DNA from: Streptococcus pneumoniae
GTDB lineage: Bacteria; Bacillota; Bacilli; Lactobacillales; Streptococcaceae
Reading direction: 5' to 3'
NCBI GenBank assembly: GCA_040719455.1
Contig: JBFDTN010000001.1
Coordinates: 248,001 to 312,000, forward strand
DNA: 64,000 bases
Both the position numbers and the translations under genes were made by a program. Below, one piece after another: positions 1 to 64,000 of this stretch; the stretch's first letter is position 1, and every line of letters starts with the position of its first letter. The notes under the pieces were generated by a model. That model saw nothing but the letters and a program-made list of their open reading frames with translations, was not told where the DNA came from and searched no databases.

Positions 1-1221
1 AAAGGAGAAATAGAATTTCATGATATTAGACAGGTCACAGACCAAGAATTTAGACAACTTAGAGGACAAGTGGACGTCATCTGTGGGGGATTCCCTTGTC
101 AGGCATTTTCACTCGCAGGACGACGATTGGGATTTGAAGATACTAGAGGAACTTTGTTCTTTGAGATTGCTCGAGCGACCAAACAAATCCAACCACGTTT
201 TCTTTTTCTTGAAAACGTCAAAGGCTTACTCAATCACGACGAGGGGAGAACGTTTCGAACAATCGTCAGCACGCTTGATGAGCTGGGGTATGATGTTGAG
301 TGGCAAGTCCTTAACAGTAAAGATTTCGGCGTTCCCCAAAACAGAGAAAGGGTCTTTATTATCGGACATTCTCGAGCCTACCGTCCCCGATTCCTATTTC
401 CTCTCAGAGGAGAAGGTAGCCCAACTCATCTTGAACGACTAGGAAATATCAACCCGTCCCAAAAGGGGTTAAGTGGGGAAGTTTATTTGTCAGAAGGATT
501 AGCTCCTACTCTGGTTCGAGGGAAAGGCGAGGGCCAAAAAATCGCCATACCCGTCCTCACTCCTGATAGAGTAGCCAAACGCCAGAATGGGCGACGATTT
601 AAGGATAATGAAGAGGAGATGTTTACGTTAACGAGCCAAGACAGGCATGGGGTCATGGTCGCAGGCACTCTCCCCACATCTTTTGTGCAGACAGGTCGGG
701 TCTATGACATTTCAGGGATTTCTCCAACCCTTACCACCATGCAAGGTGGCGATAAAGTTCCTAAAATTCTCTTGCGAGAAGAAGAACCTCATTTGAAAAT
801 CAAGGAAGCCACAAAGTTGGGGTACGCTAAGGCTAGACTTGGAGATTCAATCAACTTAGCTTATCCAGAGTCAACCAAACGAAGAGGACGAGTTGGAAAA
901 GGTATCGCAAATACCCTAACGACTTCAAGCAATATGGGGGTAGTCGTGGCGGCTCTCGAATACCGTAAGGACCGTTGGCATGAAGTGACTGGTATCGTCA
1001 TCGATGACAAACTCTATCGCTTGCGCATCAGACGATTAACCCCAAAAGAATGTTTTAGGTTACAAGGCTTTCCCGATTGGGCCTATGAAAAAGCAGAAAG
1101 TGTCTCTAGTAAGAGCCAATTGTACAAGCAGGCTGGAAATAGCGTGACGGTCCCCGTCATTCGAGCCCTTGCCAAAGAATTTAGAAAGATAGAGGAAGCA
1201 GAACATGCAATTATTACATAA
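1..1221 (+). CDS. DNA (cytosine-5) methyltransferase, 5' partial
   Basis: C5-type DNA methyltransferase that moves a methyl group from SAM to cytosine. The frame is open to base 1, so the true start and motif I (SAM binding) lie outside the window; the GTG at 70 is not the start. Visible motifs are IV (GGFPCQAFS, catalytic Cys at codon 33), VI (LENVKG), VIII (PQNRERVFIIG) and X (AGNSVTVPV, near nt 1135). The stretch between VIII and X is the target-recognition region. The stop overlaps the next ATG, so it is cotranscribed with the ICE accessory genes. No restriction endonuclease is visible beside it, so an orphan enzyme that shields ICE DNA from host restriction is the likeliest role (inference). 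The family is certain; the target sequence is unknown. Confidence 0.93.
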   Translation, partial: KGEIEFHDIRQVTDQEFRQLRGQVDVICGGFPCQAFSLAGRRLGFEDTRGTLFFEIARATKQIQPRFLFLENVKGLLNHDEGRTFRTIVSTLDELGYDVEWQVLNSKDFGVPQNRERVFIIGHSRAYRPRFLFPLRGEGSPTHLERLGNINPSQKGLSGEVYLSEGLAPTLVRGKGEGQKIAIPVLTPDRVAKRQNGRRFKDNEEEMFTLTSQDRHGVMVAGTLPTSFVQTGRVYDISGISPTLTTMQGGDKVPKILLREEEPHLKIKEATKLGYAKARLGDSINLAYPESTKRRGRVGKGIANTLTTSSNMGVVVAALEYRKDRWHEVTGIVIDDKLYRLRIRRLTPKECFRLQGFPDWAYEKAESVSSKSQLYKQAGNSVTVPVIRALAKEFRKIEEAEHAIIT

Positions 1222-1624
1222 ACAAAGTATTTTAGGATTAGAAGAATTGGATGAAGCCATTCATCATGCGGAAATGGATCAGCTCATGTTGGAGATTCTA
1301 GACTTGCCCAACTATGACTGCGACATCTTTGTGACAGTGGAAGAGGGAAGCCAGAAGGAGCCGATGGCTTATGAATCCAACTTACATCGGATTTTTGAAA
1401 TCGTGGAGGCAGAAGATATCAAAAATGGTGTGGATGCCCTATTAACCTCCGACAATCATCTAGCCTTTCGGGCTTATGGGCAACACTATACTGCCCAAGA
1501 AAAAGAAGGCAACCTCACAACCTTGATTACTGTCAAGTGTTATGGTGAGGGCATGACGCCGATTGATATGAGTAAGGTGCTGACGGCTTCTAAAAAAGCA
1601 GTAGACAATTCACTTTCCTTGTAA
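1205..1624 (+). CDS. Hypothetical ICE accessory protein, 139 aa
   Basis: Not recognised. A soluble, acidic 139-residue protein with no signal peptide or membrane segment. The ATG lies 17 bases inside the methyltransferase gene, after a purine-rich AGAGGAAG ribosome site. Ten bases separate its stop from the next start, so it sits in a tight operon with the methyltransferase and the Spx-like gene. Codon use matches the backbone. Real gene by context; function unknown. Confidence 0.75.
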   Translation: MQLLHKQSILGLEELDEAIHHAEMDQLMLEILDLPNYDCDIFVTVEEGSQKEPMAYESNLHRIFEIVEAEDIKNGVDALLTSDNHLAFRAYGQHYTAQEKEGNLTTLITVKCYGEGMTPIDMSKVLTASKKAVDNSLSL

Positions 1625-1634
1625 GGAGTTGCCT

Positions 1635-2015
1635 ATGCTTGAGATTTACCTAGGGAGAAATTCCAAACGAAACAAGCGCCTCATTGTCTTTTTAGAGACG
1701 TATGGAGTTGCCTATACCTGTATAGAACCTTCTCAAATCAATCGAGAGACACTATTCAAGTTGTTTTCAAAAACAAATGATTGTTTTGAGCTCTTATCAC
1801 CATCTTTTTTACGGTATAAGCGCCAACATCACATGCGTTTGAATGAACTGGTTCATTTAGTGCTTCAAAAACCAGAACAGACGATTCGCTTACCCTTGAT
1901 TGTCTCTAAGGAGCGGGTCTATCCTGATGTCACGCTAGACGAGATGCGAACCTTTATACCAAGAGACTTAAAACGTCAGTTGTATCAAGCCAGACTTCTA
2001 GAAGAAGGGATGTAA
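1635..2015 (+). CDS. Spx/ArsC-like thioredoxin-fold protein lacking the CxxC
   Basis: The 126-residue product has the layout of Spx/ArsC proteins: a short beta strand (LEIYLGR), a helix beginning where Spx carries CxxC, then a 'GV.YTCIEPSQI' strand and a long helical part. Spx family members bind the RNA polymerase alpha subunit, and the CxxC senses oxidation. Here that position reads NSKRN, so the redox switch is absent. The ATG at 1635 is chosen because AAGGAG lies six bases upstream; an in-frame TTG at 1629 would sit directly on that site. Possible role is a redox-blind regulator of host or ICE transcription (inference). Family assignment rests on pattern alone. Confidence 0.6.
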   Translation: MLEIYLGRNSKRNKRLIVFLETYGVAYTCIEPSQINRETLFKLFSKTNDCFELLSPSFLRYKRQHHMRLNELVHLVLQKPEQTIRLPLIVSKERVYPDVTLDEMRTFIPRDLKRQLYQARLLEEGM

Positions 2016-2024
2016 GGAGGAAGA

Positions 2025-2258
2025 ATGAACGAACGCTTTTGGGAGAATTTAGAGGTAATCGTCGCAGAAAAAGGCCTGACGTGGGCCTCTCTAGCTCGGC
2101 TGATGTTTCAGGGGCAGTATGTCTATCCTAGTGAGTTTAATCGCTTGTATCAGACATTCCGACACTATCGCTCCCACCGCTTAATGCCGCAAACCAAGTG
2201 GGTAGAGAGGCTAGTAGTGGTTTTAGACATTGATTATGAAGACTTGTTTAGGAGGTAA
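2025..2258 (+). CDS. Small HTH-like protein, 77 aa
   Basis: The 77-residue protein looks like a compact Cro/CI-type helix-turn-helix unit: 'AEKGLTWASLARLMF' resembles the first two helices and 'VERLVVVLDIDYEDLF' the closing helix common in XRE regulators. The middle is longer and more basic than usual. TAAGGAGG lies a few bases before the ATG. It is translated with the preceding Spx-like gene and the following CPBP gene. Probably a small DNA-binding protein; whether it represses ICE genes cannot be seen. Confidence 0.6.
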   Translation: MNERFWENLEVIVAEKGLTWASLARLMFQGQYVYPSEFNRLYQTFRHYRSHRLMPQTKWVERLVVVLDIDYEDLFRR

Positions 2259-2260
2259 AG

Positions 2261-2842
2261 ATGATTCGATTCGTGATGGCTTATGGTGCTATTCATCTAA
2301 ATGTATTGTTTTTGAGTTGTTACTTAGTAGGATATTTGGATAGAAGCTCCTTGCTGCTTTTCCAAGTGGGGTTTCTCGTGGTGATGTGTTGGGACTGGCT
2401 ACGTTATGGCAAAGGAGGACAGATCCTATCATGGAAGAAGAGAGCAGGTTGGGTACTGCTAGGATTCTTCTTTATGGTCTTGTTATCTCTTTTGGTCAGT
2501 CTGTTAGCTTCAGAAGTCCCGCACAATCAAGCACGGCTCATGGAAGTTGAAAGTCAAGTCCCTTTGGTGTCTTTTCTCTTGTTCTTATGGAATGCCAGTA
2601 TCACAGAAGAATATCTTTACAGACAACTGCTTTGGGAAAGATTGAAGCGTCCTTTGCCTCAGATGATCATCACGAGTCTTCTTTTTGCTTTGGCTCATCA
2701 TCCTAGTAGCCTACCGACTGGTTTCATCTATGGAGGACTAGGAGTAACGCTTGGAATCGTCCGCCTAAAAACCGATGCCTTCACGGCTCTGTTACTCCAT
2801 GTTTCTTGGAACATGCTTGTGCTGAGCTTGTCCATTTTGTGA
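2261..2842 (+). CDS. CPBP-family intramembrane glutamic protease
   Basis: A 193-residue multi-pass membrane protein of the CPBP (CAAX/bacteriocin-processing) family. Motif 1 is EEYLYR (residues about 120-125), motif 2 is FALAHHP and motif 3 is LLHVSWN, which together supply the usual Glu, His and Asn residues. About five or six hydrophobic segments are visible. AGGAGG sits seven bases before the ATG and two bases separate it from the upstream gene. In streptococci such proteins often act in peptide processing or bacteriocin immunity; here there is no bacteriocin neighbour, so the substrate is unknown. Followed by a hairpin at 2848-2890. Confidence 0.85.
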   Translation: MIRFVMAYGAIHLNVLFLSCYLVGYLDRSSLLLFQVGFLVVMCWDWLRYGKGGQILSWKKRAGWVLLGFFFMVLLSLLVSLLASEVPHNQARLMEVESQVPLVSFLLFLWNASITEEYLYRQLLWERLKRPLPQMIITSLLFALAHHPSSLPTGFIYGGLGVTLGIVRLKTDAFTALLLHVSWNMLVLSLSIL

Positions 2843-2847
2843 TAAAC

Positions 2848-2890
2848 AAATCAAGGGGGCTTTCGTATGATGAGACTACCCTTGATTTTT
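2848..2890 (+). terminator. Rho-independent terminator after the CPBP gene
   Basis: AAATCAAGGG (2848-2857) pairs with CCCTTGATTT (2879-2888), with a 21-base loop and a T-rich tail. The loop is long, so it may attenuate rather than fully stop transcription into the transfer operon. Confidence 0.6.
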
Positions 2891-2925
2891 TCTCGGGGAA
2901 ATAAAGAGCAGAAAGGAAGTCTGTG

Positions 2926-3414
2926 ATGTCATCAGAACAACAGGAGAGACAAGCAGTGCAGTATGCCGAAAGGACTGCACTCTTTACCGTCAGAACTCTT
3001 TTAAAGCTCCTGGAGTGGTCGGCGAGATACGCCCTCGCTCAGGATTCTGCCTATAAGATTGGCGTGCAAAAACTAGAAGAACTCCTCCAGAGTCCCTATG
3101 CCATTGAATCCCTTAATATCTCAAAAGACATCTTAGAAAAGCCCATAGATAGTGAGAAATTCAAAGAACTAATGGAGTCGGAACAATTGCCAATAGCGAT
3201 TAGCTGGCAAGGAGATTACCTCCATTTCTACGCCAAGGATAAGTCTCTTCTTGATACGCATTTGGATAAATTGCTTAAACAGTTAGTCTCTAATCCAGAA
3301 AAGTTGGAAGGGTTGACGTTTGATAATACCTTGGATGAGGAAATTGAAAAGGCCAAAGAACAAATTCTTCTGACTGAGCCTCGTGCGGTTAGAACCAAGG
3401 AGGTCAGCCTCTGA
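2926..3414 (+). CDS. Hypothetical protein upstream of virD4, 162 aa
   Basis: Soluble, mostly helical and charged; not recognised as a named family. The ATG at 2926 is preferred over the GTG at 2923 because the GAAAGGAAG ribosome site then has normal spacing. Its TGA overlaps the virD4 ATG by one base, which implies translational coupling. A gene of this size directly before the coupling protein is typical of Tn5252-type ICEs. It may be a cytosolic partner of VirD4 or the relaxosome (inference). Confidence 0.75.
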   Translation: MSSEQQERQAVQYAERTALFTVRTLLKLLEWSARYALAQDSAYKIGVQKLEELLQSPYAIESLNISKDILEKPIDSEKFKELMESEQLPIAISWQGDYLHFYAKDKSLLDTHLDKLLKQLVSNPEKLEGLTFDNTLDEEIEKAKEQILLTEPRAVRTKEVSL

Positions 3415-5231
3415 TGTATTCTCTGAAAAAAGGAATTGTTTTTGGTGGCTTGGGCTTGACCTTGGGGTATGTTTGTCATCGCTTGACCTTGCTTTATGAT
3501 AGCCTCCCCAATCAGCCGCCTTTAGAGAAAGTAGCTTATCTCTTAGGCGATGGTCAAGAGAAGGTTCTGAACCCTTTGTGGAATCTCTCTTTTACGGGTC
3601 GATCCTTTCTAGCCTTTCTTCTTGGGTTGTTTACCATGGGCTTGGTTTATTTGTATGTGTCTACTGGCCAAAAGGTGTATAGAGAAGGGGCTGAGTATGG
3701 CTCAGCTCGTTTTGGGACTACAAAGGAAAGGCAAGCCTTTTTCAGTAAAAATCCCTTGAATGACACCATTCTTGCCCGAAACGTGCGATTGACCCTCTTA
3801 GAAAAGAAGAAGCCTCAATATGACCGTAATAAAAATCTGGTGGTCATTGGTGGCTCAGGTGCAGGGAAAACCTTTCGCTTTGTCAAACCTAACCTCATTC
3901 AACTAAACTGTTCCAACATTGTTGTGGATCCTAAAGACCACTTGGCTGAAAAGACGGGGAAGCTCTTTTTGGAGAACGGCTATCAGGTCAAAATCTTGGA
4001 TTTGGTCAATATGACCAATTCGGATGGCTTTAATCCCTTTCGCTATGTGGAGACAGAAAATGATTTGAACCGCATGCTTACGGTTTATTTCAATAATACC
4101 AAAGGGTCTGGTTCACGAAGCGATCCCTTTTGGGATGAGGCTTCTATGACTTTGGTTAGAAGCCTAGCCTCTTACCTGGTCGATTTTTACAATCCACCAG
4201 GCAGTTCAAAGCAAGAAAAGGAAGCTAGGAAGAAACGTGGTCGTTACCCAAGCTTTTCAGAAATAGGAAAACTTATCAAACTGCTTTCTAAAGGGGAGAA
4301 TCAAGACAAGAGTGTCCTAGAAGTCCTCTTTGAAAACTATGCTAAAAAGTATGGGACGGAAAACTTTACCATGCGCAATTGGGCCGATTTTCAAAACTAT
4401 AAGGACAAGACCTTGGATTCGGTGATTGCGGTGACAACTGCTAAGTTTGCCATTTTTAATATCCAATCCGTCATTGATTTAACCAAGCGGGATACCATGG
4501 AGTTAAAAACATGGGGGACACAGAAAACCATGGTCTATCTAGTGATTCCTGACAATGATACGACCTTTCGCTTTCTTTCTGCCCTCTTTTTCTCAATGGT
4601 CTTTTCAACCTTGACCAGACAAGCAGATGTGGACTTTAAGGGGAGGCTTCCGATTCACGTGAGAGCTTACCTAGATGAGTTTGCGAACTGTGGTGAGATT
4701 CCTGACTTTGCGGAACAGACTTCAACGGTTCGCTCACGAAATATGAGTCTGGTACCAATCCTTCAAAATATCGCTCAACTCCAAGGACTCTATAAGGAAA
4801 AGGAGGCTTGGAAAACCATTCTAGGGAACTGCGATAGCTTGCTTTACTTGGGTGGAAATGACGAAGAGACCTTCAAATTCATGAGTAACCTTTTAGGCAA
4901 ACAGACCATTGATGTGAGAAACACTAGTCGCTCCTTCGGACAAACAGGCTCTGGCTCGCTCTCTTATCAAAAGATTGCACGAGACCTCATGACTCCTGAT
5001 GAGGTTGGAAATATGAAGAGAGATGAGTGCTTGGTTCGGATTGCAGGAGTTCCAGTTTTTAAGGACAAGAAGTATCTTCCTTTTAAGCACAAGAACTGGA
5101 AGTTCTTAGCCGATAAGGAAACAGACGAGCGCTGGTGGGATTATCAGATTGATCCCTTGGGACAAGAAGAAATGATGGATTGGACTAACCACAAGGTCAG
5201 AGACTTAAGAAAAGAAACAACACTAAAATAA
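3414..5231 (+). CDS. VirD4/TraG-type coupling protein (T4CP)
   Basis: A 605-residue conjugation ATPase that links the relaxase-DNA complex to the secretion channel at the membrane. It has two N-terminal hydrophobic segments (about residues 6-28 and 60-85), Walker A GGSGAGKT near residue 145, the family sequence VVDPKDHLAEKTG, and Walker B with AYLDEFANCGEIPDF near residue 420. The motor closes with an 'RSRNMSLVPILQNIAQL' segment typical of TraG. Length is normal. AAGGAGG lies ten bases before the ATG. It starts the run of channel genes that follows. Confidence 0.95.
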   Translation: MYSLKKGIVFGGLGLTLGYVCHRLTLLYDSLPNQPPLEKVAYLLGDGQEKVLNPLWNLSFTGRSFLAFLLGLFTMGLVYLYVSTGQKVYREGAEYGSARFGTTKERQAFFSKNPLNDTILARNVRLTLLEKKKPQYDRNKNLVVIGGSGAGKTFRFVKPNLIQLNCSNIVVDPKDHLAEKTGKLFLENGYQVKILDLVNMTNSDGFNPFRYVETENDLNRMLTVYFNNTKGSGSRSDPFWDEASMTLVRSLASYLVDFYNPPGSSKQEKEARKKRGRYPSFSEIGKLIKLLSKGENQDKSVLEVLFENYAKKYGTENFTMRNWADFQNYKDKTLDSVIAVTTAKFAIFNIQSVIDLTKRDTMELKTWGTQKTMVYLVIPDNDTTFRFLSALFFSMVFSTLTRQADVDFKGRLPIHVRAYLDEFANCGEIPDFAEQTSTVRSRNMSLVPILQNIAQLQGLYKEKEAWKTILGNCDSLLYLGGNDEETFKFMSNLLGKQTIDVRNTSRSFGQTGSGSLSYQKIARDLMTPDEVGNMKRDECLVRIAGVPVFKDKKYLPFKHKNWKFLADKETDERWWDYQIDPLGQEEMMDWTNHKVRDLRKETTLK

Positions 5232-5249
5232 CAGAAAAGAGGATGTATT

Positions 5250-5492
5250 ATGACGAAACAACTAACAGGCTTTGTGTATGGGGTTGATGCGACTTCTATG
5301 TTTGCGCAAGCCATGGCGCTCTTACAAAAAGGCTTGATTGCTGTAGGAGCCTTTCTCGTGGTGATGGGAATTATCAACCTAGCCACCAACATTAAAGACG
5401 GAGGCCCAGGTGTCCGAAACGCCATTCTTGAAATTGTGGGTGGTGTGATGGTGGGTGCAGCGGGAGCCTTTGTGACCCAGATTACGATTTAG
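5250..5492 (+). CDS. Small two-helix membrane protein (Maff2/VirB2-like)
   Basis: 80 residues with two hydrophobic segments (about 28-48 and 60-78) joined by a short charged loop (NIKDGGPGVRN). It sits between virD4 and the VirB6-like gene, the place of small membrane proteins (Maff2 family) and pilin-like VirB2 proteins in Gram-positive ICEs. No cleavable signal peptide is obvious. The ribosome site is AGAGGATG. Likely a channel component; pilin versus scaffold cannot be decided from the sequence. Confidence 0.7.
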   Translation: MTKQLTGFVYGVDATSMFAQAMALLQKGLIAVGAFLVVMGIINLATNIKDGGPGVRNAILEIVGGVMVGAAGAFVTQITI

Positions 5493-5508
5493 GAGGGCAA
5501 GGTATGAC

Positions 5509-6363
5509 ATGATAACAGATGTAACCTCATCTTTTGTATTTTTGGCTTCTGAGAAAATTTCGAGTGATAGTCTTTTTGAAGGCTTTGATGTGGACTTAGA
5601 ATCAACCGCCAATCTCGTTAAATCCCTTGCGGACTACAATCCAACCGTGTGGTCTTATCTGTCTGCCATTACCAAAGGGATTATGGAGCCTATTGGTGTG
5701 GCTATTTTAGCCGTTATTCTTATCCTTGAATTTTCCAAAATGGCAAAGAAAATAGCAGGCTCAGGTGGAGCCATGACCTTTGAGGCAATTGCCCCAATGA
5801 TAGTGAGCTACATCATGGTAGCGGTCGTTCTGACACATACGACGGTTATTGTGGAAGCTATCTTAGCTGTAGCTTCCTATGTCATTGAACAAGTGGCAGG
5901 GATTGTATCGCACGGTGGAACAACCTATGAAACTATTTCAGGACTCAAGGGTTCAGGTATTGTTGGGAAAATGATCGTTGGTTTATTTGCGATTATGATC
6001 TGGCTGGTTCGTGTGGCCAGCTCCATGGTGGTCAATATCCTCATTACGATTCGCTTTATCCAGCTCTACCTGATGATTCCGTTTGCGCCAGTCACGATTC
6101 CCACCTTCCTCAGCGATGAGTGGCGAAGTGTCGGAATGGGCTATCTGAAAAATATCATGGTCTATGCCGTGCAAGGAATCCTGATATTTCTCATTGTTTC
6201 CCTCGTGCCCCTCTTTGAATCGGCTGGAAAGTTAGCAGTCGCAAATGGAGCAGGTGCGATGGAAACTTTGGCCATTATGGTAGGTAGCTTAGTGCAGGCT
6301 ATTTTGCTTATTATTGCCCTTGTCGGTAGTCAGCGTACTGCTAGAAGTATATTGGGCATGTAA
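5509..6363 (+). CDS. VirB6/TrbL-like polytopic channel protein
   Basis: 284 residues with about six transmembrane segments (near 60-80, 97-125, 150-185, 190-215, 225-245 and 258-280) after a soluble N terminus. This matches the VirB6/TrbL inner-membrane channel proteins of Gram-positive type IV systems. The ATG at 5509 follows AGGAGG at 5491; the ATG at 5503 stops at once. A terminator and a long inverted repeat follow, so transcription is split here from the virB3/virB4 part. Confidence 0.85.
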   Translation: MITDVTSSFVFLASEKISSDSLFEGFDVDLESTANLVKSLADYNPTVWSYLSAITKGIMEPIGVAILAVILILEFSKMAKKIAGSGGAMTFEAIAPMIVSYIMVAVVLTHTTVIVEAILAVASYVIEQVAGIVSHGGTTYETISGLKGSGIVGKMIVGLFAIMIWLVRVASSMVVNILITIRFIQLYLMIPFAPVTIPTFLSDEWRSVGMGYLKNIMVYAVQGILIFLIVSLVPLFESAGKLAVANGAGAMETLAIMVGSLVQAILLIIALVGSQRTARSILGM

Positions 6364-6392
6364 GGAGGACAGCACTTGCTGGAATAACTGTT

Positions 6393-6421
6393 AGACTGAG
6401 ACAAGAGTCTTGGTCTTTTTA
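6393..6421 (+). terminator. Rho-independent terminator after the VirB6-like gene
   Basis: AGACTGAGAC (6393-6402) pairs with GTCTTGGTCT (6407-6416), ten pairs including two G-U, with an AAGA loop and a T run to 6421. Confidence 0.8.
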
Positions 6422-6440
6422 TCCAAACTGAATACGGGCT

Positions 6441-6518
6441 ACGGACAGTGTCAAAAAGATAAATTTTCCTAGAGTCTGGGTGACTCGTCGGTCAATTTCC
6501 TATTTTGACGGTGTCCGT
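6441..6518. repeat. Long imperfect inverted repeat before prgI
   Basis: Arms 6441-6456 and 6503-6518 match at 14 of 16 positions around a 46-base centre that contains a second hairpin (GAGTC at 6472 with GACTC). There is no T run, so it is not a simple terminator. It could be a leader RNA structure, a protein-binding cruciform or a processing site in the transfer operon. Confidence 0.65.
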
Positions 6519-6552
6519 TTAACGCCCTAAATATCTTAATAAGGAGAACAAT

Positions 6553-6906
6553 ATGAACACACGTGTCTTTAAGGACATCGCAAAAGTCCAACACAGAGCT
6601 TGGTTAGGCTTTACGACTAGGCAGGTTATTTTTGTCTTACCTGCCCTAGCGCTCACAATTGCCGTCTTAGGCCTCAATCTTGTTTATTGGCAATTCGGGG
6701 ATTGGTTTGTCTATGGCTTTGTCTGTAGCTTTACCATTCCTCTCCTATTATTTGGGGTCTATCGTCCCAATGATTTACCCTTTGAAATTTATCTTAAGTA
6801 CCGTTTTCATTATGAAATGACACAACCAGAACGCACCTTAACAGGACAGAAAGGAGTTTCCCGTGACAAAACCAAAACACTTCATGAAACCAAAGCTCTC
6901 TTCTAA
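6553..6906 (+). CDS. PrgI family (VirB3-like) membrane protein
   Basis: 117 residues with two adjacent hydrophobic segments (about 25-45 and 52-70) followed by a basic cytosolic tail containing 'YRPNDLPFEIYLKYR'. This is the PrgI/VirB3 pattern, a small protein that works directly with the VirB4 ATPase. The ATG follows AAGGAG at 6541. The end overlaps the virB4 start by 44 bases, which indicates translational coupling. Confidence 0.88.
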   Translation: MNTRVFKDIAKVQHRAWLGFTTRQVIFVLPALALTIAVLGLNLVYWQFGDWFVYGFVCSFTIPLLLFGVYRPNDLPFEIYLKYRFHYEMTQPERTLTGQKGVSRDKTKTLHETKALF

Positions 6907-9199
6907 GGCGAAAACGACTAAAAGAGAAATCTTACCCTCAACCGTCAATACCTTGGCCTACCAAGGCCTCTTTCCTAATGGCCTCATGCAAGTACTGCCA
7001 GACTATTTCTCTCAGACCTATCTCCTAGGAGATGTCAACTACCAGACGGTAGGCTTAGAAGAAAAGGGAGCGATCGTAGAAACCTATTCAGATTTGATTA
7101 ATTCGCTCGATGAGAAAACCAATTTCCAACTAACCATTTTTAACCAGAAAGTCAATTTAGAAAAATTCCGAAAAAGTGTCCTATATCCGCATCATGAGGA
7201 TGGCTTTGACACCTACCGTGATGAGTTAAACCGTATCATGGACAATAACTTAGAAGCTGGTGAGAATAACTTTTCAGCCATGAAACTCATTTCTTTTGGA
7301 AAACAAGACCAAAACCCAAAACTCGCCTTTCGCTCCCTATCGCAAATTGGGGAATACTTTAAAAGTGGCTTTTCAGAAATTGATGCGAGCTTTAGCCTCC
7401 TACAAGGTGAGGAGAGAGTCAACCAGCTAGCGGATATGTTACGAGGGGAACATCAGGTGCCCTTTACCTATCAGGACCTAGCTCTTTCAGGACAAACGAC
7501 CAAGCACTTTATCGCCCCAGCTAGTCTGTCCTTTAAACAGAAGAATTACATGGAGATAGATAATCGTCTCTTACAAATTGTCTATGTGCGGGATTATGGT
7601 ATGGAATTGGGAGATCGGTTTATTCGTGATTTGATGCAGTCGGATTTAGAAGTCATCATTAGCCTTCATGCCAAGGGATCTACCAAATCTGAAGCCATGA
7701 AGAAACTCAGAACGAAGAAAACACTCATGGAATCACAAAAAATTGGGGAACAACAAAAGATGGCACGAACAGGAGTCTATCTAGAAAAAGTCAGTCAAGT
7801 GCTAGAAACCAATATTGATGAAGCAGAAGAGCTGCTTAAAACCATGACCCAAACAGGAGACAAGCTCTTTGATACCCTCTTTTTGATTGGGGTCTTTGCG
7901 GATCATGAGGAAGAATTGAAACATTCACTTGAGATCATCAAACAGGTGGCAGGCTCAAATGACCTTGTGATTGACAACTTGACCTATATGCAAGAAGCAG
8001 CCTTTAACAGTCTCTTGCCCTTTGGGAAGAACTTTTTAGAAGGTGTCTCTCGCTCTCTTTTGACATCAAACATTGCCGTCAACTCTCCTTGGACATCTGT
8101 CGATATACAGGATAAGGGAGGTAAGTTCTATGGCATTAATCAGATTTCTAGTAATATCATAACCATTGACCGTGGAAAGCTCAACACTCCTTCAGGTTTG
8201 ATTTTAGGAACGTCTGGTGCTGGTAAGGGAATGGCCACCAAGCATGAAATCATCTCCACCAAGCTAAGAGAAGGGAATGAAAACACAGAAATTATCGTCG
8301 TAGATCCTGAAAATGAGTATAGTATTATCGGTCAAGCCTTTGGTGGAGAGAGTATTGATATTGCGCCGGACTCCACCACCTTCTTAAATGTCCTTGATTT
8401 GTCTGATGAGAATATGGACGAAGATCCTGTCAAGGTTAAATCAGAGTTTCTCTTATCCTTTATTGGAAAACTTCTTGACCGTAAAATGGATGGTCGGGAA
8501 AAATCCATTATTGACCGAGTAACCAGACTGACCTACAAGCATTTTGATCAGCCTTCTTTAGTCGAGTGGGTCTTTGTTTTATCGAAACAACCGGAAGAAG
8601 AAGCGAAAAATTTGGCTCTTGATATGGAACTCTATGTGGAGGGGTCTCTTAATATCTTTTCACATCGGACCAACATCAAAACAGACAGTAACTTCCTTAT
8701 TTACAATGTCAAAAAGCTAGGGGATGAATTGAAACAAATTGCCCTCATGGTTATTTTTGATCAGATTTGGAATCGTGTGGTCAAGAACCAACAGTTAGGC
8801 AAGAAAACTTGGATTTATTTTGATGAAATGCAGCTCCTATTGTTGGACAAGTATGCCTCTGACTTCTTCTTCAAATTATGGAGTCGGGTTCGTAAATACG
8901 GGGCTACCCCAACAGGCATTACGCAAAATGTGGAGACCCTACTCCTTGATTCGAATGGCAGACGCATTATCGCAAATAGTGAGTTTATGATTCTCTTGAA
9001 ACAGGCTAAGAATGACCGTGAGGAATTGGTTCACATGTTGGGATTATCAAAAGAGCTTGAAAAATACTTGGTGAATCCAGACAAAGGCGCAGGTCTCATC
9101 AAAGCGGGCGCAACCGTTGTGCCTTTCAAAAATAAGATTCCTCACCAGACGGCACTCTTTGACATCATGAGTACAGACCCAGAGAAAATGAGGAGTTGA
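6863..9199 (+). CDS. VirB4/TraE-type secretion ATPase
   Basis: 778-residue energising ATPase of the conjugation channel, acting on the cytosolic face of the membrane. The C-terminal motor has Walker A GTSGAGKG near residue 449 and Walker B WIYFDEMQLLL near 652. The N-terminal half (to about 400) is the VirB4 interaction domain. The GTG start at 6863 follows AAGGAG and lies inside prgI. Length is normal for Gram-positive VirB4. The hydrolase gene begins one base after its stop. Confidence 0.95.
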   Translation: MTKPKHFMKPKLSSKAKTTKREILPSTVNTLAYQGLFPNGLMQVLPDYFSQTYLLGDVNYQTVGLEEKGAIVETYSDLINSLDEKTNFQLTIFNQKVNLEKFRKSVLYPHHEDGFDTYRDELNRIMDNNLEAGENNFSAMKLISFGKQDQNPKLAFRSLSQIGEYFKSGFSEIDASFSLLQGEERVNQLADMLRGEHQVPFTYQDLALSGQTTKHFIAPASLSFKQKNYMEIDNRLLQIVYVRDYGMELGDRFIRDLMQSDLEVIISLHAKGSTKSEAMKKLRTKKTLMESQKIGEQQKMARTGVYLEKVSQVLETNIDEAEELLKTMTQTGDKLFDTLFLIGVFADHEEELKHSLEIIKQVAGSNDLVIDNLTYMQEAAFNSLLPFGKNFLEGVSRSLLTSNIAVNSPWTSVDIQDKGGKFYGINQISSNIITIDRGKLNTPSGLILGTSGAGKGMATKHEIISTKLREGNENTEIIVVDPENEYSIIGQAFGGESIDIAPDSTTFLNVLDLSDENMDEDPVKVKSEFLLSFIGKLLDRKMDGREKSIIDRVTRLTYKHFDQPSLVEWVFVLSKQPEEEAKNLALDMELYVEGSLNIFSHRTNIKTDSNFLIYNVKKLGDELKQIALMVIFDQIWNRVVKNQQLGKKTWIYFDEMQLLLLDKYASDFFFKLWSRVRKYGATPTGITQNVETLLLDSNGRRIIANSEFMILLKQAKNDREELVHMLGLSKELEKYLVNPDKGAGLIKAGATVVPFKNKIPHQTALFDIMSTDPEKMRS

Positions 9200-9200
9200 G

Positions 9201-12005
9201 ATGAAACACGATAAGAAAACCGTTAAGGCTGCTCGACAGTCTTTTCAAAGCAATCTTAAAGATAGTCGTATGAACTATCGTAGGGAGAAAAAGGAACTGA
9301 AAAAGTTGTTCCCTAAGAAACGCTTTCTCATCAGACGGGCAGAAAAAGGAGAAATGAGAAGCCAGAAAGCGGCGCTCAAACAAGCCTTCCAAGAAGAAAA
9401 AACGGCCGCACAAGAAACCTTTCAGGAAGCCATCACCCATGTCTCTCCTAGAGCCTTAAAAGCCAAGGAAATCAAAAAATACCGTCTCCCACAGGCTAGA
9501 CATCGCTTGAAGCTAGCGAGAAAACACTTGGCAGAAGTCAAGCTAGAAGAAAAAACAAAGAGTGTCAATCCCAAGTTTACCTATCATAGAGAATCTCCTC
9601 ATGAAAAATCCTTCAGATTTCGATTGAAACAAGAAAAATCACTTGAGCGGCTTCAGGCTGAAAAAGAAAAGGATTTTGCAAGGCGTGAGGTCAAACAGCT
9701 TAAAAGGGTGCATAAGGAAAAGCAGGTCTCGACCAAGGTCAAACGAGGTCTGCGCCTTGCGGTTCTTGAAGCAGTTGATGTGGTGGCACAAGAGGATGAC
9801 TTGGACGGATTGCGAAGCCTAAAAGACACGAGTTTAAAAGCTAGGCGCTATGGTCGATTCGCCTATCAATCAGGAAAAGTCTTAGTCAAAGGAGGGCAGG
9901 CGGGCCTTCGTTTTACCAAGAAAAAAGTCGCAAATAGCCAAGAACGCTATCAGAATTTCAAAAAAGGGAGGGGTTGGACCAGAAATAAACCTTTAAAACC
10001 AAGGAGACGCTACCAAACTTTTCTAAAAGAAGCTAGGAAGCAAATGGCAGCAGGGTTGAAAGGAATGCTTCAAGCCCTCAAGGGAAGCGTGAGTTTCTTT
10101 TCAAGCCTAGTCCTCAATCCCATGACTTGGCTTGTTTCAGGACTGCTGTTAGTTTTTCTTTTGATGATGAGTTTTGTCATGAGTGTGTCAGGGACGAGTT
10201 TGATCCAGCAAGATGAGTTTGAACTCACTAAAAGCTACACCCACATGACGTGGGAAGATGCGGAACATTCGAGAAAGAGCGACCAAGGAATTACCTATTA
10301 CACCAAGATAGATGATGTCATGACCTTTATGAACCTCAAGTACCAAGACTATCGTTTAGAAGAGAAAATGGATAGTGGTCAAATGACCTATCAAGACTAT
10401 CTAAGTCAGCTTTGGGAGGACTTAAATGGAGGATCTTCTATCAAGGCGATGGCAGATTTATACCAGAATCCTCCCTACAAACTCTCTGATGAGGACCAGG
10501 AAACTTTAAAGGAATTGACAGAAGAAGGGAAGTACCTGGCTTTAGAAGAGTTAGACAATCCCTTTCAAGGGCAGACGGAAGACGATGCGCTAACCATGAC
10601 CGTTCGGTACGGTTATGAGTTAGTGGATGAAAAACCGACGTTACATCATCATATTGTGTTAGAAGCAAAAGAAAATCAGGTTATTGTAGCTCCTATGGAT
10701 GGTAAAGTATCACTTGATGGCGAAAATCTGATTCTGACAGCTGGAAGAGGGAAAAATAAGGCAAAGCTCACCCTCTACAAGATTGCGACTGGTCGAGTAA
10801 TTGAGGGCCAACAGGTAGTGGCAGGAGATGTGATTGGCCAAACCAAGGACGGAACAGGCCTCAAAGTAGCCTATCAAAAGGTTGATGAGGATACCGACAA
10901 ACTAGTCTATGTCAATCCTGCTTTTTACTTTCCCAAGGTTATTCAATTACAGACAACGATTTTGCCTGCCATTGGTCAGTTTGGGGGCGATGAGTTTGCG
11001 AGAGCCAAGGCTATCTATGAGTATTTAAAAAATCAAGGAGCGACCAATCAGGCTATTGCGGCTATTTTAGGGAATTGGTCAGTAGAGTCCTCTATCAATC
11101 CAAAACGAGCAGAAGGAGACTATCTGAATCCTCCTGTTGGGGCAACTGATAGTTCTTGGGATGATGAAGACTGGCTATCCATCAGTGGACCAGCTATCTA
11201 CAATGGGCGTTACACAAATATCCTAAGACGTGGCTTAGGATTAGGACAATGGACAGATACAGCGGACGGTTCACGTCGCCATACGCTTTTGTTGGAATAT
11301 GCCAAAAAGAAGAATCAGAAGTGGTACGACCTAAATCTACAACTTGATTTTATGCTTCATGGCGATAGTCCTTATTACACCAACTGGTTAAAAGAGTTCT
11401 TTCACCATACAGGTAGTCCTGCTAGTCTCACCCAGCTCTTTTTGATTTACTGGGAGGGTAATTCAGGCGATAAACTCTTGGAGAGACAAACTCGAGCAAC
11501 CGAGTGGTATTACCAAATAGAAAAAGGCTTTAGTCAGCCGAATGGCGGAACTGCTCAAAGTGATCCAAAGGCCTTGGAAGCTGTTCGTGGAGACCTATAT
11601 GAGAACTCGGTACCAGGTGGTGGCGATGGCATGGGCTATGCCTACGGTCAATGTACGTGGGGAGTTGCGGCACGCATCAACCAACTTGGCTTGAAACTAA
11701 AGGGCAGAAATGGGGAGAAAATCCCTATTATCAGTACCATGGGGAACGGCCAAGATTGGGTGAGAACAGCCGCAAGTCTTGGTGGTGAAACAGGCTCAAT
11801 ACCAAAAGCAGGTGCCATCATCTCCTTTGCGGGTGGGAGTCACGGTTCTGCAGCAGCATACGGGCACGTGGCTTTTATCGAGAAAGTGTATCCAGATGGG
11901 TCATTCCTTATTTCAGAAACCAATGTCAATGGTAATCCCAATTATACTTTTCGTAGAATTAGTGGGCCGGATTCCACTATGAGTTTTGCTTATACGGTGA
12001 AATAA
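9201..12005 (+). CDS. VirB1-like wall hydrolase: phage-tail-type lysozyme plus CHAP
   Basis: 934 residues. A long, very basic N-terminal region (about 1-290, mostly Lys/Arg/Gln helices) is followed by one transmembrane segment (about 305-330). An extracellular part follows with a biotinyl/M23-like beta region (about 485-560) that lacks zinc-binding histidines. A tail-lysozyme domain (about 605-780, 'GNWSVESSINP', 'GLGLGQWTD') and a C-terminal CHAP amidase (GQCTWG with catalytic Cys near 815, His in 'YGHVAFIE') complete it. Such proteins open peptidoglycan locally for the conjugation channel. The big cytosolic basic region is typical of this ICE family and may contact the channel or DNA. Last gene before a strong terminator. 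Confidence 0.9.
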   Translation: MKHDKKTVKAARQSFQSNLKDSRMNYRREKKELKKLFPKKRFLIRRAEKGEMRSQKAALKQAFQEEKTAAQETFQEAITHVSPRALKAKEIKKYRLPQARHRLKLARKHLAEVKLEEKTKSVNPKFTYHRESPHEKSFRFRLKQEKSLERLQAEKEKDFARREVKQLKRVHKEKQVSTKVKRGLRLAVLEAVDVVAQEDDLDGLRSLKDTSLKARRYGRFAYQSGKVLVKGGQAGLRFTKKKVANSQERYQNFKKGRGWTRNKPLKPRRRYQTFLKEARKQMAAGLKGMLQALKGSVSFFSSLVLNPMTWLVSGLLLVFLLMMSFVMSVSGTSLIQQDEFELTKSYTHMTWEDAEHSRKSDQGITYYTKIDDVMTFMNLKYQDYRLEEKMDSGQMTYQDYLSQLWEDLNGGSSIKAMADLYQNPPYKLSDEDQETLKELTEEGKYLALEELDNPFQGQTEDDALTMTVRYGYELVDEKPTLHHHIVLEAKENQVIVAPMDGKVSLDGENLILTAGRGKNKAKLTLYKIATGRVIEGQQVVAGDVIGQTKDGTGLKVAYQKVDEDTDKLVYVNPAFYFPKVIQLQTTILPAIGQFGGDEFARAKAIYEYLKNQGATNQAIAAILGNWSVESSINPKRAEGDYLNPPVGATDSSWDDEDWLSISGPAIYNGRYTNILRRGLGLGQWTDTADGSRRHTLLLEYAKKKNQKWYDLNLQLDFMLHGDSPYYTNWLKEFFHHTGSPASLTQLFLIYWEGNSGDKLLERQTRATEWYYQIEKGFSQPNGGTAQSDPKALEAVRGDLYENSVPGGGDGMGYAYGQCTWGVAARINQLGLKLKGRNGEKIPIISTMGNGQDWVRTAASLGGETGSIPKAGAIISFAGGSHGSAAAYGHVAFIEKVYPDGSFLISETNVNGNPNYTFRRISGPDSTMSFAYTVK

Positions 12006-12113
12006 AGATAGCTGAATAAATGCGTATTATTGAGTTAAAATAATTGTTATCTTGAACAAAGAAAAAGATGTAACAAAATCGTTAGTGTGAATCATCGTTT
12101 ATATAACGTAACC

Positions 12114-12149
12114 AAAAGACCCCTTGGTATTTCTACCAAGGGGTCTTTT
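12114..12149. terminator. Strong bidirectional terminator
   Basis: Arms 12114-12129 and 12134-12149 pair perfectly over 16 bases around a TTTC loop, with A and T runs on either side. It closes the transfer operon on the plus strand and can serve the convergent abi gene on the minus strand. Confidence 0.92.
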
Positions 12150-12259
12150 TCGAGGAAAATATAAGATTGATATTCTCCAGCGCTCTTAGGAGCAATTCTA
12201 TTTTCTATAATAATTCTAGTATATTTAAATAGAGATGTCAAGAAAAAGCTTTAATTTAT

Positions 12260-13354
12260 TTAAAAACGGTGTTGAGATTCTGTAAAAATAAATTTTTTCC
12301 ATTCTTTTAAATTGGGGTTTCCCATTCTTGTTAATAAGCGGCTGTTCAAATCAAAATCTGATGATTTGAAATGTTTATTGTTTCTATAAATAATTGAATT
12401 TATATGTTTTTTTAATGGTCTTGTACTTTCAAAATAATTGACAATTTGTAGAGCATCAAAAAGTGATAAAACGGAGGATGGTGCTCCTGTTTCAGATGGT
12501 GTTAAGTTAAATGATGTTACTAAGTTTGCATTTAATTTAATATATTTTGGAGATTGATAGCGATACACTAATGATCCGTGAGCACAGAAATTTCGAAGTG
12601 ATTTAATAATGTCAAACATATTTAAAAATTCATTTCGATAAAATAGCGGCATACCAAAATCCTTCATTACCTTTTCTAATATACTAGGTTCTAAGTAATG
12701 TAGTAAACGGATAACTTCACCTAATGTCATTGTTTCAATTGCCACCCAGAATGGGACAGCAACATGGCGGTGATAAGTATAATGTGGATTTTGACCTGTT
12801 CGAAAAGTTGTTGTCCCAGATTGGCTAGTATAGCGGGGGTCTGTATAAAATTGATAGTTAATATGGTCATTTTCATTGATTAATTTTGTCAGATAAAAAG
12901 GTTGAAATAAAATAAAATTATCGAAATCAGAGTAAATTTTTTTATTTTGGTAATTTACAAAAGGATAGTTGTTCGCATATTGACTATTTATTGGATTTAC
13001 ATATTTTGATTTTAATGTGTAGTTCATTGTATCACTTATTGTGAGACAATGAGTTTGAGTAAAGTGATAAGCTACTGAATTCTTTAATTTTGATTCAATA
13101 TTGTCGAGAATTTCGAGAATCGTAGCGGCTAATTTTTTATTAAATTTATAAATTGTAATAAAGTCTTCCAATGTTACTTTATTGAACTGTTTTGGATTCT
13201 TGCTCGAAAGCAAAAGATTTTCTATGCCATTGAACAAATTAAAGTAATTATATTTTATAAGGGCGTTGTCAAGCTCTCTGTCTTTAAATTGCAAGTTTCT
13301 ACTGTGTAATTTCAGTTTTAAAGATTCTCGACCTTCACTTTGTTTAATCGCCAT
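12260..13354 (-). CDS. Abi_2-family (AbiD/AbiF-like) HEPN abortive infection protein
   Basis: 364 residues. The N terminus ('LKLHSRNLQFKDRELDNALIK') and the C-terminal part ('FWVAIETMTLGEVIRLLHYL', then 'SLRNFCAHGSL') match Abi_2 proteins of lactococcal AbiD/AbiF type. RNFCAH near residue 250 is the R-x4-H motif of HEPN ribonucleases. Expected role is RNA cleavage after phage infection, costing the cell but stopping the phage. AGGAGT lies seven bases before the ATG. The gene is far more AT-rich than its neighbours and points against them, as expected of inserted cargo. No antitoxin partner is visible. Confidence 0.85.
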   Translation of the reverse strand: MAIKQSEGRESLKLKLHSRNLQFKDRELDNALIKYNYFNLFNGIENLLLSSKNPKQFNKVTLEDFITIYKFNKKLAATILEILDNIESKLKNSVAYHFTQTHCLTISDTMNYTLKSKYVNPINSQYANNYPFVNYQNKKIYSDFDNFILFQPFYLTKLINENDHINYQFYTDPRYTSQSGTTTFRTGQNPHYTYHRHVAVPFWVAIETMTLGEVIRLLHYLEPSILEKVMKDFGMPLFYRNEFLNMFDIIKSLRNFCAHGSLVYRYQSPKYIKLNANLVTSFNLTPSETGAPSSVLSLFDALQIVNYFESTRPLKKHINSIIYRNNKHFKSSDFDLNSRLLTRMGNPNLKEWKKFIFTESQHRF

Positions 13355-13563
13355 GTGTTACTCCTATATCAATAATATCCTAACTTAAAGTATATCATAT
13401 TTTTGTACTGTGTTGGTATTCATTAATAGTTAGAATAGATTTTAGAAAAATCCTTTGAAAGTAATGTGATACTAAAATCAAGTCTTCTTTTTTATGATGA
13501 GAAGAGAGTGACATGGAGTCTACCTTCATGTTGCTTCGAATCAAAAGAAAAGAAGGAATGTCT

Positions 13564-16500
13564 ATGACGAAACAATGGAATCATCACTTTTTGGTCAATC
13601 AAGAAAAAGGTGAAAAGCATGTCTTGCGTAAAAGCAAGAAATACCGCACCCTGTGTTCAGTTGCGCTTGGTACGGTCATGACAGCTGTTGTCGCTTGGGG
13701 CGCTCCAGTCGCTCAGGCAGATGAAGTGGAAACAACTGCCCCTTCAGTGGATACTGTACGCCTGACAGAAAATCCAGCTACTAATCTTCCTGAAGCGCAA
13801 CCAAGTAGCCTTGTGGAACAGACCGATAGCCTTGCCTCAACGGGTCAGTCAAGTGGGGCTATGACGGTCACAGTTCCGCATGATACCGTAACGCAAGCTG
13901 TGAATCAGGCAAAAGCAGAAGGGGTTACTACCATTCAGGATGAGCCTATGGACTTAGGAAATACTACAACGGCTAAGGAAACTGCCCACCAATTGGAAGT
14001 GGCAGAAAGAGATGCTGCTAAGCAGGCGGAAAGTATTTCTAAGGTAACCGCTAGCTATCATGCTGAAAAAGAAAACTATAAGCGTGAAAAGACCCGTATT
14101 GAGACGCAAAACGAGTCCTTAAATGCTGCCTATAAAGAGGCAAATCAAGCAGGCAATAGCCTAAGCAGTTTTGTTTCTGAGAAGGTTTCAGAAGTAAAAG
14201 CGAATGATGCGACGGCTGAAGTGACTGTAACGACAAGAGAAGTTTCCTCAGGTGATGGCTCAAGTCCGTCAAGCTATAAGGACTATAGGGAGGTTGTCTC
14301 AAAGATTGATCAGGAGAATAAAGACAATCTTGCCGCCTACTTGAAGAAGAAAGAGCTTGCGGACGAGCTAGCCGCAAAGAACCTCTTGATTCAAAAGGAA
14401 AATGAAGCAGGTATAGCCAAGGCAAATGCGGAAAATGAAGCAATTGAGCAGCGTAATCAGGAGAAGAAACGAGCTGTAGATGAAGCAAATAAAGCCGGTC
14501 AAGCAGCGGTTGATGCGGCCAATCGACGAAACCAACAACTAGTGACAGACCGTGCCAATGAGATTGCGGCAATCACCAAGCGAAATCACGAAAAAGAAGA
14601 AGCTGCTAAGAAAGAAAATGCGGCTATTGATGCCTATAATGCCAAAGAACAGGAGCGTTACAAACGTGAGTTGGCAGAGATTTCAAAAGGTGTAGAAGGG
14701 TATATTTCAGAAGCACTGGCTCAAGCTCTTAACTTAAACAATGGGGAACCCCAGGCTAAACACGGGGCAGGCACTCGTAATCCTGATCGGATTATCTCAA
14801 CAGGGGATGCCATGCTTGGTGGCTATTCTAACATCCTTGATTCCACGGGCTTCTTTGTCTATGACAGCTTTAAAACAGGTGAGACGCTTTCTTTTACCTA
14901 TCATAATTTGAAGAAGGCGAGCTTTGATGGCAAGAAAATCACCAAGGTCGCTTATGATATCACAAATCTGACTTCTCCAGTTGGCACAAATGCGGTCAAG
15001 TTGGTCGTACCTAATGACCCAACGGAGGGCTTTATTGCTTACCGTAATGACGGGACGGGTGATTGGCGGACAGACAAAATGGAGTTTCGTGTAAAGGCCA
15101 AGTATTTCTTGGAAGACGGCACGCAAGTCAGCTTTACAAAAGAAAAACCAGGTGTCTTCACCTACTCGTCGCTTAATCACAACGATATTGGACTTGAGTA
15201 TGTCAAGGACTCATCTGGAAAGTTTGTCCCAATCAATGGTTCGACCATTCAAGTGACCAATGAAGGCCTGGCTCGTTCCTTAAGTGCTAATCGCTCTAGT
15301 GATTTGAACCTACCCGAAGAATGGGATACCTCTTCCAGTCGTTATGCCTATAAGGGAGCGATTGTCTCCACCACTACATCGGGGAATACCTACACGGTGA
15401 CTTTTGGGCAGGGAGATATGCCTACGCAAGTCGGAGGAAAGACTTATTGGTTTGCCTTAAATACCCTCCCTGTCGCTCGAACGGTCACCCCTTATCGTCC
15501 TAAGCCCCATGTTAAGGCTGACCTTGAGCCTGTTCCAGACCCGCTGACAGCTGACCCTCAGACATTCACGCCAAAACCTTTTACGCCAGATCCTCTTGTG
15601 ACCTTTACACCCCAACCCTTGGAGAAAGTGACGCAACCAAGTTTGATGCTTACGAAGGTGCTAGAGCCTACCAAGCCAACACCAGAACCCTTGCCAAAAG
15701 TGCCACAAGTACCAACGATTCACTACCATGAGTATCGTCTGACAACGACACCCGCCATTATGAAAGAAGTGGTGAATAGCGACCAAGAAAACATCCATGA
15801 GAAACAGGTCGCAAAGGATTCTACGGTGATTTATCCTTTAACAGTGGATGACCTTTCGCCAAATCGAGAAAAGACCATGAGTCTTACCTTTGAGGATTAT
15901 TTACCAGCAGGTTATCACGTTGATCTGACCAAAACACAACTTGAGAATCCTGACTATGATGTGACCTTTGTCGAAGACAAGAACTTTGTGACCTTGACCG
16001 CAAAGGAAGGCTTACTAGAGCAGGTAAACAAGGAGCTGAATAAATCTTATTCACTCGTTACTCCAAAACTTTACGGGCAAGTGCAGCAGGATGGCGCCAC
16101 CTACTCAAATAGCTACAAACTCCTCATCAATAAGGGAATGCCAAATTTCTATACCGTCACCTCTAATATCGTGACTGTTCGGACTCCAGGTGACGGAGAG
16201 ACTACTAGCTACATTCAACCGCACAAGGAGAACCAGAATGCGGATGATGTAGTGATAAATGATACGGTCGTTGCTTTTGGATCCACCAATCACTATACCT
16301 TAACCTGGGATTTAGACCAGTATAAAGGGGATACTTCCTCAAAAGAGATGATTGCACGTGGCTTCTTTTATGTCGATGATTATCCTGAGGAAGCGCTTGA
16401 TTTAGTTGAAAATGGGGTCACGATTACGACCCTTGATGGGAAAATCGTTTCGGGTATCGCGACAACAGCCTATGCCAGTCTTCAAGAAGCGCCCAAAGAA

Positions 16501-18474
16501 TTACAAGACAAACTCGCTCATGCCAAGATTTCGCTGAAAGGCGCATTTCAGGTCTTTGAGCCAGAGGATAATCAGGCCTTCTATGACCAGTATGTCAAAA
16601 CAGGAACAACACTCCAGGTTATAACCAAAATGACGGTGAAAGATAGCTTGTACGGCAAGACTACAAGCTACCAAAACAAGGCCTACCAAGTAGATTTTGG
16701 GAACGGCTACGAAACGGAGGAAGTGGTCAACACACTTGTGTCCCCTGAACCTAAGAAAGAAAATCTGAACAAGGATAAGGTGGACATTAATGGGAAGGCT
16801 ATGCTCGTTGGTTCTCAAAATTTCTATACGCTAACCTGGGATTTGGACCAGTATCAAGGGATTCAGGCAGCCAAGGAACAGATTGAAAAAGGCTTTTACT
16901 TTGTGGATGACTACCCAGAAGAAGCCGTTCTTCCAGATAGCACAGCGATTCGTGTCATCAATCAGGCTGGAGAGACGGTCTCAGGGATTATAGTCAAAAA
17001 TTTTGCGACCTTGTCAGAAGCACCTCAAGCTCTTCAGGACGCACTTGGAAAACGAGGAATCACTCCAAAAGGAGCTTTTCAAGTCTTTGAGCCAGAAGAC
17101 CCCCAAGCCTTTTACGAGACCTATGTGAAAACAGGTCAGAGCTTGACCCTTATCAATCCCATGACGGTTCGTAAGGAACTGTATAACACAGGTAAAACTT
17201 ATGAAAATGTCGGCTATCAGGTTGATTTTGGAATGGCTTATGAGACCAACACGGTGACCAATCATGTGCCTGTGGTGAAGCCTATTAAGTCCAATACCAA
17301 TCAAGCGGGGATTTCTATTGATGGCAAAACCGTGCTCCCAAATACCGTGAACTATTACAAGATTAGCTTAGACTATAGCCAGTATAAGGACATGGTGGTG
17401 ACAGAAGATGCTCTCGCTAAAGGCTTTTACATGGTCGATGATTACCCTGAAGAGGCGCTTGAGCTGAATCCTGACGGAATTCAGGTCATGGATCAGGATG
17501 GGAATTTGGTCAAAGGACTGTCTGTAACAGCGTATGCTAGTCTATCAGAAGCACCTAAAGTCGTTCAAGAGGCCATGGCAGCTCGTTCCTTTACCCCCAA
17601 AGGAGCTATTCAAGTCTTTACGGCTGATGATCCGAAAGCCTTTTATGAGACCTATGTCAAAACTGGTCAAACACTTGTTGTTACGACTCCCATGACCGTT
17701 AAAAATGAGCTGACAAAAACAGGTGGTCAGTATGAAAATACGGCCTATCAGATTGATTTTGGTCTTGCTTATGTGACTGAGACGGTCGTAAACAACGTAC
17801 CAAAACTAGACCCTCAAAAAGATGTGGTGATTGACTTATCTCATAAAGAGGACAGTCTTGATGGGAAAGCTATTTCTCTTCATCAGATTTTTAACTATCT
17901 CTTAGTAGGATCTCTCATTCCAAGCAATCGCGCAACTGCTCTCGTGGATTACCGCTTTGAAGATGACTACGATGAGACACATGATGCCTATAACGGCGTC
18001 TACCAAGCCTACACCTTGGTGGATGTGACCTTAAAAGACGGAACGGTTTTATCAAAAGGGACGGAAGTGACCAAGTATACCCTACAACAGGTGGATCAAA
18101 CAAATGGAAAAGTGACCATTTCCTTTGACCAAGCCTTTTTAGAGAATGTGTCAGATAAGTCAGAATTTCAGGCAGATGTCTATCTACAGATGGAGCGGAT
18201 TGCGTCAGGTCAGGTAGAAAATACCTATGATCATGTGGTGAATGGCTATGTCCTTCGTTCAAATACGGTTCAAACCAATACGCCTGAGCCAGAAACACCG
18301 ACTCCTGACTTGCCTGATTCCTTGCGACCACTAACGCCAACTCCAGAAGCAACTCTTCCTGCAGCTATCCTACCACGTACGGGAGAAAGTAGCTCACTCT
18401 TTGGCTTGGTGGGAGGAGGTATTCTCCTTGGCTTCGCTTTCGGTCTGTCTAAACGAAAAATGGAGGAAAACTAG
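13564..18474 (+). CDS. Antigen I/II-like LPXTG surface adhesin
   Basis: 1636 residues from the ATG at 13564, which has AAGGA at good spacing; in-frame ATGs at 13513 and 13558 lack a better site. A signal peptide ends near 'APVAQADE' (about residue 50). Then come an alanine-rich coiled-coil A region (about 100-380), a V-type lectin-like domain (380-640), a proline-rich segment (640-720) and C-terminal beta domains. Three of these repeat a 'YTLTWDLDQY...DDYPEEA' block near 907, 1084 and 1261. The LPRTG sortase signal, hydrophobic span and basic tail end the protein. The family binds salivary and host glycoproteins; on this ICE type it may also promote mating contact or biofilm (inference). Confidence 0.93.
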   Translation: MTKQWNHHFLVNQEKGEKHVLRKSKKYRTLCSVALGTVMTAVVAWGAPVAQADEVETTAPSVDTVRLTENPATNLPEAQPSSLVEQTDSLASTGQSSGAMTVTVPHDTVTQAVNQAKAEGVTTIQDEPMDLGNTTTAKETAHQLEVAERDAAKQAESISKVTASYHAEKENYKREKTRIETQNESLNAAYKEANQAGNSLSSFVSEKVSEVKANDATAEVTVTTREVSSGDGSSPSSYKDYREVVSKIDQENKDNLAAYLKKKELADELAAKNLLIQKENEAGIAKANAENEAIEQRNQEKKRAVDEANKAGQAAVDAANRRNQQLVTDRANEIAAITKRNHEKEEAAKKENAAIDAYNAKEQERYKRELAEISKGVEGYISEALAQALNLNNGEPQAKHGAGTRNPDRIISTGDAMLGGYSNILDSTGFFVYDSFKTGETLSFTYHNLKKASFDGKKITKVAYDITNLTSPVGTNAVKLVVPNDPTEGFIAYRNDGTGDWRTDKMEFRVKAKYFLEDGTQVSFTKEKPGVFTYSSLNHNDIGLEYVKDSSGKFVPINGSTIQVTNEGLARSLSANRSSDLNLPEEWDTSSSRYAYKGAIVSTTTSGNTYTVTFGQGDMPTQVGGKTYWFALNTLPVARTVTPYRPKPHVKADLEPVPDPLTADPQTFTPKPFTPDPLVTFTPQPLEKVTQPSLMLTKVLEPTKPTPEPLPKVPQVPTIHYHEYRLTTTPAIMKEVVNSDQENIHEKQVAKDSTVIYPLTVDDLSPNREKTMSLTFEDYLPAGYHVDLTKTQLENPDYDVTFVEDKNFVTLTAKEGLLEQVNKELNKSYSLVTPKLYGQVQQDGATYSNSYKLLINKGMPNFYTVTSNIVTVRTPGDGETTSYIQPHKENQNADDVVINDTVVAFGSTNHYTLTWDLDQYKGDTSSKEMIARGFFYVDDYPEEALDLVENGVTITTLDGKIVSGIATTAYASLQEAPKELQDKLAHAKISLKGAFQVFEPEDNQAFYDQYVKTGTTLQVITKMTVKDSLYGKTTSYQNKAYQVDFGNGYETEEVVNTLVSPEPKKENLNKDKVDINGKAMLVGSQNFYTLTWDLDQYQGIQAAKEQIEKGFYFVDDYPEEAVLPDSTAIRVINQAGETVSGIIVKNFATLSEAPQALQDALGKRGITPKGAFQVFEPEDPQAFYETYVKTGQSLTLINPMTVRKELYNTGKTYENVGYQVDFGMAYETNTVTNHVPVVKPIKSNTNQAGISIDGKTVLPNTVNYYKISLDYSQYKDMVVTEDALAKGFYMVDDYPEEALELNPDGIQVMDQDGNLVKGLSVTAYASLSEAPKVVQEAMAARSFTPKGAIQVFTADDPKAFYETYVKTGQTLVVTTPMTVKNELTKTGGQYENTAYQIDFGLAYVTETVVNNVPKLDPQKDVVIDLSHKEDSLDGKAISLHQIFNYLLVGSLIPSNRATALVDYRFEDDYDETHDAYNGVYQAYTLVDVTLKDGTVLSKGTEVTKYTLQQVDQTNGKVTISFDQAFLENVSDKSEFQADVYLQMERIASGQVENTYDHVVNGYVLRSNTVQTNTPEPETPTPDLPDSLRPLTPTPEATLPAAILPRTGESSSLFGLVGGGILLGFAFGLSKRKMEEN

Positions 18475-18669
18475 ATGAAAGCAAAAACGATTTATGACAC
18501 TGATTCTGACTATGATGGACTAACGGATGCCCAGGAATTAGCCCTTGGCACCAATCCCTTTAGTCCAGATACCGATGGGGATGGAAAAACAGACCTTGAA
18601 GAAGTAGAAGAGGGACGTCTTCCTACTTTGCACCAAGAAAAGGAGACGAGTTATGACCTGGACCTTTGA
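18475..18669 (+). CDS. Small TSP3-like calcium-binding protein, 64 aa
   Basis: 64 residues with two Asp-rich loops ([11 protein letters not shown] and DTDGDGKTD) and '[14 protein letters not shown]' between them. This is the thrombospondin type 3/dockerin-like calcium repeat. There is no signal peptide, so either it stays in the cytosol or leaves by another route. The ATG directly follows the adhesin stop, with GGAGG in the adhesin end. Such repeats often occur within surface proteins, so it might be a split-off piece; it has its own ribosome site and stop. Confidence 0.7.
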
Positions 18670-19204
18670 CACTATGAAAGCGACACTTTCAGATATGGCA
18701 AGGGGCAATTATGAGGACTTTGTCAAGGCTTTATTTGCCATGGAATTCAGTATTTCAAATCCCAGTCTTCTTCATCAGCTCTATCTGGACTTTATGGAGG
18801 TGGATGATTTGTCCTTGGTCCACGAGGATTTATGGCTAAGGGCTGAGCAGTATCGGGAAATCTTGAAAACAGACATCACGGATTTGTTAGAAAAACTCTA
18901 TCGAACAGGAGAAGGCTCTAGCTTTATCATGGAGACCATTTCCTCCAACAGTATTTCTGAAACCCTAGAGCACTATGATGTTTTAGAAGCTGATGAGTAT
19001 TCGTCTTTGGCTTTAGAAACCTTGCAGGACATTATCCAAAAGGACCTCTCCCTCACGAGTCACGATTATTTTGGGGATGTGACCTTAATTGCCTTACACA
19101 AGGATTTGCTTGATGGAAACAGCTCCTTTTTATACCAGTATGTGACGGGGCTCCTCGACACACCCCTACCGACTCAAAACCAGAGGACCTTGGTCCTAGA
19201 CTAA
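18653..19204 (+). CDS. Hypothetical acidic ICE protein, 183 aa
   Basis: Not recognised. Acidic, helical, cytosolic. The ATG at 18653 lies inside the 64-residue gene and follows AAAGGAG, so the three genes from the adhesin onward form one operon. A hairpin terminator follows directly. Codon use is that of the backbone. Confidence 0.75.
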
Positions 19205-19205
19205 A

Positions 19206-19239
19206 ACAAAGGGCTGAGAGCTTCTCTTAGCCCTTTTGT
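19206..19239 (+). terminator. Hairpin terminator or attenuator before the SNF2 gene
   Basis: ACAAAGGGCTGAGAG pairs with CTCTTAGCCCTTTTGT around a CTT loop, followed by T-rich sequence. It ends immediately before the next ribosome site, so partial read-through into the SNF2 gene is likely. Confidence 0.7.
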
Positions 19240-19252
19240 AATGGAGAAGAGA

Positions 19253-22200
19253 ATGAATCAAGAACAATTATTAGACATGTTACGAGGGAGTATTCCTCGT
19301 GACAAGCGGATATTAGAATCCTTTTTACACTATCAAGCTGTCCACTTTGATGAGGAATGGCAGATACTGGTAAGGGAGTTTAGGCTAGAAAAAAGAGAAC
19401 AACCAGCACCAGTCCAGGTGTTTCACGTTGAGACAGATCTTTCTGCTTTTGTGAAAGCAAGTCCCTTTGAAGCTGCCCATGATTTAGTGACGTACACGCA
19501 AAGCTTTGGCCAAACTGGTTTAGAGAAGCTCTCCCAACTGACGGCAGATGAGAAGACCTTGGTCATTGAAGTGGCCCTATATAATTTGGCGACACGATTT
19601 CAACTCTTGGATCAGGAGGGGGCTTATCAGTCCATTTCAATAGCTTCTCTTTTATCAAAAAGTGAGCAGGCAAATCTCGTCAATGTATGCCGAGTCGCCA
19701 ATAACCTGTCAGACCGTATCAGCCGTGATATTGAGCAGTTTCTCCTGACCTATGAACCAGAGGTAGAAGAAAAGTCGATTGAAGAAGAGGAGCTACAACC
19801 GATTCAAGAAGTGAGCTTTCGAGAGGATGGCTATTCTATCGTTGCGAGTTTAGAGGAGGACCTATCGCAACTGGATATACGGACAGGACAGACCGAACAT
19901 TTACCTCCTTATGAAGAGTTGACACTCACTCAAAAGTTTGAGATTCTGAGTCATTTTGACCATATACGAAACAATCTTCCTAAGCTACCAGATTTTAGAC
20001 GTGGTGCGTTTGACAATGAGATGGAAATGGTTCCTGTCTATGAGGGAGATAACCTCCTCACCTATGTGGAGGCAAATGGCGATGTCTTTGAACTGAAGCG
20101 TCCGCTCACGAGTCTCGAAGAAGTCGCCTTAGGTGAGATTGGACGGGCCGTCCGAGCAGAAAATCAGAATGCCTTGCTTCAAGCAGGAATTGTTTTAGAG
20201 GATGTTCAGCCTGAACAGGTAGACATTTTCCTTGATGCGGCTGGCCGCTTCCGTTTGAAAACGGAGGACTTAACCTTATTAGGCGATTATCCAAAGGCAC
20301 GTGTCACCCAACTAGCCTTAGCTACGGAACTGCTTCAAATGGGCTTGTCTCATGAAAAAGTTCGCTTTTTCTTGACCAGTCATCTGGCATTAGAGGAGCT
20401 GCGGACGATTGCCTTTGCCTTCTTACATGAACAAGTGACTCTCGAAGACGCCAAAGCCTTTGAAGAGGCCAAGCTAGAACAGCCTGATTTAGTTTTTCGA
20501 GACTGGAAAGAAGAGCTTCATCAACCTGAACCTGAAATCGTCACTCCTCCGCAAGGATATGATAATCCACTGGTTCAGAAAGTTCTTGACCTCTATCCTA
20601 TTGGTTCCATGGTAACTTACAAGGGACAGGAGTTTAAGGTTCTAGCCATTGAAGATGCCCGCTTAAATGACTTGATACGGATTGAACTTCAAAATGACTT
20701 CAGTTATCTGATTGAAGAAAATCCAGTCCTCTATTTACGGAATCTGGAAGAAATTACGAATGCCGTTCACGTGCCAACTCAGGAAGTTGAAGTGGAGGAA
20801 GAACCACAGGAACTAGACCTCTTTTCGTTCTTAGATGAGACAGAGGAGGAAGCTCCTGTCCCTCTTGGGAATTTAGATAGTCACGAAGAGCTAGAAAGCG
20901 TAGACGAGAAATCCCCTAGCCCTGTTGAAAGACCATCTGAACCCTTAACAGATTTCCAGTTTCCAGAAGATTTGACAGACTTTTATCCAAAGACGGCAAG
21001 AGACAAGGTAGAAACTAATATTGCGGCCATTCGACTTGTGAAAAAACTTGAAGAAGAGAAGCGTCAAGCAACATCAAGTGAACAGGAATTACTTGCCAAA
21101 TATGTCGGCTGGGGAGGGCTAGCCAATAGTTTCTTTGACGAGTACAACCCTCAGTTTTCTATGGAGAGGGAGGTATTAAAAGCCTTAGTGTCGGATAAGG
21201 AATACTCCGACATGAAACAATCGTCTCTTACGGCCTATTATACTGATCCAGCAATTATCCGACAGATGTGGCAAAAACTAGAGGCAGACGGCTTTAGAGG
21301 TGGGAAAATCCTAGACCCTTCTATGGGGACTGGAAACTTCTTTGCGGCTATGCCCAACCACTTACGAGAAGCAAGTGAGTTGTACGGAGTGGAGTTGGAT
21401 ACCATAACAGGGGCCATTGCGAGCTACCTCCACCCTACTGCTCACATTGAGGTAAAAGGGTTTGAGACGGTTGCCTTTCAGAATGATAGTTTTGATTTAG
21501 TGATGTCAAACGTGCCCTTTGCGAATATTAGGATTGCGGATAACACCTATGACAAGCCCTATATGATCCATGATTACTTTGTCAAAAAGTCTCTGGATTT
21601 AGTCCATGACGGTGGGCAAGTGGCGATTATCTCCTCAACTGGTACTATGGACAAACGAACGGAAAATATCCTACAGGATATTCGAGAGACAACAGACTTT
21701 CTTGGAGGAGTACGCTTGCCTGAGACAGCCTTTAGGGCCATTGCAGGGACCAATGTGACAACCGATATCTTGTTCTTCCAAAAGCACTTGAATAAGGGCT
21801 ATCAGGCAGATGAACTGGCTTTCTCAGGGTCGATTCGCTATGAAAAAGACGACCGCATTTGGCTCAATCCTTATTTTGACGGAGAGTACAACCCTCAGGT
21901 TTTAGGGACCTATCAGGTTAGGAATTTTAATGGCGGGACACTATCTGTAAAAGCAAGCCAGGACCATTTGATGGACGCCTTATCAGAAGCCTTAGGGAAT
22001 GTCAAAGCACCAAGAATGATAGATGCTTCTGAAGTCCTCATTAACCCAGAGGTTCTGGTAAAACAAGTGGTAGATCAGGCCATTCCACAAGATATTCGAG
22101 AGACTCTTGGCCAGTATAGTTTTGGCTATAAGGGTTCCACTATTTACTACCGTGACAATCAAGGGATTCGTATCGGGACCAAGACGGAAGAAATCAGCTA

Positions 22201-25200
22201 CTATGTCGATGAAGAAGGAGTTTTTAAAGCATGGGACACTAAACACTCTCAGAAACAGATTGACCGCTTTAATGCCTTAGAAGTAACGGATAGCACAGCT
22301 CTTGATGTCTATGTGACAGAGGATGCGGCAAAACGTGGGCAGTTTAAAGGCTATTTCAAAAAGACAGTCTTTTATGAAGCTCCCTTGTCTGAGAAAGAAA
22401 TCGCCCGAATTAAGGGCATGGTGGATATCCGAAATGCCTATCAAGAGGTCATTGCCATTCAACGCTATTATGACTATGACAAGGAAGAGTTTGCACGCTT
22501 ACTCGGAAAACTCAATCGCACCTATGATCATTTTGTCAAGCAATTTGGTTATTTGAATAGTGCTGTGAATCGCAATCTCTTTGACAGTGATGATAAGTAT
22601 TCACTTCTTGCCAGCCTTGAGGATGAAGGTCTAGATCCGAGTGGAAAGACAGTCATTTATACCAAATCTCTTGCCTTTGAAAAAGCCCTCGTACGCCCTG
22701 AAAAAGAAGTGACAGCAGTTTCCTCTGCTCTGGACGCTCTCAACTCCAGTCTTTCTGATGGTCGTGGGGTGGACTTTGACTATATGATGTCCATTTATCC
22801 TGTAGAGTCTAAAGAAAGCCTGATTGAAGAATTAGGAGACCAGATTATTCCTGACCCAGAATCCTATCTCAAAGGAAACCTCAAGTATGTCTCACGTCAG
22901 GACTTCTTATCAGGTGATGTAGTGACAAAACTAGAAGTAGTGGACCTACTCATCAAGCAGGACAATCATGATTTCAACTGGAGCTATTATGAGGGACTAC
23001 TTGAAGAAGTGCGTCCACAGCGAGTCACCTTAGCGGATATAGATTATCGTATTGGATCCCGCTGGATTCCCCTAGCTGTGTATGGGAAATTTGCCTATGA
23101 AACCTTTATGGGACAGAGCGTTGACTTATCGGATTCGGTGCTGGATACGGTCTTATCCACTAGTCCGATTGACGGGACCATTTCGTATCACTCTACATTT
23201 GCCTATACTTATTCGACAGCAAAGGATAGAAGCCTTGGAGTTCCTGCTTCACGGTATGATACAGGGCGGAAAATCTTTGAAAATCTCCTTAATTCCAATC
23301 AACCGACCATCACCAAACAAATCGTTGAAGGCGACAAGAAAAAGAATGTGACCGATGTCGAAAAAACAACGGTTCTTCGTGCCAAAGAAACCAATCTCCA
23401 AGAACTCTTTCAAGACTTTGTCTCCCGTTATCCAGATGTCGGGGAGCTGATTGAGAAGACCTATAACAGTCTCTATAATCGAACGGTGTCAAAGGTCTAT
23501 GATGGTAGTCGTCTAGAGATTGACGGATTGGCCCAACATATCTCCTTACGTCCCCACCAACAAAATGCCATTCAGCGCATTGTGGAGGAAAAACGTGCTC
23601 TCTTAGCCCATGAAGTGGGGTCAGGAAAGACCTTAACCATGCTTGGGGCAGGCTTTAAACTGAAGGAACTGGGAATGGTGCATAAGCCTCTTTATGTCGT
23701 GCCGTCGAGCTTAACAGCTCAATTTGGCCAAGAAATCATGAAGTTCTTTCCGACCAAAAAGGTCTATGTGACAACCAAGAAAGACTTCGCAAAAGCGAAG
23801 CGCAAGCAGTTTGTTTCACGGATTATTACAGGAGATTATGATGCCATTGTGATTGGAGATTCTCAGTTTGAAAAGATTCCCATGAGCCAAGAAAAGCAGG
23901 TGGCTTATATTGAAGACAAATTAGAGCAACTCAGAGAAATCAAGCTAGGGAGCGATAGCGAATACACCGTCAAAGAAGCAGAACGTTCGATCAAGGGCTT
24001 AGAAAGTCGATTAGAAGAACTCCAAAAACTGGAGCGAGATACCTTTATTGAGTTTGAGAATCTAGGGATTGATTTTCTTTTTGTGGATGAAGCCCACCAT
24101 TTCAAAAATATCCGACCGATTACTGGTCTAGGCAATGTCGCAGGCATTACCAATACCACTTCTAAAAAGAACGTGGATATGGAAATGAAAGTGAGACAGG
24201 TTCAGGCAGAGCATGACAATCGCAATGTCGTTTTTGCGACAGGAACTCCTGTTTCAAACTCCATTAGCGAACTCTACACCATGATGAATTATATCCAGCC
24301 AGATGTCTTGGAGCGTTACCAGGTTGTGAATTTTGATTCATGGGTTGGAGCCTTTGGCAATATTGAAAATTCCATGGAATTAGCGCCAACGGGTGATAAG
24401 TATCAGCCTAAGAAACGCTTTAAGAAGTTTGTGAATCTCCCTGAGCTTATGCGGATTTACAAGGAAACAGCCGATATTCAGACATCTGATATGCTTGATT
24501 TACCAGTCCCAGAAGCCAAGGTCATTGCGGTAGAAAGTGAGTTAACAGATGCCCAAAAGGACTATTTGAAAGAGTTGGTTGCAAGGTCTGACGCCATTAA
24601 ATCAGGAAGTGTCGATCCAAGTCAGGATAACATGTTAAAGGTGACTGGCGAAGCAAGAAAACTAGCCATTGATATGCGTCTAATTGATTCTTCTTATACC
24701 TTATTAGACAATCAGAAGATTCTACAAGTGGTCGATAATGTCGAGCGGATTTATCGAGAAGGAGAAGAGGACAAAGCCACTCAAATGATTTTCTCGGACA
24801 TTGGGACACCTAAGAGCAAGGACGGAGGTTTTGATGTTTATAATGAAATCAAAGACCTTTTAGTGGATCGAGGGATACCAAGAGAGCAGATTGCCTTTGT
24901 CCATGATGCCAATACCGACGAGAAGAAGAACTCTTTGTCTAGAAAGGTTAACAGTGGTGAGGTTCGGATTCTCATGGCATCAACTGAAAAAGGAGGGACA
25001 GGTTTAAACGTCCAATCACGCATGAAAGCTGTTCACCACCTAGATGTGCCGTGGAGACCAAGTGATATTACTCAACGCAACGGAAGATTGATTCGACAAG
25101 GGAATCAGTATACCGAAGTGGACATTTATCACTATATTACCAAAGGATCATTTGATAATTACTTGTGGGCAACACAAGAGAATAAATTGCGCTACATTAA

Positions 25201-26020
25201 ACAAATCATGACTTCAAAAGACCCTGTCAGGTCAGCTGAAGACATTGACGAACAAACCATGACCGCTTCAGACTTTAAGGCTTTAGCGACGGGTAATCCC
25301 TATCTCAAACTTAAAATGGAGTTGGAAAATGAGTTGACAGTTCTGGAGAATCAAAAGCGAGCCTTCAATCGCTCGAAAGATGAATATCGCCATACCATTT
25401 CTTATTGTGAGAAACATCTACCAGTCTTAGAAAAGCGTCTTAGTCAGTACGACCGTGATATTGCCCAATCTCTGGCAACCAAACACCTCGACTTTATCAT
25501 GCGCTTTGATAACCAGGTCATGGATAATCGGGCAGAAGCGGGGGACTATTTGCGAAAACTCATCACTTATAACCGTTCTGAGACCAAGGAAGTCAAGACA
25601 TTGGCCTCCTTTAGGGGCTTTGAGCTGAAAATGGCGACAAGAGGACTCAGTGAGCCCTTACCAGAGACGGTATCGCTCACTATTTCAGGGGATAATCAGT
25701 ATTCTGTATCCCTTGATTTGAAATCAGGTGTGGGAACCATTCAGCGGATTACCAACGCTATTGACCATATCCTAGATGACCAGGAAAAGACGGAAGACAT
25801 GGTTCATAATCTCAAGGATAAGCTAGCAGTTGCACGAACGGAAGTAGAGAAAGTCTTTCCAAAAGAAGAGGACTATCAGCTGGTAAAGGCCAAATACGAT
25901 GTACTTGCCCCCTTAGTCGAACAAGAAGCGGATATGGAAGAGATTGATGCAGCACTCGCTCAATTCAATGAGACAGTCTTGCAGGTTGAACAGGAAGAAC
26001 AAATCTCTCTTGAATTTTAA
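19253..26020 (+). CDS. Giant SNF2-type helicase / N6-adenine methylase-like protein
   Basis: 2255 residues. The N-terminal third is poorly conserved and acidic. An N6-methyltransferase-like domain follows, with motif I DPSMGTGNF near 687 and an NVPF motif near 751 in place of the usual NPPF. The SNF2 helicase core has HEVGSGKTLT near 1456, FVDEAHHFKN near 1611, ATGTPVSNS, and helicase motifs 'GGTGLNVQ' and 'QRNGRLIRQG' near 1910-1950, then a coiled-coil end. The ATG at 19253 has GGAG at normal spacing; the ATG at 19241 lacks a site. This is a hallmark of ICESa2603/Tn5252-like elements and phage-like plasmids. Proposed roles are protection or remodelling of transferred DNA; NVPF leaves methylation activity uncertain. 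Confidence 0.9.
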   Translation: MNQEQLLDMLRGSIPRDKRILESFLHYQAVHFDEEWQILVREFRLEKREQPAPVQVFHVETDLSAFVKASPFEAAHDLVTYTQSFGQTGLEKLSQLTADEKTLVIEVALYNLATRFQLLDQEGAYQSISIASLLSKSEQANLVNVCRVANNLSDRISRDIEQFLLTYEPEVEEKSIEEEELQPIQEVSFREDGYSIVASLEEDLSQLDIRTGQTEHLPPYEELTLTQKFEILSHFDHIRNNLPKLPDFRRGAFDNEMEMVPVYEGDNLLTYVEANGDVFELKRPLTSLEEVALGEIGRAVRAENQNALLQAGIVLEDVQPEQVDIFLDAAGRFRLKTEDLTLLGDYPKARVTQLALATELLQMGLSHEKVRFFLTSHLALEELRTIAFAFLHEQVTLEDAKAFEEAKLEQPDLVFRDWKEELHQPEPEIVTPPQGYDNPLVQKVLDLYPIGSMVTYKGQEFKVLAIEDARLNDLIRIELQNDFSYLIEENPVLYLRNLEEITNAVHVPTQEVEVEEEPQELDLFSFLDETEEEAPVPLGNLDSHEELESVDEKSPSPVERPSEPLTDFQFPEDLTDFYPKTARDKVETNIAAIRLVKKLEEEKRQATSSEQELLAKYVGWGGLANSFFDEYNPQFSMEREVLKALVSDKEYSDMKQSSLTAYYTDPAIIRQMWQKLEADGFRGGKILDPSMGTGNFFAAMPNHLREASELYGVELDTITGAIASYLHPTAHIEVKGFETVAFQNDSFDLVMSNVPFANIRIADNTYDKPYMIHDYFVKKSLDLVHDGGQVAIISSTGTMDKRTENILQDIRETTDFLGGVRLPETAFRAIAGTNVTTDILFFQKHLNKGYQADELAFSGSIRYEKDDRIWLNPYFDGEYNPQVLGTYQVRNFNGGTLSVKASQDHLMDALSEALGNVKAPRMIDASEVLINPEVLVKQVVDQAIPQDIRETLGQYSFGYKGSTIYYRDNQGIRIGTKTEEISYYVDEEGVFKAWDTKHSQKQIDRFNALEVTDSTALDVYVTEDAAKRGQFKGYFKKTVFYEAPLSEKEIARIKGMVDIRNAYQEVIAIQRYYDYDKEEFARLLGKLNRTYDHFVKQFGYLNSAVNRNLFDSDDKYSLLASLEDEGLDPSGKTVIYTKSLAFEKALVRPEKEVTAVSSALDALNSSLSDGRGVDFDYMMSIYPVESKESLIEELGDQIIPDPESYLKGNLKYVSRQDFLSGDVVTKLEVVDLLIKQDNHDFNWSYYEGLLEEVRPQRVTLADIDYRIGSRWIPLAVYGKFAYETFMGQSVDLSDSVLDTVLSTSPIDGTISYHSTFAYTYSTAKDRSLGVPASRYDTGRKIFENLLNSNQPTITKQIVEGDKKKNVTDVEKTTVLRAKETNLQELFQDFVSRYPDVGELIEKTYNSLYNRTVSKVYDGSRLEIDGLAQHISLRPHQQNAIQRIVEEKRALLAHEVGSGKTLTMLGAGFKLKELGMVHKPLYVVPSSLTAQFGQEIMKFFPTKKVYVTTKKDFAKAKRKQFVSRIITGDYDAIVIGDSQFEKIPMSQEKQVAYIEDKLEQLREIKLGSDSEYTVKEAERSIKGLESRLEELQKLERDTFIEFENLGIDFLFVDEAHHFKNIRPITGLGNVAGITNTTSKKNVDMEMKVRQVQAEHDNRNVVFATGTPVSNSISELYTMMNYIQPDVLERYQVVNFDSWVGAFGNIENSMELAPTGDKYQPKKRFKKFVNLPELMRIYKETADIQTSDMLDLPVPEAKVIAVESELTDAQKDYLKELVARSDAIKSGSVDPSQDNMLKVTGEARKLAIDMRLIDSSYTLLDNQKILQVVDNVERIYREGEEDKATQMIFSDIGTPKSKDGGFDVYNEIKDLLVDRGIPREQIAFVHDANTDEKKNSLSRKVNSGEVRILMASTEKGGTGLNVQSRMKAVHHLDVPWRPSDITQRNGRLIRQGNQYTEVDIYHYITKGSFDNYLWATQENKLRYIKQIMTSKDPVRSAEDIDEQTMTASDFKALATGNPYLKLKMELENELTVLENQKRAFNRSKDEYRHTISYCEKHLPVLEKRLSQYDRDIAQSLATKHLDFIMRFDNQVMDNRAEAGDYLRKLITYNRSETKEVKTLASFRGFELKMATRGLSEPLPETVSLTISGDNQYSVSLDLKSGVGTIQRITNAIDHILDDQEKTEDMVHNLKDKLAVARTEVEKVFPKEEDYQLVKAKYDVLAPLVEQEADMEEIDAALAQFNETVLQVEQEEQISLEF

Positions 26021-26029
26021 GAAAAATGG

Positions 26030-26058
26030 CTGACAAAAATTTTTGAACGCGGTAAAAT
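26030..26058 (+). promoter_or_regulatory. Sigma-A type promoter
   Basis: CTGACA (26030-26035) and TAAAAT (26053-26058) are separated by 17 bases, 34 bases before the next ATG. It should drive the two small genes that follow. Confidence 0.65.
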
Positions 26059-26091
26059 GAAATCAAGAAATCACAAAAGGAGGAAAGAAAA

Positions 26092-26382
26092 ATGATTCAG
26101 ACAGTAGAAGACATGCGTTACCAACTAGAGGAGTGGCTAGCTCAAGGCTTTACCAGTCCAGAAGATAGGGTAAACTATCAATCCCTAAAGGAACAATACG
26201 AAGACGAAACCCTTGATTATAGCTTTTCAAAGCAAGAAATCATTGGTCAACTGGAGGTCATTATTGCGACTCGTGAGAATGACTTTCCAGACCTAGATGA
26301 AGTGACACGTGACGAGTATCTTGAGTTGGTGTCACAAGTAGGGGAGCTAGATGAGAATTTAGCTAATCATTATCGTAAGTAG
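26092..26382 (+). CDS. Hypothetical small ICE protein, 96 aa
   Basis: Acidic, soluble and helical; not recognised. AAAGGAGG precedes the ATG and a good promoter lies at 26030. It is cotranscribed with the following membrane protein. Conserved position beside the SNF2 gene suggests a backbone gene. Confidence 0.75.
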   Translation: MIQTVEDMRYQLEEWLAQGFTSPEDRVNYQSLKEQYEDETLDYSFSKQEIIGQLEVIIATRENDFPDLDEVTRDEYLELVSQVGELDENLANHYRK

Positions 26383-26402
26383 TTGGGTTAGAAGGAGGGT
26401 TT

Positions 26403-26702
26403 ATGCAAGGTCTACTAGAACAAGCCTTACAGGCGGTGCTTCTTATCGCCTTAGTCGGTTTTATCTTTGTCATTCTCTTTCAGATTTTAAAGGCAGTCAG
26501 TGCTTTCTTTCTTATTGGAATGATTGGTGGATTCGCCTTTATGGAAGTCTATGGGATTTACCTCTTTTTCACCGAGCGATACCTTTTCACCGAAGATTTA
26601 GCGACTAATGGCATTTGGAGTTTTACCGGCTTTTATATTGCTTTTAATCTTCTGATTGTAGCAGGACTTGTTATAAAATTAGTTAGAAGTAGAACTGTAT
26701 AA
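26403..26702 (+). CDS. Small membrane protein, 99 aa
   Basis: Three hydrophobic segments (about 10-32, 34-58 and 70-93) with little outside them. GAAGGAGG precedes the ATG. No family recognised. It is followed by a strong terminator, where the AT-rich HNH/AAA insert begins on the other strand. Confidence 0.75.
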   Translation: MQGLLEQALQAVLLIALVGFIFVILFQILKAVSAFFLIGMIGGFAFMEVYGIYLFFTERYLFTEDLATNGIWSFTGFYIAFNLLIVAGLVIKLVRSRTV

Positions 26703-26706
26703 CAAT

Positions 26707-26744
26707 AAAAATAGGGTTACCTAAGATTTGGTAGCCCTATTTTT
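26707..26744. terminator. Bidirectional terminator between backbone and defence insert
   Basis: AAAAATAGGGTTACC (26707-26721) pairs with GGTAGCCCTATTTTT (26730-26744). A and T runs on both sides let it serve the plus-strand gene and the convergent AAA gene. Confidence 0.9.
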
Positions 26745-26770
26745 AGTTTAATTGCTATGCTGAAGTTTTG

Positions 26771-28648
26771 CTACTGTGATAAGCAATCTTTTAGTAATTC
26801 AAGTTCTTCAGTTGTTAAATCAGAAATTAATAGCTTAATCTTCTCGTTAGGTGAAACTTTTTCAGAAAGCATCTGATTGAGTTTGTTACGTATTATTGGT
26901 TCATTAATTGTTTGTATTTCAATTTTAGTTTGTTCTATTAATGTAGGGGAAATAGTTGGTTGATTAAGAATATTTACGATTTTATTTAACTTACATTGAG
27001 CAAAACTTCCATAGATATCAATTGTTTCCATGTTATCATATAGTATTCGTTGTATGTTTTTAGCAAATGTATTAACTTGTTTAGGAATTACTTTTCCGTG
27101 ATGTTCTTCTAGTGAAATTACATTATGATTTTTTATATCAGATAATATAAAGGGAGAATGGGTTGTAATAATAAACTGAAAAGTTATATTTTGAGTTGTA
27201 TTTGTTGCATTTTGATAGGAAGGATTTTCAACATCTAAAAAGTAAGTACAGCATAGAGTTAGGAGTTGAACCATCTTATTTGACCAAGAGGGATGAAACG
27301 ATTCATCTATTTCATCTATTAAGATTATATGGTTCCCACTTTTAGCATTTGAAATCAATTCAATTAATTGTCCTAAAAATTGAATTAAATTTTCTTCTCC
27401 TGTAGATGACAGTTCGTTTAACTTAAAAAATAAATTATCTTCAGGAAATACAACGATGCCATTAGGGTTTATTTGATTACAATGCAGAAGACTTCTATAT
27501 CCCATTAGAAAATCGTTAATCTCTTTTGTTTCTGATGAAAAATCAATAATAAATGAGTTGTTATTCATTTCTAAGTAGTCAGAAGCTTTCCATAATAATT
27601 GTATGGCTTCTATCGAAAAATTAATAAAATCAGTAATTTGATAGTTATGAAGCTTATCTATTTCGGAATCCTCATTTCGAAAATACTCTTTTAAAATTTG
27701 AGAACTTTTCTCAAGTTGCATAGATAAACCATCTATTTGAATATCCTGTAAGACCAAAGTTAGATATTCATAAATTTGATTTAGAAGTAGTTCTTCAATA
27801 TCTTCGTTCCAAAAATGGTATACTTCACTTAAAGAAAGCATTAAATTTATAAGAAAAGCAACTATTTGATTAATAAACTGAGATAGTAAATCATTTCCCC
27901 TGCTATCTAAGAAAAAATTGAGCAATTCCAAAATTCTTTCGTCATAGATACTTTTCTCAATTAATAAGGTTAGTAGTTCTTCATAAGACCAATATGAAAT
28001 TCTATATTTCATTATTTTATTTGAGGCGAAGAAATCATTTATTTTTAAAAATCTAAATGCTTGAATCGTATTATAGTTAGAAGGAGGTTGGCATAAGTGT
28101 CTAGTGATCAAATTCTTGCTAAATAATGTGTCAGATTTGTCATCATTCTCATTAAAACTATATTGAAGATATTTTTTGAAAATGTAGTTTATGCTTCCGT
28201 CAGGTATTCTGTCAACGATTTGGTAATTATTTCCTTGTTTTTTGAACAATATAGTTTCAGTATTTCCAATAAGACCATTAGAAGTTTCGATACTTTGATC
28301 ATTAAATAATATTCGTTTTACTGTATGCCTATTATTAAATTCAATAAAAATTGATTCATCTTGTTCATAGATAATAAAGTATTCATATTTACTTAAGAAT
28401 TCCTTACGCTCTGAGAATTTGAAGCCGATAAAGTTTAATATAGATGTTTTTCCAACACCATTTATGCCTACAATTGCTGAAATGTTTGTAATAGACTCTC
28501 CATAAAAACCAGCAATATAGGATGGATTTTTGCTAATTGTTACTGTTTCATTCCAATCGAAGTCTATGGTGTATTCATCTGAAAAATTAAAAATTTGGTT
28601 ACTTATTAAATCTTCGTAATCACGTAATATCAATCCTAGAAGTTTCAT
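26771..28648 (-). CDS. AAA/ABC-type ATPase (PtuA- or OLD-like), defence module
   Basis: 625 residues. Walker A GINGVGKTS near residue 63 follows the N-terminal strand 'IDFDWNETVTISKNP'. A long, variable helical insert follows. Walker B ILIDEIDESFHPSW is near 443 and a 'FIITTHSPFIL' segment near 490. This is the AAA_15/21-like architecture of OLD, PtuA and related phage-defence ATPases. No toprim nuclease domain is visible, so nuclease action presumably comes from the HNH partner. Only three bases separate the HNH stop from this ATG and the ribosome site AGAAAGG lies in the HNH gene. Strongly AT-rich. Function is inferred from architecture and pairing. Confidence 0.8.
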   Translation of the reverse strand: MKLLGLILRDYEDLISNQIFNFSDEYTIDFDWNETVTISKNPSYIAGFYGESITNISAIVGINGVGKTSILNFIGFKFSERKEFLSKYEYFIIYEQDESIFIEFNNRHTVKRILFNDQSIETSNGLIGNTETILFKKQGNNYQIVDRIPDGSINYIFKKYLQYSFNENDDKSDTLFSKNLITRHLCQPPSNYNTIQAFRFLKINDFFASNKIMKYRISYWSYEELLTLLIEKSIYDERILELLNFFLDSRGNDLLSQFINQIVAFLINLMLSLSEVYHFWNEDIEELLLNQIYEYLTLVLQDIQIDGLSMQLEKSSQILKEYFRNEDSEIDKLHNYQITDFINFSIEAIQLLWKASDYLEMNNNSFIIDFSSETKEINDFLMGYRSLLHCNQINPNGIVVFPEDNLFFKLNELSSTGEENLIQFLGQLIELISNAKSGNHIILIDEIDESFHPSWSNKMVQLLTLCCTYFLDVENPSYQNATNTTQNITFQFIITTHSPFILSDIKNHNVISLEEHHGKVIPKQVNTFAKNIQRILYDNMETIDIYGSFAQCKLNKIVNILNQPTISPTLIEQTKIEIQTINEPIIRNKLNQMLSEKVSPNEKIKLLISDLTTEELELLKDCLSQ

Positions 28649-28651
28649 TTT

Positions 28652-29584
28652 TTACCTTTCTAATTGATTTAATTCAACATATATGTCCGAAATTAATTTT
28701 GATAAAGGTCTTTTATGGTAATCTTTTTCAGCAGTATACACCCCAGTAAATAGTCTATCAATGTCGCTGTCAGATAACGGAATTATATTATTAATTTCGT
28801 TCAAATAATGTTCTGGAATAAAAATTTTCTTCAAAATTGTATCCAAAACAAAATCACTATGTATTTGATATAGATTATGTAAATCTAATAAATAAAAATC
28901 CTTTTTGAAATCTTTATGAATTTTTGAAGTAATATATATATGATCATGGTTGAATAAAAAATCACCATATAGGGGGTACCAACTAAATCTTAAACGTTGA
29001 TTTGGTGAAATTTTAACATTGTATGGGGACAATAAAAATGTATCAGTACCTTTATTCCTATTACAACTTGGACAAGAAGGGATTAAATTATAAAAAGAAG
29101 CTGCAAAAATAGGGAATTGTGATTTATTCCAAAAATGGTCTAATTCACAGGTATTTTTGTTGGTGGAAGAATTCATAAAATTCCGATTGCAGTAGGGACA
29201 TACTGATAAATTAGTTATAGATAGAAATTTTTTGCGCCGACTGTCTTTACTAATTGCATTATATACATTATTGATTAGATAGTCTTTAATTGATACCGAT
29301 CTATTTCCTTTTATTTTTCTATTACTTTTTATACTGAATTTGTAATTTAGATTGATAATTGCTGAGTCTGAAACAAGCTTTTCAAGTTCATCATAAGAAA
29401 GTAGCATAATATCTAAAAATGGTGTATCTGAAAAATCTCTACCAAATATTTTCTGAAATATTGATGATATGTTTCTCAAACACCACTTATCTAAATTTTT
29501 GCGATAAGCGACCTTCATATGTGTATAAACATCTTCACACAGATTCTTAACTTCTTCATCATTTATTTGATTAATTGTTATCAT
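28652..29584 (-). CDS. HNH endonuclease (PtuB-like), defence module
   Basis: 310 residues. The core has CPYCNR near residue 127, ELDHFW near 148 (metal-binding His) and 'IPSCPSCNRNKGTD' near 170. This is a zinc-bound HNH nuclease of the CxxC-DH-CxxC type seen in PtuB and similar effectors. It is first in a two-gene minus-strand operon with the ATPase. AAAGAGGT lies before the ATG. In classical Septu the ATPase gene comes first, so this is either a Septu relative with swapped order or another HNH/ATPase system. Expected role is to cut phage or host nucleic acid when the ATPase senses infection. Confidence 0.8.
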   Translation of the reverse strand: MITINQINDEEVKNLCEDVYTHMKVAYRKNLDKWCLRNISSIFQKIFGRDFSDTPFLDIMLLSYDELEKLVSDSAIINLNYKFSIKSNRKIKGNRSVSIKDYLINNVYNAISKDSRRKKFLSITNLSVCPYCNRNFMNSSTNKNTCELDHFWNKSQFPIFAASFYNLIPSCPSCNRNKGTDTFLLSPYNVKISPNQRLRFSWYPLYGDFLFNHDHIYITSKIHKDFKKDFYLLDLHNLYQIHSDFVLDTILKKIFIPEHYLNEINNIIPLSDSDIDRLFTGVYTAEKDYHKRPLSKLISDIYVELNQLER

Positions 29585-29738
29585 TGAATACCTCTTTAGG
29601 TTTGCTACTTGGATAATATTATATCGAATTAATTAAGAAAATGGAAGATTCAGAAGATAAAGAACTTAACTTCTTCCATTTATTTAGGAAGTACTAAAAA
29701 GATTCAATCTAATTTTTTATTCTTGTAGTCCCTATAAG

Positions 29739-29770
29739 TGTGATAAACTCTCCAAATCAATCTTGTTATG
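29739..29770 (+). repeat. 32-base motif, copy 1 (before the VirB8-like gene)
   Basis: Matches 37861-37892 at 25 of 32 positions, with conserved blocks TGTGATAA, TCCAAA and CTTGTTAT. Both copies begin a backbone block directly after a cargo insert. It may be an unusual promoter, a regulator site or a recombination boundary. Confidence 0.55.
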
Positions 29771-29805
29771 ATGAGGTTATCTTAATGTCAAAGGAGATAA
29801 CCAAC

Positions 29806-30444
29806 ATGTTAAACAAAATAAAAGTCAGGCTTTTGCTTGGTATCGGAGGAATAGCTGTCACCAGTTTTTTAGTGATGATAGGGTATAGCCTTGGTTCACA
29901 CTCTGTCACCAAGCAGACAGAACATCAAATCAAAGCAGAAGCCCAAAAACTGCTCGTCAAGGAAAAAGAAAAGGAGGAAGCGACAGTCTTATCAGACGAG
30001 CTGGTCAAGGAGTTTTTAACCCAGTATTTCACTAAGGAGAGACTCGGTGAGAACAATCACCGAATCAAGCCTTATATGACAGACTCCGCCTATTCTGAAG
30101 AAGTCTCTCGGCAAGAAGAGGCAATCAATCAAGTGTATAAGGATTATATGCTGGACTACCGATTTGATGAAGCAGATATCTTTGTCAATAGAGAGACCAA
30201 TGAAGCACTTGTGGAGGTGACTTATCATGTTACTTACGTGTCTGATATGAGCGACCACCAGCAGAAAATGACACAGACACAGACGAAGACAATGAAAGTC
30301 TCCTATGCCAAAATCAGGGATCAGTTATTGGTCAATCAAGTTACTAGCTGGAATGGGAAGTTCGATGACTTGAAGTCAAACATGGAAGCAAGTAGCTCTG
30401 CCATTCCTGACATCAAAAGCACAACCACAAGTGATAGTAATTAG
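29806..30444 (+). CDS. VirB8/TcpC-like membrane-anchored channel protein
   Basis: 212 residues from the ATG at 29806, which has AAGGAG at proper spacing; the longer frame from 29740 has no site. One transmembrane segment (about residues 10-30) is followed by a coiled linker and a soluble alpha/beta domain containing 'LSDELVKEFLTQYFTK', 'RIKPYMTDSAYSEEV' and a 'EVTYHVTYVS' strand. This layout fits the NTF2-like VirB8/TcpC scaffold proteins of Gram-positive channels. The assignment rests on layout and ICE context rather than clear motifs. It is separated from the other channel genes by about 18 kb. Confidence 0.65.
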   Translation: MLNKIKVRLLLGIGGIAVTSFLVMIGYSLGSHSVTKQTEHQIKAEAQKLLVKEKEKEEATVLSDELVKEFLTQYFTKERLGENNHRIKPYMTDSAYSEEVSRQEEAINQVYKDYMLDYRFDEADIFVNRETNEALVEVTYHVTYVSDMSDHQQKMTQTQTKTMKVSYAKIRDQLLVNQVTSWNGKFDDLKSNMEASSSAIPDIKSTTTSDSN

Positions 30445-30471
30445 CAGGAGGAGTATTCTTCTGCTTTTTTT
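30442..30471 (+). terminator. Hairpin terminator after the VirB8-like gene
   Basis: AGCAGGAGGA pairs with TCTTCTGCT around a short loop and runs into seven T residues. The next ribosome site follows at once, so some read-through is likely. Confidence 0.65.
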
Positions 30472-30487
30472 GATAAGGAGAACATAG

Positions 30488-31576
30488 ATGACAGCATTAA
30501 CAAATCTCAAACAAATATCGATTTTAGACGTGGCCGCTAACTTAGGCTATCAGTTTAACAGAGTATCAGGTCAGGTGTACGAGCACCCAGACCATGATTC
30601 CTTTCGTATTTTTGCGGATACCAATACCTTTAAGTGGTTTTCAAGGGACATTCAAGGGGATGTGATTGATTTTGTGCAGTTAGTGTCAGGCGTTTCGTTT
30701 AAGGAAGCTCTAGCTTTTCTTAAAACTGGCCAATTTGAACAAGTTCAGATAGTAGAAAGTGTTCCTCAGCCATTTCGTTATTATTTACCTGAAGAAAGCT
30801 TTAAACAAGCAAGAACGTATTTGAACCAAGTTCGTGGATTAAATGATGAGACGATCAATGCCTTTGGACGTCAAGGGCTTTTAGCTCAAGCAAGCTATCA
30901 GACAAGGGAGTACAGAGAATCCGTTCTAGTTTGTAAGAGCTATGACCATAATGGCGTTTTGAAAGGAGCTAGTCTTCAGGGAATTGTGAAGAATGATGAG
31001 CGACATGAGCGAGGTTATCTCAAGAAAATCATGAAACATTCGCATGGCTATGTGGGAATTAGTTTTGATATAGGCAAACCCAATCGTCTTATCTTTTGCG
31101 AGTCGGTGATTGATCTGATGAGTTATGTTCAATGCCATAAGGACAAATTATCAAATGTTCGACTGGTCTCCATGGAGGGACTAAAACAGTCGGTGATTGC
31201 CTATCAGACCCTACGTTTAGCCGCAGAGGAACAAGGCAAGCTCTCTTTTTTAGATACTATCAATCCTGGTCGATTAAGTCATTATTTGCAGGCAATAAAA
31301 GATACGACAACCTATTTTCAGACACATGAGGACTTGATAACGCTAGCAGTGGATAATGACCAAGCTGGACGAGATTTTTGTCAAAAACTATTGGATACGG
31401 GACTACCCATTCAAGCAGACCTGCCACCATTACTAGAAAATAAAGATAAGACGGATTGGAATGACATTATCAAAAGAAATCAGGAGCCTTCTTTGTCAGA
31501 GGCCATACAGTCTGCCCAAATACAAATTTTAAGAACCAATCCTCCACCTAAACAATCACGGATGATAGAATTGTGA
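30488..31576 (+). CDS. Toprim primase-like protein (DUF3991/toprim type)
   Basis: 362 residues. The N-terminal part (1-75) follows the CHC2 zinc-finger plan of DnaG primases ('FKWFSRDIQGDVIDFVQLVSG') but lacks the zinc cysteines. A toprim domain follows, with 'LIFCESVIDLMSYVQ' (acidic Glu and Asp) near 205-219 and 'LAVDNDQAGRDF' near 287-298. This is the DUF3991/toprim family common on ICEs and conjugative plasmids. Likely role is priming complementary-strand synthesis of transferred single-stranded DNA. Loss of zinc ligands suggests a changed template contact. AAGGAG precedes the ATG. Confidence 0.82.
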   Translation: MTALTNLKQISILDVAANLGYQFNRVSGQVYEHPDHDSFRIFADTNTFKWFSRDIQGDVIDFVQLVSGVSFKEALAFLKTGQFEQVQIVESVPQPFRYYLPEESFKQARTYLNQVRGLNDETINAFGRQGLLAQASYQTREYRESVLVCKSYDHNGVLKGASLQGIVKNDERHERGYLKKIMKHSHGYVGISFDIGKPNRLIFCESVIDLMSYVQCHKDKLSNVRLVSMEGLKQSVIAYQTLRLAAEEQGKLSFLDTINPGRLSHYLQAIKDTTTYFQTHEDLITLAVDNDQAGRDFCQKLLDTGLPIQADLPPLLENKDKTDWNDIIKRNQEPSLSEAIQSAQIQILRTNPPPKQSRMIEL

Positions 31577-31633
31577 TAAAAAAATCAAGAGTCATAGCAT
31601 AAGCTAGAAAGTGTTAATAAGGAGGACAGCACT

Positions 31634-31852
31634 ATGAGTGTTATTGAACGCCTGGCTGAGAAAGTGACTAGGCAGGAGGAGAAGGTTTCTAGGGAAACTG
31701 AAAAATTAGAAACCTATCGTGAGCAATTACAGGCTGCTATGTATAGCACCTTTGTCAAACGGCAACAAGCCAGCCACTTAACCTTTGACGAAGCTTTGAA
31801 TCAAGCCTTTGGAAAGGGAAGTGAGCCTTTCACCACATCCAACCAATCATAG
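31634..31852 (+). CDS. Small coiled-coil ICE protein, 72 aa
   Basis: N-terminal half is a highly charged coiled coil ('KVTRQEEKVSRETEKLETYR'); the rest has 'FDEALNQAFGKG'. AAGGAGG precedes the ATG. Not recognised. First of three small, closely spaced backbone genes between the primase-like gene and pezAT. Confidence 0.7.
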   Translation: MSVIERLAEKVTRQEEKVSRETEKLETYREQLQAAMYSTFVKRQQASHLTFDEALNQAFGKGSEPFTTSNQS

Positions 31853-31867
31853 AAACGAGGAAAGCAA

Positions 31868-32257
31868 ATGACAAAACCTTGGAACTTTGACCAACCACTA
31901 GATGATAAAACGCCAACATCATCTGCAGAAGAACGGGCGAAAATCGCCGCACTATTTCATCAAAATGAGGCAACACTTACTGAAGAAGTTGACTATGTTT
32001 CAGCATTTGAAATGGAGCAACAACGAGCGAAAAAAAAGGCGGAGCCTAAGGGGAAAGAAACACCAATCCCTGTTAAAGCTCAAGCTCCAAACATTACAAA
32101 CGACTACAAACAACATCTAGCCCAGATTATCGCTCAAAATAATGACGATATTGCACAGAGCCAGAAGAAAATTGAAGAATTGCATCAGTTGATTGATGAG
32201 AAGAACAAGCATACTAAGAAGCTACAAGCTATTTCAGCAGCGATTGATGATTTATAA
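31868..32257 (+). CDS. Hypothetical coiled-coil ICE protein, 129 aa
   Basis: A disordered, Lys/Glu-rich N-terminal half and a C-terminal coiled coil (about 85-129, heptad pattern 'KKIEELHQLIDEKNKHTKK'). Fifteen bases separate it from the previous stop. Not recognised. Followed by a perfect terminator hairpin. Confidence 0.72.
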   Translation: MTKPWNFDQPLDDKTPTSSAEERAKIAALFHQNEATLTEEVDYVSAFEMEQQRAKKKAEPKGKETPIPVKAQAPNITNDYKQHLAQIIAQNNDDIAQSQKKIEELHQLIDEKNKHTKKLQAISAAIDDL

Positions 32258-32262
32258 TGCCG

Positions 32263-32289
32263 AGCAGTCCTGAGACGGACTGCTTTTTG
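32263..32289 (+). terminator. Rho-independent terminator
   Basis: AGCAGTCC (32263-32270), loop TGAGAC, GGACTGCT (32277-32284), then T residues. It lies before the ribosome site at 32291, so an in-frame ATG at 32257 is not the next start. Confidence 0.88.
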
Positions 32290-32301
32290 AAAGGAGAGAA
32301 C

Positions 32302-32586
32302 ATGCGATTATTTCAGAAAAAGTTACCCAATCCAGATTGTTTCAAGCGCTTGATTCATCGCTTATCTGCCATGTCTGAGAGTGAGCTAATCAAGGTCGAG
32401 CAGTTACTGGATTTGGTCTTTGAAACAAAGTCACAAGAATTTCCCTTACCAAGTGTGACTGAGAAAAAGGAAGTTTCCCAGGAACAAACACTGGATGATA
32501 CAATCACAGAAGCTAGAAACAAATTACACACCGAGCAACTAGAGAAACGGATTGAGCAGTTTAAGCAGATGAAGAAGCCAAAATAA
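32302..32586 (+). CDS. Hypothetical small ICE protein, 94 aa
   Basis: Helical and charged, with 'RLSAMSESELIKVEQLLDLVF' in the middle and a basic tail. The ATG at 32302 is chosen for its AAGGAGAG site; the longer frame from 32257 runs through a terminator hairpin. Not recognised. Confidence 0.68.
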   Translation: MRLFQKKLPNPDCFKRLIHRLSAMSESELIKVEQLLDLVFETKSQEFPLPSVTEKKEVSQEQTLDDTITEARNKLHTEQLEKRIEQFKQMKKPK

Positions 32587-32710
32587 TATTCTACCGAAGG
32601 AGTAGATTTAAGCACTGTCAGTTCAGGGACAATTTGAGTCAATTGAGGGAGATTTACCTGAAGATTCCTTCTATATGATAAAGTAGTTTATAGAAAAGGA
32701 GAGGTGATTG

Positions 32711-32815
32711 ATGAAAAAACTTTATAAAAAACTATTTGGCGTTGGATCTGCATGGGCTAACATGTGGATTGTTATCAATGATTGGCTATTTGATTTGATG
32801 TATAGAAGAAAATAA
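32711..32815 (+). CDS. Microprotein, 34 aa, possibly membrane-associated
   Basis: A 34-residue ORF with AAAAGGAGGTG... type ribosome site, a basic amino end (MKKLYKKLFG), an aromatic hydrophobic middle (WANMWIVINDWLFDLM) and a basic end (YRRK). It stands alone between upstream non-coding sequence and a strong terminator, so it has its own transcript. Could be a small regulator, an amphipathic toxin or an immunity-type peptide. Nothing in it names a family. Confidence 0.55.
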   Translation: MKKLYKKLFGVGSAWANMWIVINDWLFDLMYRRK

Positions 32816-32824
32816 ATCGTAAAG

Positions 32825-32859
32825 AAACTAGGTTCACATGTGGAGTGAACCTAGTTTTT
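32825..32859 (+). terminator. Rho-independent terminator after the microprotein
   Basis: AAACTAGGTTCA (32825-32836) pairs perfectly with TGAACCTAGTTT (32846-32857), nine-base loop, T run to 32859. Confidence 0.88.
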
Positions 32860-32894
32860 CTATGATAAAATATCTTGAATATACAATACAGACA

Positions 32895-32936
32895 TGCACC
32901 ATTTTTGGTGCAAAAAATAACACTTTATGATATACT
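32895..32936 (+). promoter_or_regulatory. pezAT operator and promoter
   Basis: A perfect palindrome, TGCACCA (32895-32901), TTTT, TGGTGCA (32906-32912), lies over the -35 region of a promoter whose -10 is TATACT (32931-32936). PezA-type antitoxins repress their own operon by binding such palindromes, so this is the expected autoregulatory site. Confidence 0.75.
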
Positions 32937-32956
32937 TTTACTATGGAGGACCTACT

Positions 32957-33433
32957 ATGATTGGAGATAATATTAGTTCACTGCGAAAAAAGCATGACTT
33001 AACACAGACAGAGTTTGCGAACATTGTTGGCATTTCACGCAATAGCCTCAGCCGTTATGAAAATGGCTCAAGCCCGATTACAACTGAATTAATTGATACT
33101 ATCTGTCAAAAATTCAATGTGTCTTATGTCGATTTGGTTGGAGAAGAAAAAATGCTTACCCCAGTAGAAGACTATCAGTTAACCTTAAAAATAGAGGTGT
33201 TGAAAGAGCGGGGAACTGCCATTTTATCTCGATTGTATCGCTACCAAGACGGACAAGGAATTGCCTTTGACGATGAGTTTAATCCATGGATTTTGATGAG
33301 TGATGACTTGTCTGATTTACTGAATACGAAGATTTACCTTGTAGATTCCTTTGAGGCATTAGAACGCTATAATGGCTATTTAGATGGGATTGAGAGGATG
33401 TTGGAGTTAGCCAGTCATCAGGTGGTGGCTTAA
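32957..33433 (+). CDS. pezA: PezA-type antitoxin and repressor
   Basis: 158 residues. An N-terminal XRE helix-turn-helix (residues about 5-55, 'LTQTEFANIVGISRNSLSRYE') binds the operator. The C-terminal helical part holds and neutralises the PezT kinase. The ATG at 32957 follows GGAGG; the longer frame from 32927 overlaps the promoter. The stop overlaps the pezT start. It matches the pneumococcal PezA size and layout. Loss of the operon frees toxin, so the pair stabilises the ICE. Confidence 0.92.
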   Translation: MIGDNISSLRKKHDLTQTEFANIVGISRNSLSRYENGSSPITTELIDTICQKFNVSYVDLVGEEKMLTPVEDYQLTLKIEVLKERGTAILSRLYRYQDGQGIAFDDEFNPWILMSDDLSDLLNTKIYLVDSFEALERYNGYLDGIERMLELASHQVVA

Positions 33434-34206
33434 TGACCTTAGAAAAATTTAGTCAGATAGATTTTGAACGGGCTTTGAAACGAACGATTCGGTCTTTAAC
33501 ACGTGGTAAAACGGCTTCTGAGCAGCCGCAAGCTATTTTACTAGGTGGGCAAAGCGGAGCAGGCAAGACAACGATTCACCGTATCAAACAAAAGGAATTT
33601 CAAGGGAACATCATTATTATTGATGGGGATAGTTATCGCTCCCAACACCCGAATTATTTAGCTTTGCAGGAAAAATATGGCAAGGACAGCGTTGAATACA
33701 CCAAACAATTCGCAGGAAAAATGGTGGAACATCTTGTGGATGAACTGAGCCAATTGGGCTATCATTTGTTAATTGAAGGAACGCTAAGAACCACGGAAGT
33801 CCCTCGAAAGACAGCTCAACTATTGAAATCAAAAGGGTATCAAGTCTCACTAGCCTTAATTGCGACGAAGCCTGAGTTATCCTATCTCAGTACCTTGATT
33901 CGTTATGAGGAACTCTATGCGATAGATCCAAGTCAAGCAAGAGCAACCCCGAAGGAACACCATGATTACATTGTGAATCATTTGGTTGAGAATGTACGAG
34001 AGTTAGAGAACGAACAACTCTTCAGGCAGATGCAGATTTACCAAAGAGATAGAAATTGTGTATTTGATTCCGAAACAGATGATGGTTCCGCAGCAGAAGT
34101 TCTACAAGACTGCCTCTTTGGAAATTGGAGCAAGGTGGAGGAGGAGATGATGAAGGATGGGGATTATCATTTAGAAAAGTTATTGGCTATGAATAGTGGT
34201 AGTTAA
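33433..34206 (+). CDS. pezT: PezT, zeta-family toxin (UDP-N-acetylglucosamine kinase)
   Basis: 257 residues. Walker A GGQSGAGKTT (about 38-47), IIIDGDSYR (catalytic Asp near 66), and 'LIEGTLRT' are the zeta-toxin signatures. The enzyme phosphorylates UDP-GlcNAc and related sugars and so poisons peptidoglycan synthesis. It starts at the last base of pezA. All key residues appear intact, so the toxin should be active. A C-terminal helical stretch of about 50 residues is usual for PezT. Confidence 0.93.
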   Translation: MTLEKFSQIDFERALKRTIRSLTRGKTASEQPQAILLGGQSGAGKTTIHRIKQKEFQGNIIIIDGDSYRSQHPNYLALQEKYGKDSVEYTKQFAGKMVEHLVDELSQLGYHLLIEGTLRTTEVPRKTAQLLKSKGYQVSLALIATKPELSYLSTLIRYEELYAIDPSQARATPKEHHDYIVNHLVENVRELENEQLFRQMQIYQRDRNCVFDSETDDGSAAEVLQDCLFGNWSKVEEEMMKDGDYHLEKLLAMNSGS

Positions 34207-34268
34207 CTGACTACAACCATACTATAGTAGGTAAAGTTTTCACTTTGCTTTTCAATCTTTAAGTAATG

Positions 34269-36323
34269 TTAGTAATCATCAAAAGAAGAATTATTTTTAT
34301 CAATGATTATTTTTTGAATTTGTAATTTTTCAAAATCAATTTGTTTTAGATTCCAGTTATAATAAGACTGCTCCATAAGCCGATTGAAAATTACGTAATA
34401 AATACTGTCCTGTCCTAGCTTATTTAATTCTTTATTTTTGGATTCTTGTAAGATATCTTTTGCAAATTTTCTTTTTATTTTTAGTTTTTGAAATTCTGGA
34501 TAATGAAGAAAGTCATTTAAAATATAAAAATATTTAGCATCTTCTAAAAGGCTGATTGTATGTGTTTGGTAATTTTGGATAAAATTCAATATTGACTTAA
34601 ATAGATACTTTAAGACGACCCTATATCTAGTTTCATCCCCGATTATATAATATCCAACAGCACAGAGAGTAAAGTAATCCTCTGGATTTTCATCTAGTAG
34701 TTGACACAAAAATTGTGTGCTCAACTTCTTGTCAAAAGACTTTAAATATACAATTAAATCAGATATATTATTGATTCTATTTGAGTTATTCTTCAATATT
34801 CTATAGATATTTTCGAATATTCTATTCTCAATATCTGATAGATAGTTTTCACTGTTTTTTATAAATTCTTCTTTATTTTTATTGATTATTGATCTTAAAT
34901 TGGATAACGAGGCTCTAAATTTCATTAGAGTTTTAATGTATGCTTTGGTTGTGTCAGAGTCAGGGTGTATTGAGTAAATATTGTTTATTTCCTCTAAAGC
35001 AATATATATTGTACGAAGGTACTTGAAAAAATAAGTGCTTTCACTGCCCATAAAAATTGGTTCATAAATTTTCAGAGAAATAAATTTTAAAAAATATAAA
35101 GTGATTCGTCTTTTAGAACTAGGGGTAGTGCTAACAATGTCCCTTATTGTTTCGTATAGTTGTATCCAAGCAGGCTCATTGATTAAAATCTGTGTTATCG
35201 AAAGTTTATAGGAGGGCTCAAGTTGCTGATATTTTTCTAAACTGTCATTTTTTAATAACTTTAATTGATTTATTTCACGATTATTAGAAAATATATTAAG
35301 AAGTTGTTTTAACTGTATGATAGGGGTATCAGATAGCGAGAAGGGTTGTTCTTTGATTTGGTGTTTTTCAAAATTTAGTTTTAAATTGAAATTTGAAAGC
35401 TCTCTGGCAATTTCCTGCTCAATAGTTTCTAATATTTCATACGTAGAGGAAAAAACATAGTAGTCATCAACAAAACGATAAATTTTATAGTCTTTATCAA
35501 ATTTAATATCTTTGCTATCTAGTTGTTTTTCAACATTATAATCACAATGAGTTAGGATGAGATCGGCAATTATTCTGTTTATTTCTGGTCCAATCATAAT
35601 ACCATTTGTTTCATTGTCATTACTTTTTTGTTGTATAATATCTGACTGAGTGGCAAAAGTATTCTTCAAATTTTGACTAGCATATCCTTTACCAGAATGC
35701 TTATCTCCAACTATTGCCCATGTAATTGAATGTGTATATATACTTCCAAAAAAGTTCTGGATATCAAGCTTAGAAAAAAAACGATATTTTAAACTGTCCC
35801 TATGAAAGCCAGGGGACTTCATTATACCTGATAATTTATGATTTTTATTGTAAGTAAAATATTTCTTGAAAAAACGATCTAGTTCTTCGTTTGTAATACT
35901 ACTATTTCCTGTAATGCCAAAATCTTGTTCGATTTTTAATCGTTCTTGATGTAGTGCTTTGCTTTCATTATGTGTTATTGTATTGTTTTTTTGGACTTTA
36001 CGAACATTGAATTTCGACTTTTGAAGATAGTTTATCAAAAGATACTCATATCTCATTATATAAAACATAAATTTCAGTTGTGAGCTTGGATGCATTAAAG
36101 AAATTGTTCTATATCCACCATTGTTTTTAGGTATTTCATAATTTAGAGGAATAGTGTACTTATCATTGAATTGAGCGTTAAATTTTTTAAGATCAGTCGG
36201 GACAAGATTTATTAATGCTTCTAAATTGTTTTTTATTGGTGCATTGGAGAAAAAAATGGGAAGTTCAAAAGGTAAAACTTCAGTAGTCAAAAACCACTCT
36301 TGTTTGAGAAATTTATTATTCAT
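34269..36323 (-). CDS. Defence reverse transcriptase, large subunit (Drt3b/AbiK-like)
   Basis: 684 residues from the ATG at 36323, chosen for AAGGA upstream; the GTG at 36353 coincides with a likely promoter. RT motifs in the N-terminal half: 'NNGGYRTISLMHPSSQLKF', KLDIQNFFGS (catalytic Asp near 186) and RFVDDYYVF (near 284, FVDD in place of YADD). The C-terminal half (about 350-684) is all-helical with no maturase or endonuclease domain. This matches the unknown-group/Abi RTs (UG8, AbiA, AbiK types) that fight phages. Divergent to a second RT, which suggests the two-RT DRT3 system. Very AT-rich. Confidence 0.78.
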   Translation of the reverse strand: MNNKFLKQEWFLTTEVLPFELPIFFSNAPIKNNLEALINLVPTDLKKFNAQFNDKYTIPLNYEIPKNNGGYRTISLMHPSSQLKFMFYIMRYEYLLINYLQKSKFNVRKVQKNNTITHNESKALHQERLKIEQDFGITGNSSITNEELDRFFKKYFTYNKNHKLSGIMKSPGFHRDSLKYRFFSKLDIQNFFGSIYTHSITWAIVGDKHSGKGYASQNLKNTFATQSDIIQQKSNDNETNGIMIGPEINRIIADLILTHCDYNVEKQLDSKDIKFDKDYKIYRFVDDYYVFSSTYEILETIEQEIARELSNFNLKLNFEKHQIKEQPFSLSDTPIIQLKQLLNIFSNNREINQLKLLKNDSLEKYQQLEPSYKLSITQILINEPAWIQLYETIRDIVSTTPSSKRRITLYFLKFISLKIYEPIFMGSESTYFFKYLRTIYIALEEINNIYSIHPDSDTTKAYIKTLMKFRASLSNLRSIINKNKEEFIKNSENYLSDIENRIFENIYRILKNNSNRINNISDLIVYLKSFDKKLSTQFLCQLLDENPEDYFTLCAVGYYIIGDETRYRVVLKYLFKSILNFIQNYQTHTISLLEDAKYFYILNDFLHYPEFQKLKIKRKFAKDILQESKNKELNKLGQDSIYYVIFNRLMEQSYYNWNLKQIDFEKLQIQKIIIDKNNSSFDDY

Positions 36324-36406
36324 GTTTGCTATATTTCCTTGAATTTTTATCACCTATATTGTATCATATAGAGGTAGGCAAGAGAAGTGGCTAAATATTT
36401 TATACA

Positions 36407-36551
36407 AGATTGCGCTCTCTCACACACAAAAAGATTATTTCAAGTTTTACTTAAAAGGTACATGTAATCACTAGTTATTCTGTGCTGATTATCTCGAGTG
36501 GGGCATAAATAGTTGCTCCACTCAGTCTGCCTACAATTTTAGGGGATTTGT
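36407..36551 (+). ncRNA. Candidate DRT3-type non-coding RNA
   Basis: The gap between the two divergent RT genes holds a possible -10 (TATACA, 36401), then TCTCTCACACAC with ACACAC at 36422-36427. Two hairpins follow: TAATCA/TGATTA (36465-36470 with 36486-36491) and a ten-pair stem GAGTGGGGCA/TGCTCCACTC (36496-36505 with 36514-36523). From general knowledge, DRT3 systems carry a short RNA with an ACACAC template copied by Drt3a. Location, strand and repeat fit that model. Boundaries are guesses. Confidence 0.5.
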
Positions 36552-37811
36552 ATGAAATTTAATTCAATGTTTGTAGGAATAATACAAGATGGCAGACAAG
36601 TTTATAAATTAAGAGAGAGTAAAGATAAGTCATTACGACCTACATTAAATGCTTTAAACACCGAGATAGTTAATAAATTTAATCTGAGCATCCCGAATAG
36701 GAATGCTATTATTAAATCATTGATTCAATTTTTAAGTCAAGGTAATATTTATTGCAATCAATCAGATTTAGAGGCAACGCCTCAGGATTTTTATGTAATA
36801 AAAGCAGATATTAAAAACTTTTTTCCATCAATCAACAAGCACAGACTATATAAAAAATTAGTTAGATCGTCTTTGTTAAAAGATTGTAGTATGGATATTA
36901 TTAAAACATTTATATTTAATAGCGATATCTCTGGTATTCCTTTAGGAATGCCGTTTTCTAATGCACTATCTGAAGTTTATTTAGAACAATTTGATGATGC
37001 TATAAGGCGAAAATTTTCTCCAATTTTTTATGTAAGATATGTGGATGATATATTAATAATAAAAAATTATCCTAGTGGCGATAATATTGATGAAACTAAG
37101 GAAAAGCAATTATTATTCGCTCAATTAAATAAAATTGGTTTATCAGGAAATAGTGATAAAACTAGTATCTATAAGTATAAAACCAATAGTATTGAATTTG
37201 AATATTTAGGATATAACTTTAGTATTTCAGTAAAAAAGGTAAAAAATAAAGTAATAAGAAAATTTCATATTGACATTTCTAAAAAAAAGTATGATAAAAA
37301 AATTCTGAATAGAATTACGCGATATTTTAAATATTATAATTCTTCCAGTTCTACTGATGAAGATTTCTGGATTCTCTATTATAGAATAAAAAATTTGATC
37401 TATGGAGTTACTTCTAGCGGTGAAAAGGGAATTGACCATAAGTTGAAATTTGGAATTGGTTTTAATTATAAGTTTATCAATTCTGACGATATATTAAAAA
37501 AACTTTTGAAGACATTTCACTATTTTAGGAAGAAATACTCTGGACGATTTACCTCGGAGCAAACTGCATACCTATTTAGTTTGATTACTGTTAATTCAAG
37601 TTCTAAAGGAAGAATCATCCTTAACCAATTTTCTGATACTGACGATATATTACTTTTGCTCAAAAAAAGAGTAACTTATACTAAGTATTCAATTTCAAAG
37701 TTAGAAGAAATTGCTCAGCGTATTGGATGTTCTTCAATTACTCGAAGCAACGATAGCTTATATAGATATAATTTACAAATACAGATTATGAAAAAATTAA
37801 GAATTCGTTAA
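36552..37811 (+). CDS. Defence reverse transcriptase, small subunit (Drt3a-like)
   Basis: 419 residues. RT motifs are VIKADIKNFFPSI (catalytic Asp near 87), GIPLGMPFSNALSE and RYVDDILII (catalytic Asp pair near 163), with a helical C-terminal part of about 200 residues. No maturase thumb or endonuclease domain is present, so it is not an intron protein. The size and YVDD motif fit retron/DRT-type enzymes, in particular the smaller RT of DRT3. AGGGGA precedes the ATG. It lies directly downstream of the proposed RNA. A perfect terminator follows. Very AT-rich, unlike the backbone. Confidence 0.78.
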   Translation: MKFNSMFVGIIQDGRQVYKLRESKDKSLRPTLNALNTEIVNKFNLSIPNRNAIIKSLIQFLSQGNIYCNQSDLEATPQDFYVIKADIKNFFPSINKHRLYKKLVRSSLLKDCSMDIIKTFIFNSDISGIPLGMPFSNALSEVYLEQFDDAIRRKFSPIFYVRYVDDILIIKNYPSGDNIDETKEKQLLFAQLNKIGLSGNSDKTSIYKYKTNSIEFEYLGYNFSISVKKVKNKVIRKFHIDISKKKYDKKILNRITRYFKYYNSSSSTDEDFWILYYRIKNLIYGVTSSGEKGIDHKLKFGIGFNYKFINSDDILKKLLKTFHYFRKKYSGRFTSEQTAYLFSLITVNSSSKGRIILNQFSDTDDILLLLKKRVTYTKYSISKLEEIAQRIGCSSITRSNDSLYRYNLQIQIMKKLRIR

Positions 37812-37818
37812 TCTAACT

Positions 37819-37841
37819 GAGAGCATTCTGCTCTCTTTTTT
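37819..37841 (+). terminator. Rho-independent terminator after the small RT
   Basis: GAGAGCA (37819-37825), loop TTC, TGCTCTC (37829-37835), then six T residues. Confidence 0.88.
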
Positions 37842-37860
37842 CTTACCTTATTTTTGATGA

Positions 37861-37892
37861 TGTGATAATTTTTCCAAACTAACCTTGTTATC
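37861..37892 (+). repeat. 32-base motif, copy 2 (before the mobilisation region)
   Basis: Second copy of the TGTGATAA...TCCAAA...CTTGTTAT motif found at 29739-29770. It lies between the RT cargo and the oriT region. Confidence 0.55.
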
Positions 37893-37924
37893 CTAATATC
37901 ATTCATAAGAAAATCAATTCTTGA

Positions 37925-38079
37925 TTTTTAACTGGGGGTTTGGGGGCGTAGTCACCAAGTTATTATATCGTTAGCTGTCAAAACTGGAAGGTTTTGGTCG
38001 GCTGGCGATTAGATTTTGGGTTATTGTGGACACAATAACTGAGCTCGCAAAGACCGAACAAGGAACGTGTGAGGTCTTT
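37925..38079 (+). other. Probable origin of transfer (oriT)
   Basis: Non-coding stretch upstream of the relaxase genes, with a G-rich start (37934-37947) and three inverted repeats: CAAAAC/GTTTTG (37979-37984, 37991-37996), GTTATTGTG/CACAATAAC (38020-38028, 38031-38039) and AAAGACC/GGTCTTT (38049-38055, 38073-38079). oriT regions of Tn5252-type elements lie here and are rich in such repeats. The nick site cannot be named from sequence alone. Confidence 0.65.
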
Positions 38080-38149
38080 AGGAGGTGTACTGACAATGTG
38101 AGGCAGCCTTATAGTGTCAGACAAGGATAATTTTGAAAGGATAGACAGG

Positions 38150-38512
38150 ATGAAACAGGATATTAAACTCGTTAGAAAGCAGTTTAGAATGACGAGACAA
38201 GAGGAAAGCGTGATAAAAAAGATGATGAAAGACCAGCAGATAGACAGTTTTTCAGAATTTCTTCGTCATAATCTATTTAAGAGTAATAGCAACGATAAAA
38301 CTATTGAGCTATGGTTCTCCCTATGGCAGTTACAAAAGATTGAACAAATCGGCCGAGATATTTTGAAGGTGACAACCTTGGCAGAACAAAATCAACAGCT
38401 TACATCAGAGGACCTACGGATTATTTTGACCTGTGTTCAGGAATTGATAGCAGAAGTTGAGAAATCTGTTCCTCTTAGCACTGATTTTCGAGATAAGTAC
38501 ATGGGAGTCTAG
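38150..38512 (+). CDS. Mobilisation accessory protein (RHH-like), 120 aa
   Basis: Helical, basic protein whose start ('FRMTRQEESVIKKMMKDQ') resembles a ribbon-helix-helix DNA-binding end, followed by 'SFSEFLRHNLF'. This is the pattern of relaxosome accessory proteins that bind oriT. The ATG at 38150 has AAAGG at good spacing; an in-frame GTG at 38114 lacks one. Two bases separate it from mobC. Confidence 0.75.
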   Translation: MKQDIKLVRKQFRMTRQEESVIKKMMKDQQIDSFSEFLRHNLFKSNSNDKTIELWFSLWQLQKIEQIGRDILKVTTLAEQNQQLTSEDLRIILTCVQELIAEVEKSVPLSTDFRDKYMGV

Positions 38513-38514
38513 AT

Positions 38515-38880
38515 ATGGAAAATCGTTATCGAACGAATCTTAAAAAAGTATTTTTGACAGATCAAGAACTTGCCATTTTGAACAACCATATCAGTCAAAG
38601 TCAGTGTAAAAATTTTTCTTCCTATGCCAGAAAGGTGTTACTTAATCCTGATATGACTTTCTTGACGATTGATACAAGTAACTACGAAGATTTAGTTTTT
38701 GAGTTGCGACGTATCGGGAATAATCTCAATCAAATCGCACGGACAGTTAACCAAACTCATATCTTAACACTAAGTGATAGAGAATTTTTGGTGCATGGCA
38801 TTGGCCAGCTCATCAAGGAAGTGGAGAAAGATTTCGACATCAAGTGCCACCAGTTGAGAGAATTTTATGGTAGTTACTAA
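38515..38880 (+). CDS. MobC-like mobilisation protein
   Basis: 121 residues. An N-terminal RHH-like segment ('FLTDQELAILNNHI') is followed by 'LVFELRRIGNNLNQIARTVN', the signature of the bacterial MobC family (PF05713). MobC proteins help the relaxase open the DNA at oriT. The stop overlaps the relaxase ATG by 14 bases. Confidence 0.88.
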   Translation: MENRYRTNLKKVFLTDQELAILNNHISQSQCKNFSSYARKVLLNPDMTFLTIDTSNYEDLVFELRRIGNNLNQIARTVNQTHILTLSDREFLVHGIGQLIKEVEKDFDIKCHQLREFYGSY

Positions 38881-40747
38881 GCACTATGCGACTCATGGGA
38901 GGAAGTATCGTAAGAGTCTGATTAAGTATATTTTAAATCCTGATAAGACTGAACAGCTGAAATTAGTATCTGACTTTGGTATGAGTAACTATTTAGATTT
39001 TCCAAGCTATGAAGAGTTAGTTGATATGTATAATGCTAATTTTGTTAATAACGACAGACTTTATGACTTCAGAAATGACCGTCAACAAGTCAAGCAAACT
39101 AAAATCCATGCGCATCATTTAATTCAATCTTTTTCTCCAGATGACAATCTCACTCCTGAAGAAATCAATCGTATTGGTTATGAGACAGTAAAAGAATTGA
39201 CTGGAGGAAATTTTCGCTTCATCGTAGCCACTCATACAGACAAGTCGCATACCCATAACCATATACTTATCAATTCTGTTGACCTAAATTCAGATAAGAA
39301 ACTTAAATGGGATTACGCTCAGGAGCGGAATCTACGGATGATTTCTGATCGTTTAGCCAAAGAAGCAGGAGCAAAGATATTGACACCTAATCGATATTCT
39401 CACGCAAAGTTTGTCACTTATCGAAAGACCAATAAAAAATTTGAACTCAAGCAACGACTTTATTTTCTCATGGAAAACAGTAAAAATTTTGATGACTTTT
39501 TGGAAAAGGCGGTAGCTTTAAATGTTCAGATAGATTTTTCACGTAAACATTCCCGCTTTTTGATGCCAGATATGGATATGAAACAAGTCATTCGTGGAGA
39601 CCAGCTGGATAAGCGAGGGCCGTTTACGGAAGATTATTTTAGAGAGCAGTTTGCCAAGCATGCCATAGAACAACGACTCGAGTTTTTATTACCAAGGGCA
39701 CATGATTTATTTCATCTTTTAGAAATAGCAGAACAGCTTCATTTGACTATTTCCCTAAAGCAGAAGAATGTTATTTTCACATTGAAGGATTCTAAGCAAA
39801 GTATCTCAATTGAAAACAAAAAAGTTAGTCAAAAAAATTTATATGATGTTCAATTTTTCAAAGATTACTTTGAAAATAGGAAACAAGCAGAATCTATTAT
39901 TTCAGAAAATCTTGTGGCTGATTTTGAGGCTTATCGTGAGAAGCAGGATACAGATAAGATAGTTAAGGATGATTTGTATCAGGCTTATCAAGATTTCAAA
40001 GAGAAGCGAGATCAAATTCAGGAATTTGAGGTGGTGCTTGCAGAGCATCAGATTGATAAGTTGGTCAATGAAGGCATATTTATCAGAATCAATTATGGAA
40101 TCAAAAGAGACGGCTTGGTATTTATTCCAAACCGTCATTTAGATATTAAGGAAGCAGAAGTGGGCAAGTCTTATCATGCCTTTATTCGCGAGACAGCTCA
40201 GTTTTTCATTTATAACAAGGAGAATTCTGGATTGAATCGCTACATGCGAGGGCGTGATTTAATCCGTCAGTTGACACATGATAGCAAGAATATCCCCAAA
40301 CGCAGACGATCGACGCTAGCAAGCCTCAAGGAAAAGATTGCAGAAATAAATCTCCTTATCGAATTGGACACTAACAATCAGTCTTATCTAGAAGTTAAAC
40401 ATGAACTAGTCAAAGAGATTGCTCAACTAGAGTTGGCTATCACGGACTTACAGGATAAGCTCACTCATCTTAATAAAGTGGCCGAAGTGCTGCTCAATCT
40501 TAACAACTCAGATTCAGAAAGCAGACGTTTAGCCAGATATGATTATGAAAAGATGAACCTGACTGCTGCCGTGCAACTGGAACAAGTTGAGGAAGAAATC
40601 AAGTCAGCTCAGCAAGTCTTGGATAAGTTGATAAATGATTATGAATATAAAGTTAACAGACTAGAGCAATTTAGCCAAACACTTTGCTGTTCTACACCTT
40701 CTTTGAACCGTATAGACTATCTAAATACAAATGGATTTGATTTCTAA
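38867..40747 (+). CDS. MOBP-type relaxase
   Basis: 626 residues. The N-terminal relaxase domain carries the His triad in 'HTDKSHTHNHILIN' (near 123-134) that binds the metal for nicking, after 'KIHAHHLIQSF'. The C-terminal part is helical with coiled coils (about 490-600). It cuts oriT, stays covalently attached to the 5' end and leads the strand into VirD4. Length and layout fit the Tn5252/ICESa2603 relaxases. It starts within mobC, with no new ribosome site needed. Its 3' end overlaps the convergent gene by 56 bases. Confidence 0.92.
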   Translation: MVVTKHYATHGRKYRKSLIKYILNPDKTEQLKLVSDFGMSNYLDFPSYEELVDMYNANFVNNDRLYDFRNDRQQVKQTKIHAHHLIQSFSPDDNLTPEEINRIGYETVKELTGGNFRFIVATHTDKSHTHNHILINSVDLNSDKKLKWDYAQERNLRMISDRLAKEAGAKILTPNRYSHAKFVTYRKTNKKFELKQRLYFLMENSKNFDDFLEKAVALNVQIDFSRKHSRFLMPDMDMKQVIRGDQLDKRGPFTEDYFREQFAKHAIEQRLEFLLPRAHDLFHLLEIAEQLHLTISLKQKNVIFTLKDSKQSISIENKKVSQKNLYDVQFFKDYFENRKQAESIISENLVADFEAYREKQDTDKIVKDDLYQAYQDFKEKRDQIQEFEVVLAEHQIDKLVNEGIFIRINYGIKRDGLVFIPNRHLDIKEAEVGKSYHAFIRETAQFFIYNKENSGLNRYMRGRDLIRQLTHDSKNIPKRRRSTLASLKEKIAEINLLIELDTNNQSYLEVKHELVKEIAQLELAITDLQDKLTHLNKVAEVLLNLNNSDSESRRLARYDYEKMNLTAAVQLEQVEEEIKSAQQVLDKLINDYEYKVNRLEQFSQTLCCSTPSLNRIDYLNTNGFDF

Positions 40748-41078
40748 TAAATTTTATGGATTTAGTTTCTGTGGTATCAATGACTCCAAACACTCGATAA
40801 TGATTTCTGTAAAGTTCTTCATAGTCAATGTGACTTCCAATGATGATAATATTTGCAAGTTCTGAACGAGTTCGTATATCTTGTAAATAAAAATTCAGCT
40901 GATTTGCTGATAAAAATATTGATTTTATGATAAAATAGGTAGTAGGGACATGAGATTTATAGGGATGATAGTATAGAGAAATTTTGATGTCACGATATTT
41001 TGTTTTACTTAATAGATATATCTTTGTTATGAAAGCGATAAAGAAACTAATCAAAGAATTTGGAAAAATTTCAATCAT
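40692..41078 (-). CDS. BlpR-controlled small protein, candidate BlpT
   Basis: 128 residues. A hydrophobic N-terminal segment (about 8-25) is followed by a basic soluble domain. No family is recognised from motifs. AAAGGA lies six bases before the ATG and a BlpR-type box lies upstream (41146-41177), oriented to this gene. In pneumococcus blpT lies next to blpS and is part of the BlpR regulon, so position and control point to BlpT. The end runs into the relaxase gene, which marks the left edge of the blp insert. Confidence 0.6.
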   Translation of the reverse strand: MIEIFPNSLISFFIAFITKIYLLSKTKYRDIKISLYYHPYKSHVPTTYFIIKSIFLSANQLNFYLQDIRTRSELANIIIIGSHIDYEELYRNHYRVFGVIDTTETKSIKFIRNQIHLYLDSLYGSKKV

Positions 41079-41145
41079 AAATATTCCTTTCCAAAGTTTA
41101 GTATGTAGTAGTTTATCATTATTTTAGTTAGTCTTATATGGCATT

Positions 41146-41177
41146 TCCTGAATGGTTATTAAATTTTCTTAAATAGG
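41146..41177 (-). promoter_or_regulatory. BlpR box for the leftward blpT-like gene
   Basis: On the minus strand CCTATTTAAGA and ACCATTCAGGA start 21 bases apart, the spacing of BlpR/ComE-type direct repeats. A weak TGATAAACT lies about 30 bases downstream as the -10. Confidence 0.7.
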
Positions 41178-41186
41178 AAATAACTT

Positions 41187-41218
41187 GCCATTCAGGATGT
41201 TTCAATTACCATTTGGGA
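41187..41218 (+). promoter_or_regulatory. BlpR box for blpSRH
   Basis: GCCATTCAGGA (41187-41197) and ACCATTTGGGA (41208-41218) start 21 bases apart, 58 bases before the blpS ATG. A TGTGATATT near 41245 can serve as -10. Pheromone signalling would thus raise its own sensing genes. Confidence 0.8.
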
Positions 41219-41275
41219 TTGAGGACGGATGGATCATTGGTTTTGTGATATTCTTTCATTAAAGGAGGGAAACCA

Positions 41276-41617
41276 ATGAATTTTATGATGATAAAAACGA
41301 AACAACATGCGATGAAGGTGAGGATAGCTGATATTTATTACATAAAATCACATCCAGTCAAACCGCACTATATTGAGATTGTGACTGAAAAAAGGAACTA
41401 TGATGTTTTAGAGAAACTTCAGAATATAGAAAGCCTATATTCAGATTATTTTGTTAGATGTCATAGAAATTGTTTAGTCAATATTTCAAAAGTGACTGAG
41501 ATTAATTTGCAAGGTAAGACGATTCTTCTTGGAGATGAGGGTGCACATCAGGTTCGTTTTTCTAGACGTCGTTATCAACAGTTAGTAGAACAATGGCTCA
41601 ATAAAGGAGATTTTTAG
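41276..41617 (+). CDS. blpS: BlpS-like stand-alone LytTR DNA-binding regulator
   Basis: 113 residues forming one LytTR domain with no receiver ('MKVRIADIYYIKSHPVKPHYIEI', 'FVRCHRNCLVNISKVTEI'). Size and place match pneumococcal BlpS, which modulates the BlpR regulon by competing for or helping at the same repeats. AAAGGAGG precedes the ATG. One base separates it from blpR. Confidence 0.85.
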   Translation: MNFMMIKTKQHAMKVRIADIYYIKSHPVKPHYIEIVTEKRNYDVLEKLQNIESLYSDYFVRCHRNCLVNISKVTEINLQGKTILLGDEGAHQVRFSRRRYQQLVEQWLNKGDF

Positions 41618-41618
41618 T

Positions 41619-42356
41619 ATGGATATTTTTGTGTTGGAAGATGATTTTTTACAACAAACTCGACTTGAGCAAGTGATTAAAAGATTGCTAGAGAGGCATC
41701 AGATTGAGCCGACGTATTTTGACATTTTTGGAAAGCCTGATCAGTTGATTAGCGCAATTCATAAGAGAGGTTCTCATCAGCTGTTCTTTTTGGATATTGA
41801 GATAAAGTCAGAAGAACTCAAAGGTCTTCAAGTTGCGAAACAGATTCGAGCGATAGACCCTTATGCGATTATTGTATTTGTAACAACTCACTCTGAGTTT
41901 ATGCCATTATCATTTCGTTATCAAGTATTGGCATTGGATTATATTGATAAGGAATTAGCTGAGAGTGACTTTGAATCTCGCATAGAAACAGCTCTACTCT
42001 ACGCAAAGAGTAAGGAGGGGAAAACAATAGCTGATGATTCTTTTTATTTCAAATCGAAATATGCTCAGGTTCAATATCCTTTTGAAGACGTCTATTATAT
42101 AGAGACTTCTCCACGTCCTCATCGAGTTATCCTTTATACGAAGACTGACCGAATGGAATTTACTGCGAGCTTATCAGATATTTTAAAACAGGAGAAGAGA
42201 TTAGTGCAATGTCATCGTTCATTTGCTATCAATCCTAAGAATGTTATCAAGGTTGACAGGCAGGCTAAGGTCCTTTATTTTCCGAATGGAGCAAGTTGTT
42301 TGATTGCACGACAAAAGATGGAGGCAATCTTGTCAGTGATTGAGCATCTACACTAA
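41619..42356 (+). CDS. blpR: BlpR-like response regulator (receiver plus LytTR)
   Basis: 245 residues. A receiver domain (1-125) has the acidic pocket EDD near 6-8, the likely phospho-accepting Asp in FLDIEIKS near 51 and Lys in YIDKE near 106. A C-terminal LytTR domain (about 140-240, 'YYIETSPRPHRVILYTK', 'LVQCHRSFAINPKNVIKVD') binds the paired repeats found throughout this locus. It is activated by the BlpH kinase. AAAGGAG precedes the ATG. Confidence 0.93.
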   Translation: MDIFVLEDDFLQQTRLEQVIKRLLERHQIEPTYFDIFGKPDQLISAIHKRGSHQLFFLDIEIKSEELKGLQVAKQIRAIDPYAIIVFVTTHSEFMPLSFRYQVLALDYIDKELAESDFESRIETALLYAKSKEGKTIADDSFYFKSKYAQVQYPFEDVYYIETSPRPHRVILYTKTDRMEFTASLSDILKQEKRLVQCHRSFAINPKNVIKVDRQAKVLYFPNGASCLIARQKMEAILSVIEHLH

Positions 42357-42369
42357 TGGAGGAGGCTTT

Positions 42370-43713
42370 ATGAAGATTATTCAATTCCTAATTGAGGCCT
42401 TTCTATCTAATGGTTTAGTTATCGTCTTATTTTTTGATATCAATCGTATCAAATTTTCTCCTCGATCTATTTTCATAGCATTTGTACTTAAAATATTGAT
42501 AGCTTTTGTTTTAGCGACTGTGAAGCAGGTGATGCCAAATAATGTGTTGGATTATTTATATGAGCCACTGTATGCTTTGTTGTTGGCTTATGTATTGTTG
42601 AAACCGCTACCTAAAACCTTGATTGTTTTTTATGGTTTGTTCCCAGTTACCTTATGGAATCTTTTTTATCGTGTCAATTCTTATTTTATTTTAAGTTTAT
42701 TGGAGCAGGGTAAGGTTTTATCATTAAGTGACAACATTTATTATTTTAGTGGTTTTCTAAGTGTAGTTCTTGTCTTTCTTTTTCTCAAATGGCTACGGTA
42801 TGATTTTATCAAGTTACAGACCAGTCTGATTGACTTGAAAGATCGACGAGTGCTTTACCGCGCAAACTGGGCTATGGTCTTCTATTATGCCTTGATGCAA
42901 TGTCTAACTTATTTAGAGTATGGAGAAGGGATTGTGACCCGTGATTATCGTAGATTGATTTTAGTGGTTTATCTCATTATTTTTATGGGGTTTATCAAGC
43001 AATTAGATAGGCATGTAAGAGAAAAATTGCAAGAGAAATTACAGTTTCAACAAGATTTACAGCTGAGCAATATGGAAAATTACAGCCATCATGTTGAAGA
43101 GCTTTATCGGGAGGTGAGGGGATTTCGACATGATTATGCCAACCTGTTGACGACCTTGCGGTTAAGTATTGAGGACAACAATATGTCTCAAATCAAGGAA
43201 ATTTACGAAACGGTATTGAAGGATTCGCATAAAAGATTACGGAATCAGAAATATGACATCGGTCGCTTGATGAATATCCCTAACTCAGCCTTAAAAAGTC
43301 TATTAGCAGCAAAGTTTATGCAGGCTAGTGAGAATCATATATCAGTCACCCTAGAAGTCCCTGAAGTTATTGAGCCAAGAGGCATGGAGTTGGTTGATTT
43401 TATCACGATTGTGTCGATTTTATGTGACAATGCCATTGATGCTGCGATAGGAACTGCTGTGCCTAAAATCAACATTGCCTTATTGCATGTCGCTGATAAA
43501 CAGATGTTGATTATTGAAAATTCCATGAAAGAAGAAGTAATTGATACCTCAGAAATCTATTCTTTTGAGAGCAGTTCCAAGGGGAGCAATAGAGGAGTTG
43601 GCCTATACAATGTGATGAAAATCCTCGAACACTACCCAAATACCTCGCTCAATACGACCAGTCAGAACCATACCTTCTGTCAGATTTTAGAGATAGGTTT
43701 TGACCAGTCATAA
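42370..43713 (+). CDS. blpH: BlpH-like pheromone-sensing histidine kinase
   Basis: 447 residues from the ATG at 42370 (GGAGGAGG upstream); the TTG-started longer frame overlaps blpR. The N-terminal half has about six membrane segments that form the peptide receptor. The phospho-accepting His is in 'VRGFRHDYANLLTTLR' near 258. The ATPase domain has 'CDNAIDAAIG' and 'SSKGSNRGVGLYNV'. This is HPK10-type, as in ComD, AgrC and BlpH. It should detect the BlpC-type peptide encoded at 48159-48317. An IS200-like end hairpin abuts its stop codon. Confidence 0.93.
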   Translation: MKIIQFLIEAFLSNGLVIVLFFDINRIKFSPRSIFIAFVLKILIAFVLATVKQVMPNNVLDYLYEPLYALLLAYVLLKPLPKTLIVFYGLFPVTLWNLFYRVNSYFILSLLEQGKVLSLSDNIYYFSGFLSVVLVFLFLKWLRYDFIKLQTSLIDLKDRRVLYRANWAMVFYYALMQCLTYLEYGEGIVTRDYRRLILVVYLIIFMGFIKQLDRHVREKLQEKLQFQQDLQLSNMENYSHHVEELYREVRGFRHDYANLLTTLRLSIEDNNMSQIKEIYETVLKDSHKRLRNQKYDIGRLMNIPNSALKSLLAAKFMQASENHISVTLEVPEVIEPRGMELVDFITIVSILCDNAIDAAIGTAVPKINIALLHVADKQMLIIENSMKEEVIDTSEIYSFESSSKGSNRGVGLYNVMKILEHYPNTSLNTTSQNHTFCQILEIGFDQS

Positions 43714-43733
43714 CCACCCGTGAAAACGGGTGG
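43714..43733. repeat. IS200-like end hairpin
   Basis: CCACCCGT (43714-43721), GAAA, ACGGGTGG (43726-43733): a perfect eight-pair hairpin of the kind found at the ends of IS200/IS605 elements. It begins on the base after the blpH stop, and the rest of the stretch to 43842 has further small hairpins. Confidence 0.75.
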
Positions 43734-43842
43734 CTTGTACACCGGCTATAAGCCGTTTCCCTCCAGCGGCGCCTAAAGACGCTCGCTGAACTTCGTTCAG
43801 GTTAGCTTCTATTACTTGACTAAGGTCCGTAACAACGGGCTT

Positions 43843-44315
43843 TTATCTTGTTCTAAAACCTCCATCTGAAAATGGATCTTCATACTCTTTAACACTCAAC
43901 TTATCAAGAGCGATGTCAGTCTTTTCCTGATCACGGATATACTTCGCAACAGTTTTCTCGTTTAATTCTACCGTACTGACGTAATAGCCTCTTGCCCAAA
44001 ACTTGCGATTTCCATACTTATATTTTAAATTCGCATGTTTATCAAATATCATTAAGGCACTTTTGCTTTTCAGATAGCCCATAAAATCAGAAATCGCAAG
44101 TTTTGGAGGAATTAGAACTAACATGTGAACATGATCTGACATCATGTGACCTTCAATAATTTCAACTCCTTTATATTGGCATAGATGACGGAAAATCTCG
44201 ATTAAATCCTGCCTAATTTTGTAGTATATGGCTTTTCTTCGGTACTTAGGTGTGAAGACAATACGATAGAGCACATCCATTTGGTGTGTGATAAACTATA
44301 ACTGGTTTTAGTCAT
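43843..44315 (-). pseudogene. tnpA: IS200-type Y1 transposase with a frameshift near its start
   Basis: The main frame (from 44280) encodes 145 residues with 'VFTPKYRRK', 'MMSDHVHMLV' (His-x-His) and the C-terminal Tyr region 'ARGYYVSTVELN'. The normal first residues (MTKTSYSLSHTKWMC) are in another frame, starting at the ATG at 44315, which has a GGAGG site. One base appears to be missing near 44268-44272. The protein as encoded lacks its normal start, so the element is probably inactive unless frameshifting or the internal ATG rescues it. Confidence 0.75.
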
Positions 44316-44422
44316 TTATTTTTCCTCCTTTGTCTAACCTGAACAATTAGATGATACTAGGAAAAATAAATGAAAGCTAGAAGCCTTGTTAGGAGCCTGG
44401 GATAAAAAGTTCTTGACTACTA

Positions 44423-44460
44423 AAAAACCAGAAGTTCTATTGACGGAACTTCTGGTTTTT
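44423..44460. terminator. Bidirectional terminator at the left end of the IS1182-like element
   Basis: AAAAACCAGAAGTTC (44423-44437) pairs with GAACTTCTGGTTTTT (44446-44460), 15 pairs around an eight-base loop. It ends the transposase transcript. Confidence 0.88.
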
Positions 44461-44465
44461 CGTTT

Positions 44466-45986
44466 TTATGCTCTTCTTCGGTTGTATTTGAGGAGATTAT
44501 TGGCCATAAGGACCAATCCCATATCGATTTTCACCTGACGATTGCCCCTTAGGTTACATCGTTTGTAACCCAAATAAGCCTTTATCTGTCCAAAGACAGG
44601 TTCCACATCCACCTTGCGTTGGGCGAATATACGACTGCCTTCTTCAGATAAAAGCGCCTTGCTTTCTTCCTTCTTTAATTGCTGGTATCGCTCATTGATG
44701 TAGAGCCCCTTTTGCGGGGCTAGATCAGGATGGACCGCATAATATACCTTGGTTTCTTTCTCAAAACCACTCTCTGTTTGTTCGTGCTTGAGATGATGAA
44801 AGACATACTCATGTCCTTCAGGATGTCGATAAGTATCCGTCTTCTCATCATAAATCCAATTCGCAAGATTCTTGTCAGACTGTTGATGCCTTTTCTTCTG
44901 CTCTTTATCAAACAGGGAATACTTGATAAGATGTTCAATCCCTTGTTTATTTAATGTGACAAGGTTCTCTTCGCTTCCATAACCTGCATCTGCGACGATT
45001 GTCTTGAGAGGATGAGGATAGGAATTCAAGAAAGGCATGAGAGTCCTCGTATCGGTCGGATTTGGAAAGATATCGTAGTGAAGAGTAAATTGATTTTCTG
45101 TTGCGATTTGAAGATTATAGGCTGCTTTTAGTTGCCCATTGTTCATGTGGTCATCTTTGAGTCTCATGAAGGTAGCGTCTGTATCTGTTTTTGAAAAGCT
45201 ATTGCGACCTTGGAAGGTTTCTTGATAGTTCTCATATTTTTCTGCCCGCACTGAAAAATCCTCCCGTACCTTACGGAGAACTTTCCTCAGTTTCCGGCGT
45301 TTTCCTTTTCGCTCATCTTTTCCTTTGACAGGCTGTGTTTTAATGTCTTGGTCGATTTCCTCTAGTTCCGATTCCAGCAAGGCTGTAAATTCTGCTAGGT
45401 GCTCAGAGGTGATGAGATCCTCTTCGTCCAATTCGATTGCTTCATGGATAAGTGGCGTGATTTCTTCTTGGAAATAAGTCTTTAGTGAGGTCTGTAGCTT
45501 GGCAGAGAATTTCTCAGTTGCCTTTTTCCAGACGAAACTATACTTATTGGCATTCGCTTCAATCTTCGTGCCATCAATATAGATACAGTCCAAGGAGATG
45601 AGGTCTTCCATTTTCAGACGGAGGTTGAGTTCGATAAATAGGTTTTGAATGATGGTCTCCATGCTATTTGCGACCCGAAAACGGTTAATAGTCCGATAGC
45701 TGACCGTTAGTTGCCCCGTCAAATATTGCATGGCTAGATTTTCCTGCATGAGTTTAGCGATTTTACGACCTGAGAAAATCCCTTGGGAGTAGGCGAACAG
45801 GAGGGCGGACAAGAGGAGTTTGGGATGATAGGAGGGACGACCGTAGTCATGGTAGAAAGACTGAAATAGCGCATCGTCCAACTCATTGACAACCATTTCA
45901 ATTGTAAATACGATATGATTAGGTGGCAGACAAGAAGCAAGTTCTAGTGGTAAAATGGTTTGATTTGTGTTATAGTAGAGGTGCAT
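44466..45986 (-). CDS. IS1182-family transposase
   Basis: 506 residues, full length. The N-terminal DUF772-like domain ('GRPSYHPKLLLSALLFAYSQG', abbreviated here to its first part) is followed by 'TVSYRTINRFR'. The DDE core has 'DCIYIDGTKIEAN' and 'TIVADAGYGSEENL'; the C-terminal region has 'VEPVFGQIKAYLGY' with the last catalytic Glu. It encodes cut-and-paste transposition. No frameshift is visible, so it may be active although its element is split by the intron. Confidence 0.9.
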   Translation of the reverse strand: MHLYYNTNQTILPLELASCLPPNHIVFTIEMVVNELDDALFQSFYHDYGRPSYHPKLLLSALLFAYSQGIFSGRKIAKLMQENLAMQYLTGQLTVSYRTINRFRVANSMETIIQNLFIELNLRLKMEDLISLDCIYIDGTKIEANANKYSFVWKKATEKFSAKLQTSLKTYFQEEITPLIHEAIELDEEDLITSEHLAEFTALLESELEEIDQDIKTQPVKGKDERKGKRRKLRKVLRKVREDFSVRAEKYENYQETFQGRNSFSKTDTDATFMRLKDDHMNNGQLKAAYNLQIATENQFTLHYDIFPNPTDTRTLMPFLNSYPHPLKTIVADAGYGSEENLVTLNKQGIEHLIKYSLFDKEQKKRHQQSDKNLANWIYDEKTDTYRHPEGHEYVFHHLKHEQTESGFEKETKVYYAVHPDLAPQKGLYINERYQQLKKEESKALLSEEGSRIFAQRKVDVEPVFGQIKAYLGYKRCNLRGNRQVKIDMGLVLMANNLLKYNRRRA

Positions 45987-46047
45987 GGGATAGCCTTTCT
46001 AATATTTTCTTAGCAACTATATTTTAACAAGACTATCTCTATAACGC

Positions 46048-46079
46048 AAAAAGCAACGGACAAAAACCGTTGCTTTTTT
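46048..46079. terminator. Terminator hairpin used as the group IIC intron target
   Basis: AAAAAGCAACGG (46048-46059), seven-base loop, CCGTTGCTTTTT (46067-46078). It lies in the IS1182-like element. The intron starts three bases after the T run, which is the insertion habit of group IIC introns. Confidence 0.85.
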
Positions 46080-46081
46080 GG

Positions 46082-48036
46082 GTACGACGGGCATGTCGTA
46101 CATCTGAGGTGCAAGTCCTCTGTGGGCACCCGCTACCGGTGAACCCAATAGCGACTCCCAAGCCTGACTATCGTGAGGTAGCGGGGAGAGGAAGGGATAG
46201 CGAAATCGTGGCTCTACGAACAGAAACGTGATATAAGGCGTTAACAGCGGATGAGGTGGCTAAGAACACTAAAGTCCCAAAAGGTAGTCGTAACCTGTTG
46301 GCGTAAATCACGAGAGTAAACGAGGAAAGATGTACGACTTATCCCGTGAGGTCTCATGAGCGTCGATTAGACGTAGTAACAACGAATCATGAGAAGTCAG
46401 CCAATAAAACAATTAGAGATTTGTGAAACGCGTTAGCGTGAACAGAGGTCATAGTAGTGATGAAGCTTCTGTAATGGAAGTGGAGCGAAGGACTGAATAT
46501 TCAAACAGTCTGGGGAGAGACTGTTTGAACTCTGTCGCAAGAAATAAAAATCGACAGACCGAAGTATGCCTACTTCACTTGTGTCTGAAAAATGAACGGT
46601 CTGATAGAACTGGACGCAGTCACGTATTGACTAGAAGAAAGTTCACCAATATAAGATGTCTCTCAGACACCAAAACAAGAAAGGAATACACACATGTCAG
46701 AATTACTAGATAATATCTTATCTCGTTCCAACATGCTTGAAGCCTACAATCAAGTCAAATCCAATAAGGGTTCAGCTGGTATTGATGGCGTTACCATTGA
46801 TGGCATGGATGACTATCTTCGCCAACATTGGCGACCAACCAAGGAACTGATAAAGCAAAGGAAGTATAAACCTCAGCCAGTTCTCCGAGTTGAAATACCC
46901 AAGCCAAACGGCGGAATCCGTCAGCTTGGTATCCCAACAGTCATGGACAGAATGATTCAACAGGCAATCGTTCAAGTTATCAGTCCACTCTGTGAGCCTC
47001 ACTTCGTAGAAACCAGTTATGGATTCAGACCGAATCGGTCATGCGAAAAAGCCATCATCAAGTTATTGGAGTACCTTAACGATGGCTATGAGTGGATAGT
47101 GGACATCGACCTTGAAAGATTCTTCGATACAGTTCCCCAAGACAGATTGATGTCACTTGTTCATAACATTATCCAGGATGGGGATACGGAATCCCTTATT
47201 CGGAAGTATCTTCATGCAGGTGTGGTTATCAATGGCCAAAGACATAAGACGCTAGTGGGGACTCCACAAGGAGGAAATCTGTCACCGATCTTGTCCAATA
47301 TTGTCCTCAACGAGCTGGATAAGGAGCTAGAAAATCGAGGTCTCCGCTTTGTTCGCTACGCAGACGATTGTGTCATCACTGTTGGGAGTGAAGCGGCGGC
47401 TAAGCGAGTAATGTACTCAGTTAGTCGCTTTATTGAGAAACGTCTTGGACTCAAGGTCAATATGACTAAGACTAAGGTGACACGACCAGGACAATTGAAG
47501 TATCTTGGATTTGGCTTCTGGAAGTCAACTGAAGGTTGGAAAAGTCGTCCCCATCAAGATAGCGTACAGAGCTTTAAGAGAAAGCTCAAGCAACTAACAA
47601 CACGCAAATGGAATATTGACTTGGACAGCCGTATTGAGAAATTAAACTATGTTATCCGAGGATGGATAAACTATTTCTCCTTGACGAACATGAGGAAGTC
47701 GATGGTAACCATTGATGAAAGACTGCGAACACGAATGAGGGTGATTATCTGGAAACAATGGAAGAGGAAATCGAGGCGACTATGGGGACTGCTTAAACTA
47801 GGGGTCCCAAAGTGGATAGCAGATAGAGTATCTGGATGGGGTAACCACTATCAACTTGTGGCACAAAAGTCAGTCCTAAAACGAGCTATATCAAAACCAG
47901 TCCTCATGAAACGAGGACTGGTCAGTTGTTTGGATTATTACCTAGAACGACATGCGTTAAAAGTTAATTGAACCGCCGTATGCCGAACGGCACGTACGGT
48001 GGTGTGAGAGGGGCTACCAGTTAGCCCCTACTCGAT
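46082..48036 (+). mobile_element. Group II intron (class C type)
   Basis: About 1.95 kb. The 5' end is near GTACGAC at 46082 (consensus GUGCGAC). Domain V is at about 47969-48012 (CCGTATGCCGAACGG with CGTACGGTGG) and domain VI at about 48010-48030 (GGGGCTA/TAGCCCC), with the 3' end near CTACTCGAT (48036). The 600 bases before the ORF are ribozyme domains I-IV, not a gene. It is a self-splicing RNA that reinserts by reverse transcription with its own protein. Confidence 0.85.
46694..47971 (+). CDS. ltrA: Group II intron reverse transcriptase/maturase (LtrA-like)
   Basis: 425 residues. RT motifs: 'GSAGIDGVTIDGMDDYL', 'VDIDLERFFDTV', 'GTPQGGNLSPILSN' and RYADDCVI (catalytic Asp pair near 230). 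Then the maturase X/GIIM region ('RGWINYFSL', 'WKQWKRKSRRLW'). There is no HNH endonuclease domain, as expected for class C. It binds its intron RNA, helps splicing and copies it into DNA. GAAAGGAA precedes the ATG. Full length with no frameshift. Confidence 0.95.
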   Translation: MSELLDNILSRSNMLEAYNQVKSNKGSAGIDGVTIDGMDDYLRQHWRPTKELIKQRKYKPQPVLRVEIPKPNGGIRQLGIPTVMDRMIQQAIVQVISPLCEPHFVETSYGFRPNRSCEKAIIKLLEYLNDGYEWIVDIDLERFFDTVPQDRLMSLVHNIIQDGDTESLIRKYLHAGVVINGQRHKTLVGTPQGGNLSPILSNIVLNELDKELENRGLRFVRYADDCVITVGSEAAAKRVMYSVSRFIEKRLGLKVNMTKTKVTRPGQLKYLGFGFWKSTEGWKSRPHQDSVQSFKRKLKQLTTRKWNIDLDSRIEKLNYVIRGWINYFSLTNMRKSMVTIDERLRTRMRVIIWKQWKRKSRRLWGLLKLGVPKWIADRVSGWGNHYQLVAQKSVLKRAISKPVLMKRGLVSCLDYYLERHALKVN

Positions 48037-48112
48037 TGAGCAGAGGACTTATGTCCCAAGCTCTTTTCTTGTTTTTCTCTGCGAGAAAAACTGGCTTGAA
48101 GCCATAATAGAT

Positions 48113-48155
48113 AAAGTGAAAAGGTATAGGGAGAATCTCTATTCCTTTTCACTTT
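48113..48155. terminator. Terminator downstream of blpC
   Basis: AAAGTGAAAAGG (48113-48124) pairs with CCTTTTCACTTT (48144-48155), with extra pairing inside (AGGGAG/CTCT) and T/A runs on both sides. It ends the leftward blpC transcript. Confidence 0.85.
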
Positions 48156-48158
48156 ATT

Positions 48159-48317
48159 TTATCCTAGCTGATGTTTGTTAATGCCTCCATTTATTTTCAT
48201 TTCTTGTGGTTGTGTAAATCTGTTAAAAAAATCAGTCCACCAATCTCCGCCAGAGATGTGATGAAGTTCAGAACAGGGTAGTTCTTTAAATTGTGCTAGT
48301 GTTTGCTTCTTGTCCAT
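48159..48317 (-). CDS. blpC: BlpC-type peptide pheromone precursor, 52 aa
   Basis: 52 residues. The leader MDKKQTLAQFKELPCSELHH closely resembles pneumococcal BlpC leaders (MDKKQ...F.EL...EL..I.GG) and ends in ISGG. The predicted mature peptide has 28 residues, beginning DWWTDFFNRF and ending in NGGINKHQLG. BlpA/BlpB should remove the leader and export it, and BlpH should sense it. AAAGGAGG lies before the ATG at 48317. A BlpR box and TATAAT promoter lie upstream, so it is auto-induced. Position between blpH and blpB is the pneumococcal order. It is short and easily missed by gene callers. Confidence 0.88.
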   Translation of the reverse strand: MDKKQTLAQFKELPCSELHHISGGDWWTDFFNRFTQPQEMKINGGINKHQLG

Positions 48318-48346
48318 GTTAGGACCTCCTTTATATAATTTATTTT

Positions 48347-48413
48347 ATTATAATCAAAACTGTATTAATTGTATAGATAATTCGCGAATAGTCCTTGAAA
48401 ATTCCTAAATGGC
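48347..48413 (-). promoter_or_regulatory. BlpR box and promoter of blpC
   Basis: On the minus strand GCCATTTAGGA (48413-48403) and ACTATTCGCGA (48392-48382) start 21 bases apart. The -10 TATAAT is at 48352-48347, 29 bases on. The box ends four bases from the blpB stop, so blpC has its own induced promoter. Confidence 0.8.
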
Positions 48414-48417
48414 GAAT

Positions 48418-49770
48418 TTACTGAGAATTATGTAAGATTTTATCCTTACAGTAATCAAAGTAAGTTTTTTTGTCAATAACGCTGGTCACACGTCCTTGTA
48501 AGCCATAGTGGATAAGTGTGCTGTCCTTATCAGGTAGTTGAGCCAATGCTGTAATCTTAAAGAGATTCCCTTGTTCTGTTTTGGTAGCTGTTTTATCAAT
48601 GGATTGGATATTTCCAATAATAGTAATTGCTTGGTTTCCGATTTTCTCAAGACTGAGACGAACAACCTGCTTTTCTTTTAGTAAAGAGACGTATTCCGAA
48701 GTGACATAATAGGTAATGAAAACTTCTTTCGTCTCACTGATATTAGGAAAAATCTGAGCAATTTCACTGCCGTTTGGAATGAGGTTTTTCCCTTCAAATT
48801 CCTGATTAAGGTGTATAATTCCCTCTTCAGGCGCCGTAATGGTATCGTTCTTTAATTGAACACCGGCTTGATCTAATTTTGCTTGGAGATCAAGTAGTTG
48901 ATTGTCAACAGTTGCGAGTTGTTGAGAAGCTGTTTGTAGGAACTGAGTTCGTAGAACTTCGATTTTTGTTCCTAAACTATGATCATAAGTCGAAATGCTT
49001 CCTGTACTTGCACGTTGGATTTTGAGATTGGCAATGGAATTTTCAAGACTAGAAATGCTTTGATTGATTTGTGAGATGTACTGCTCTGCTGTAGCAGTAT
49101 CTTGGGCTTGAGACAAGTATGTATTTAGAGTAGCTTGAAGCGGATTATTTGCTGGTAAGCTAGTAGAGCGACTGCTAATGGCTTGGCGAAGTTCCTCGTA
49201 TTCGGAGATTTGTTGATGGATTTCGTTAATCTGATTGTCGATTGCTGAGACAGTATTGCTAGCAATAGCAGCTTGGTTGTTCACTTCTGTATTGATCTTT
49301 GAGATACCAAGTTCGATATCTTGCGATTGTGTGATAAAGTTATTAAATGTGTTAACATACCCAAATTCATCCTCGCCTGCAAAGAGGTTTGTCCCCTGCT
49401 CCAAACTGGATTTGAGCGTTTCAAGTCCAGTTTTTTGTCGTTGAAGGAGGGCTAATTGCGTCTCTATAGCCTGCTTTTGAGAGCTTTCCATCGTTTCAGA
49501 GTATTTGATGATGATCTCATCTTTTTTTACCAACTGATTATTGACTAGATTGTTGGTAAGAATGGTGTTATTGCTGGTTGATTGGATAGAAGCGATAATC
49601 TTTGTTGGAGTAATTTCTCCTCGTGAGGTGATAGTGACTTCCTTCTTGGCAAATAGCGAAAAAATGACAAGAAAGCTGACAAGTAAGAGTAAGGGAATAA
49701 TCAAGAGTGTCGCAAAGTTATGGTAACGACGCTGGTAAAATTCAGCGCTTTTAAAAAGATTTGGATTCAT
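48418..49770 (-). CDS. blpB: BlpB-like transport accessory protein (HlyD/membrane fusion type)
   Basis: 450 residues. One N-terminal membrane segment (about 20-42) is followed by lipoyl-like half motifs around long coiled coils (about 85-310) and a C-terminal beta domain ('ITAPEEGIIHLNQEF', 'GLQGRVTSVI'). It works with BlpA in exporting double-glycine peptides. The ATG at 49770 lies nine bases after AAGGAG; the ATG at 49779 abuts that site. Thirteen bases separate it from blpA. Full length, unlike the broken blpB alleles known in many pneumococci. Confidence 0.9.
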   Translation of the reverse strand: MNPNLFKSAEFYQRRYHNFATLLIIPLLLLVSFLVIFSLFAKKEVTITSRGEITPTKIIASIQSTSNNTILTNNLVNNQLVKKDEIIIKYSETMESSQKQAIETQLALLQRQKTGLETLKSSLEQGTNLFAGEDEFGYVNTFNNFITQSQDIELGISKINTEVNNQAAIASNTVSAIDNQINEIHQQISEYEELRQAISSRSTSLPANNPLQATLNTYLSQAQDTATAEQYISQINQSISSLENSIANLKIQRASTGSISTYDHSLGTKIEVLRTQFLQTASQQLATVDNQLLDLQAKLDQAGVQLKNDTITAPEEGIIHLNQEFEGKNLIPNGSEIAQIFPNISETKEVFITYYVTSEYVSLLKEKQVVRLSLEKIGNQAITIIGNIQSIDKTATKTEQGNLFKITALAQLPDKDSTLIHYGLQGRVTSVIDKKTYFDYCKDKILHNSQ

Positions 49771-49783
49771 GGAATACATCTCC

Positions 49784-51937
49784 TTACTTACTAAATAAAT
49801 GGTGATAGAAACCTTGTTTGGCCATTAGTTCCTGATGAGTGCCAGTTTCGATAATCTTTCCTTGGTCAAGGACAATGACTTGATTGGTTCGCTCAGAAAT
49901 ACTAAGTCGGTGAGCTACAAAAATAATGGTTTTATCGGTCATTGTCATCAGATTATCAATCACCTTTTTTTCTGTTAGGACATCAAGACCGCTTGTTGCT
50001 TCATCGAGAATCAGAACAGAAGCCTTGGTGAGAAGAGCCCTAGCAAGTGCAATCCGCTGTTTTTGCCCACCGGACAAGCCTGCTCCATCAGAGAGTTCTG
50101 TCTGATATCCCATAGGCATCTGTTCGATATCCTGGCGAATCTCTGCAATTTCACAAGCTCTTAAAATATCTTCTTGGCTGATCATCTGATTAGCTCCCAA
50201 GGTCAAATTCTCTAACACAGAACCGCTAAAGATATAGGCTTGTTGGGGAAGGTAGTTGATATGCTTTCGTAACACTTTTTTATCCACCATTTTGAGGTTG
50301 TTATTGTTAATGGTGATGCGTCCTTTGTAGGGTTCAAAGAAGTTGACAATCATTTTAGCCAAAGTCGTCTTCCCTGAACCACTAATCCCTACAAGACTCA
50401 CCTTGTCGCCTTTTTTGATTGTCAGATTGATGTCTGATAAGGTATCACGACCAAAACCATACTTGTAGGAAAGGTCCTCAAATTGAATGTCACCAGAAAG
50501 AAATTGAGGATCTGTCAGGCTCTGATCACCGCTAAATTCTGATTCAACAAGGTAAACTTCATTCAGACGATTATTTGCTACTTTTGCAGATTGGAGTTTT
50601 GTTTGGAGGTTGATGATATTTTCCAGAGGATGGGTAAAATAGCTGAGCAAGGTATTGAAGGTAATCAACTGGCCAATAGAAATCGAGTTATCCATGACTA
50701 ATCTCGCCCCAAACCAGAGAATACCAGTATTTAGGATTAGCTGAGCACCTTGCTTCAGTGTGCCTTGTAGGATAGAATACTTACTTAGTTTAAAGGATTT
50801 ATCTAAATAATCAACGAACTCGCTGTCAATTTTCTGATAGCGACTTTCTTCACTGGTCAAGGACTTGATGGTTTCGATACCGTTAATATCTTCGATAATG
50901 GCTGAGCTGACCATGGAATTGCTTTGCATGACATCATGATTCATCTTTTCAAATGGTTTCATAAAGATGAAAATAATGGCAATATAGATAGGGATAGAAA
51001 TCAGTGATAGTAAGAAAAGATGTGTATTTTGTACCAGTAGTACAGCGCCCACGATGATGAGAATAGAGACATCCAAAAAGAGGGATAGGATGGTAGAAGC
51101 TAAAGCGTCAATAATGGAATTGGCATCTGTAAAGCGGGAAATCACTTCGCCTGTCCGCCGTGTGGCAAAAAAAGACATGGGCAATTCAAAGATGTGTCGG
51201 ATATAAGACAAAATGACATCAATGCTTAATCTTTGACTCAGTACCGTGAGCAAATAATCTCGTGAGAAGCTCATCATCTGCTGGAGAATGTAAGTGATAA
51301 CCAAGCCGATGGAGATAATTCCTAAGGTTGACTTCATCTGATTAGGAATATATTCATCTAAAATTCCTTGGATATAATAAGACCCACTAATATTGATGAG
51401 AGTGACTAGGAGACTGGATAGTACAATATAGAAGATGAGAGAACTCTGTTTAAAAATCAGAGGAAGAAAACTCATTAGACCATTCTTCTTATCTTTATGC
51501 GGTTTGTAGCTGGCTTCAGGTGCTAGAAAAATGGCAACCCCTGTCCATTCGGAGGCAAATCGTTCTTTTGTCATCTTCGTGACCTTGACTGTCGGATCAG
51601 GATCACCGATGATGAGATGGTCTTTTTTTGCTTGGTAGACGACATAGTAGTGTTGGAGCTTCCCCTCTTTATTGACATGGACGATAAAGGGATAAGGGAC
51701 ATCTTCCATATCAAAAAGAGTCATATCTGCCTGAATAGCTCTCGTTTCAAATCCCATTTCATTCGCGGCTTTTACAATACCAAGAGCAGTTGTCCCTTCC
51801 TTGTTAGTCTTGGCTAATTGCCTCAAATGTGCTAGAGAATAATCAGAACCGTAGAATCTTGCAATAGAAGCCAAAGCAGCAACCCCGCAGTCCCTAGCAT
51901 CTATTTGTGGGACAAATGTTCGTTTATAGGATGTCAT
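49784..51937 (-). CDS. blpA: BlpA-like peptidase-containing ABC transporter
   Basis: 717 residues from the ATG at 51937, which has AAAGGA; the ATG at 51961 does not. An N-terminal C39 peptidase ('QIDARDCGVAAL', catalytic Cys near 17; His in 'LQHYYVVYQ' near 97) cuts leaders after double glycine. Six membrane segments (about 165-445) and an ABC ATPase follow: Walker A GISGSGKTT, signature LSGGQKQRIAL, Walker B VLILDEATSGLD. It exports BlpC and the bacteriocins encoded to the right. No frameshift, so the system should be self-sufficient. Confidence 0.95.
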   Translation of the reverse strand: MTSYKRTFVPQIDARDCGVAALASIARFYGSDYSLAHLRQLAKTNKEGTTALGIVKAANEMGFETRAIQADMTLFDMEDVPYPFIVHVNKEGKLQHYYVVYQAKKDHLIIGDPDPTVKVTKMTKERFASEWTGVAIFLAPEASYKPHKDKKNGLMSFLPLIFKQSSLIFYIVLSSLLVTLINISGSYYIQGILDEYIPNQMKSTLGIISIGLVITYILQQMMSFSRDYLLTVLSQRLSIDVILSYIRHIFELPMSFFATRRTGEVISRFTDANSIIDALASTILSLFLDVSILIIVGAVLLVQNTHLFLLSLISIPIYIAIIFIFMKPFEKMNHDVMQSNSMVSSAIIEDINGIETIKSLTSEESRYQKIDSEFVDYLDKSFKLSKYSILQGTLKQGAQLILNTGILWFGARLVMDNSISIGQLITFNTLLSYFTHPLENIINLQTKLQSAKVANNRLNEVYLVESEFSGDQSLTDPQFLSGDIQFEDLSYKYGFGRDTLSDINLTIKKGDKVSLVGISGSGKTTLAKMIVNFFEPYKGRITINNNNLKMVDKKVLRKHINYLPQQAYIFSGSVLENLTLGANQMISQEDILRACEIAEIRQDIEQMPMGYQTELSDGAGLSGGQKQRIALARALLTKASVLILDEATSGLDVLTEKKVIDNLMTMTDKTIIFVAHRLSISERTNQVIVLDQGKIIETGTHQELMAKQGFYHHLFSK

Positions 51938-51979
51938 TTGAATAAGTCCTTTCTTGTGCATTTATAAGTCTATTATGAC

Positions 51980-52104
51980 ATGCATAGTTAAGGAAAGGAG
52001 GTTCAAATCTTAAATGGTTATTCAAATGTCTTGAATGGTAAGTTAGAAATGAGGCAGTATGATTCATAATGTTCCTGAATGGTTGATCATAGGTATTAAA
52101 CGGT
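51980..52104 (-). promoter_or_regulatory. Two BlpR boxes upstream of blpAB
   Basis: On the minus strand one pair of repeats (ACCATTCAAGA, ACCATTTAAGA) covers 52039-52008 and a second (ACCGTTTAATA, ACCATTCAGGA) covers about 52103-52073, each with 21-base start spacing. CATAAT near 51980 can be the -10 of the proximal promoter. Double sites suggest strong or graded induction of the transporter. Confidence 0.75.
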
Positions 52105-52112
52105 AAACTTTT

Positions 52113-52205
52113 CTTATTCTGGAATTTTTAATGACTGTTCAGGAAATGGATAAAAAAGTTTTGAAGAAGGTGCTATACTAAACTTGTCAGAGTTGCAACA
52201 CGACA
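52113..52205 (+). promoter_or_regulatory. BlpR-type bacteriocin promoter P1
   Basis: Repeats CTTATTCTGGA (52113) and ACTGTTCAGGA (52134) start 21 bases apart; the -10 is TATACT (52174-52179). Sequence through 'GTTGCAAC' is nearly shared with P2 and P3. Confidence 0.82.
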
Positions 52206-52236
52206 AAATAAAAATAATTATATAGAGGTATCCATT

Positions 52237-52470
52237 ATGAATACAATTACATTTGATTCAAGTACTTTTACATCACTTACTACAGAAGAACTGATGGCAA
52301 TTGAAGCTGGAGCCAATTGGGATCGTGTTTTTGCCGGTGGTTCTGTTTACCTAGGAGCAACATTAGCGGTTGCTATGGCTACTAATCCGATTGGTTGGGG
52401 TGCAGGAGCAGTTTATCTTGCTACATGTGCTGCTTCAGGAGCTTATATGGGCTATGGACTTGCAACATAA
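52237..52470 (+). CDS. Blp-type class II bacteriocin precursor, 77 aa
   Basis: 77 residues. The leader (MNTITFDSSTFTSLTTEELM then AIEAGA) has the usual LTxEELxxIE pattern with GA in place of GG before the cut, giving mature NWDRVFAGG... of about 51 residues. The mature part is hydrophobic and glycine-rich with GxxxG-type spacing ('GWGAGAVYLATC', 'GAYMGYG'), like the BlpM/BlpN two-peptide class. It directly follows P1. A possible partner peptide is the broken gene at 53332. Confidence 0.82.
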   Translation: MNTITFDSSTFTSLTTEELMAIEAGANWDRVFAGGSVYLGATLAVAMATNPIGWGAGAVYLATCAASGAYMGYGLAT

Positions 52471-52509
52471 CATAGTTTATTAAAGAGTATAAAATTGGAG
52501 GTGAGAAAA

Positions 52510-52869
52510 ATGGTAAAAAAAAATTCGTTCGTTATTTGTGCAGTTGCTATAATTGTTACAAATATGCTCATGATTTCGTTTTTTAATAATGGAGAAGAAA
52601 TTACATCTAATATATTTATTATAATAATCACTTTGTTTTTGTTGCCACCATTTTTAAGGGCAGTTGATAATCAAATGCAGTCTCTGCTTAGACTAGAATC
52701 ATACGCTTTACTTTTCTTAGCATCTCTATCTGTAATGCGTCTTATCAATCGTATTACAATAGTACCTATTATGGTGAATTCCATAATGATTTTGCTTGCT
52801 TTAGGGACTGGAATTGTGTTGATAACCGCATCCATCATGAGAATATCCCAAAAAAATAGAAATAGTTGA
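52510..52869 (+). CDS. Putative bacteriocin immunity membrane protein, 119 aa
   Basis: 119 residues with four hydrophobic segments (about 8-26, 34-53, 62-80 and 88-108). GGAGGTGAG precedes the ATG at 52510; an in-frame TTG at 52495 lies before that site. It lies directly behind the bacteriocin gene on the same transcript, the usual place of an immunity gene. No named family recognised. Confidence 0.72.
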   Translation: MVKKNSFVICAVAIIVTNMLMISFFNNGEEITSNIFIIIITLFLLPPFLRAVDNQMQSLLRLESYALLFLASLSVMRLINRITIVPIMVNSIMILLALGTGIVLITASIMRISQKNRNS

Positions 52870-53205
52870 ATATCAATCCAAGGAATTGAAATTTAATAAC
52901 CAATTTTGAATAGTGAATAACTGTTGTCTATTCTATTTTCTCAACTTTCCAACTGTAGCTTTTATCATATTACTAAATTTATAGTTTTCATCTAACTTCC
53001 CTTAGATTTATCTTAGGGAAGTTTTAAGTATCAACAGCTTTATAATATTTTGAGTTCGACTAGTATAGTCTTTTAAATTCTAATTAGCTATTTTTAGATT
53101 TAGAATTAACGTTAGTTTTGAACTATACTTCTTAACGAACAGTTCTTTGTCATACTATTTCTATCCTAAAAGACGATTTCACAAGTATTTTAATTGGCAA
53201 ACATT
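52870..53205. other. Non-coding gap with terminator (52994-53025)
   Basis: No gene seen. AACTTCCCTTAGA (52994-53006) pairs with TCTTAGGGAAGTT (53011-53023) and runs into T residues, ending the P1 operon. The rest is AT-rich with no clear remnant. Confidence 0.6.
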
Positions 53206-53300
53206 CCCATTTTGGAAATTTCAATGACTGTTCAGGAAATGGTCAAAAATTTTTTAAAGAAGGTGCTATACTAAACTTGTCAAAGTTGCAACGAGACAAG
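53206..53300 (+). promoter_or_regulatory. BlpR-type bacteriocin promoter P2
   Basis: Repeats CCCATTTTGGA (53206) and ACTGTTCAGGA (53227) start 21 bases apart; the -10 is TATACT (53267-53272). Near-copy of P1 and P3. Confidence 0.82.
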
Positions 53301-53331
53301 TCAATATGAAATAAATGAGGAGGTATTCGTT

Positions 53332-53492
53332 ATGAATACACAAACAATTGAACGCTTATTGCTATCGGAGCTTTATCAGGAGCTTTTGAAGTCAGCCAGC
53401 ATTGTATTATAGCAGGGCCACAGACATATTTAATGTGTGCAGCTGGAGGTGCTGTTGTAGGTGGGATTATTGCCTATGGCTTACGTCATTAG
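53332..53492 (+). pseudogene. Broken blp bacteriocin gene
   Basis: The ATG (GAGGAGG upstream) opens MNTQTIE, a typical bacteriocin leader start, but stops after 26 codons. In another frame the downstream DNA encodes a mature bacteriocin: 'IAIGALSGAFEVSQHC', 'MCAAGGAVVGGIIAYGLRH' and a stop at 53490. The rest of the leader and its double glycine are missing, so the damage is a deletion with a frame change. The promoter and immunity gene remain intact. Confidence 0.75.
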
Positions 53493-53503
53493 AAAGGAAA
53501 GCG

Positions 53504-53734
53504 ATGAAATTAATCATATTTCAGATGGCTATTTTGATCATTAGTATTTTATATATTTTGGCGAGTCTCTCTTTTAAAAGCTTTAAAGGTAAAGTTTACA
53601 GGGCTTGTGTCTTTATATTTATTTTAGCTGGTTTAGTTTCCTATGCGATGAGAGCTTTACATTGGTTTGATTTTTTTGGAGTCATTGTCCCGCTTATGAT
53701 ACTATACCAGTTCGAAGATCGTTTTAATAAATGA
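53504..53734 (+). CDS. Small membrane protein, putative immunity, 76 aa
   Basis: 76 residues with two or three hydrophobic segments (about 2-20, 30-50 and 55-70). GAAAGGAAA precedes the ATG at 53504; the longer frame is a shadow of the bacteriocin remnant. It sits where the immunity gene for the broken bacteriocin would be. Keeping immunity after losing the bacteriocin is common in blp loci. Confidence 0.7.
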   Translation: MKLIIFQMAILIISILYILASLSFKSFKGKVYRACVFIFILAGLVSYAMRALHWFDFFGVIVPLMILYQFEDRFNK

Positions 53735-54033
53735 TGATTGGATACGAGTGTAAGGCTTAATCTTTTAAATCCGTCTGAAACTTTCGAGATAATCTGAAAA
53801 AATTGGACAAGATGTTGTAGGGTAGGGAGAGAAGTCTGGAGACTGAGAGCTGATAGACTTCAGAGTTTTAGATATTATGAATATGGCCCAGTATATCCAG
53901 CACCAGTTTTGCCGTGTAGATAACATTTAATGGAATAAAGGATAGCCCATGTTTAATCTAGAATAAGGTCAAACATGGGTTGTCTTGTTTCCATAAAGAA
54001 CTAAAGCCGAGATGTTGATAGGAGGAGTAAAGG
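53735..54033. other. Non-coding gap with terminator (53949-53992)
   Basis: About 300 bases without a convincing gene. GATAGCCCATGTTT pairs with AAACATGGGTTGTC around a 15-base loop, which ends the P2 operon. No promoter repeat is present before the next gene. Confidence 0.55.
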
Positions 54034-54643
54034 GTGCTAGAGAGAGGAAAATATTTCACCTTTGGGACGATGTTACCGATTATATTCGGGGTAATGAGAT
54101 ACATTATCAATCAAGGGAATTATCATCATAACGAGATTGTATTTATTATTTTTTGTATTGCTTTCTTTTTTTTTGTGTATCAACTATATACGGAAGGGGA
54201 AGGTAATTCATTTTAAAAGGATAGAAAAAGAGCAGATATTTCAGATTTTGATATTTGTTATCCTAGATATAGCGTTTCTTTTTATATATACAAGTATTTT
54301 TAAAGTATCATCGGGTGCTTCAAGTGCTTTTGTGGATAAAAGAAGTAGTGGTTATAGTCTTTCTTTCCTACTAGCGGTTGCCGTTTTTTCTCCCATTGAA
54401 GAAGAATTATGTCTAAGAGGATGTGTTCAAAAAGGTACTTTCCAAAACTCTTGGTTGGGTATAATACTTACCTCCTGTTTTTTTTCTTATTTGCATAGTC
54501 CTTTTGATGCGGTATCATTTTTATATTATGCAATAGCAGAGGTTATTTATGGAGTCTCTTACAAACTAAGCGATAATCTACTAGTGCCGATTTTATGCCA
54601 TATAATCTATAACAGCTTTATTATTTTTTCAAGTTTCTTATGA
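54034..54643 (+). pseudogene. CPBP-family protease interrupted at a T9 tract
   Basis: A GTG start with GGAGGAG upstream opens a 60-codon frame of membrane sequence. The rest, in the +1 frame, carries the CPBP motifs EEELCLRG, FFSYLHSP and CHIIYNSF. Removing one T from the nine-T run at 54166-54174 joins both parts into a 202-residue protein. This is either a recent mutation, a read error or a phase-variable switch. Blp loci normally carry such proteases for bacteriocin immunity. Confidence 0.75.
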
Positions 54644-54680
54644 GAAAGTGGACAGATTTTTTTATTTATTTTGGACAGGA

Positions 54681-54782
54681 ATGATTCAGGGGCTTGTGTT
54701 TAAAAATTCCAAAACGATTTATCCACCCCTGTTCCTGCACATGCTTTGGAATGGGTTTCTAGTTTGGTTATCTACTGTATAA
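54681..54782 (+). pseudogene. C-terminal fragment of a second CPBP protease
   Basis: An isolated stretch encodes 'GMIQGLVFKNSKTIYPP' and 'LFLHMLWNGFLVWL' then stops. The His-x3-Asn pattern is the third CPBP motif. The upstream part is missing. It is a relic of earlier gene exchange in the immunity region. Confidence 0.6.
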
Positions 54783-54830
54783 TAAGTGTAATGCTGTATA
54801 TTGCATCAGATAAACTTGTGCTAGTCTTTT

Positions 54831-54922
54831 CCCATTCTGGAATGTTCAATGACTGTTCAGGAAATGGATAAAAATTTTTTAAAGAAGGTGCTATAATAAG
54901 CTTATCAAAGTTGCAACACTAC
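54831..54922 (+). promoter_or_regulatory. BlpR-type bacteriocin promoter P3
   Basis: Repeats CCCATTCTGGA (54831) and ACTGTTCAGGA (54852) start 21 bases apart; the -10 is TATAAT (54892-54897), the strongest of the three. Confidence 0.84.
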
Positions 54923-54950
54923 AAAATAATTATATAAGGAGGTATTCTAT

Positions 54951-55199
54951 ATGAATGCACAAGGAATCTATAGCTTTAATCAAATAACTCTTACAAATCT
55001 TGAAAGCGTTTCAGGAGGCTATGTTCCACCTGGTTATTATTCTCCATTTTCGCATATTAGTGATAATATTATTTGTAAAATTGGAACATCATTTAGTCTA
55101 AGAAATGGAAATTGTATTGTAAATTATGGTAATATAGTTGCAAATGTAGCTAACAATATGGCAGCTTCTTTGGGAGATTTACATAATCCATTGCCTTAG
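54951..55199 (+). CDS. Double-glycine bacteriocin precursor with one Cys pair, 82 aa
   Basis: 82 residues. The leader ends LTNLESVSGG; the predicted mature peptide (about 59 residues) begins YVPPGYYSPF and has two cysteines 14 residues apart around 'KIGTSFSLRNGN'. It is not a YGNGV pediocin. AAGGAGG precedes the ATG and P3 drives it. The following gene is an EntA-type immunity protein. A thioredoxin-like protein encoded 0.6 kb on may form the disulphide (inference). Confidence 0.82.
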   Translation: MNAQGIYSFNQITLTNLESVSGGYVPPGYYSPFSHISDNIICKIGTSFSLRNGNCIVNYGNIVANVANNMAASLGDLHNPLP

Positions 55200-55215
55200 A
55201 CGATAAGGAGGCACT

Positions 55216-55542
55216 ATGACAGACATCAGAAAAGAAGCTCATGATTTGATAGATGAGATACAGAATATTTTTCAAGGAGCAGCTCACCAAGCGAACTATG
55301 ACACCATAAAATTTCAAGAGAATCTATCGGAGATACTGACAGTCTTGCAGGACAGTAAGCCTGTAGATAATAAGCTATTGATATCTCTTGAAAAATTTTA
55401 CCAACGGACAAGCCTTTTAATCGGCGTTAGTTCTTTAGAGGTGAGTGAAGAACTGAGACAAGCTTGGCGGAGCTATGATCAGTTTCATTACAATCAAGTA
55501 AAGCCCAATTTAAGACTTTATGGACCAGTAGGGACTCTGTAA
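55216..55542 (+). CDS. Bacteriocin immunity protein (EntA_Immun-like)
   Basis: 108 residues, soluble and all-helical ('EAHDLIDEIQNIF', 'LLISLEKFYQRTSLLIGVSS', 'ELRQAWRSYDQFHY'). This is the four-helix immunity fold of pediocin-type and many blp peptides, acting inside the producer's membrane. AAGGAGG precedes the ATG and 16 bases separate it from the bacteriocin gene. A hairpin (55629-55660) follows. Confidence 0.82.
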   Translation: MTDIRKEAHDLIDEIQNIFQGAAHQANYDTIKFQENLSEILTVLQDSKPVDNKLLISLEKFYQRTSLLIGVSSLEVSEELRQAWRSYDQFHYNQVKPNLRLYGPVGTL

Positions 55543-55628
55543 GTGAGTTATACTTCTGAAATTTATCATATTAGCGAAACTTTTAGGGATATGAATACCA
55601 GATCATATAATTTCAGGGCTATTTGTGG

Positions 55629-55660
55629 AAGGAGCGATATGTAACCATGTTGCTCCTTTT
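55629..55660 (+). terminator. Terminator after the immunity gene
   Basis: AAGGAGC pairs with GCTCCTT, with further pairing inside (TATG/CATG) and a short T run. The remaining gap to 55787 shows only a weak promoter region. Confidence 0.6.
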
Positions 55661-55787
55661 GAAATAAGTTCATGTGATATATACTCATTGTTTCTTTCGA
55701 GACGTTTCGATAACTATTTAGGATTTGAACGAATATTTCTAATATAAATCAAGTAAAATTGGTTTATTAAATATAAGGAGTTGCTAC

Positions 55788-56825
55788 ATGAAGAAAAATT
55801 TATTGAAATCTCTATTACTTAGTTCAGCAGCTATCGCTACTTTTGGAACTAGTGTAGTATTAGCAGAAAGTCAAGAAATGCCAACAGGTGCTACACAGGT
55901 TTCTGATTCTGTTACAGAAAGCTCTACAACTGAGGAGATGGATAATCAATCAGACAATACAGAAGTTTCTGAAGCAGAGCCTGCAGTGGTAACGCCTGAG
56001 GAGTATGCCGTTAATGTTGCTGACTTCAAAAAAGTTGGTATAGAAGATGTTCGTCATGCATTTACAGAAGATAGTCTTGAACATACGCTTTACTTTGGTC
56101 GTGGTACCTGTTACTATTGTCGTCAATTTTCACCAGATTTAAAAGAATTTAATCGGATTATTGATAATCGATTGGAATACTACGATACTGACGGTGAAGA
56201 TTTTAATGATACAGCTAAAGAATTTGTCTTTAAAACAATTGGTATTCCAGGAACACCTACGGTACTGTACCTAAAAAATGGCAAGCCTGTTTCTGGTTGG
56301 GTTGGTGGAGGAGTGACTCCGCAACAACTTTATGATTATCTTTATCTTGGCAAAGCTCCAGAACAACCAAATGATAATGAAGATAAAAAAGAGGAGCCCA
56401 AAAATGAGCCTGATAAACATTCAGAAGAGATAGTAGAGGTGTCGGATGCTGATAAGAAAAGTGAGAAACAGATGTTCTCCGAAAACAGAGTAGTATCTGA
56501 TAATCTCTCTACATCATCTCATCAAATAGCAAGTAAAAACCAAGAAATTCAAACTTCGGTATCTACTTCTTTAGACGTTGCTCATTCTTCTAAAGAAGTT
56601 AGGAGTGCAAGAGAAGAAACTTCTGTTAATAATTTGGAAACAAAAGCTCCCTCCTCACAAGTCACACCTCTCAGTAACGCTTCATCAGAAACGACTAAAA
56701 AGAATATTTTACCTAAGACAGGTGAGCAAGATTCGAATCATTTTTTCCGTTTAGGAGTCGCACTTTGTCTGACTTTGATTGTAATTAGAATGAGATACTT
56801 TATGATAAGAAATCGAGAGGAATAA
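55788..56825 (+). CDS. LPXTG-anchored thioredoxin-like protein
   Basis: 345 residues. A signal peptide ends near 'SVVLAES' (about 27). A Ser/Thr/Glu-rich linker leads to a thioredoxin domain (about 75-190) with active site [10 protein letters not shown] near 105 and cis-Pro '[14 protein letters not shown]'. Then come a long Ser/Lys/Glu spacer (195-310), LPKTG, a hydrophobic span and a basic tail. The CxxC protein is thus fixed to the wall by sortase. Thioredoxins in bacteriocin loci help form or correct disulphides in cysteine-bearing peptides; two such peptides are encoded nearby. AAGGAG precedes the ATG and three bases separate it from the next gene. Confidence 0.88.
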
Positions 56826-56828
56826 TCT

Positions 56829-57524
56829 ATGCAACGATTTAAAAATATCATGAAGTTTATCGGTCTCATCTTACTCAGTTTACTCATCAATATATTTCCC
56901 ATGAGATTGATTGGGATGCAAGAGACTACGGCAGAACCAATGAGATGGGGAGCAAGTATCGGGTACTTAATTGTGGCAATAGCTATTATTGTACTAGTTT
57001 GGAAACAGTATCAAAAGAGATCAGGTAGACAGAAATATAGATTTGGTTGGAAAGATTTTGGGATAGCCTTACTCTTTTATCTAGCCACTCGTGTAGTAGC
57101 TATCGGTGGGACAGTCCTTATTCAAGTAGTTACAGGTAATCAAACGTCTGCAAATGATGCGGCTTTGCTTGCGACAAATGAGCAGGTGATGCAGATGTTT
57201 CCTCTGTATTTTGTTGCCTTTCATTTGGCTATTGGTGTCTTTGCACCAGTTATGGAAGAGTTGATTTACAGAGGTTTCTTTAGCCAGTACTTTTTCAAGA
57301 AAAATCAAAAATGGTTAAAGCTGATTGTCAGCTCTACTATCTTTGGCTTACTACATGTTGTTTATCCGATTGAGTTTCCTACCTATTTTGCCCTTGGAGC
57401 GATTTTCTATCTGGCTTATGCCCGTCGGGGTAATGTTGTAGATTCAATTGCTGTTCATCTTTTGAATAACAGTTTGTTAGTGATCTTCTCTGTTATTCAA
57501 TATTTGTTCTTAATGTTTAGTTAA
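56829..57524 (+). CDS. BlpY/PncP-like CPBP intramembrane protease
   Basis: 231 residues with about seven hydrophobic segments. CPBP motifs: EELIYRGFF near 142, FGLLHVVYP near 175 and HLLNNSLL near 213. Length and the first motif resemble pneumococcal BlpY/PncP, which gives bacteriocin immunity. It is cotranscribed with the thioredoxin-like gene and followed by a small double-glycine peptide gene. All catalytic positions are intact, unlike the frameshifted CPBP gene at 54034. Confidence 0.85.
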   Translation: MQRFKNIMKFIGLILLSLLINIFPMRLIGMQETTAEPMRWGASIGYLIVAIAIIVLVWKQYQKRSGRQKYRFGWKDFGIALLFYLATRVVAIGGTVLIQVVTGNQTSANDAALLATNEQVMQMFPLYFVAFHLAIGVFAPVMEELIYRGFFSQYFFKKNQKWLKLIVSSTIFGLLHVVYPIEFPTYFALGAIFYLAYARRGNVVDSIAVHLLNNSLLVIFSVIQYLFLMFS

Positions 57525-57551
57525 AAAAATATATATTAGGAGGTATCACTT

Positions 57552-57713
57552 ATGATGAAAGAACTCTCAGCGAGTCAGTTGTCTCATGTTACAGGAGGAG
57601 AACTTGAAAATTTCGGAAGTTGTCACTGTATTTGTAAACCTACTCCCAAACCAAAATTTCGTAAACCGATTCCGATTCCCAAACCGATAGAACCACCAAA
57701 GGTAATCATGTAG
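57552..57713 (+). CDS. Cys/Pro-rich double-glycine peptide, 53 aa
   Basis: 53 residues. The leader MMKELSASQLSHVTGG has the usual EL/L/VxGG pattern. The mature part (about 37 residues) holds three cysteines in SCHCIC and then a Lys/Pro repeat (KPTPKPKFRKPIPIPKPIEP) with no hydrophobic helix. This is unlike class II bacteriocins and could be a proline-rich antimicrobial, a modified peptide or a signal. AGGAGG lies eight bases before the ATG. Encoded right behind the thioredoxin and CPBP genes. Too short for most callers. Confidence 0.75.
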   Translation: MMKELSASQLSHVTGGELENFGSCHCICKPTPKPKFRKPIPIPKPIEPPKVIM

Positions 57714-57726
57714 TTAAGTTAGTTGG

Positions 57727-57755
57727 CGATAGAGCATTTGCTTTATCGTTTTTTA
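57727..57755 (+). terminator. Terminator at the right end of the blp cluster
   Basis: CGATAGAGCA (57727-57736) pairs with TGCTTTATCG (57739-57748) and runs into six T residues. Confidence 0.82.
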
Positions 57756-57893
57756 TTATACTTTTTGAAAGATAAGCGGTAAAACTATTGAAAATTTTCA
57801 CTCTTAATAATGAGGTTAAAAAATTGAGAGTGTTAATGAAAAATCGTTCACCGCCCATTCTTCTTCATATTAAAAAATATGAGGAGGAATAGA

Positions 57894-58289
57894 ATGACTT
57901 ATTTTATCTATGTTAAAGGGCAAAAAATCCCTATTTCTAAAGAAATATACAAAGAATATTGGCGCATAACTAATAGAGAAAAGTATCTAGATCGCTTAGA
58001 ACGAAAATATCATGTTAGACCTTTTTCTGATTATGATGAGATACAATTAGCTGATTTTATGGTAGATTCTCAGATGGATATTGAGAAAATAATGGAGACA
58101 CGGGAATTATTACAGCTACTGTATGAGGCATTACTTACTCTAAATACAGAAGAGTTTCAAATAGTGAATGATTTATTTTTCAAAGATAAGACTTTAAATG
58201 ATGTTTCTAAATCTAGAAATGTCTCTATTTCAACTATTGCTAGGCGTAGAGATAAAATTTTGAAATATCTAAAAAAATTATTACAGTAG
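57894..58289 (+). CDS. Sigma-like HTH regulator of the recombinase region
   Basis: 131 residues. A start typical of ICE sigma-like proteins ('IYVKGQKIPISKEIYKEYWR', then 'REKYLDRLERKYHV') is followed by a sigma-70 region-4 helix-turn-helix ('LFFKDKTLNDVSKSRNVSIS', 'RRRDKIL'). It probably controls the recombinase or transfer genes. The ATG at 57894 follows GAGGAGG; the ATG at 57879 overlaps that site. Such genes often stand just before serine recombinases on ICEs. Confidence 0.78.
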   Translation: MTYFIYVKGQKIPISKEIYKEYWRITNREKYLDRLERKYHVRPFSDYDEIQLADFMVDSQMDIEKIMETRELLQLLYEALLTLNTEEFQIVNDLFFKDKTLNDVSKSRNVSISTIARRRDKILKYLKKLLQ

Positions 58290-58603
58290 GGTGGTAAAAA
58301 CTCTATTTTTTTCACTCTATATAGTGAGGGGATGAAAGTCCTCTCAGTGCTCCTTGACAACTGAATAATCTGAGGTGGGACTTTCTTATTTGTCGAGCAG
58401 TTTAGTTTGATTCGCAATGATACGAGCGGTAACCTATCAACTATAAAATAGATTGGTACTCTATTTGCCAAGACACAAACTAAGGATAATGATACTTCTG
58501 AGCGTTCAGGCTGCCAGCGTAAAAGGACAGCGGGTGAGATGCCCATGATGAACTTAACCAGTTCTACCCACTGAAGTCATTATAAAAAATAAAGGAAAAT
58601 ATT
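58290..58603 (+). other. Non-coding leader region between the sigma-like gene and a small ORF
   Basis: 314 bases with no gene on either strand that looks real. It contains several short complementary segments (GAGGGGATGAAAGTCCTCTC at 58327, AGACACAAACTA) and 'GCTCCTTGACAACTGAATA'. The density of structure suggests a structured leader RNA; no known riboswitch was recognised. Confidence 0.4.
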
Positions 58604-58759
58604 ATGAGAGAAACAGAATCTAGTAGTGAAACACCGCATGTAATGATTGAGGGTTATAAGGTCACAGTTCAAGTGACGGATAAGCAACTAAGCCTAACAG
58701 ATATACTAGATGATTTACTGGGACGAAAACTTGAAAAAATTGCCGAATTGTCAAGTTAA
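58604..58759 (+). CDS. Small ORF ending at the IS30 junction, 51 aa
   Basis: 51 residues: 'GYKVTVQVTDKQLSLTDILD' and 'LLGRKLEKIAEL'. AAAGGAAAA precedes the ATG. Small proteins of this size lie before serine recombinases in related ICEs. The last base of its TAA is the first base of the IS end, so the stop is partly supplied by the insertion and the original end probably differed by a few residues. Confidence 0.65.
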   Translation: MRETESSSETPHVMIEGYKVTVQVTDKQLSLTDILDDLLGRKLEKIAELSS

Positions 58760-59889
58760 GTGCAACAGTGTCTATCTGATACAAAGTTTAGTGGGCATTA
58801 GGCTGCTTGGGCTAGCCCAAGCAGGGTTTTGGCAGACTGATAGCCTAATAATCTTCTTGGTCTCTGGTTGATGGCTGAGGTAGCCGTAGCTAAGCTCTCA
58901 GCTGTGATGAATTTGAGCGATTTACCTTTTGGGATAAACTCCCTAAGCAAGCCGTTAAAGTTCTCATTGGTGCCTCGTTCGTGTGAGGAATAGGCATGAG
59001 CATAGTACACCTGAACCCCTTCTAATTGACTCAGAGTCGCAAACTCCGCCCCGTTATCCGCTGTGATGGATTTGATGGGGTAATCCTTAAGGAGTTGAGA
59101 CACGGCTTCGTTCACAAACTCCGCCTTCTTCCCAGCCAGATAGACGGTGATCGCGTAGCGTGTCTTGCGTTCAACCAGGGTCAGGATAGATGGCTCTCCA
59201 GCTGTTTTCAATCCAAGGACAGAGTCAATCTCCCAATGTCCAAACTCAGAACGATTATTGATTTCTTCTGGGCGTTCCTCAATGGAAGTCCCCAAATGCT
59301 TCTTAGTTGATGTACGCTTCTTGACCTTTGGTTTTAGTCGCACGGCACGAGGTAAGTCAATAGGCTTAACTGCCAGTAATCCTTGATGAATATAGGTGTA
59401 CATGGTTTTAGTGCTGGGAACTAGCTCATCAGGATTGTCCTGCTTATAGGCATGAATAAAGGTATCGACACTATGAATTCTTGGCTTAGCCAACATGGCC
59501 TCCGTAAAGGCGGTTAGGAAAGACTCTGAGACCTTTTCAAGTTTCAGACAGTAAACAACCTCCCGCCTCTTTTCAGCCAGATTTTGGGCTGTCTCATCGA
59601 AATAGTCCTGAAAATAAACGAGTTTACCATTGACTTTCTTGACTTGCTGGACAGAGCCACGCTTAATCTCGCGTGAGATGCTGGAACGGTGAACACCTAT
59701 TCTACGAGCAATCTCAGCCATGGAATGACCATCAGACAACCAAGCCTGAATTTTCCCTCTCTGACCAGCTGTCAGATGCGTATAAGAACGTTTTGTGGTA
59801 CAATCAGTAGTGGACATGTTTATCTATCTTTCTATACTTTGTTTAGCAACTTTAGTATATCAGATAAACATGTCTTTTTCTGTTGCACT
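58759..59889 (-). mobile_element. IS30-family insertion sequence
   Basis: About 1.13 kb bounded by AGTGCAACAG (58759-58768) and its complement CTGTTGCACT (59880-59889); further imperfect matching runs inward (TATCTGATA). It holds one transposase gene. It separates the small ORF from the recombinase operon. A target duplication is not evident, or only two or three bases. Confidence 0.88.
58798..59817 (-). CDS. IS30-family transposase
   Basis: 339 residues. The N-terminal helix-turn-helix ('LTAGQRGKIQAWLSDG', 'MAEIARRIGVHRSSISREI') binds the ends. The DDE core has 'GHWEIDSVLG', 'SITADNGAEFA' and 'ERGTNENFNGLLREFIPKG', with the Asp, Asp and Glu residues in place. Full length. Encodes copy-out transposition via circles, typical of IS1239-like streptococcal elements. 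Confidence 0.93.
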   Translation of the reverse strand: MSTTDCTTKRSYTHLTAGQRGKIQAWLSDGHSMAEIARRIGVHRSSISREIKRGSVQQVKKVNGKLVYFQDYFDETAQNLAEKRREVVYCLKLEKVSESFLTAFTEAMLAKPRIHSVDTFIHAYKQDNPDELVPSTKTMYTYIHQGLLAVKPIDLPRAVRLKPKVKKRTSTKKHLGTSIEERPEEINNRSEFGHWEIDSVLGLKTAGEPSILTLVERKTRYAITVYLAGKKAEFVNEAVSQLLKDYPIKSITADNGAEFATLSQLEGVQVYYAHAYSSHERGTNENFNGLLREFIPKGKSLKFITAESLATATSAINQRPRRLLGYQSAKTLLGLAQAA

Positions 59890-60020
59890 TCATTTTACAA
59901 CGGGGGACTTGAAAAAATTTAGTTTTTTAGCGGACAAGTTCTAGTAAATTATGTAGAATAAAAGAGTAGAACCTCAATCCTTAATCGGTAAGCACCTACT
60001 ATTCGATTAAGGAGATGACA

Positions 60021-61595
60021 ATGACAAAAGCTTGTATTTATTTACGATTATCACGAGACGATGGAGATAATGTTGAAAGCAACTCTATTATTAATCAACG
60101 CTCGCTTTTGCGAGACTATGCTAGAAAGCATGATATTACAATCTTAGAAGAATTTGTGGATGATGGTATTAGTGGACTGACCTTTAACCGTCCTAATTTT
60201 ATCCGAATGATGACGATGGTTGATGAGAAAATAATTGATACCATTCTGGTTAAAGACCTATCTCGCTTTGGGCGAGACTATATTGAAACGGGTAAGTATA
60301 TTCAGAGAATCTTTCCTGCTATGGGGGTTCGGTTTATCTCGGTTAACGATCATTATGATAGTTTGACGGCAGATACGAATGAAACCCACTTGGTGATACC
60401 AATTAAAAGCCTCATCAATGATAGTTACTGTCGAGATATTTCTATGAAAGTCCGCAGTACCCAGAAAGCCAAGAGACAAAAGGGAGAATTTATTGGAGCT
60501 TTTGCCCCGTACGGCTATCGCAAAGATAAAAACCAAAGAAATCATTTGGTAGTAGATGAAGCTGTTCGTCCTATTATTGAGAAGATTTTTTCCTTGAAGT
60601 TAGAAGGCTACTCGTCAAATGCAATCGCAAACTATCTAAACCACATTGGTGCTAATACCCCTGGACAATACAAGAAAGCGAATCAAGAAAATTTCAAAGG
60701 TTTTTATAGTTATGTTCATAAGTGGGATACTAAGATGGTGAATCGTATTCTAACCAATCGCGTCTATGTCGGAGATTTAGAACAAGGGAAACATACCAAG
60801 CTTAATTACAAGTCTCAACGCTTAGTTCAGGTGAATCCCGAAGATTGGATACGAGTGGCAGATACCCATGAGAAGATTATCTCAGAAAGCACATTTGAGA
60901 TTGCCAATAACCTCTTGCTTCGAGATGTTAAGCATGGTAAGGATAAACCGAATATCTTTGCAGGACTGTTGTTTTGTGGAGCTTGTAAGGCTCAAATGTT
61001 ACAGAGGAAGAACCGTTATAAAGGCAAGGCAAGCATTCAGTATATTTGTAGTACCTACAATAAAGGACAAGGGTGTAGTCGTCATGCCATAAAATATGAA
61101 ATACTCCTTGAGGTGGTATCAACCTTAGTTCGTCAACACCTTGATTGGAAGTCTCGCTTGATTGAACATAGTCCCAAGTATCTTGATAAAGAACAGTTCT
61201 TTGAGATTGACTTTACTAGTTTGATTGCGGAGCGTCAGAAATATGAACAATTGCTTCAATCTCTCTATATGGATTTGGATGATGGATTGATCGACGATGC
61301 AGAATATCAAGAGTTTCAACGAAGCTATCGCCAAAAGCTCAAAAGGATTGATAATACGATTGTCCAAAAGAAAAGAGTAGCACAAGACCTCTATGAGAAA
61401 TTGCAGAATAAGCAAGCATGGTTGGAAGAATTGAGTAATTCACGAGAGGAAGAAGAACTAAATCGCCTAGCCCTAGTGACCTTGCTAGACCGAATTGAGA
61501 TTCATGAGGAACAGGAGCTAACGCTGGTGTTCCACGATATAAAAGAGTTAGAAATCCTCCAACAGCTTGCTCAAGTTAAAAGGGAGGTGGTCTAA
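60021..61595 (+). CDS. Large serine recombinase 1
   Basis: 524 residues from the ATG at 60021 (AAGGAG six bases upstream; the ATG at 60015 abuts it). N-terminal resolvase domain with catalytic Ser in IYLRLSRDDG near 10 and 'DLSRFGRDYIETG'. A recombinase domain follows (about 165-290), then a zinc ribbon ('LLFCGACKAQM', 'CSTYNKGQGCSRH') and a coiled coil. It carries out site-specific integration and excision of the ICE. Its stop overlaps the start of recombinase 2. Confidence 0.95.
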   Translation: MTKACIYLRLSRDDGDNVESNSIINQRSLLRDYARKHDITILEEFVDDGISGLTFNRPNFIRMMTMVDEKIIDTILVKDLSRFGRDYIETGKYIQRIFPAMGVRFISVNDHYDSLTADTNETHLVIPIKSLINDSYCRDISMKVRSTQKAKRQKGEFIGAFAPYGYRKDKNQRNHLVVDEAVRPIIEKIFSLKLEGYSSNAIANYLNHIGANTPGQYKKANQENFKGFYSYVHKWDTKMVNRILTNRVYVGDLEQGKHTKLNYKSQRLVQVNPEDWIRVADTHEKIISESTFEIANNLLLRDVKHGKDKPNIFAGLLFCGACKAQMLQRKNRYKGKASIQYICSTYNKGQGCSRHAIKYEILLEVVSTLVRQHLDWKSRLIEHSPKYLDKEQFFEIDFTSLIAERQKYEQLLQSLYMDLDDGLIDDAEYQEFQRSYRQKLKRIDNTIVQKKRVAQDLYEKLQNKQAWLEELSNSREEEELNRLALVTLLDRIEIHEEQELTLVFHDIKELEILQQLAQVKREVV

Positions 61596-63211
61596 TGGCT
61601 CGTACGAAACAGCGTTATCGCTCAGAAGTGACAGAAGAAATTTCCATTCAGACTTATCGAACAGGGATTTATGTTCGTCTATCAAAAGAACGGACGGAAA
61701 CCTGGCGGAACAAATCTCAATCCTTGGACAGCCAAGAGAGTCTTGCTCGGACTTTTGCCAAAGAGCATGGCTTAAGCGTCGTCAAATGTTATGTGGATTA
61801 TGAATACTCAGGAACCAATTTCAACCGTCCGGCCTTTCAAGAGATGATGGAGGACATCAAGAAAGGAGCTATCAACTGTATCTTGATTCGAGATTTATCT
61901 CGTTTAGGACGAGATTATATTGAGATGGGACGTTTGATTGATAAAGTCTTCCCATTCCTAGGTGTTCGATTTATCTCTATCAATGATCAATTGGATACGC
62001 TCCATGGATTGGAAGAGAAGAAGTCTTTTGAAGTGGAAATTAAGAACTTAGTCAATGATTTATATTCAAAAGACATTTCAAAAAAGGTCACAGCTCACAA
62101 CATCCATCAAGCCAGTCAAGGATATTACATCGGTGGTTTTGCTCCATACGGCTATCAGCTAGTAAAACATGAACGGGGGATAAAGCTTGCTATTGACCCT
62201 CTTGTGAAACCTATTTTAGATCTGGTCTTTAAGATGTTATTAGAGGGTAGCTCACTGTCTAAAGTAACGAATCACCTGAATCAACAACAGATTGCCATTC
62301 CTACTTCTTATAGGAGAACAGGACACTTGTATCGAACTGAGGAGGATACCAAAGTATGGAGAAGTCCTAATCTTCTTCGTTTAGTTCAAAATCCAGTCTA
62401 TCTAGGACATCTCGTGCAACGAAAAACCAACAAGAATCTATCTGCAGAAGAGTATGTCCGCTTTGAGTATGCACACGAATCCTACCTCACTCAAGATGAG
62501 TATGATAAGATGGTATCTTTGTTTCGAAATCGAAAGCATGTCTGGAAATCAGCCATCCCTAAAACTCCGAACCGTTATAAGGGACTCCTTTATGCTCGAG
62601 ATAGTTCAACTCAAATGTATCGCTATTGTAAGCATTTTTCAGGTAAGAAATCGGATTATGATTATTACTACTTTATGGATTATGTTTATGACACGGCTAC
62701 ATCCAACAAGCAAAGCGTTTATATTAGCGAACAAATGTTAGATAAGATGATGATACGGATACTTCAAGATGAAATGATACGACTAGGGGATTTCGAAACC
62801 TTATTATCTAGTTTAGAAAAAAAGAAAGAACAGTGTATTGCCACTTATCAAAAACAAGCTGCTCGACATCGTCAGACAATTATGCATCTGCGAGCAGAGC
62901 TAGGTGATCTTTATGCGTCCTATAGCTTGCTTAGGGAGAGCCAGTCGGACTATCTAGCGCAAAAATCTGAAAAATATACAAAAATTGAAACACTATCAAC
63001 AGAAATCACCAACTGTGATATATCGATACGACAAGTGGAAGTAGAGTATCAGAGGCAAGTGCTTTGGCTCAAGAATCTTTTCAAAAGTCAGAAACAAATA
63101 GTCTTAACCGAAGACCTATTAAGCGGTTTGATCGAACGTATTGAAGTAGATATTGATAAGAATATCACTGTCACATTTAACTGTCAGATAGGTGGTGATT
63201 GCGATGTCTAA
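61595..63211 (+). CDS. Large serine recombinase 2, zinc ribbon degenerate
   Basis: 538 residues. Catalytic Ser in IYVRLSKERTE near 30, 'DLSRLGRDYIEMG', a recombinase domain (about 175-310) and a C-terminal coiled coil. Where recombinase 1 has paired cysteines, this has 'LLYARDSSTQMYRYCKHFSG', so the zinc-binding cysteines are mostly lost. The ATG overlaps the previous stop and GGGAGG lies before it. It may act only together with its neighbours. Confidence 0.93.
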   Translation: MARTKQRYRSEVTEEISIQTYRTGIYVRLSKERTETWRNKSQSLDSQESLARTFAKEHGLSVVKCYVDYEYSGTNFNRPAFQEMMEDIKKGAINCILIRDLSRLGRDYIEMGRLIDKVFPFLGVRFISINDQLDTLHGLEEKKSFEVEIKNLVNDLYSKDISKKVTAHNIHQASQGYYIGGFAPYGYQLVKHERGIKLAIDPLVKPILDLVFKMLLEGSSLSKVTNHLNQQQIAIPTSYRRTGHLYRTEEDTKVWRSPNLLRLVQNPVYLGHLVQRKTNKNLSAEEYVRFEYAHESYLTQDEYDKMVSLFRNRKHVWKSAIPKTPNRYKGLLYARDSSTQMYRYCKHFSGKKSDYDYYYFMDYVYDTATSNKQSVYISEQMLDKMMIRILQDEMIRLGDFETLLSSLEKKKEQCIATYQKQAARHRQTIMHLRAELGDLYASYSLLRESQSDYLAQKSEKYTKIETLSTEITNCDISIRQVEVEYQRQVLWLKNLFKSQKQIVLTEDLLSGLIERIEVDIDKNITVTFNCQIGGDCDV

Positions 63212-64000
63212 AGTTGCTTTGTATATGCGTTTATCTGTCGATGATTATGATCGTGATGAGAGTAATTCTATTACCAATCAACGCTATTTACTGCATTCTT
63301 TTTTAGATGCTTCATCTGAATTCCAGGCATTTCAGCGATTGGAGTTTGTGGACGATGGTTTTTCAGGAACAAGCGTCAATCGACCTGCCTTTCAGCGTCT
63401 GATGGATAAGGTTAAATCAAGAGAGATTCGTGCAATTATAGTCAAAGACCTATCTCGCTTTATGCGTGATTATTTGGAATTGGGGAACTATCTGGAGAAC
63501 ATTTTCCCCTTTCTAGGTGTCCGATTCATTGCTTTAAATGATCAATATGATAGTCTAATGTCTGAAAATAATGGTTTGGAGATTGATGTATCCTTTAGAA
63601 ATCTGCTCAATGATTTTTACGCCAAAGATGTCTCTGAAAAAGTTAAAAGTGCCATGAATACCATGAAACGCTCAGGGAAAAATATGAGCTGGCTGCCTCC
63701 GTTTGGTTATCTGAAGGATCCGGAGGACCGATTTAGAATTATTATTGATGAAGAAGTCGCTTCGATTGTGAGACGAATTTTTCAATTGTGTATCGAAGGA
63801 CTGGGAACTCAGTACATAGCTAGGTTACTCAACGAAGAGAAGACGATTACTCCAGCTGAACGAAAGATGCAGATTAGTCAAGCGAGATATCAAAAGTCTA
63901 TCATTTTGACTGATGAGCAGACAAGAAATGTATGGACAAAAACAAGTGTCCGACAGATTTTAAAAAATGAAGCCTATAAAGGGACCTATCTCTTTAATAC
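63204..64000 (+). CDS. Large serine recombinase 3, 3' partial
   Basis: 265 codons are visible before the window ends. Catalytic Ser in LYMRLSVDDYD near 10, 'VKDLSRFMRDYLELGNYLE' and the start of the recombinase domain ('WLPPFGYLKD'). The ATG at 63204 overlaps the end of recombinase 2. The three overlap, so they are one translation unit; triplets of this kind are known for some Tn5252-group ICEs. The zinc ribbon and C terminus lie outside the window. Confidence 0.93.
   Translation, partial: MSKVALYMRLSVDDYDRDESNSITNQRYLLHSFLDASSEFQAFQRLEFVDDGFSGTSVNRPAFQRLMDKVKSREIRAIIVKDLSRFMRDYLELGNYLENIFPFLGVRFIALNDQYDSLMSENNGLEIDVSFRNLLNDFYAKDVSEKVKSAMNTMKRSGKNMSWLPPFGYLKDPEDRFRIIIDEEVASIVRRIFQLCIEGLGTQYIARLLNEEKTITPAERKMQISQARYQKSIILTDEQTRNVWTKTSVRQILKNEAYKGTYLFN

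What the first reader, a model, noticed from the sequence alone, without database searches (positions are those of the whole stretch)
34269..37811. Divergent pair of defence reverse transcriptases around an ACACAC-bearing structured gap (DRT3-like)
Two unrelated RTs without maturase domains face away from each other across a 198-base gap. The gap has TCTCTCACACAC at 36416-36427, a ten-pair hairpin and a second stem. In DRT3, two RTs act with a short RNA whose ACACAC template is copied by Drt3a into GT repeats. Here the small RT (YVDD, 419 aa) lies just downstream of the motif on the same strand and the large one (FVDD, 684 aa) is opposite. A divergent DRT3 on a streptococcal ICE would be a notable variant.
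Basis: partly seen in the sequence, partly recalled or inferred. Interest (0 to 1): 0.85.

Follow-up and report, generated by a model that had tools for sequence, protein, structure and literature searches.

The report
Back-to-back DRT3 with central template RNA
A mobile element in a Streptococcus genome carries two reverse transcriptase genes back to back around a predicted template RNA; by descent and key residues they belong with DRT3, a known bacterial phage defence that makes repetitive GT/AC DNA, but in a mirrored lineage where the RNA likely sits between the genes instead of behind them, which makes this form directly testable.

Summary
36552-37811(+) is a Drt3a-type and 34269-36323/36353(-) a Drt3b-type reverse transcriptase (PADLOC 5e-72 and 1.5e-125; both below NCBIfam's naming cut-offs). 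Trees of either protein split divergent (19) from tandem (74) systems with one change each. In 68 of 77 tandem loci ACACAC follows Drt3b. In divergent loci it does so in 0 of 18: it lies in the gap on the Drt3a strand (13 of 19; all 19 have at least ACACA there) and in none on the other strand. The gap fits an RNA of about 161 nt (36374-36534): a closing stem, a short stem directly 5' of ACACAC, further hairpins, and compensatory changes among four streptococci, just before the Drt3a ribosome-binding-like site. The residues that gate and prime E. coli Drt3b (E22, R241, Y666) are kept. The cassette moves alone: the same 3.6 kb sits on chromosomes of three other species, and the same slot of sibling elements holds Gabija, Lamassu, Ppl or Dodola genes. 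Best reading: a mirrored Bacillota DRT3 lineage whose template RNA lies 5' of Drt3a, as in DRT2/DRT9, likely making poly(GT)/poly(CA). Transcript, DNA product and defence are untested.

The parts
36552..37811 (+). Drt3a-type (UG3, Class 2) reverse transcriptase, 419 aa, YVDD; lacks about 58 N-terminal residues of E. coli Drt3a and has a longer C-terminus
34269..36353 (-). Drt3b-type (UG8, Class 1) reverse transcriptase; 684 aa from the ATG ending at 36323 or 694 aa from the GTG at 36353; FVDD; E20, R72, R250 and C-terminal Y684 (684-aa numbering) match Eco E22, R71, R241, Y666
36374..36534 (+). Predicted DRT3 template RNA, from the 5' strand to the 3' strand of the closing stem
36374..36380 (+). 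Closing stem P1, 5' strand GUAGGCA (pairs with 36528-36534); six of seven pairs are invariant in the four streptococci, so they support it by conservation, not by covariation
36528..36534 (+). Closing stem P1, 3' strand UGCCUAC
36381..36385 (+). Template-boundary stem, 5' strand AGAGA (pairs with 36416-36420)
36416..36420 (+). Template-boundary stem, 3' strand UCUCU, ending one base before the template
36422..36427 (+). Template ACACAC, predicted unpaired (mean probability 0.99)
36442..36452 (+). Small hairpin AAGU-UUU-ACUU; last pair U-A here and in L007, C-G in L006 and L005 (hand pairing; MAFFT misaligns L005 by one column)
36496..36523 (+). Ten-pair hairpin GAGUGGGGCA / UGCUCCACUC
36339..36367 (+). 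Promoter-like TTGAAT-17-TATCAT, which would start transcription near 36374; conserved in four streptococci, but such matches are as frequent in shuffles
36541..36545 (+). Ribosome-binding-like AGGGG, six bases after the closing stem, before the Drt3a ATG
   Evidence: sequence
37819..37841 (+). Terminator-like hairpin GAGAGC/GCTCTC plus T run after Drt3a, kept in three relatives; near the end of the shared cassette
   Evidence: sequence

Best explanation
The locus is a divergently arranged DRT3: Drt3a (+) and Drt3b (-) face away from each other across a gap that is predicted to encode their template RNA (about 36374-36534, + strand), whose ACACAC (36422-36427) Drt3a would copy repeatedly into poly(dTdG) while Drt3b would make poly(dCdA) without a nucleic acid template, likely primed on its C-terminal tyrosine. 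The short stem directly 5' of ACACAC would stop Drt3a after each copy so that it slips back and repeats, as SL5 is proposed to do in DRT10. The two strands would anneal to GT/AC double-stranded DNA; in E. coli DRT3 this is kept low by RecBCD until a phage inhibits it, and here RexAB would be the matching nuclease. Shown here: gene identity, layout, shared descent, kept residues, motif position and strand, fold support. Inferred: transcript, processing from the Drt3a leader, DNA products, trigger and defence.
For: PADLOC Drt3a 5.2e-72 (next family UG17, 6.8e-30) and Drt3b 1.5e-125 (next family Drt6, 7.2e-42). Best PDB sequence matches: for Drt3b 26cz (deposited as a SUMO-fused RNA-directed DNA polymerase; its residues fit the published Drt3b numbering) and 9z6y (Drt3b), for Drt3a 9z6y (Drt3a). 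Divergent (19) and tandem (74) loci separate with one change in the Drt3b tree (SH-aLRT 97 for divergent, 94 for tandem) and the Drt3a tree (99). E22, R71, D182, F187, R241, D278 and D279 of E. coli Drt3b are identical in 19 of 19 divergent proteins and Y666 in 15 of 19; the window has all of them. ACACAC follows Drt3b in 68 of 77 tandem loci, but in 0 of 18 divergent ones after Drt3b and 0 of 15 after Drt3a; it is in the gap on the Drt3a strand in 15 of 21 (13 of 19 distinct) against 1.07 expected, and on the other strand in 0. The template is unpaired and directly preceded by a stem strand in 15 of 19 divergent gaps (1.76 expected) and 27 of 34 tandem loci (3.65 expected) (thresholds of 0.6 chosen). 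26 proposed pairs hold in 91.3% of cells against 36.5-50.5% when slid. DNA identity to three other species covers 34229-37847 in all three and at most 34216-37854, which leaves no other shared stretch for an RNA in cis. RexB is in the genome.
Against: No transcript, DNA product or phage test. Both proteins fall below the NCBIfam equivalog cut-offs (168 of 200 and 290 of 350 bits). Covariance models link neither this RNA to the non-streptococcal divergent RNAs searched nor to the E. coli-type RNA. Only four streptococcal sequences carry the structure test, and two of its measures are not beyond shuffles (pairs changed on both sides, 72 of 500; further pair types, 315 of 500). Some stretches of other loci fold no better than shuffles (L014 z +0.4, L008 -1.7, L187 -1.8, L198 -1.8 and -1.2), though those were cut at guessed ends. 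Four of 19 gaps fail the template test: L007, L005, L195, L196. Six of 19 distinct gaps have ACACA but no ACACAC. AlphaFold places residues 679-684, with the priming tyrosine, at pLDDT under 50. The promoter match is no better than shuffles by itself.
Confidence: 0.8

Rival explanations
1. The gap RNA is only a structured 5' leader that controls Drt3a translation; the repeat template is elsewhere or absent.
For: The closing stem ends six bases before the ribosome-binding-like site, and leaders can be structured.
Against: ACACAC is on the Drt3a strand in 15 of 21 gaps and on the other in 0, mostly unpaired behind a stem as in tandem DRT3 loci; no ACACAC within 250 nt of either stop codon in the divergent loci with enough sequence; the shared cassette holds nothing else. 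An RNA encoded far away was not searched for.
Confidence: 0.08
2. The pair works like DRT3 but makes a different repeat, because the template flank (CUCUCUC) is copied too or because shortened templates such as ACACA give another register.
For: Here CUCUCUC, and in L006 UUCUCUC, precedes ACACAC, so read-through would give GTGTGTGAGAGAG; six deeper loci have only ACACA; E. coli Drt3a does read into its neighbouring stem-loop (PMC13174585).
Against: In L007 and L005 the flank is UUCUCAU instead, while ACACAC and the stem are kept; Drt3b residues that fix CA alternation are unchanged, and a complementary partner strand would need GT.
Confidence: 0.1
3. The two RTs act separately: Drt3b as an AbiK/DRT4-like untemplated polymerase, Drt3a as a lone Class 2 RT.
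For: Foldseek puts the Drt3b model next to DRT4, UG15, DRT6 and AbiK.
Against: Both RTs lie side by side in 96 of 103 loci; of the other 7, three are other RTs used as outgroup and four have Drt3b alone, three of them at a contig end; both trees split the same sets; the dA and dC gate residues are kept. The Foldseek library ends on 2026-04-08 and none of the 50 rows shown is a DRT3 entry.
Confidence: 0.04
4. The locus is decaying or silent cargo of the ICE.
For: A Streptococcus relative holds only a Drt3b remnant with four stops (L185); full-length Drt3b is in 4 of 284 Streptococcus genomes, this one included.
Against: Here both frames, the catalytic residues and the RNA stems are intact, and 75-85% DNA identity runs over the cassette in three other species.
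Confidence: 0.05

Closest known systems
E. coli DRT3 (Drt3a + Drt3b + ncRNA; PMC13174585)
   Same: Both RT families, catalytic and gating residues, C-terminal tyrosine, ACACAC predicted unpaired next to a stem
   Different: Divergent instead of tandem; RNA before Drt3a instead of after Drt3b; RNA not found by a model of E. coli-type RNAs; FVDD in Drt3b; Drt3a about 58 residues shorter at the N-terminus
DRT9 and DRT2
   Different: One RT only; poly-dA or gene-like products; no Drt3b partner (recalled, and review passages)
DRT10 (UG17)
   Same: Tandem-repeat template in a loop behind a stem proposed as template boundary (PMC12632851 passages); UG17 is the next PADLOC family for our Drt3a
   Different: Has a SLATT partner, absent next to the genes here; single RT; other template sequence
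AbiK / DRT4 / DRT6
   Same: Class 1 fold of Drt3b
   Different: Single-gene systems; the Drt3b profile score is far higher

Membership tests
DRT3 | Drt3a (UG3) RT | tested here: met
   PADLOC Drt3a 5.2e-72, best family; Drt3a tree
DRT3 | Drt3b (UG8) RT next to it | tested here: met
   PADLOC Drt3b 1.5e-125, best family; Drt3b tree
DRT3 | NCBIfam equivalog cut-offs (a naming threshold, not a biological criterion) | tested here: not met
   168.2 of 200 and 289.7 of 350 bits; close relatives that carry an NCBI name are mostly called RNA-directed DNA polymerase
DRT3 | Drt3b residues for protein templating and priming (Eco E22, R241, Y666) | tested here: met
   window E20, R250, Y684
DRT3 | RNA with ACACAC in an unpaired template loop | tested here: met
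   sequence and predicted fold only; expression not testable
DRT3 | Tandem a-b operon with the ncRNA after Drt3b (layout of the E. coli system) | tested here: not met
   the reason for calling it a variant lineage, not a plain member
DRT3 | RNA homologous to E. coli-type DRT3 RNA | tested here: not met
   own model R2 of five E. coli-type sequences does not hit the gap; the published model is not available here
[quoted passage not shown] phage defence | not testable with these tools
   needs cDNA sequencing and plaque assays
DRT10 | SLATT partner gene | tested here: not met
   flanking genes are a zeta toxin and mobilisation genes; no SLATT match among the nine proteins scanned with Pfam
AbiK/DRT4 | lone Class 1 RT | tested here: not met
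   a Drt3a lies beside it here and in 96 of 103 loci

The most novel reading that the evidence does not exclude
DRT3 exists in two anciently separated layouts. In the Bacillota form the template RNA is the 5' leader of its Class 2 reverse transcriptase, as in DRT2 and DRT9, and the protein-templated Class 1 enzyme is plugged in on the other side of a shared promoter region; the RNA sequence was replaced beyond recognition while only the AC-repeat template and its telomerase-like boundary stem stayed, shrunk to ACACA in deeper lineages.
Probability: 0.65. Interest if true: 0.75.

Novelty: new variant of a known kind. Interest (0 to 1): 0.64.

Why it matters
DRT3 makes double-stranded DNA from one RNA-templated and one protein-templated strand, which its authors call unique (PMC13174585, abstract), and its mechanism is known from E. 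coli. A second lineage with the same active sites but a different layout, a different RNA and a shorter Drt3a separates what the chemistry needs (AC template, a boundary stem, E22/R241/Y666) from what is E. coli habit. It also moves the question of how GT/AC DNA is held in check to cells with RexAB instead of RecBCD, and gives a search rule (ACACA behind a stem, between divergent RTs) for systems whose close relatives NCBI names only RNA-directed DNA polymerase.

Tried and rejected
Led nowhere: Rfam over 33000-39000 gave one weak hit below its gathering score. Plasmid and phage searches with Drt3a found no record above 60% identity or with 80% coverage, and the gap had no match in plasmids. 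An exact template pattern had no match in viral contigs. The Drt3a alignment scan of viral contigs gave distant RTs only. The streptococcal RNA model found only its own four sources with a low E-value, and the E. coli-type model only E. coli-type loci. Foldseek showed no DRT3 entry. A phylum-wide sample of 398 genomes added no locus.

Rejected: RNA after Drt3b or after Drt3a (only 62 bases lie between the Drt3b and zeta-toxin stop codons); coincidence of ACACAC; lone AbiK/DRT4-type or DRT10-type system. An exception to the layout rule is kept in view: L192, from an incomplete genome of the same order, is tandem; its contig ends with Drt3b, so its RNA could not be looked for, and it is not in the trees.

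Rows left out by hand: L012 and L188-L191 (near-duplicates) from the trees, L012 and L188; L003/L004 are the same loci as L006/L007; 3 of 77 tandem loci were dropped from each tree by length filters; the 7 single-RT loci are in no count except the 3 used as outgroup (L186, L193, L194). and the tandem half used a hand-picked part of the 77 tandem loci (33 and 35 of 77, one of them without ACACAC and so not scored); one search repeats the ACACAC count on all 77. In one search only the first candidate site of each gap was scored, and for L195 the first ACACA instead of its ACACAC. Gaps run between the points where protein homology starts, not between start codons. One search kept 80 of 366 matching places. 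Of the seven sibling elements with both zeta toxin and mob genes in the fetched stretch, cargo of five was scanned.
Full report
Observation. The two reverse transcriptases, the gap and the motif are as described. The only slip is that a 684-aa Drt3b (ATG) goes with a 228-base gap; the 198-base gap goes with the 694-aa GTG start.

Identity. The small RT is best matched by PADLOC Drt3a (5.2e-72; next family UG17, 6.8e-30) and the large one by Drt3b (1.5e-125; next family Drt6, 7.2e-42). NCBIfam agrees on the family but both proteins score below its naming cut-offs (168.2 of 200; 289.7 of 350); close relatives that carry an NCBI name are mostly called RNA-directed DNA polymerase. The closest solved structures by sequence are, for Drt3b, 26cz (1.5e-42, deposited as a SUMO-fused RNA-directed DNA polymerase) and 9z6y (Drt3b, 4.7e-34), and for Drt3a 9z6y (Drt3a, 8e-15). 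AlphaFold models are good for Drt3b (pLDDT 90.9) and fair for Drt3a (84.1). Foldseek places Drt3b with Class 1 enzymes (DRT4, UG15, DRT6, AbiK) and Drt3a with retron and DRT9 RTs.

A lineage, not a one-off. Species genomes, viral contigs, two E. coli records and the window gave 103 loci with an RT hit once near-duplicates were left out: 77 tandem, 19 divergent, 7 with one RT only. None of the 62 tandem loci with a named phylum is Bacillota, but one search kept only 80 of 366 places, so this is a sample. One tandem locus from an incomplete genome of the window's order (L192) is the exception I saw. Trees of Drt3b (96 rows) and Drt3a (93 rows) each need one change to separate the 19 divergent from the 74 tandem rows, with SH-aLRT 97 and 99 for the divergent group. 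The Drt3b root rests on a long outgroup branch, and the Drt3a tree is midpoint-rooted, so which layout came first is open. Within Streptococcus it is rare: full-length Drt3b in 4 of 284 genomes, plus one remnant with four stops.

Where the RNA is. In E. coli DRT3 the RNA lies after Drt3b and carries ACACAC in a loop (PMC13174585; I read the abstract, Results parts 1-2 of 3, Discussion, the covariance and residue-conservation methods, and figure legends part 1). The tandem loci here agree: ACACAC within 250 nt after Drt3b in 68 of 77 (4.74 expected). The divergent loci swap this: 0 of 18 after Drt3b and 0 of 15 after Drt3a, but 15 of 21 (13 of 19 distinct) in the gap on the Drt3a strand and 0 of 21 on the other strand (1.07 expected). 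The shorter ACACA is in all 21 gaps on the Drt3a strand and 2 of 21 on the other (6.09 expected). Space supports this too: DNA identity to three other species covers 34229-37847 in all three and at most 34216-37854, and just 62 bases separate the Drt3b and zeta-toxin stop codons. An RNA encoded far away was not searched for.

What the RNA looks like. In four streptococci the segment from GUAGGC to GCCUAC is alignable, and 23 bases from ACACAC onward are invariant. Proposed stems: a closing stem 36374-36380/36528-36534 (mostly invariant, hence without covariation); a boundary stem 36381-36385/36416-36420 ending one base before the template, whose outermost pair is A-U in two species and U-A in two; a small hairpin; and the ten-pair hairpin. 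On the alignment 91.3% of cells pair, against 36.5-50.5% with partners slid; 5 pairs change on both sides, against 0-3 when slid; the covariation score is reached in 1 of 500 shuffles, but the number of such pairs in 72 of 500 and the number of pair types in 315 of 500. Fold z-scores are -3.2 (window), -6.6, -4.3 and -2.5, and -6.9 for an Enterococcus gap; stretches cut at guessed ends in other loci gave +0.4 to -4.5. Enterococcus-type gaps have the same plan with other letters: CUAG..CUCCUU closing on AAGGAG..CUAG with compensated pairs and one or two mismatches, and UUCC/GGAA just before UACACAC. Across 19 divergent gaps the template is unpaired and directly preceded by the 3' strand of a stem in 15 (1.76 expected), and in 27 of 34 tandem loci (3.65 expected) (the 0.6 thresholds were set). 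DRT10's SL5, immediately upstream of its template loop, is proposed to set the template boundary (PMC12632851 passages). A promoter-like pair at 36339-36367, conserved in the four species but unremarkable by count, would start the RNA at the closing stem. The Drt3a ribosome-binding-like site follows six bases after it, so RNA and mRNA probably share a transcript; how the RNA is released is unknown. Directly upstream of the RT is also where the DRT9 and DRT2 RNAs lie (PMC12483538 passage).

Chemistry. Aligned to the 667-aa E. coli Drt3b of L199, whose E22, R71, D182, F187, R241, YVDD and Y666 match the published numbering, the window has E, R, D, F, R, FVDD and Y. In the 19 divergent proteins E22, R71, D182, F187, R241, D278 and D279 are in 19 of 19; Y666 aligns with Y in 15, F in 1 and a gap in 3; position 276 is F in 13 and Y in 6 (Y in all 74 tandem). 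So poly(dCdA) by the same protein template is the expected product, and ACACAC gives the complementary poly(dTdG). The Drt3a here lacks about 58 N-terminal residues of the E. coli protein. In E. coli RecBCD degrades the product until a phage inhibits it (PMC13174585); this genome encodes RexB well above cut-off (1495 of 718 bits; RexA was not searched), so RexAB is the natural counterpart. That step is inference.

Setting. The cassette sits between a zeta toxin/epsilon antitoxin pair and MobC/relaxase genes of an ICE. Seven of 16 fetched sibling elements show both zeta toxin and mob genes; in the five whose cargo was scanned the slot holds Lamassu-type (L232), Gabija-type (L240), Ppl-type (L241, L243) or Dodola (L246) genes, so it is a defence slot. 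In L247 (the Streptococcus sanguinis locus L006), L248 and L249 (the S. infantis locus L007) the same cassette stands without the zeta toxin and mob genes.

Verdict and print status. It works like DRT3 and descends with it, but differs in layout, RNA position and RNA sequence: a new variant of a known kind. Searches for DRT3 with Streptococcus, divergent, UG3/UG8 and DRT/ICE terms and passages of DRT3 papers showed no description of a divergent DRT3. The UG/Abi survey of Mestre et al. 2022 is not held and the Science paper of Deng et al. was seen only through others, so prior mention there cannot be excluded. UG3/UG8 adjacency itself is known (PMC8934634 passages), and one Irish S. suis survey lists DRT class II among subtypes found in under 5% of genomes (PMC12813430 passage).

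Noticed in passing
26771-29584 (-): AAA ATPase and HNH pair matching PADLOC candidate system PDC-M62A/B (5.9e-43, 1.7e-39), with weaker Septu (PtuA/PtuB) matches; a second likely defence module on the same element.
   Followed up: partly
12260-13354 (-): Gene with Pfam Abi_2 (7e-26), a third possible phage-defence gene of the element.
   Followed up: no
L232, L240, L241, L243, L246 (slot between zeta toxin and mob genes): Sibling ICEs carry Lamassu, Gabija, Ppl or Dodola genes at the place of DRT3: a defence-exchange slot.
   Followed up: yes
L247, L248: DRT3 cassette between the same two chromosomal genes (recognised by eye as pnp and pepF) in two species, so a chromosomal site also attracts it.
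   Followed up: partly
L016, L019, L024, L027, L044, L196 (and perhaps L195): Deeper divergent lineages have ACACA-type sites (AAUACACA, AAACACAAC, UACACAAU) where streptococci have ACACAC; their repeat product may differ.
   Followed up: partly
L185: Streptococcus genome with only a Drt3b remnant interrupted by four stops.
   Followed up: no
46694-47971 (+): A third RT in the window, looks like a group II intron RT by eye; no family search done.
   Followed up: no
L192: Tandem DRT3 in an incomplete genome of the window's order, the only exception to the layout rule seen; transfer or contamination not tested.
   Followed up: partly
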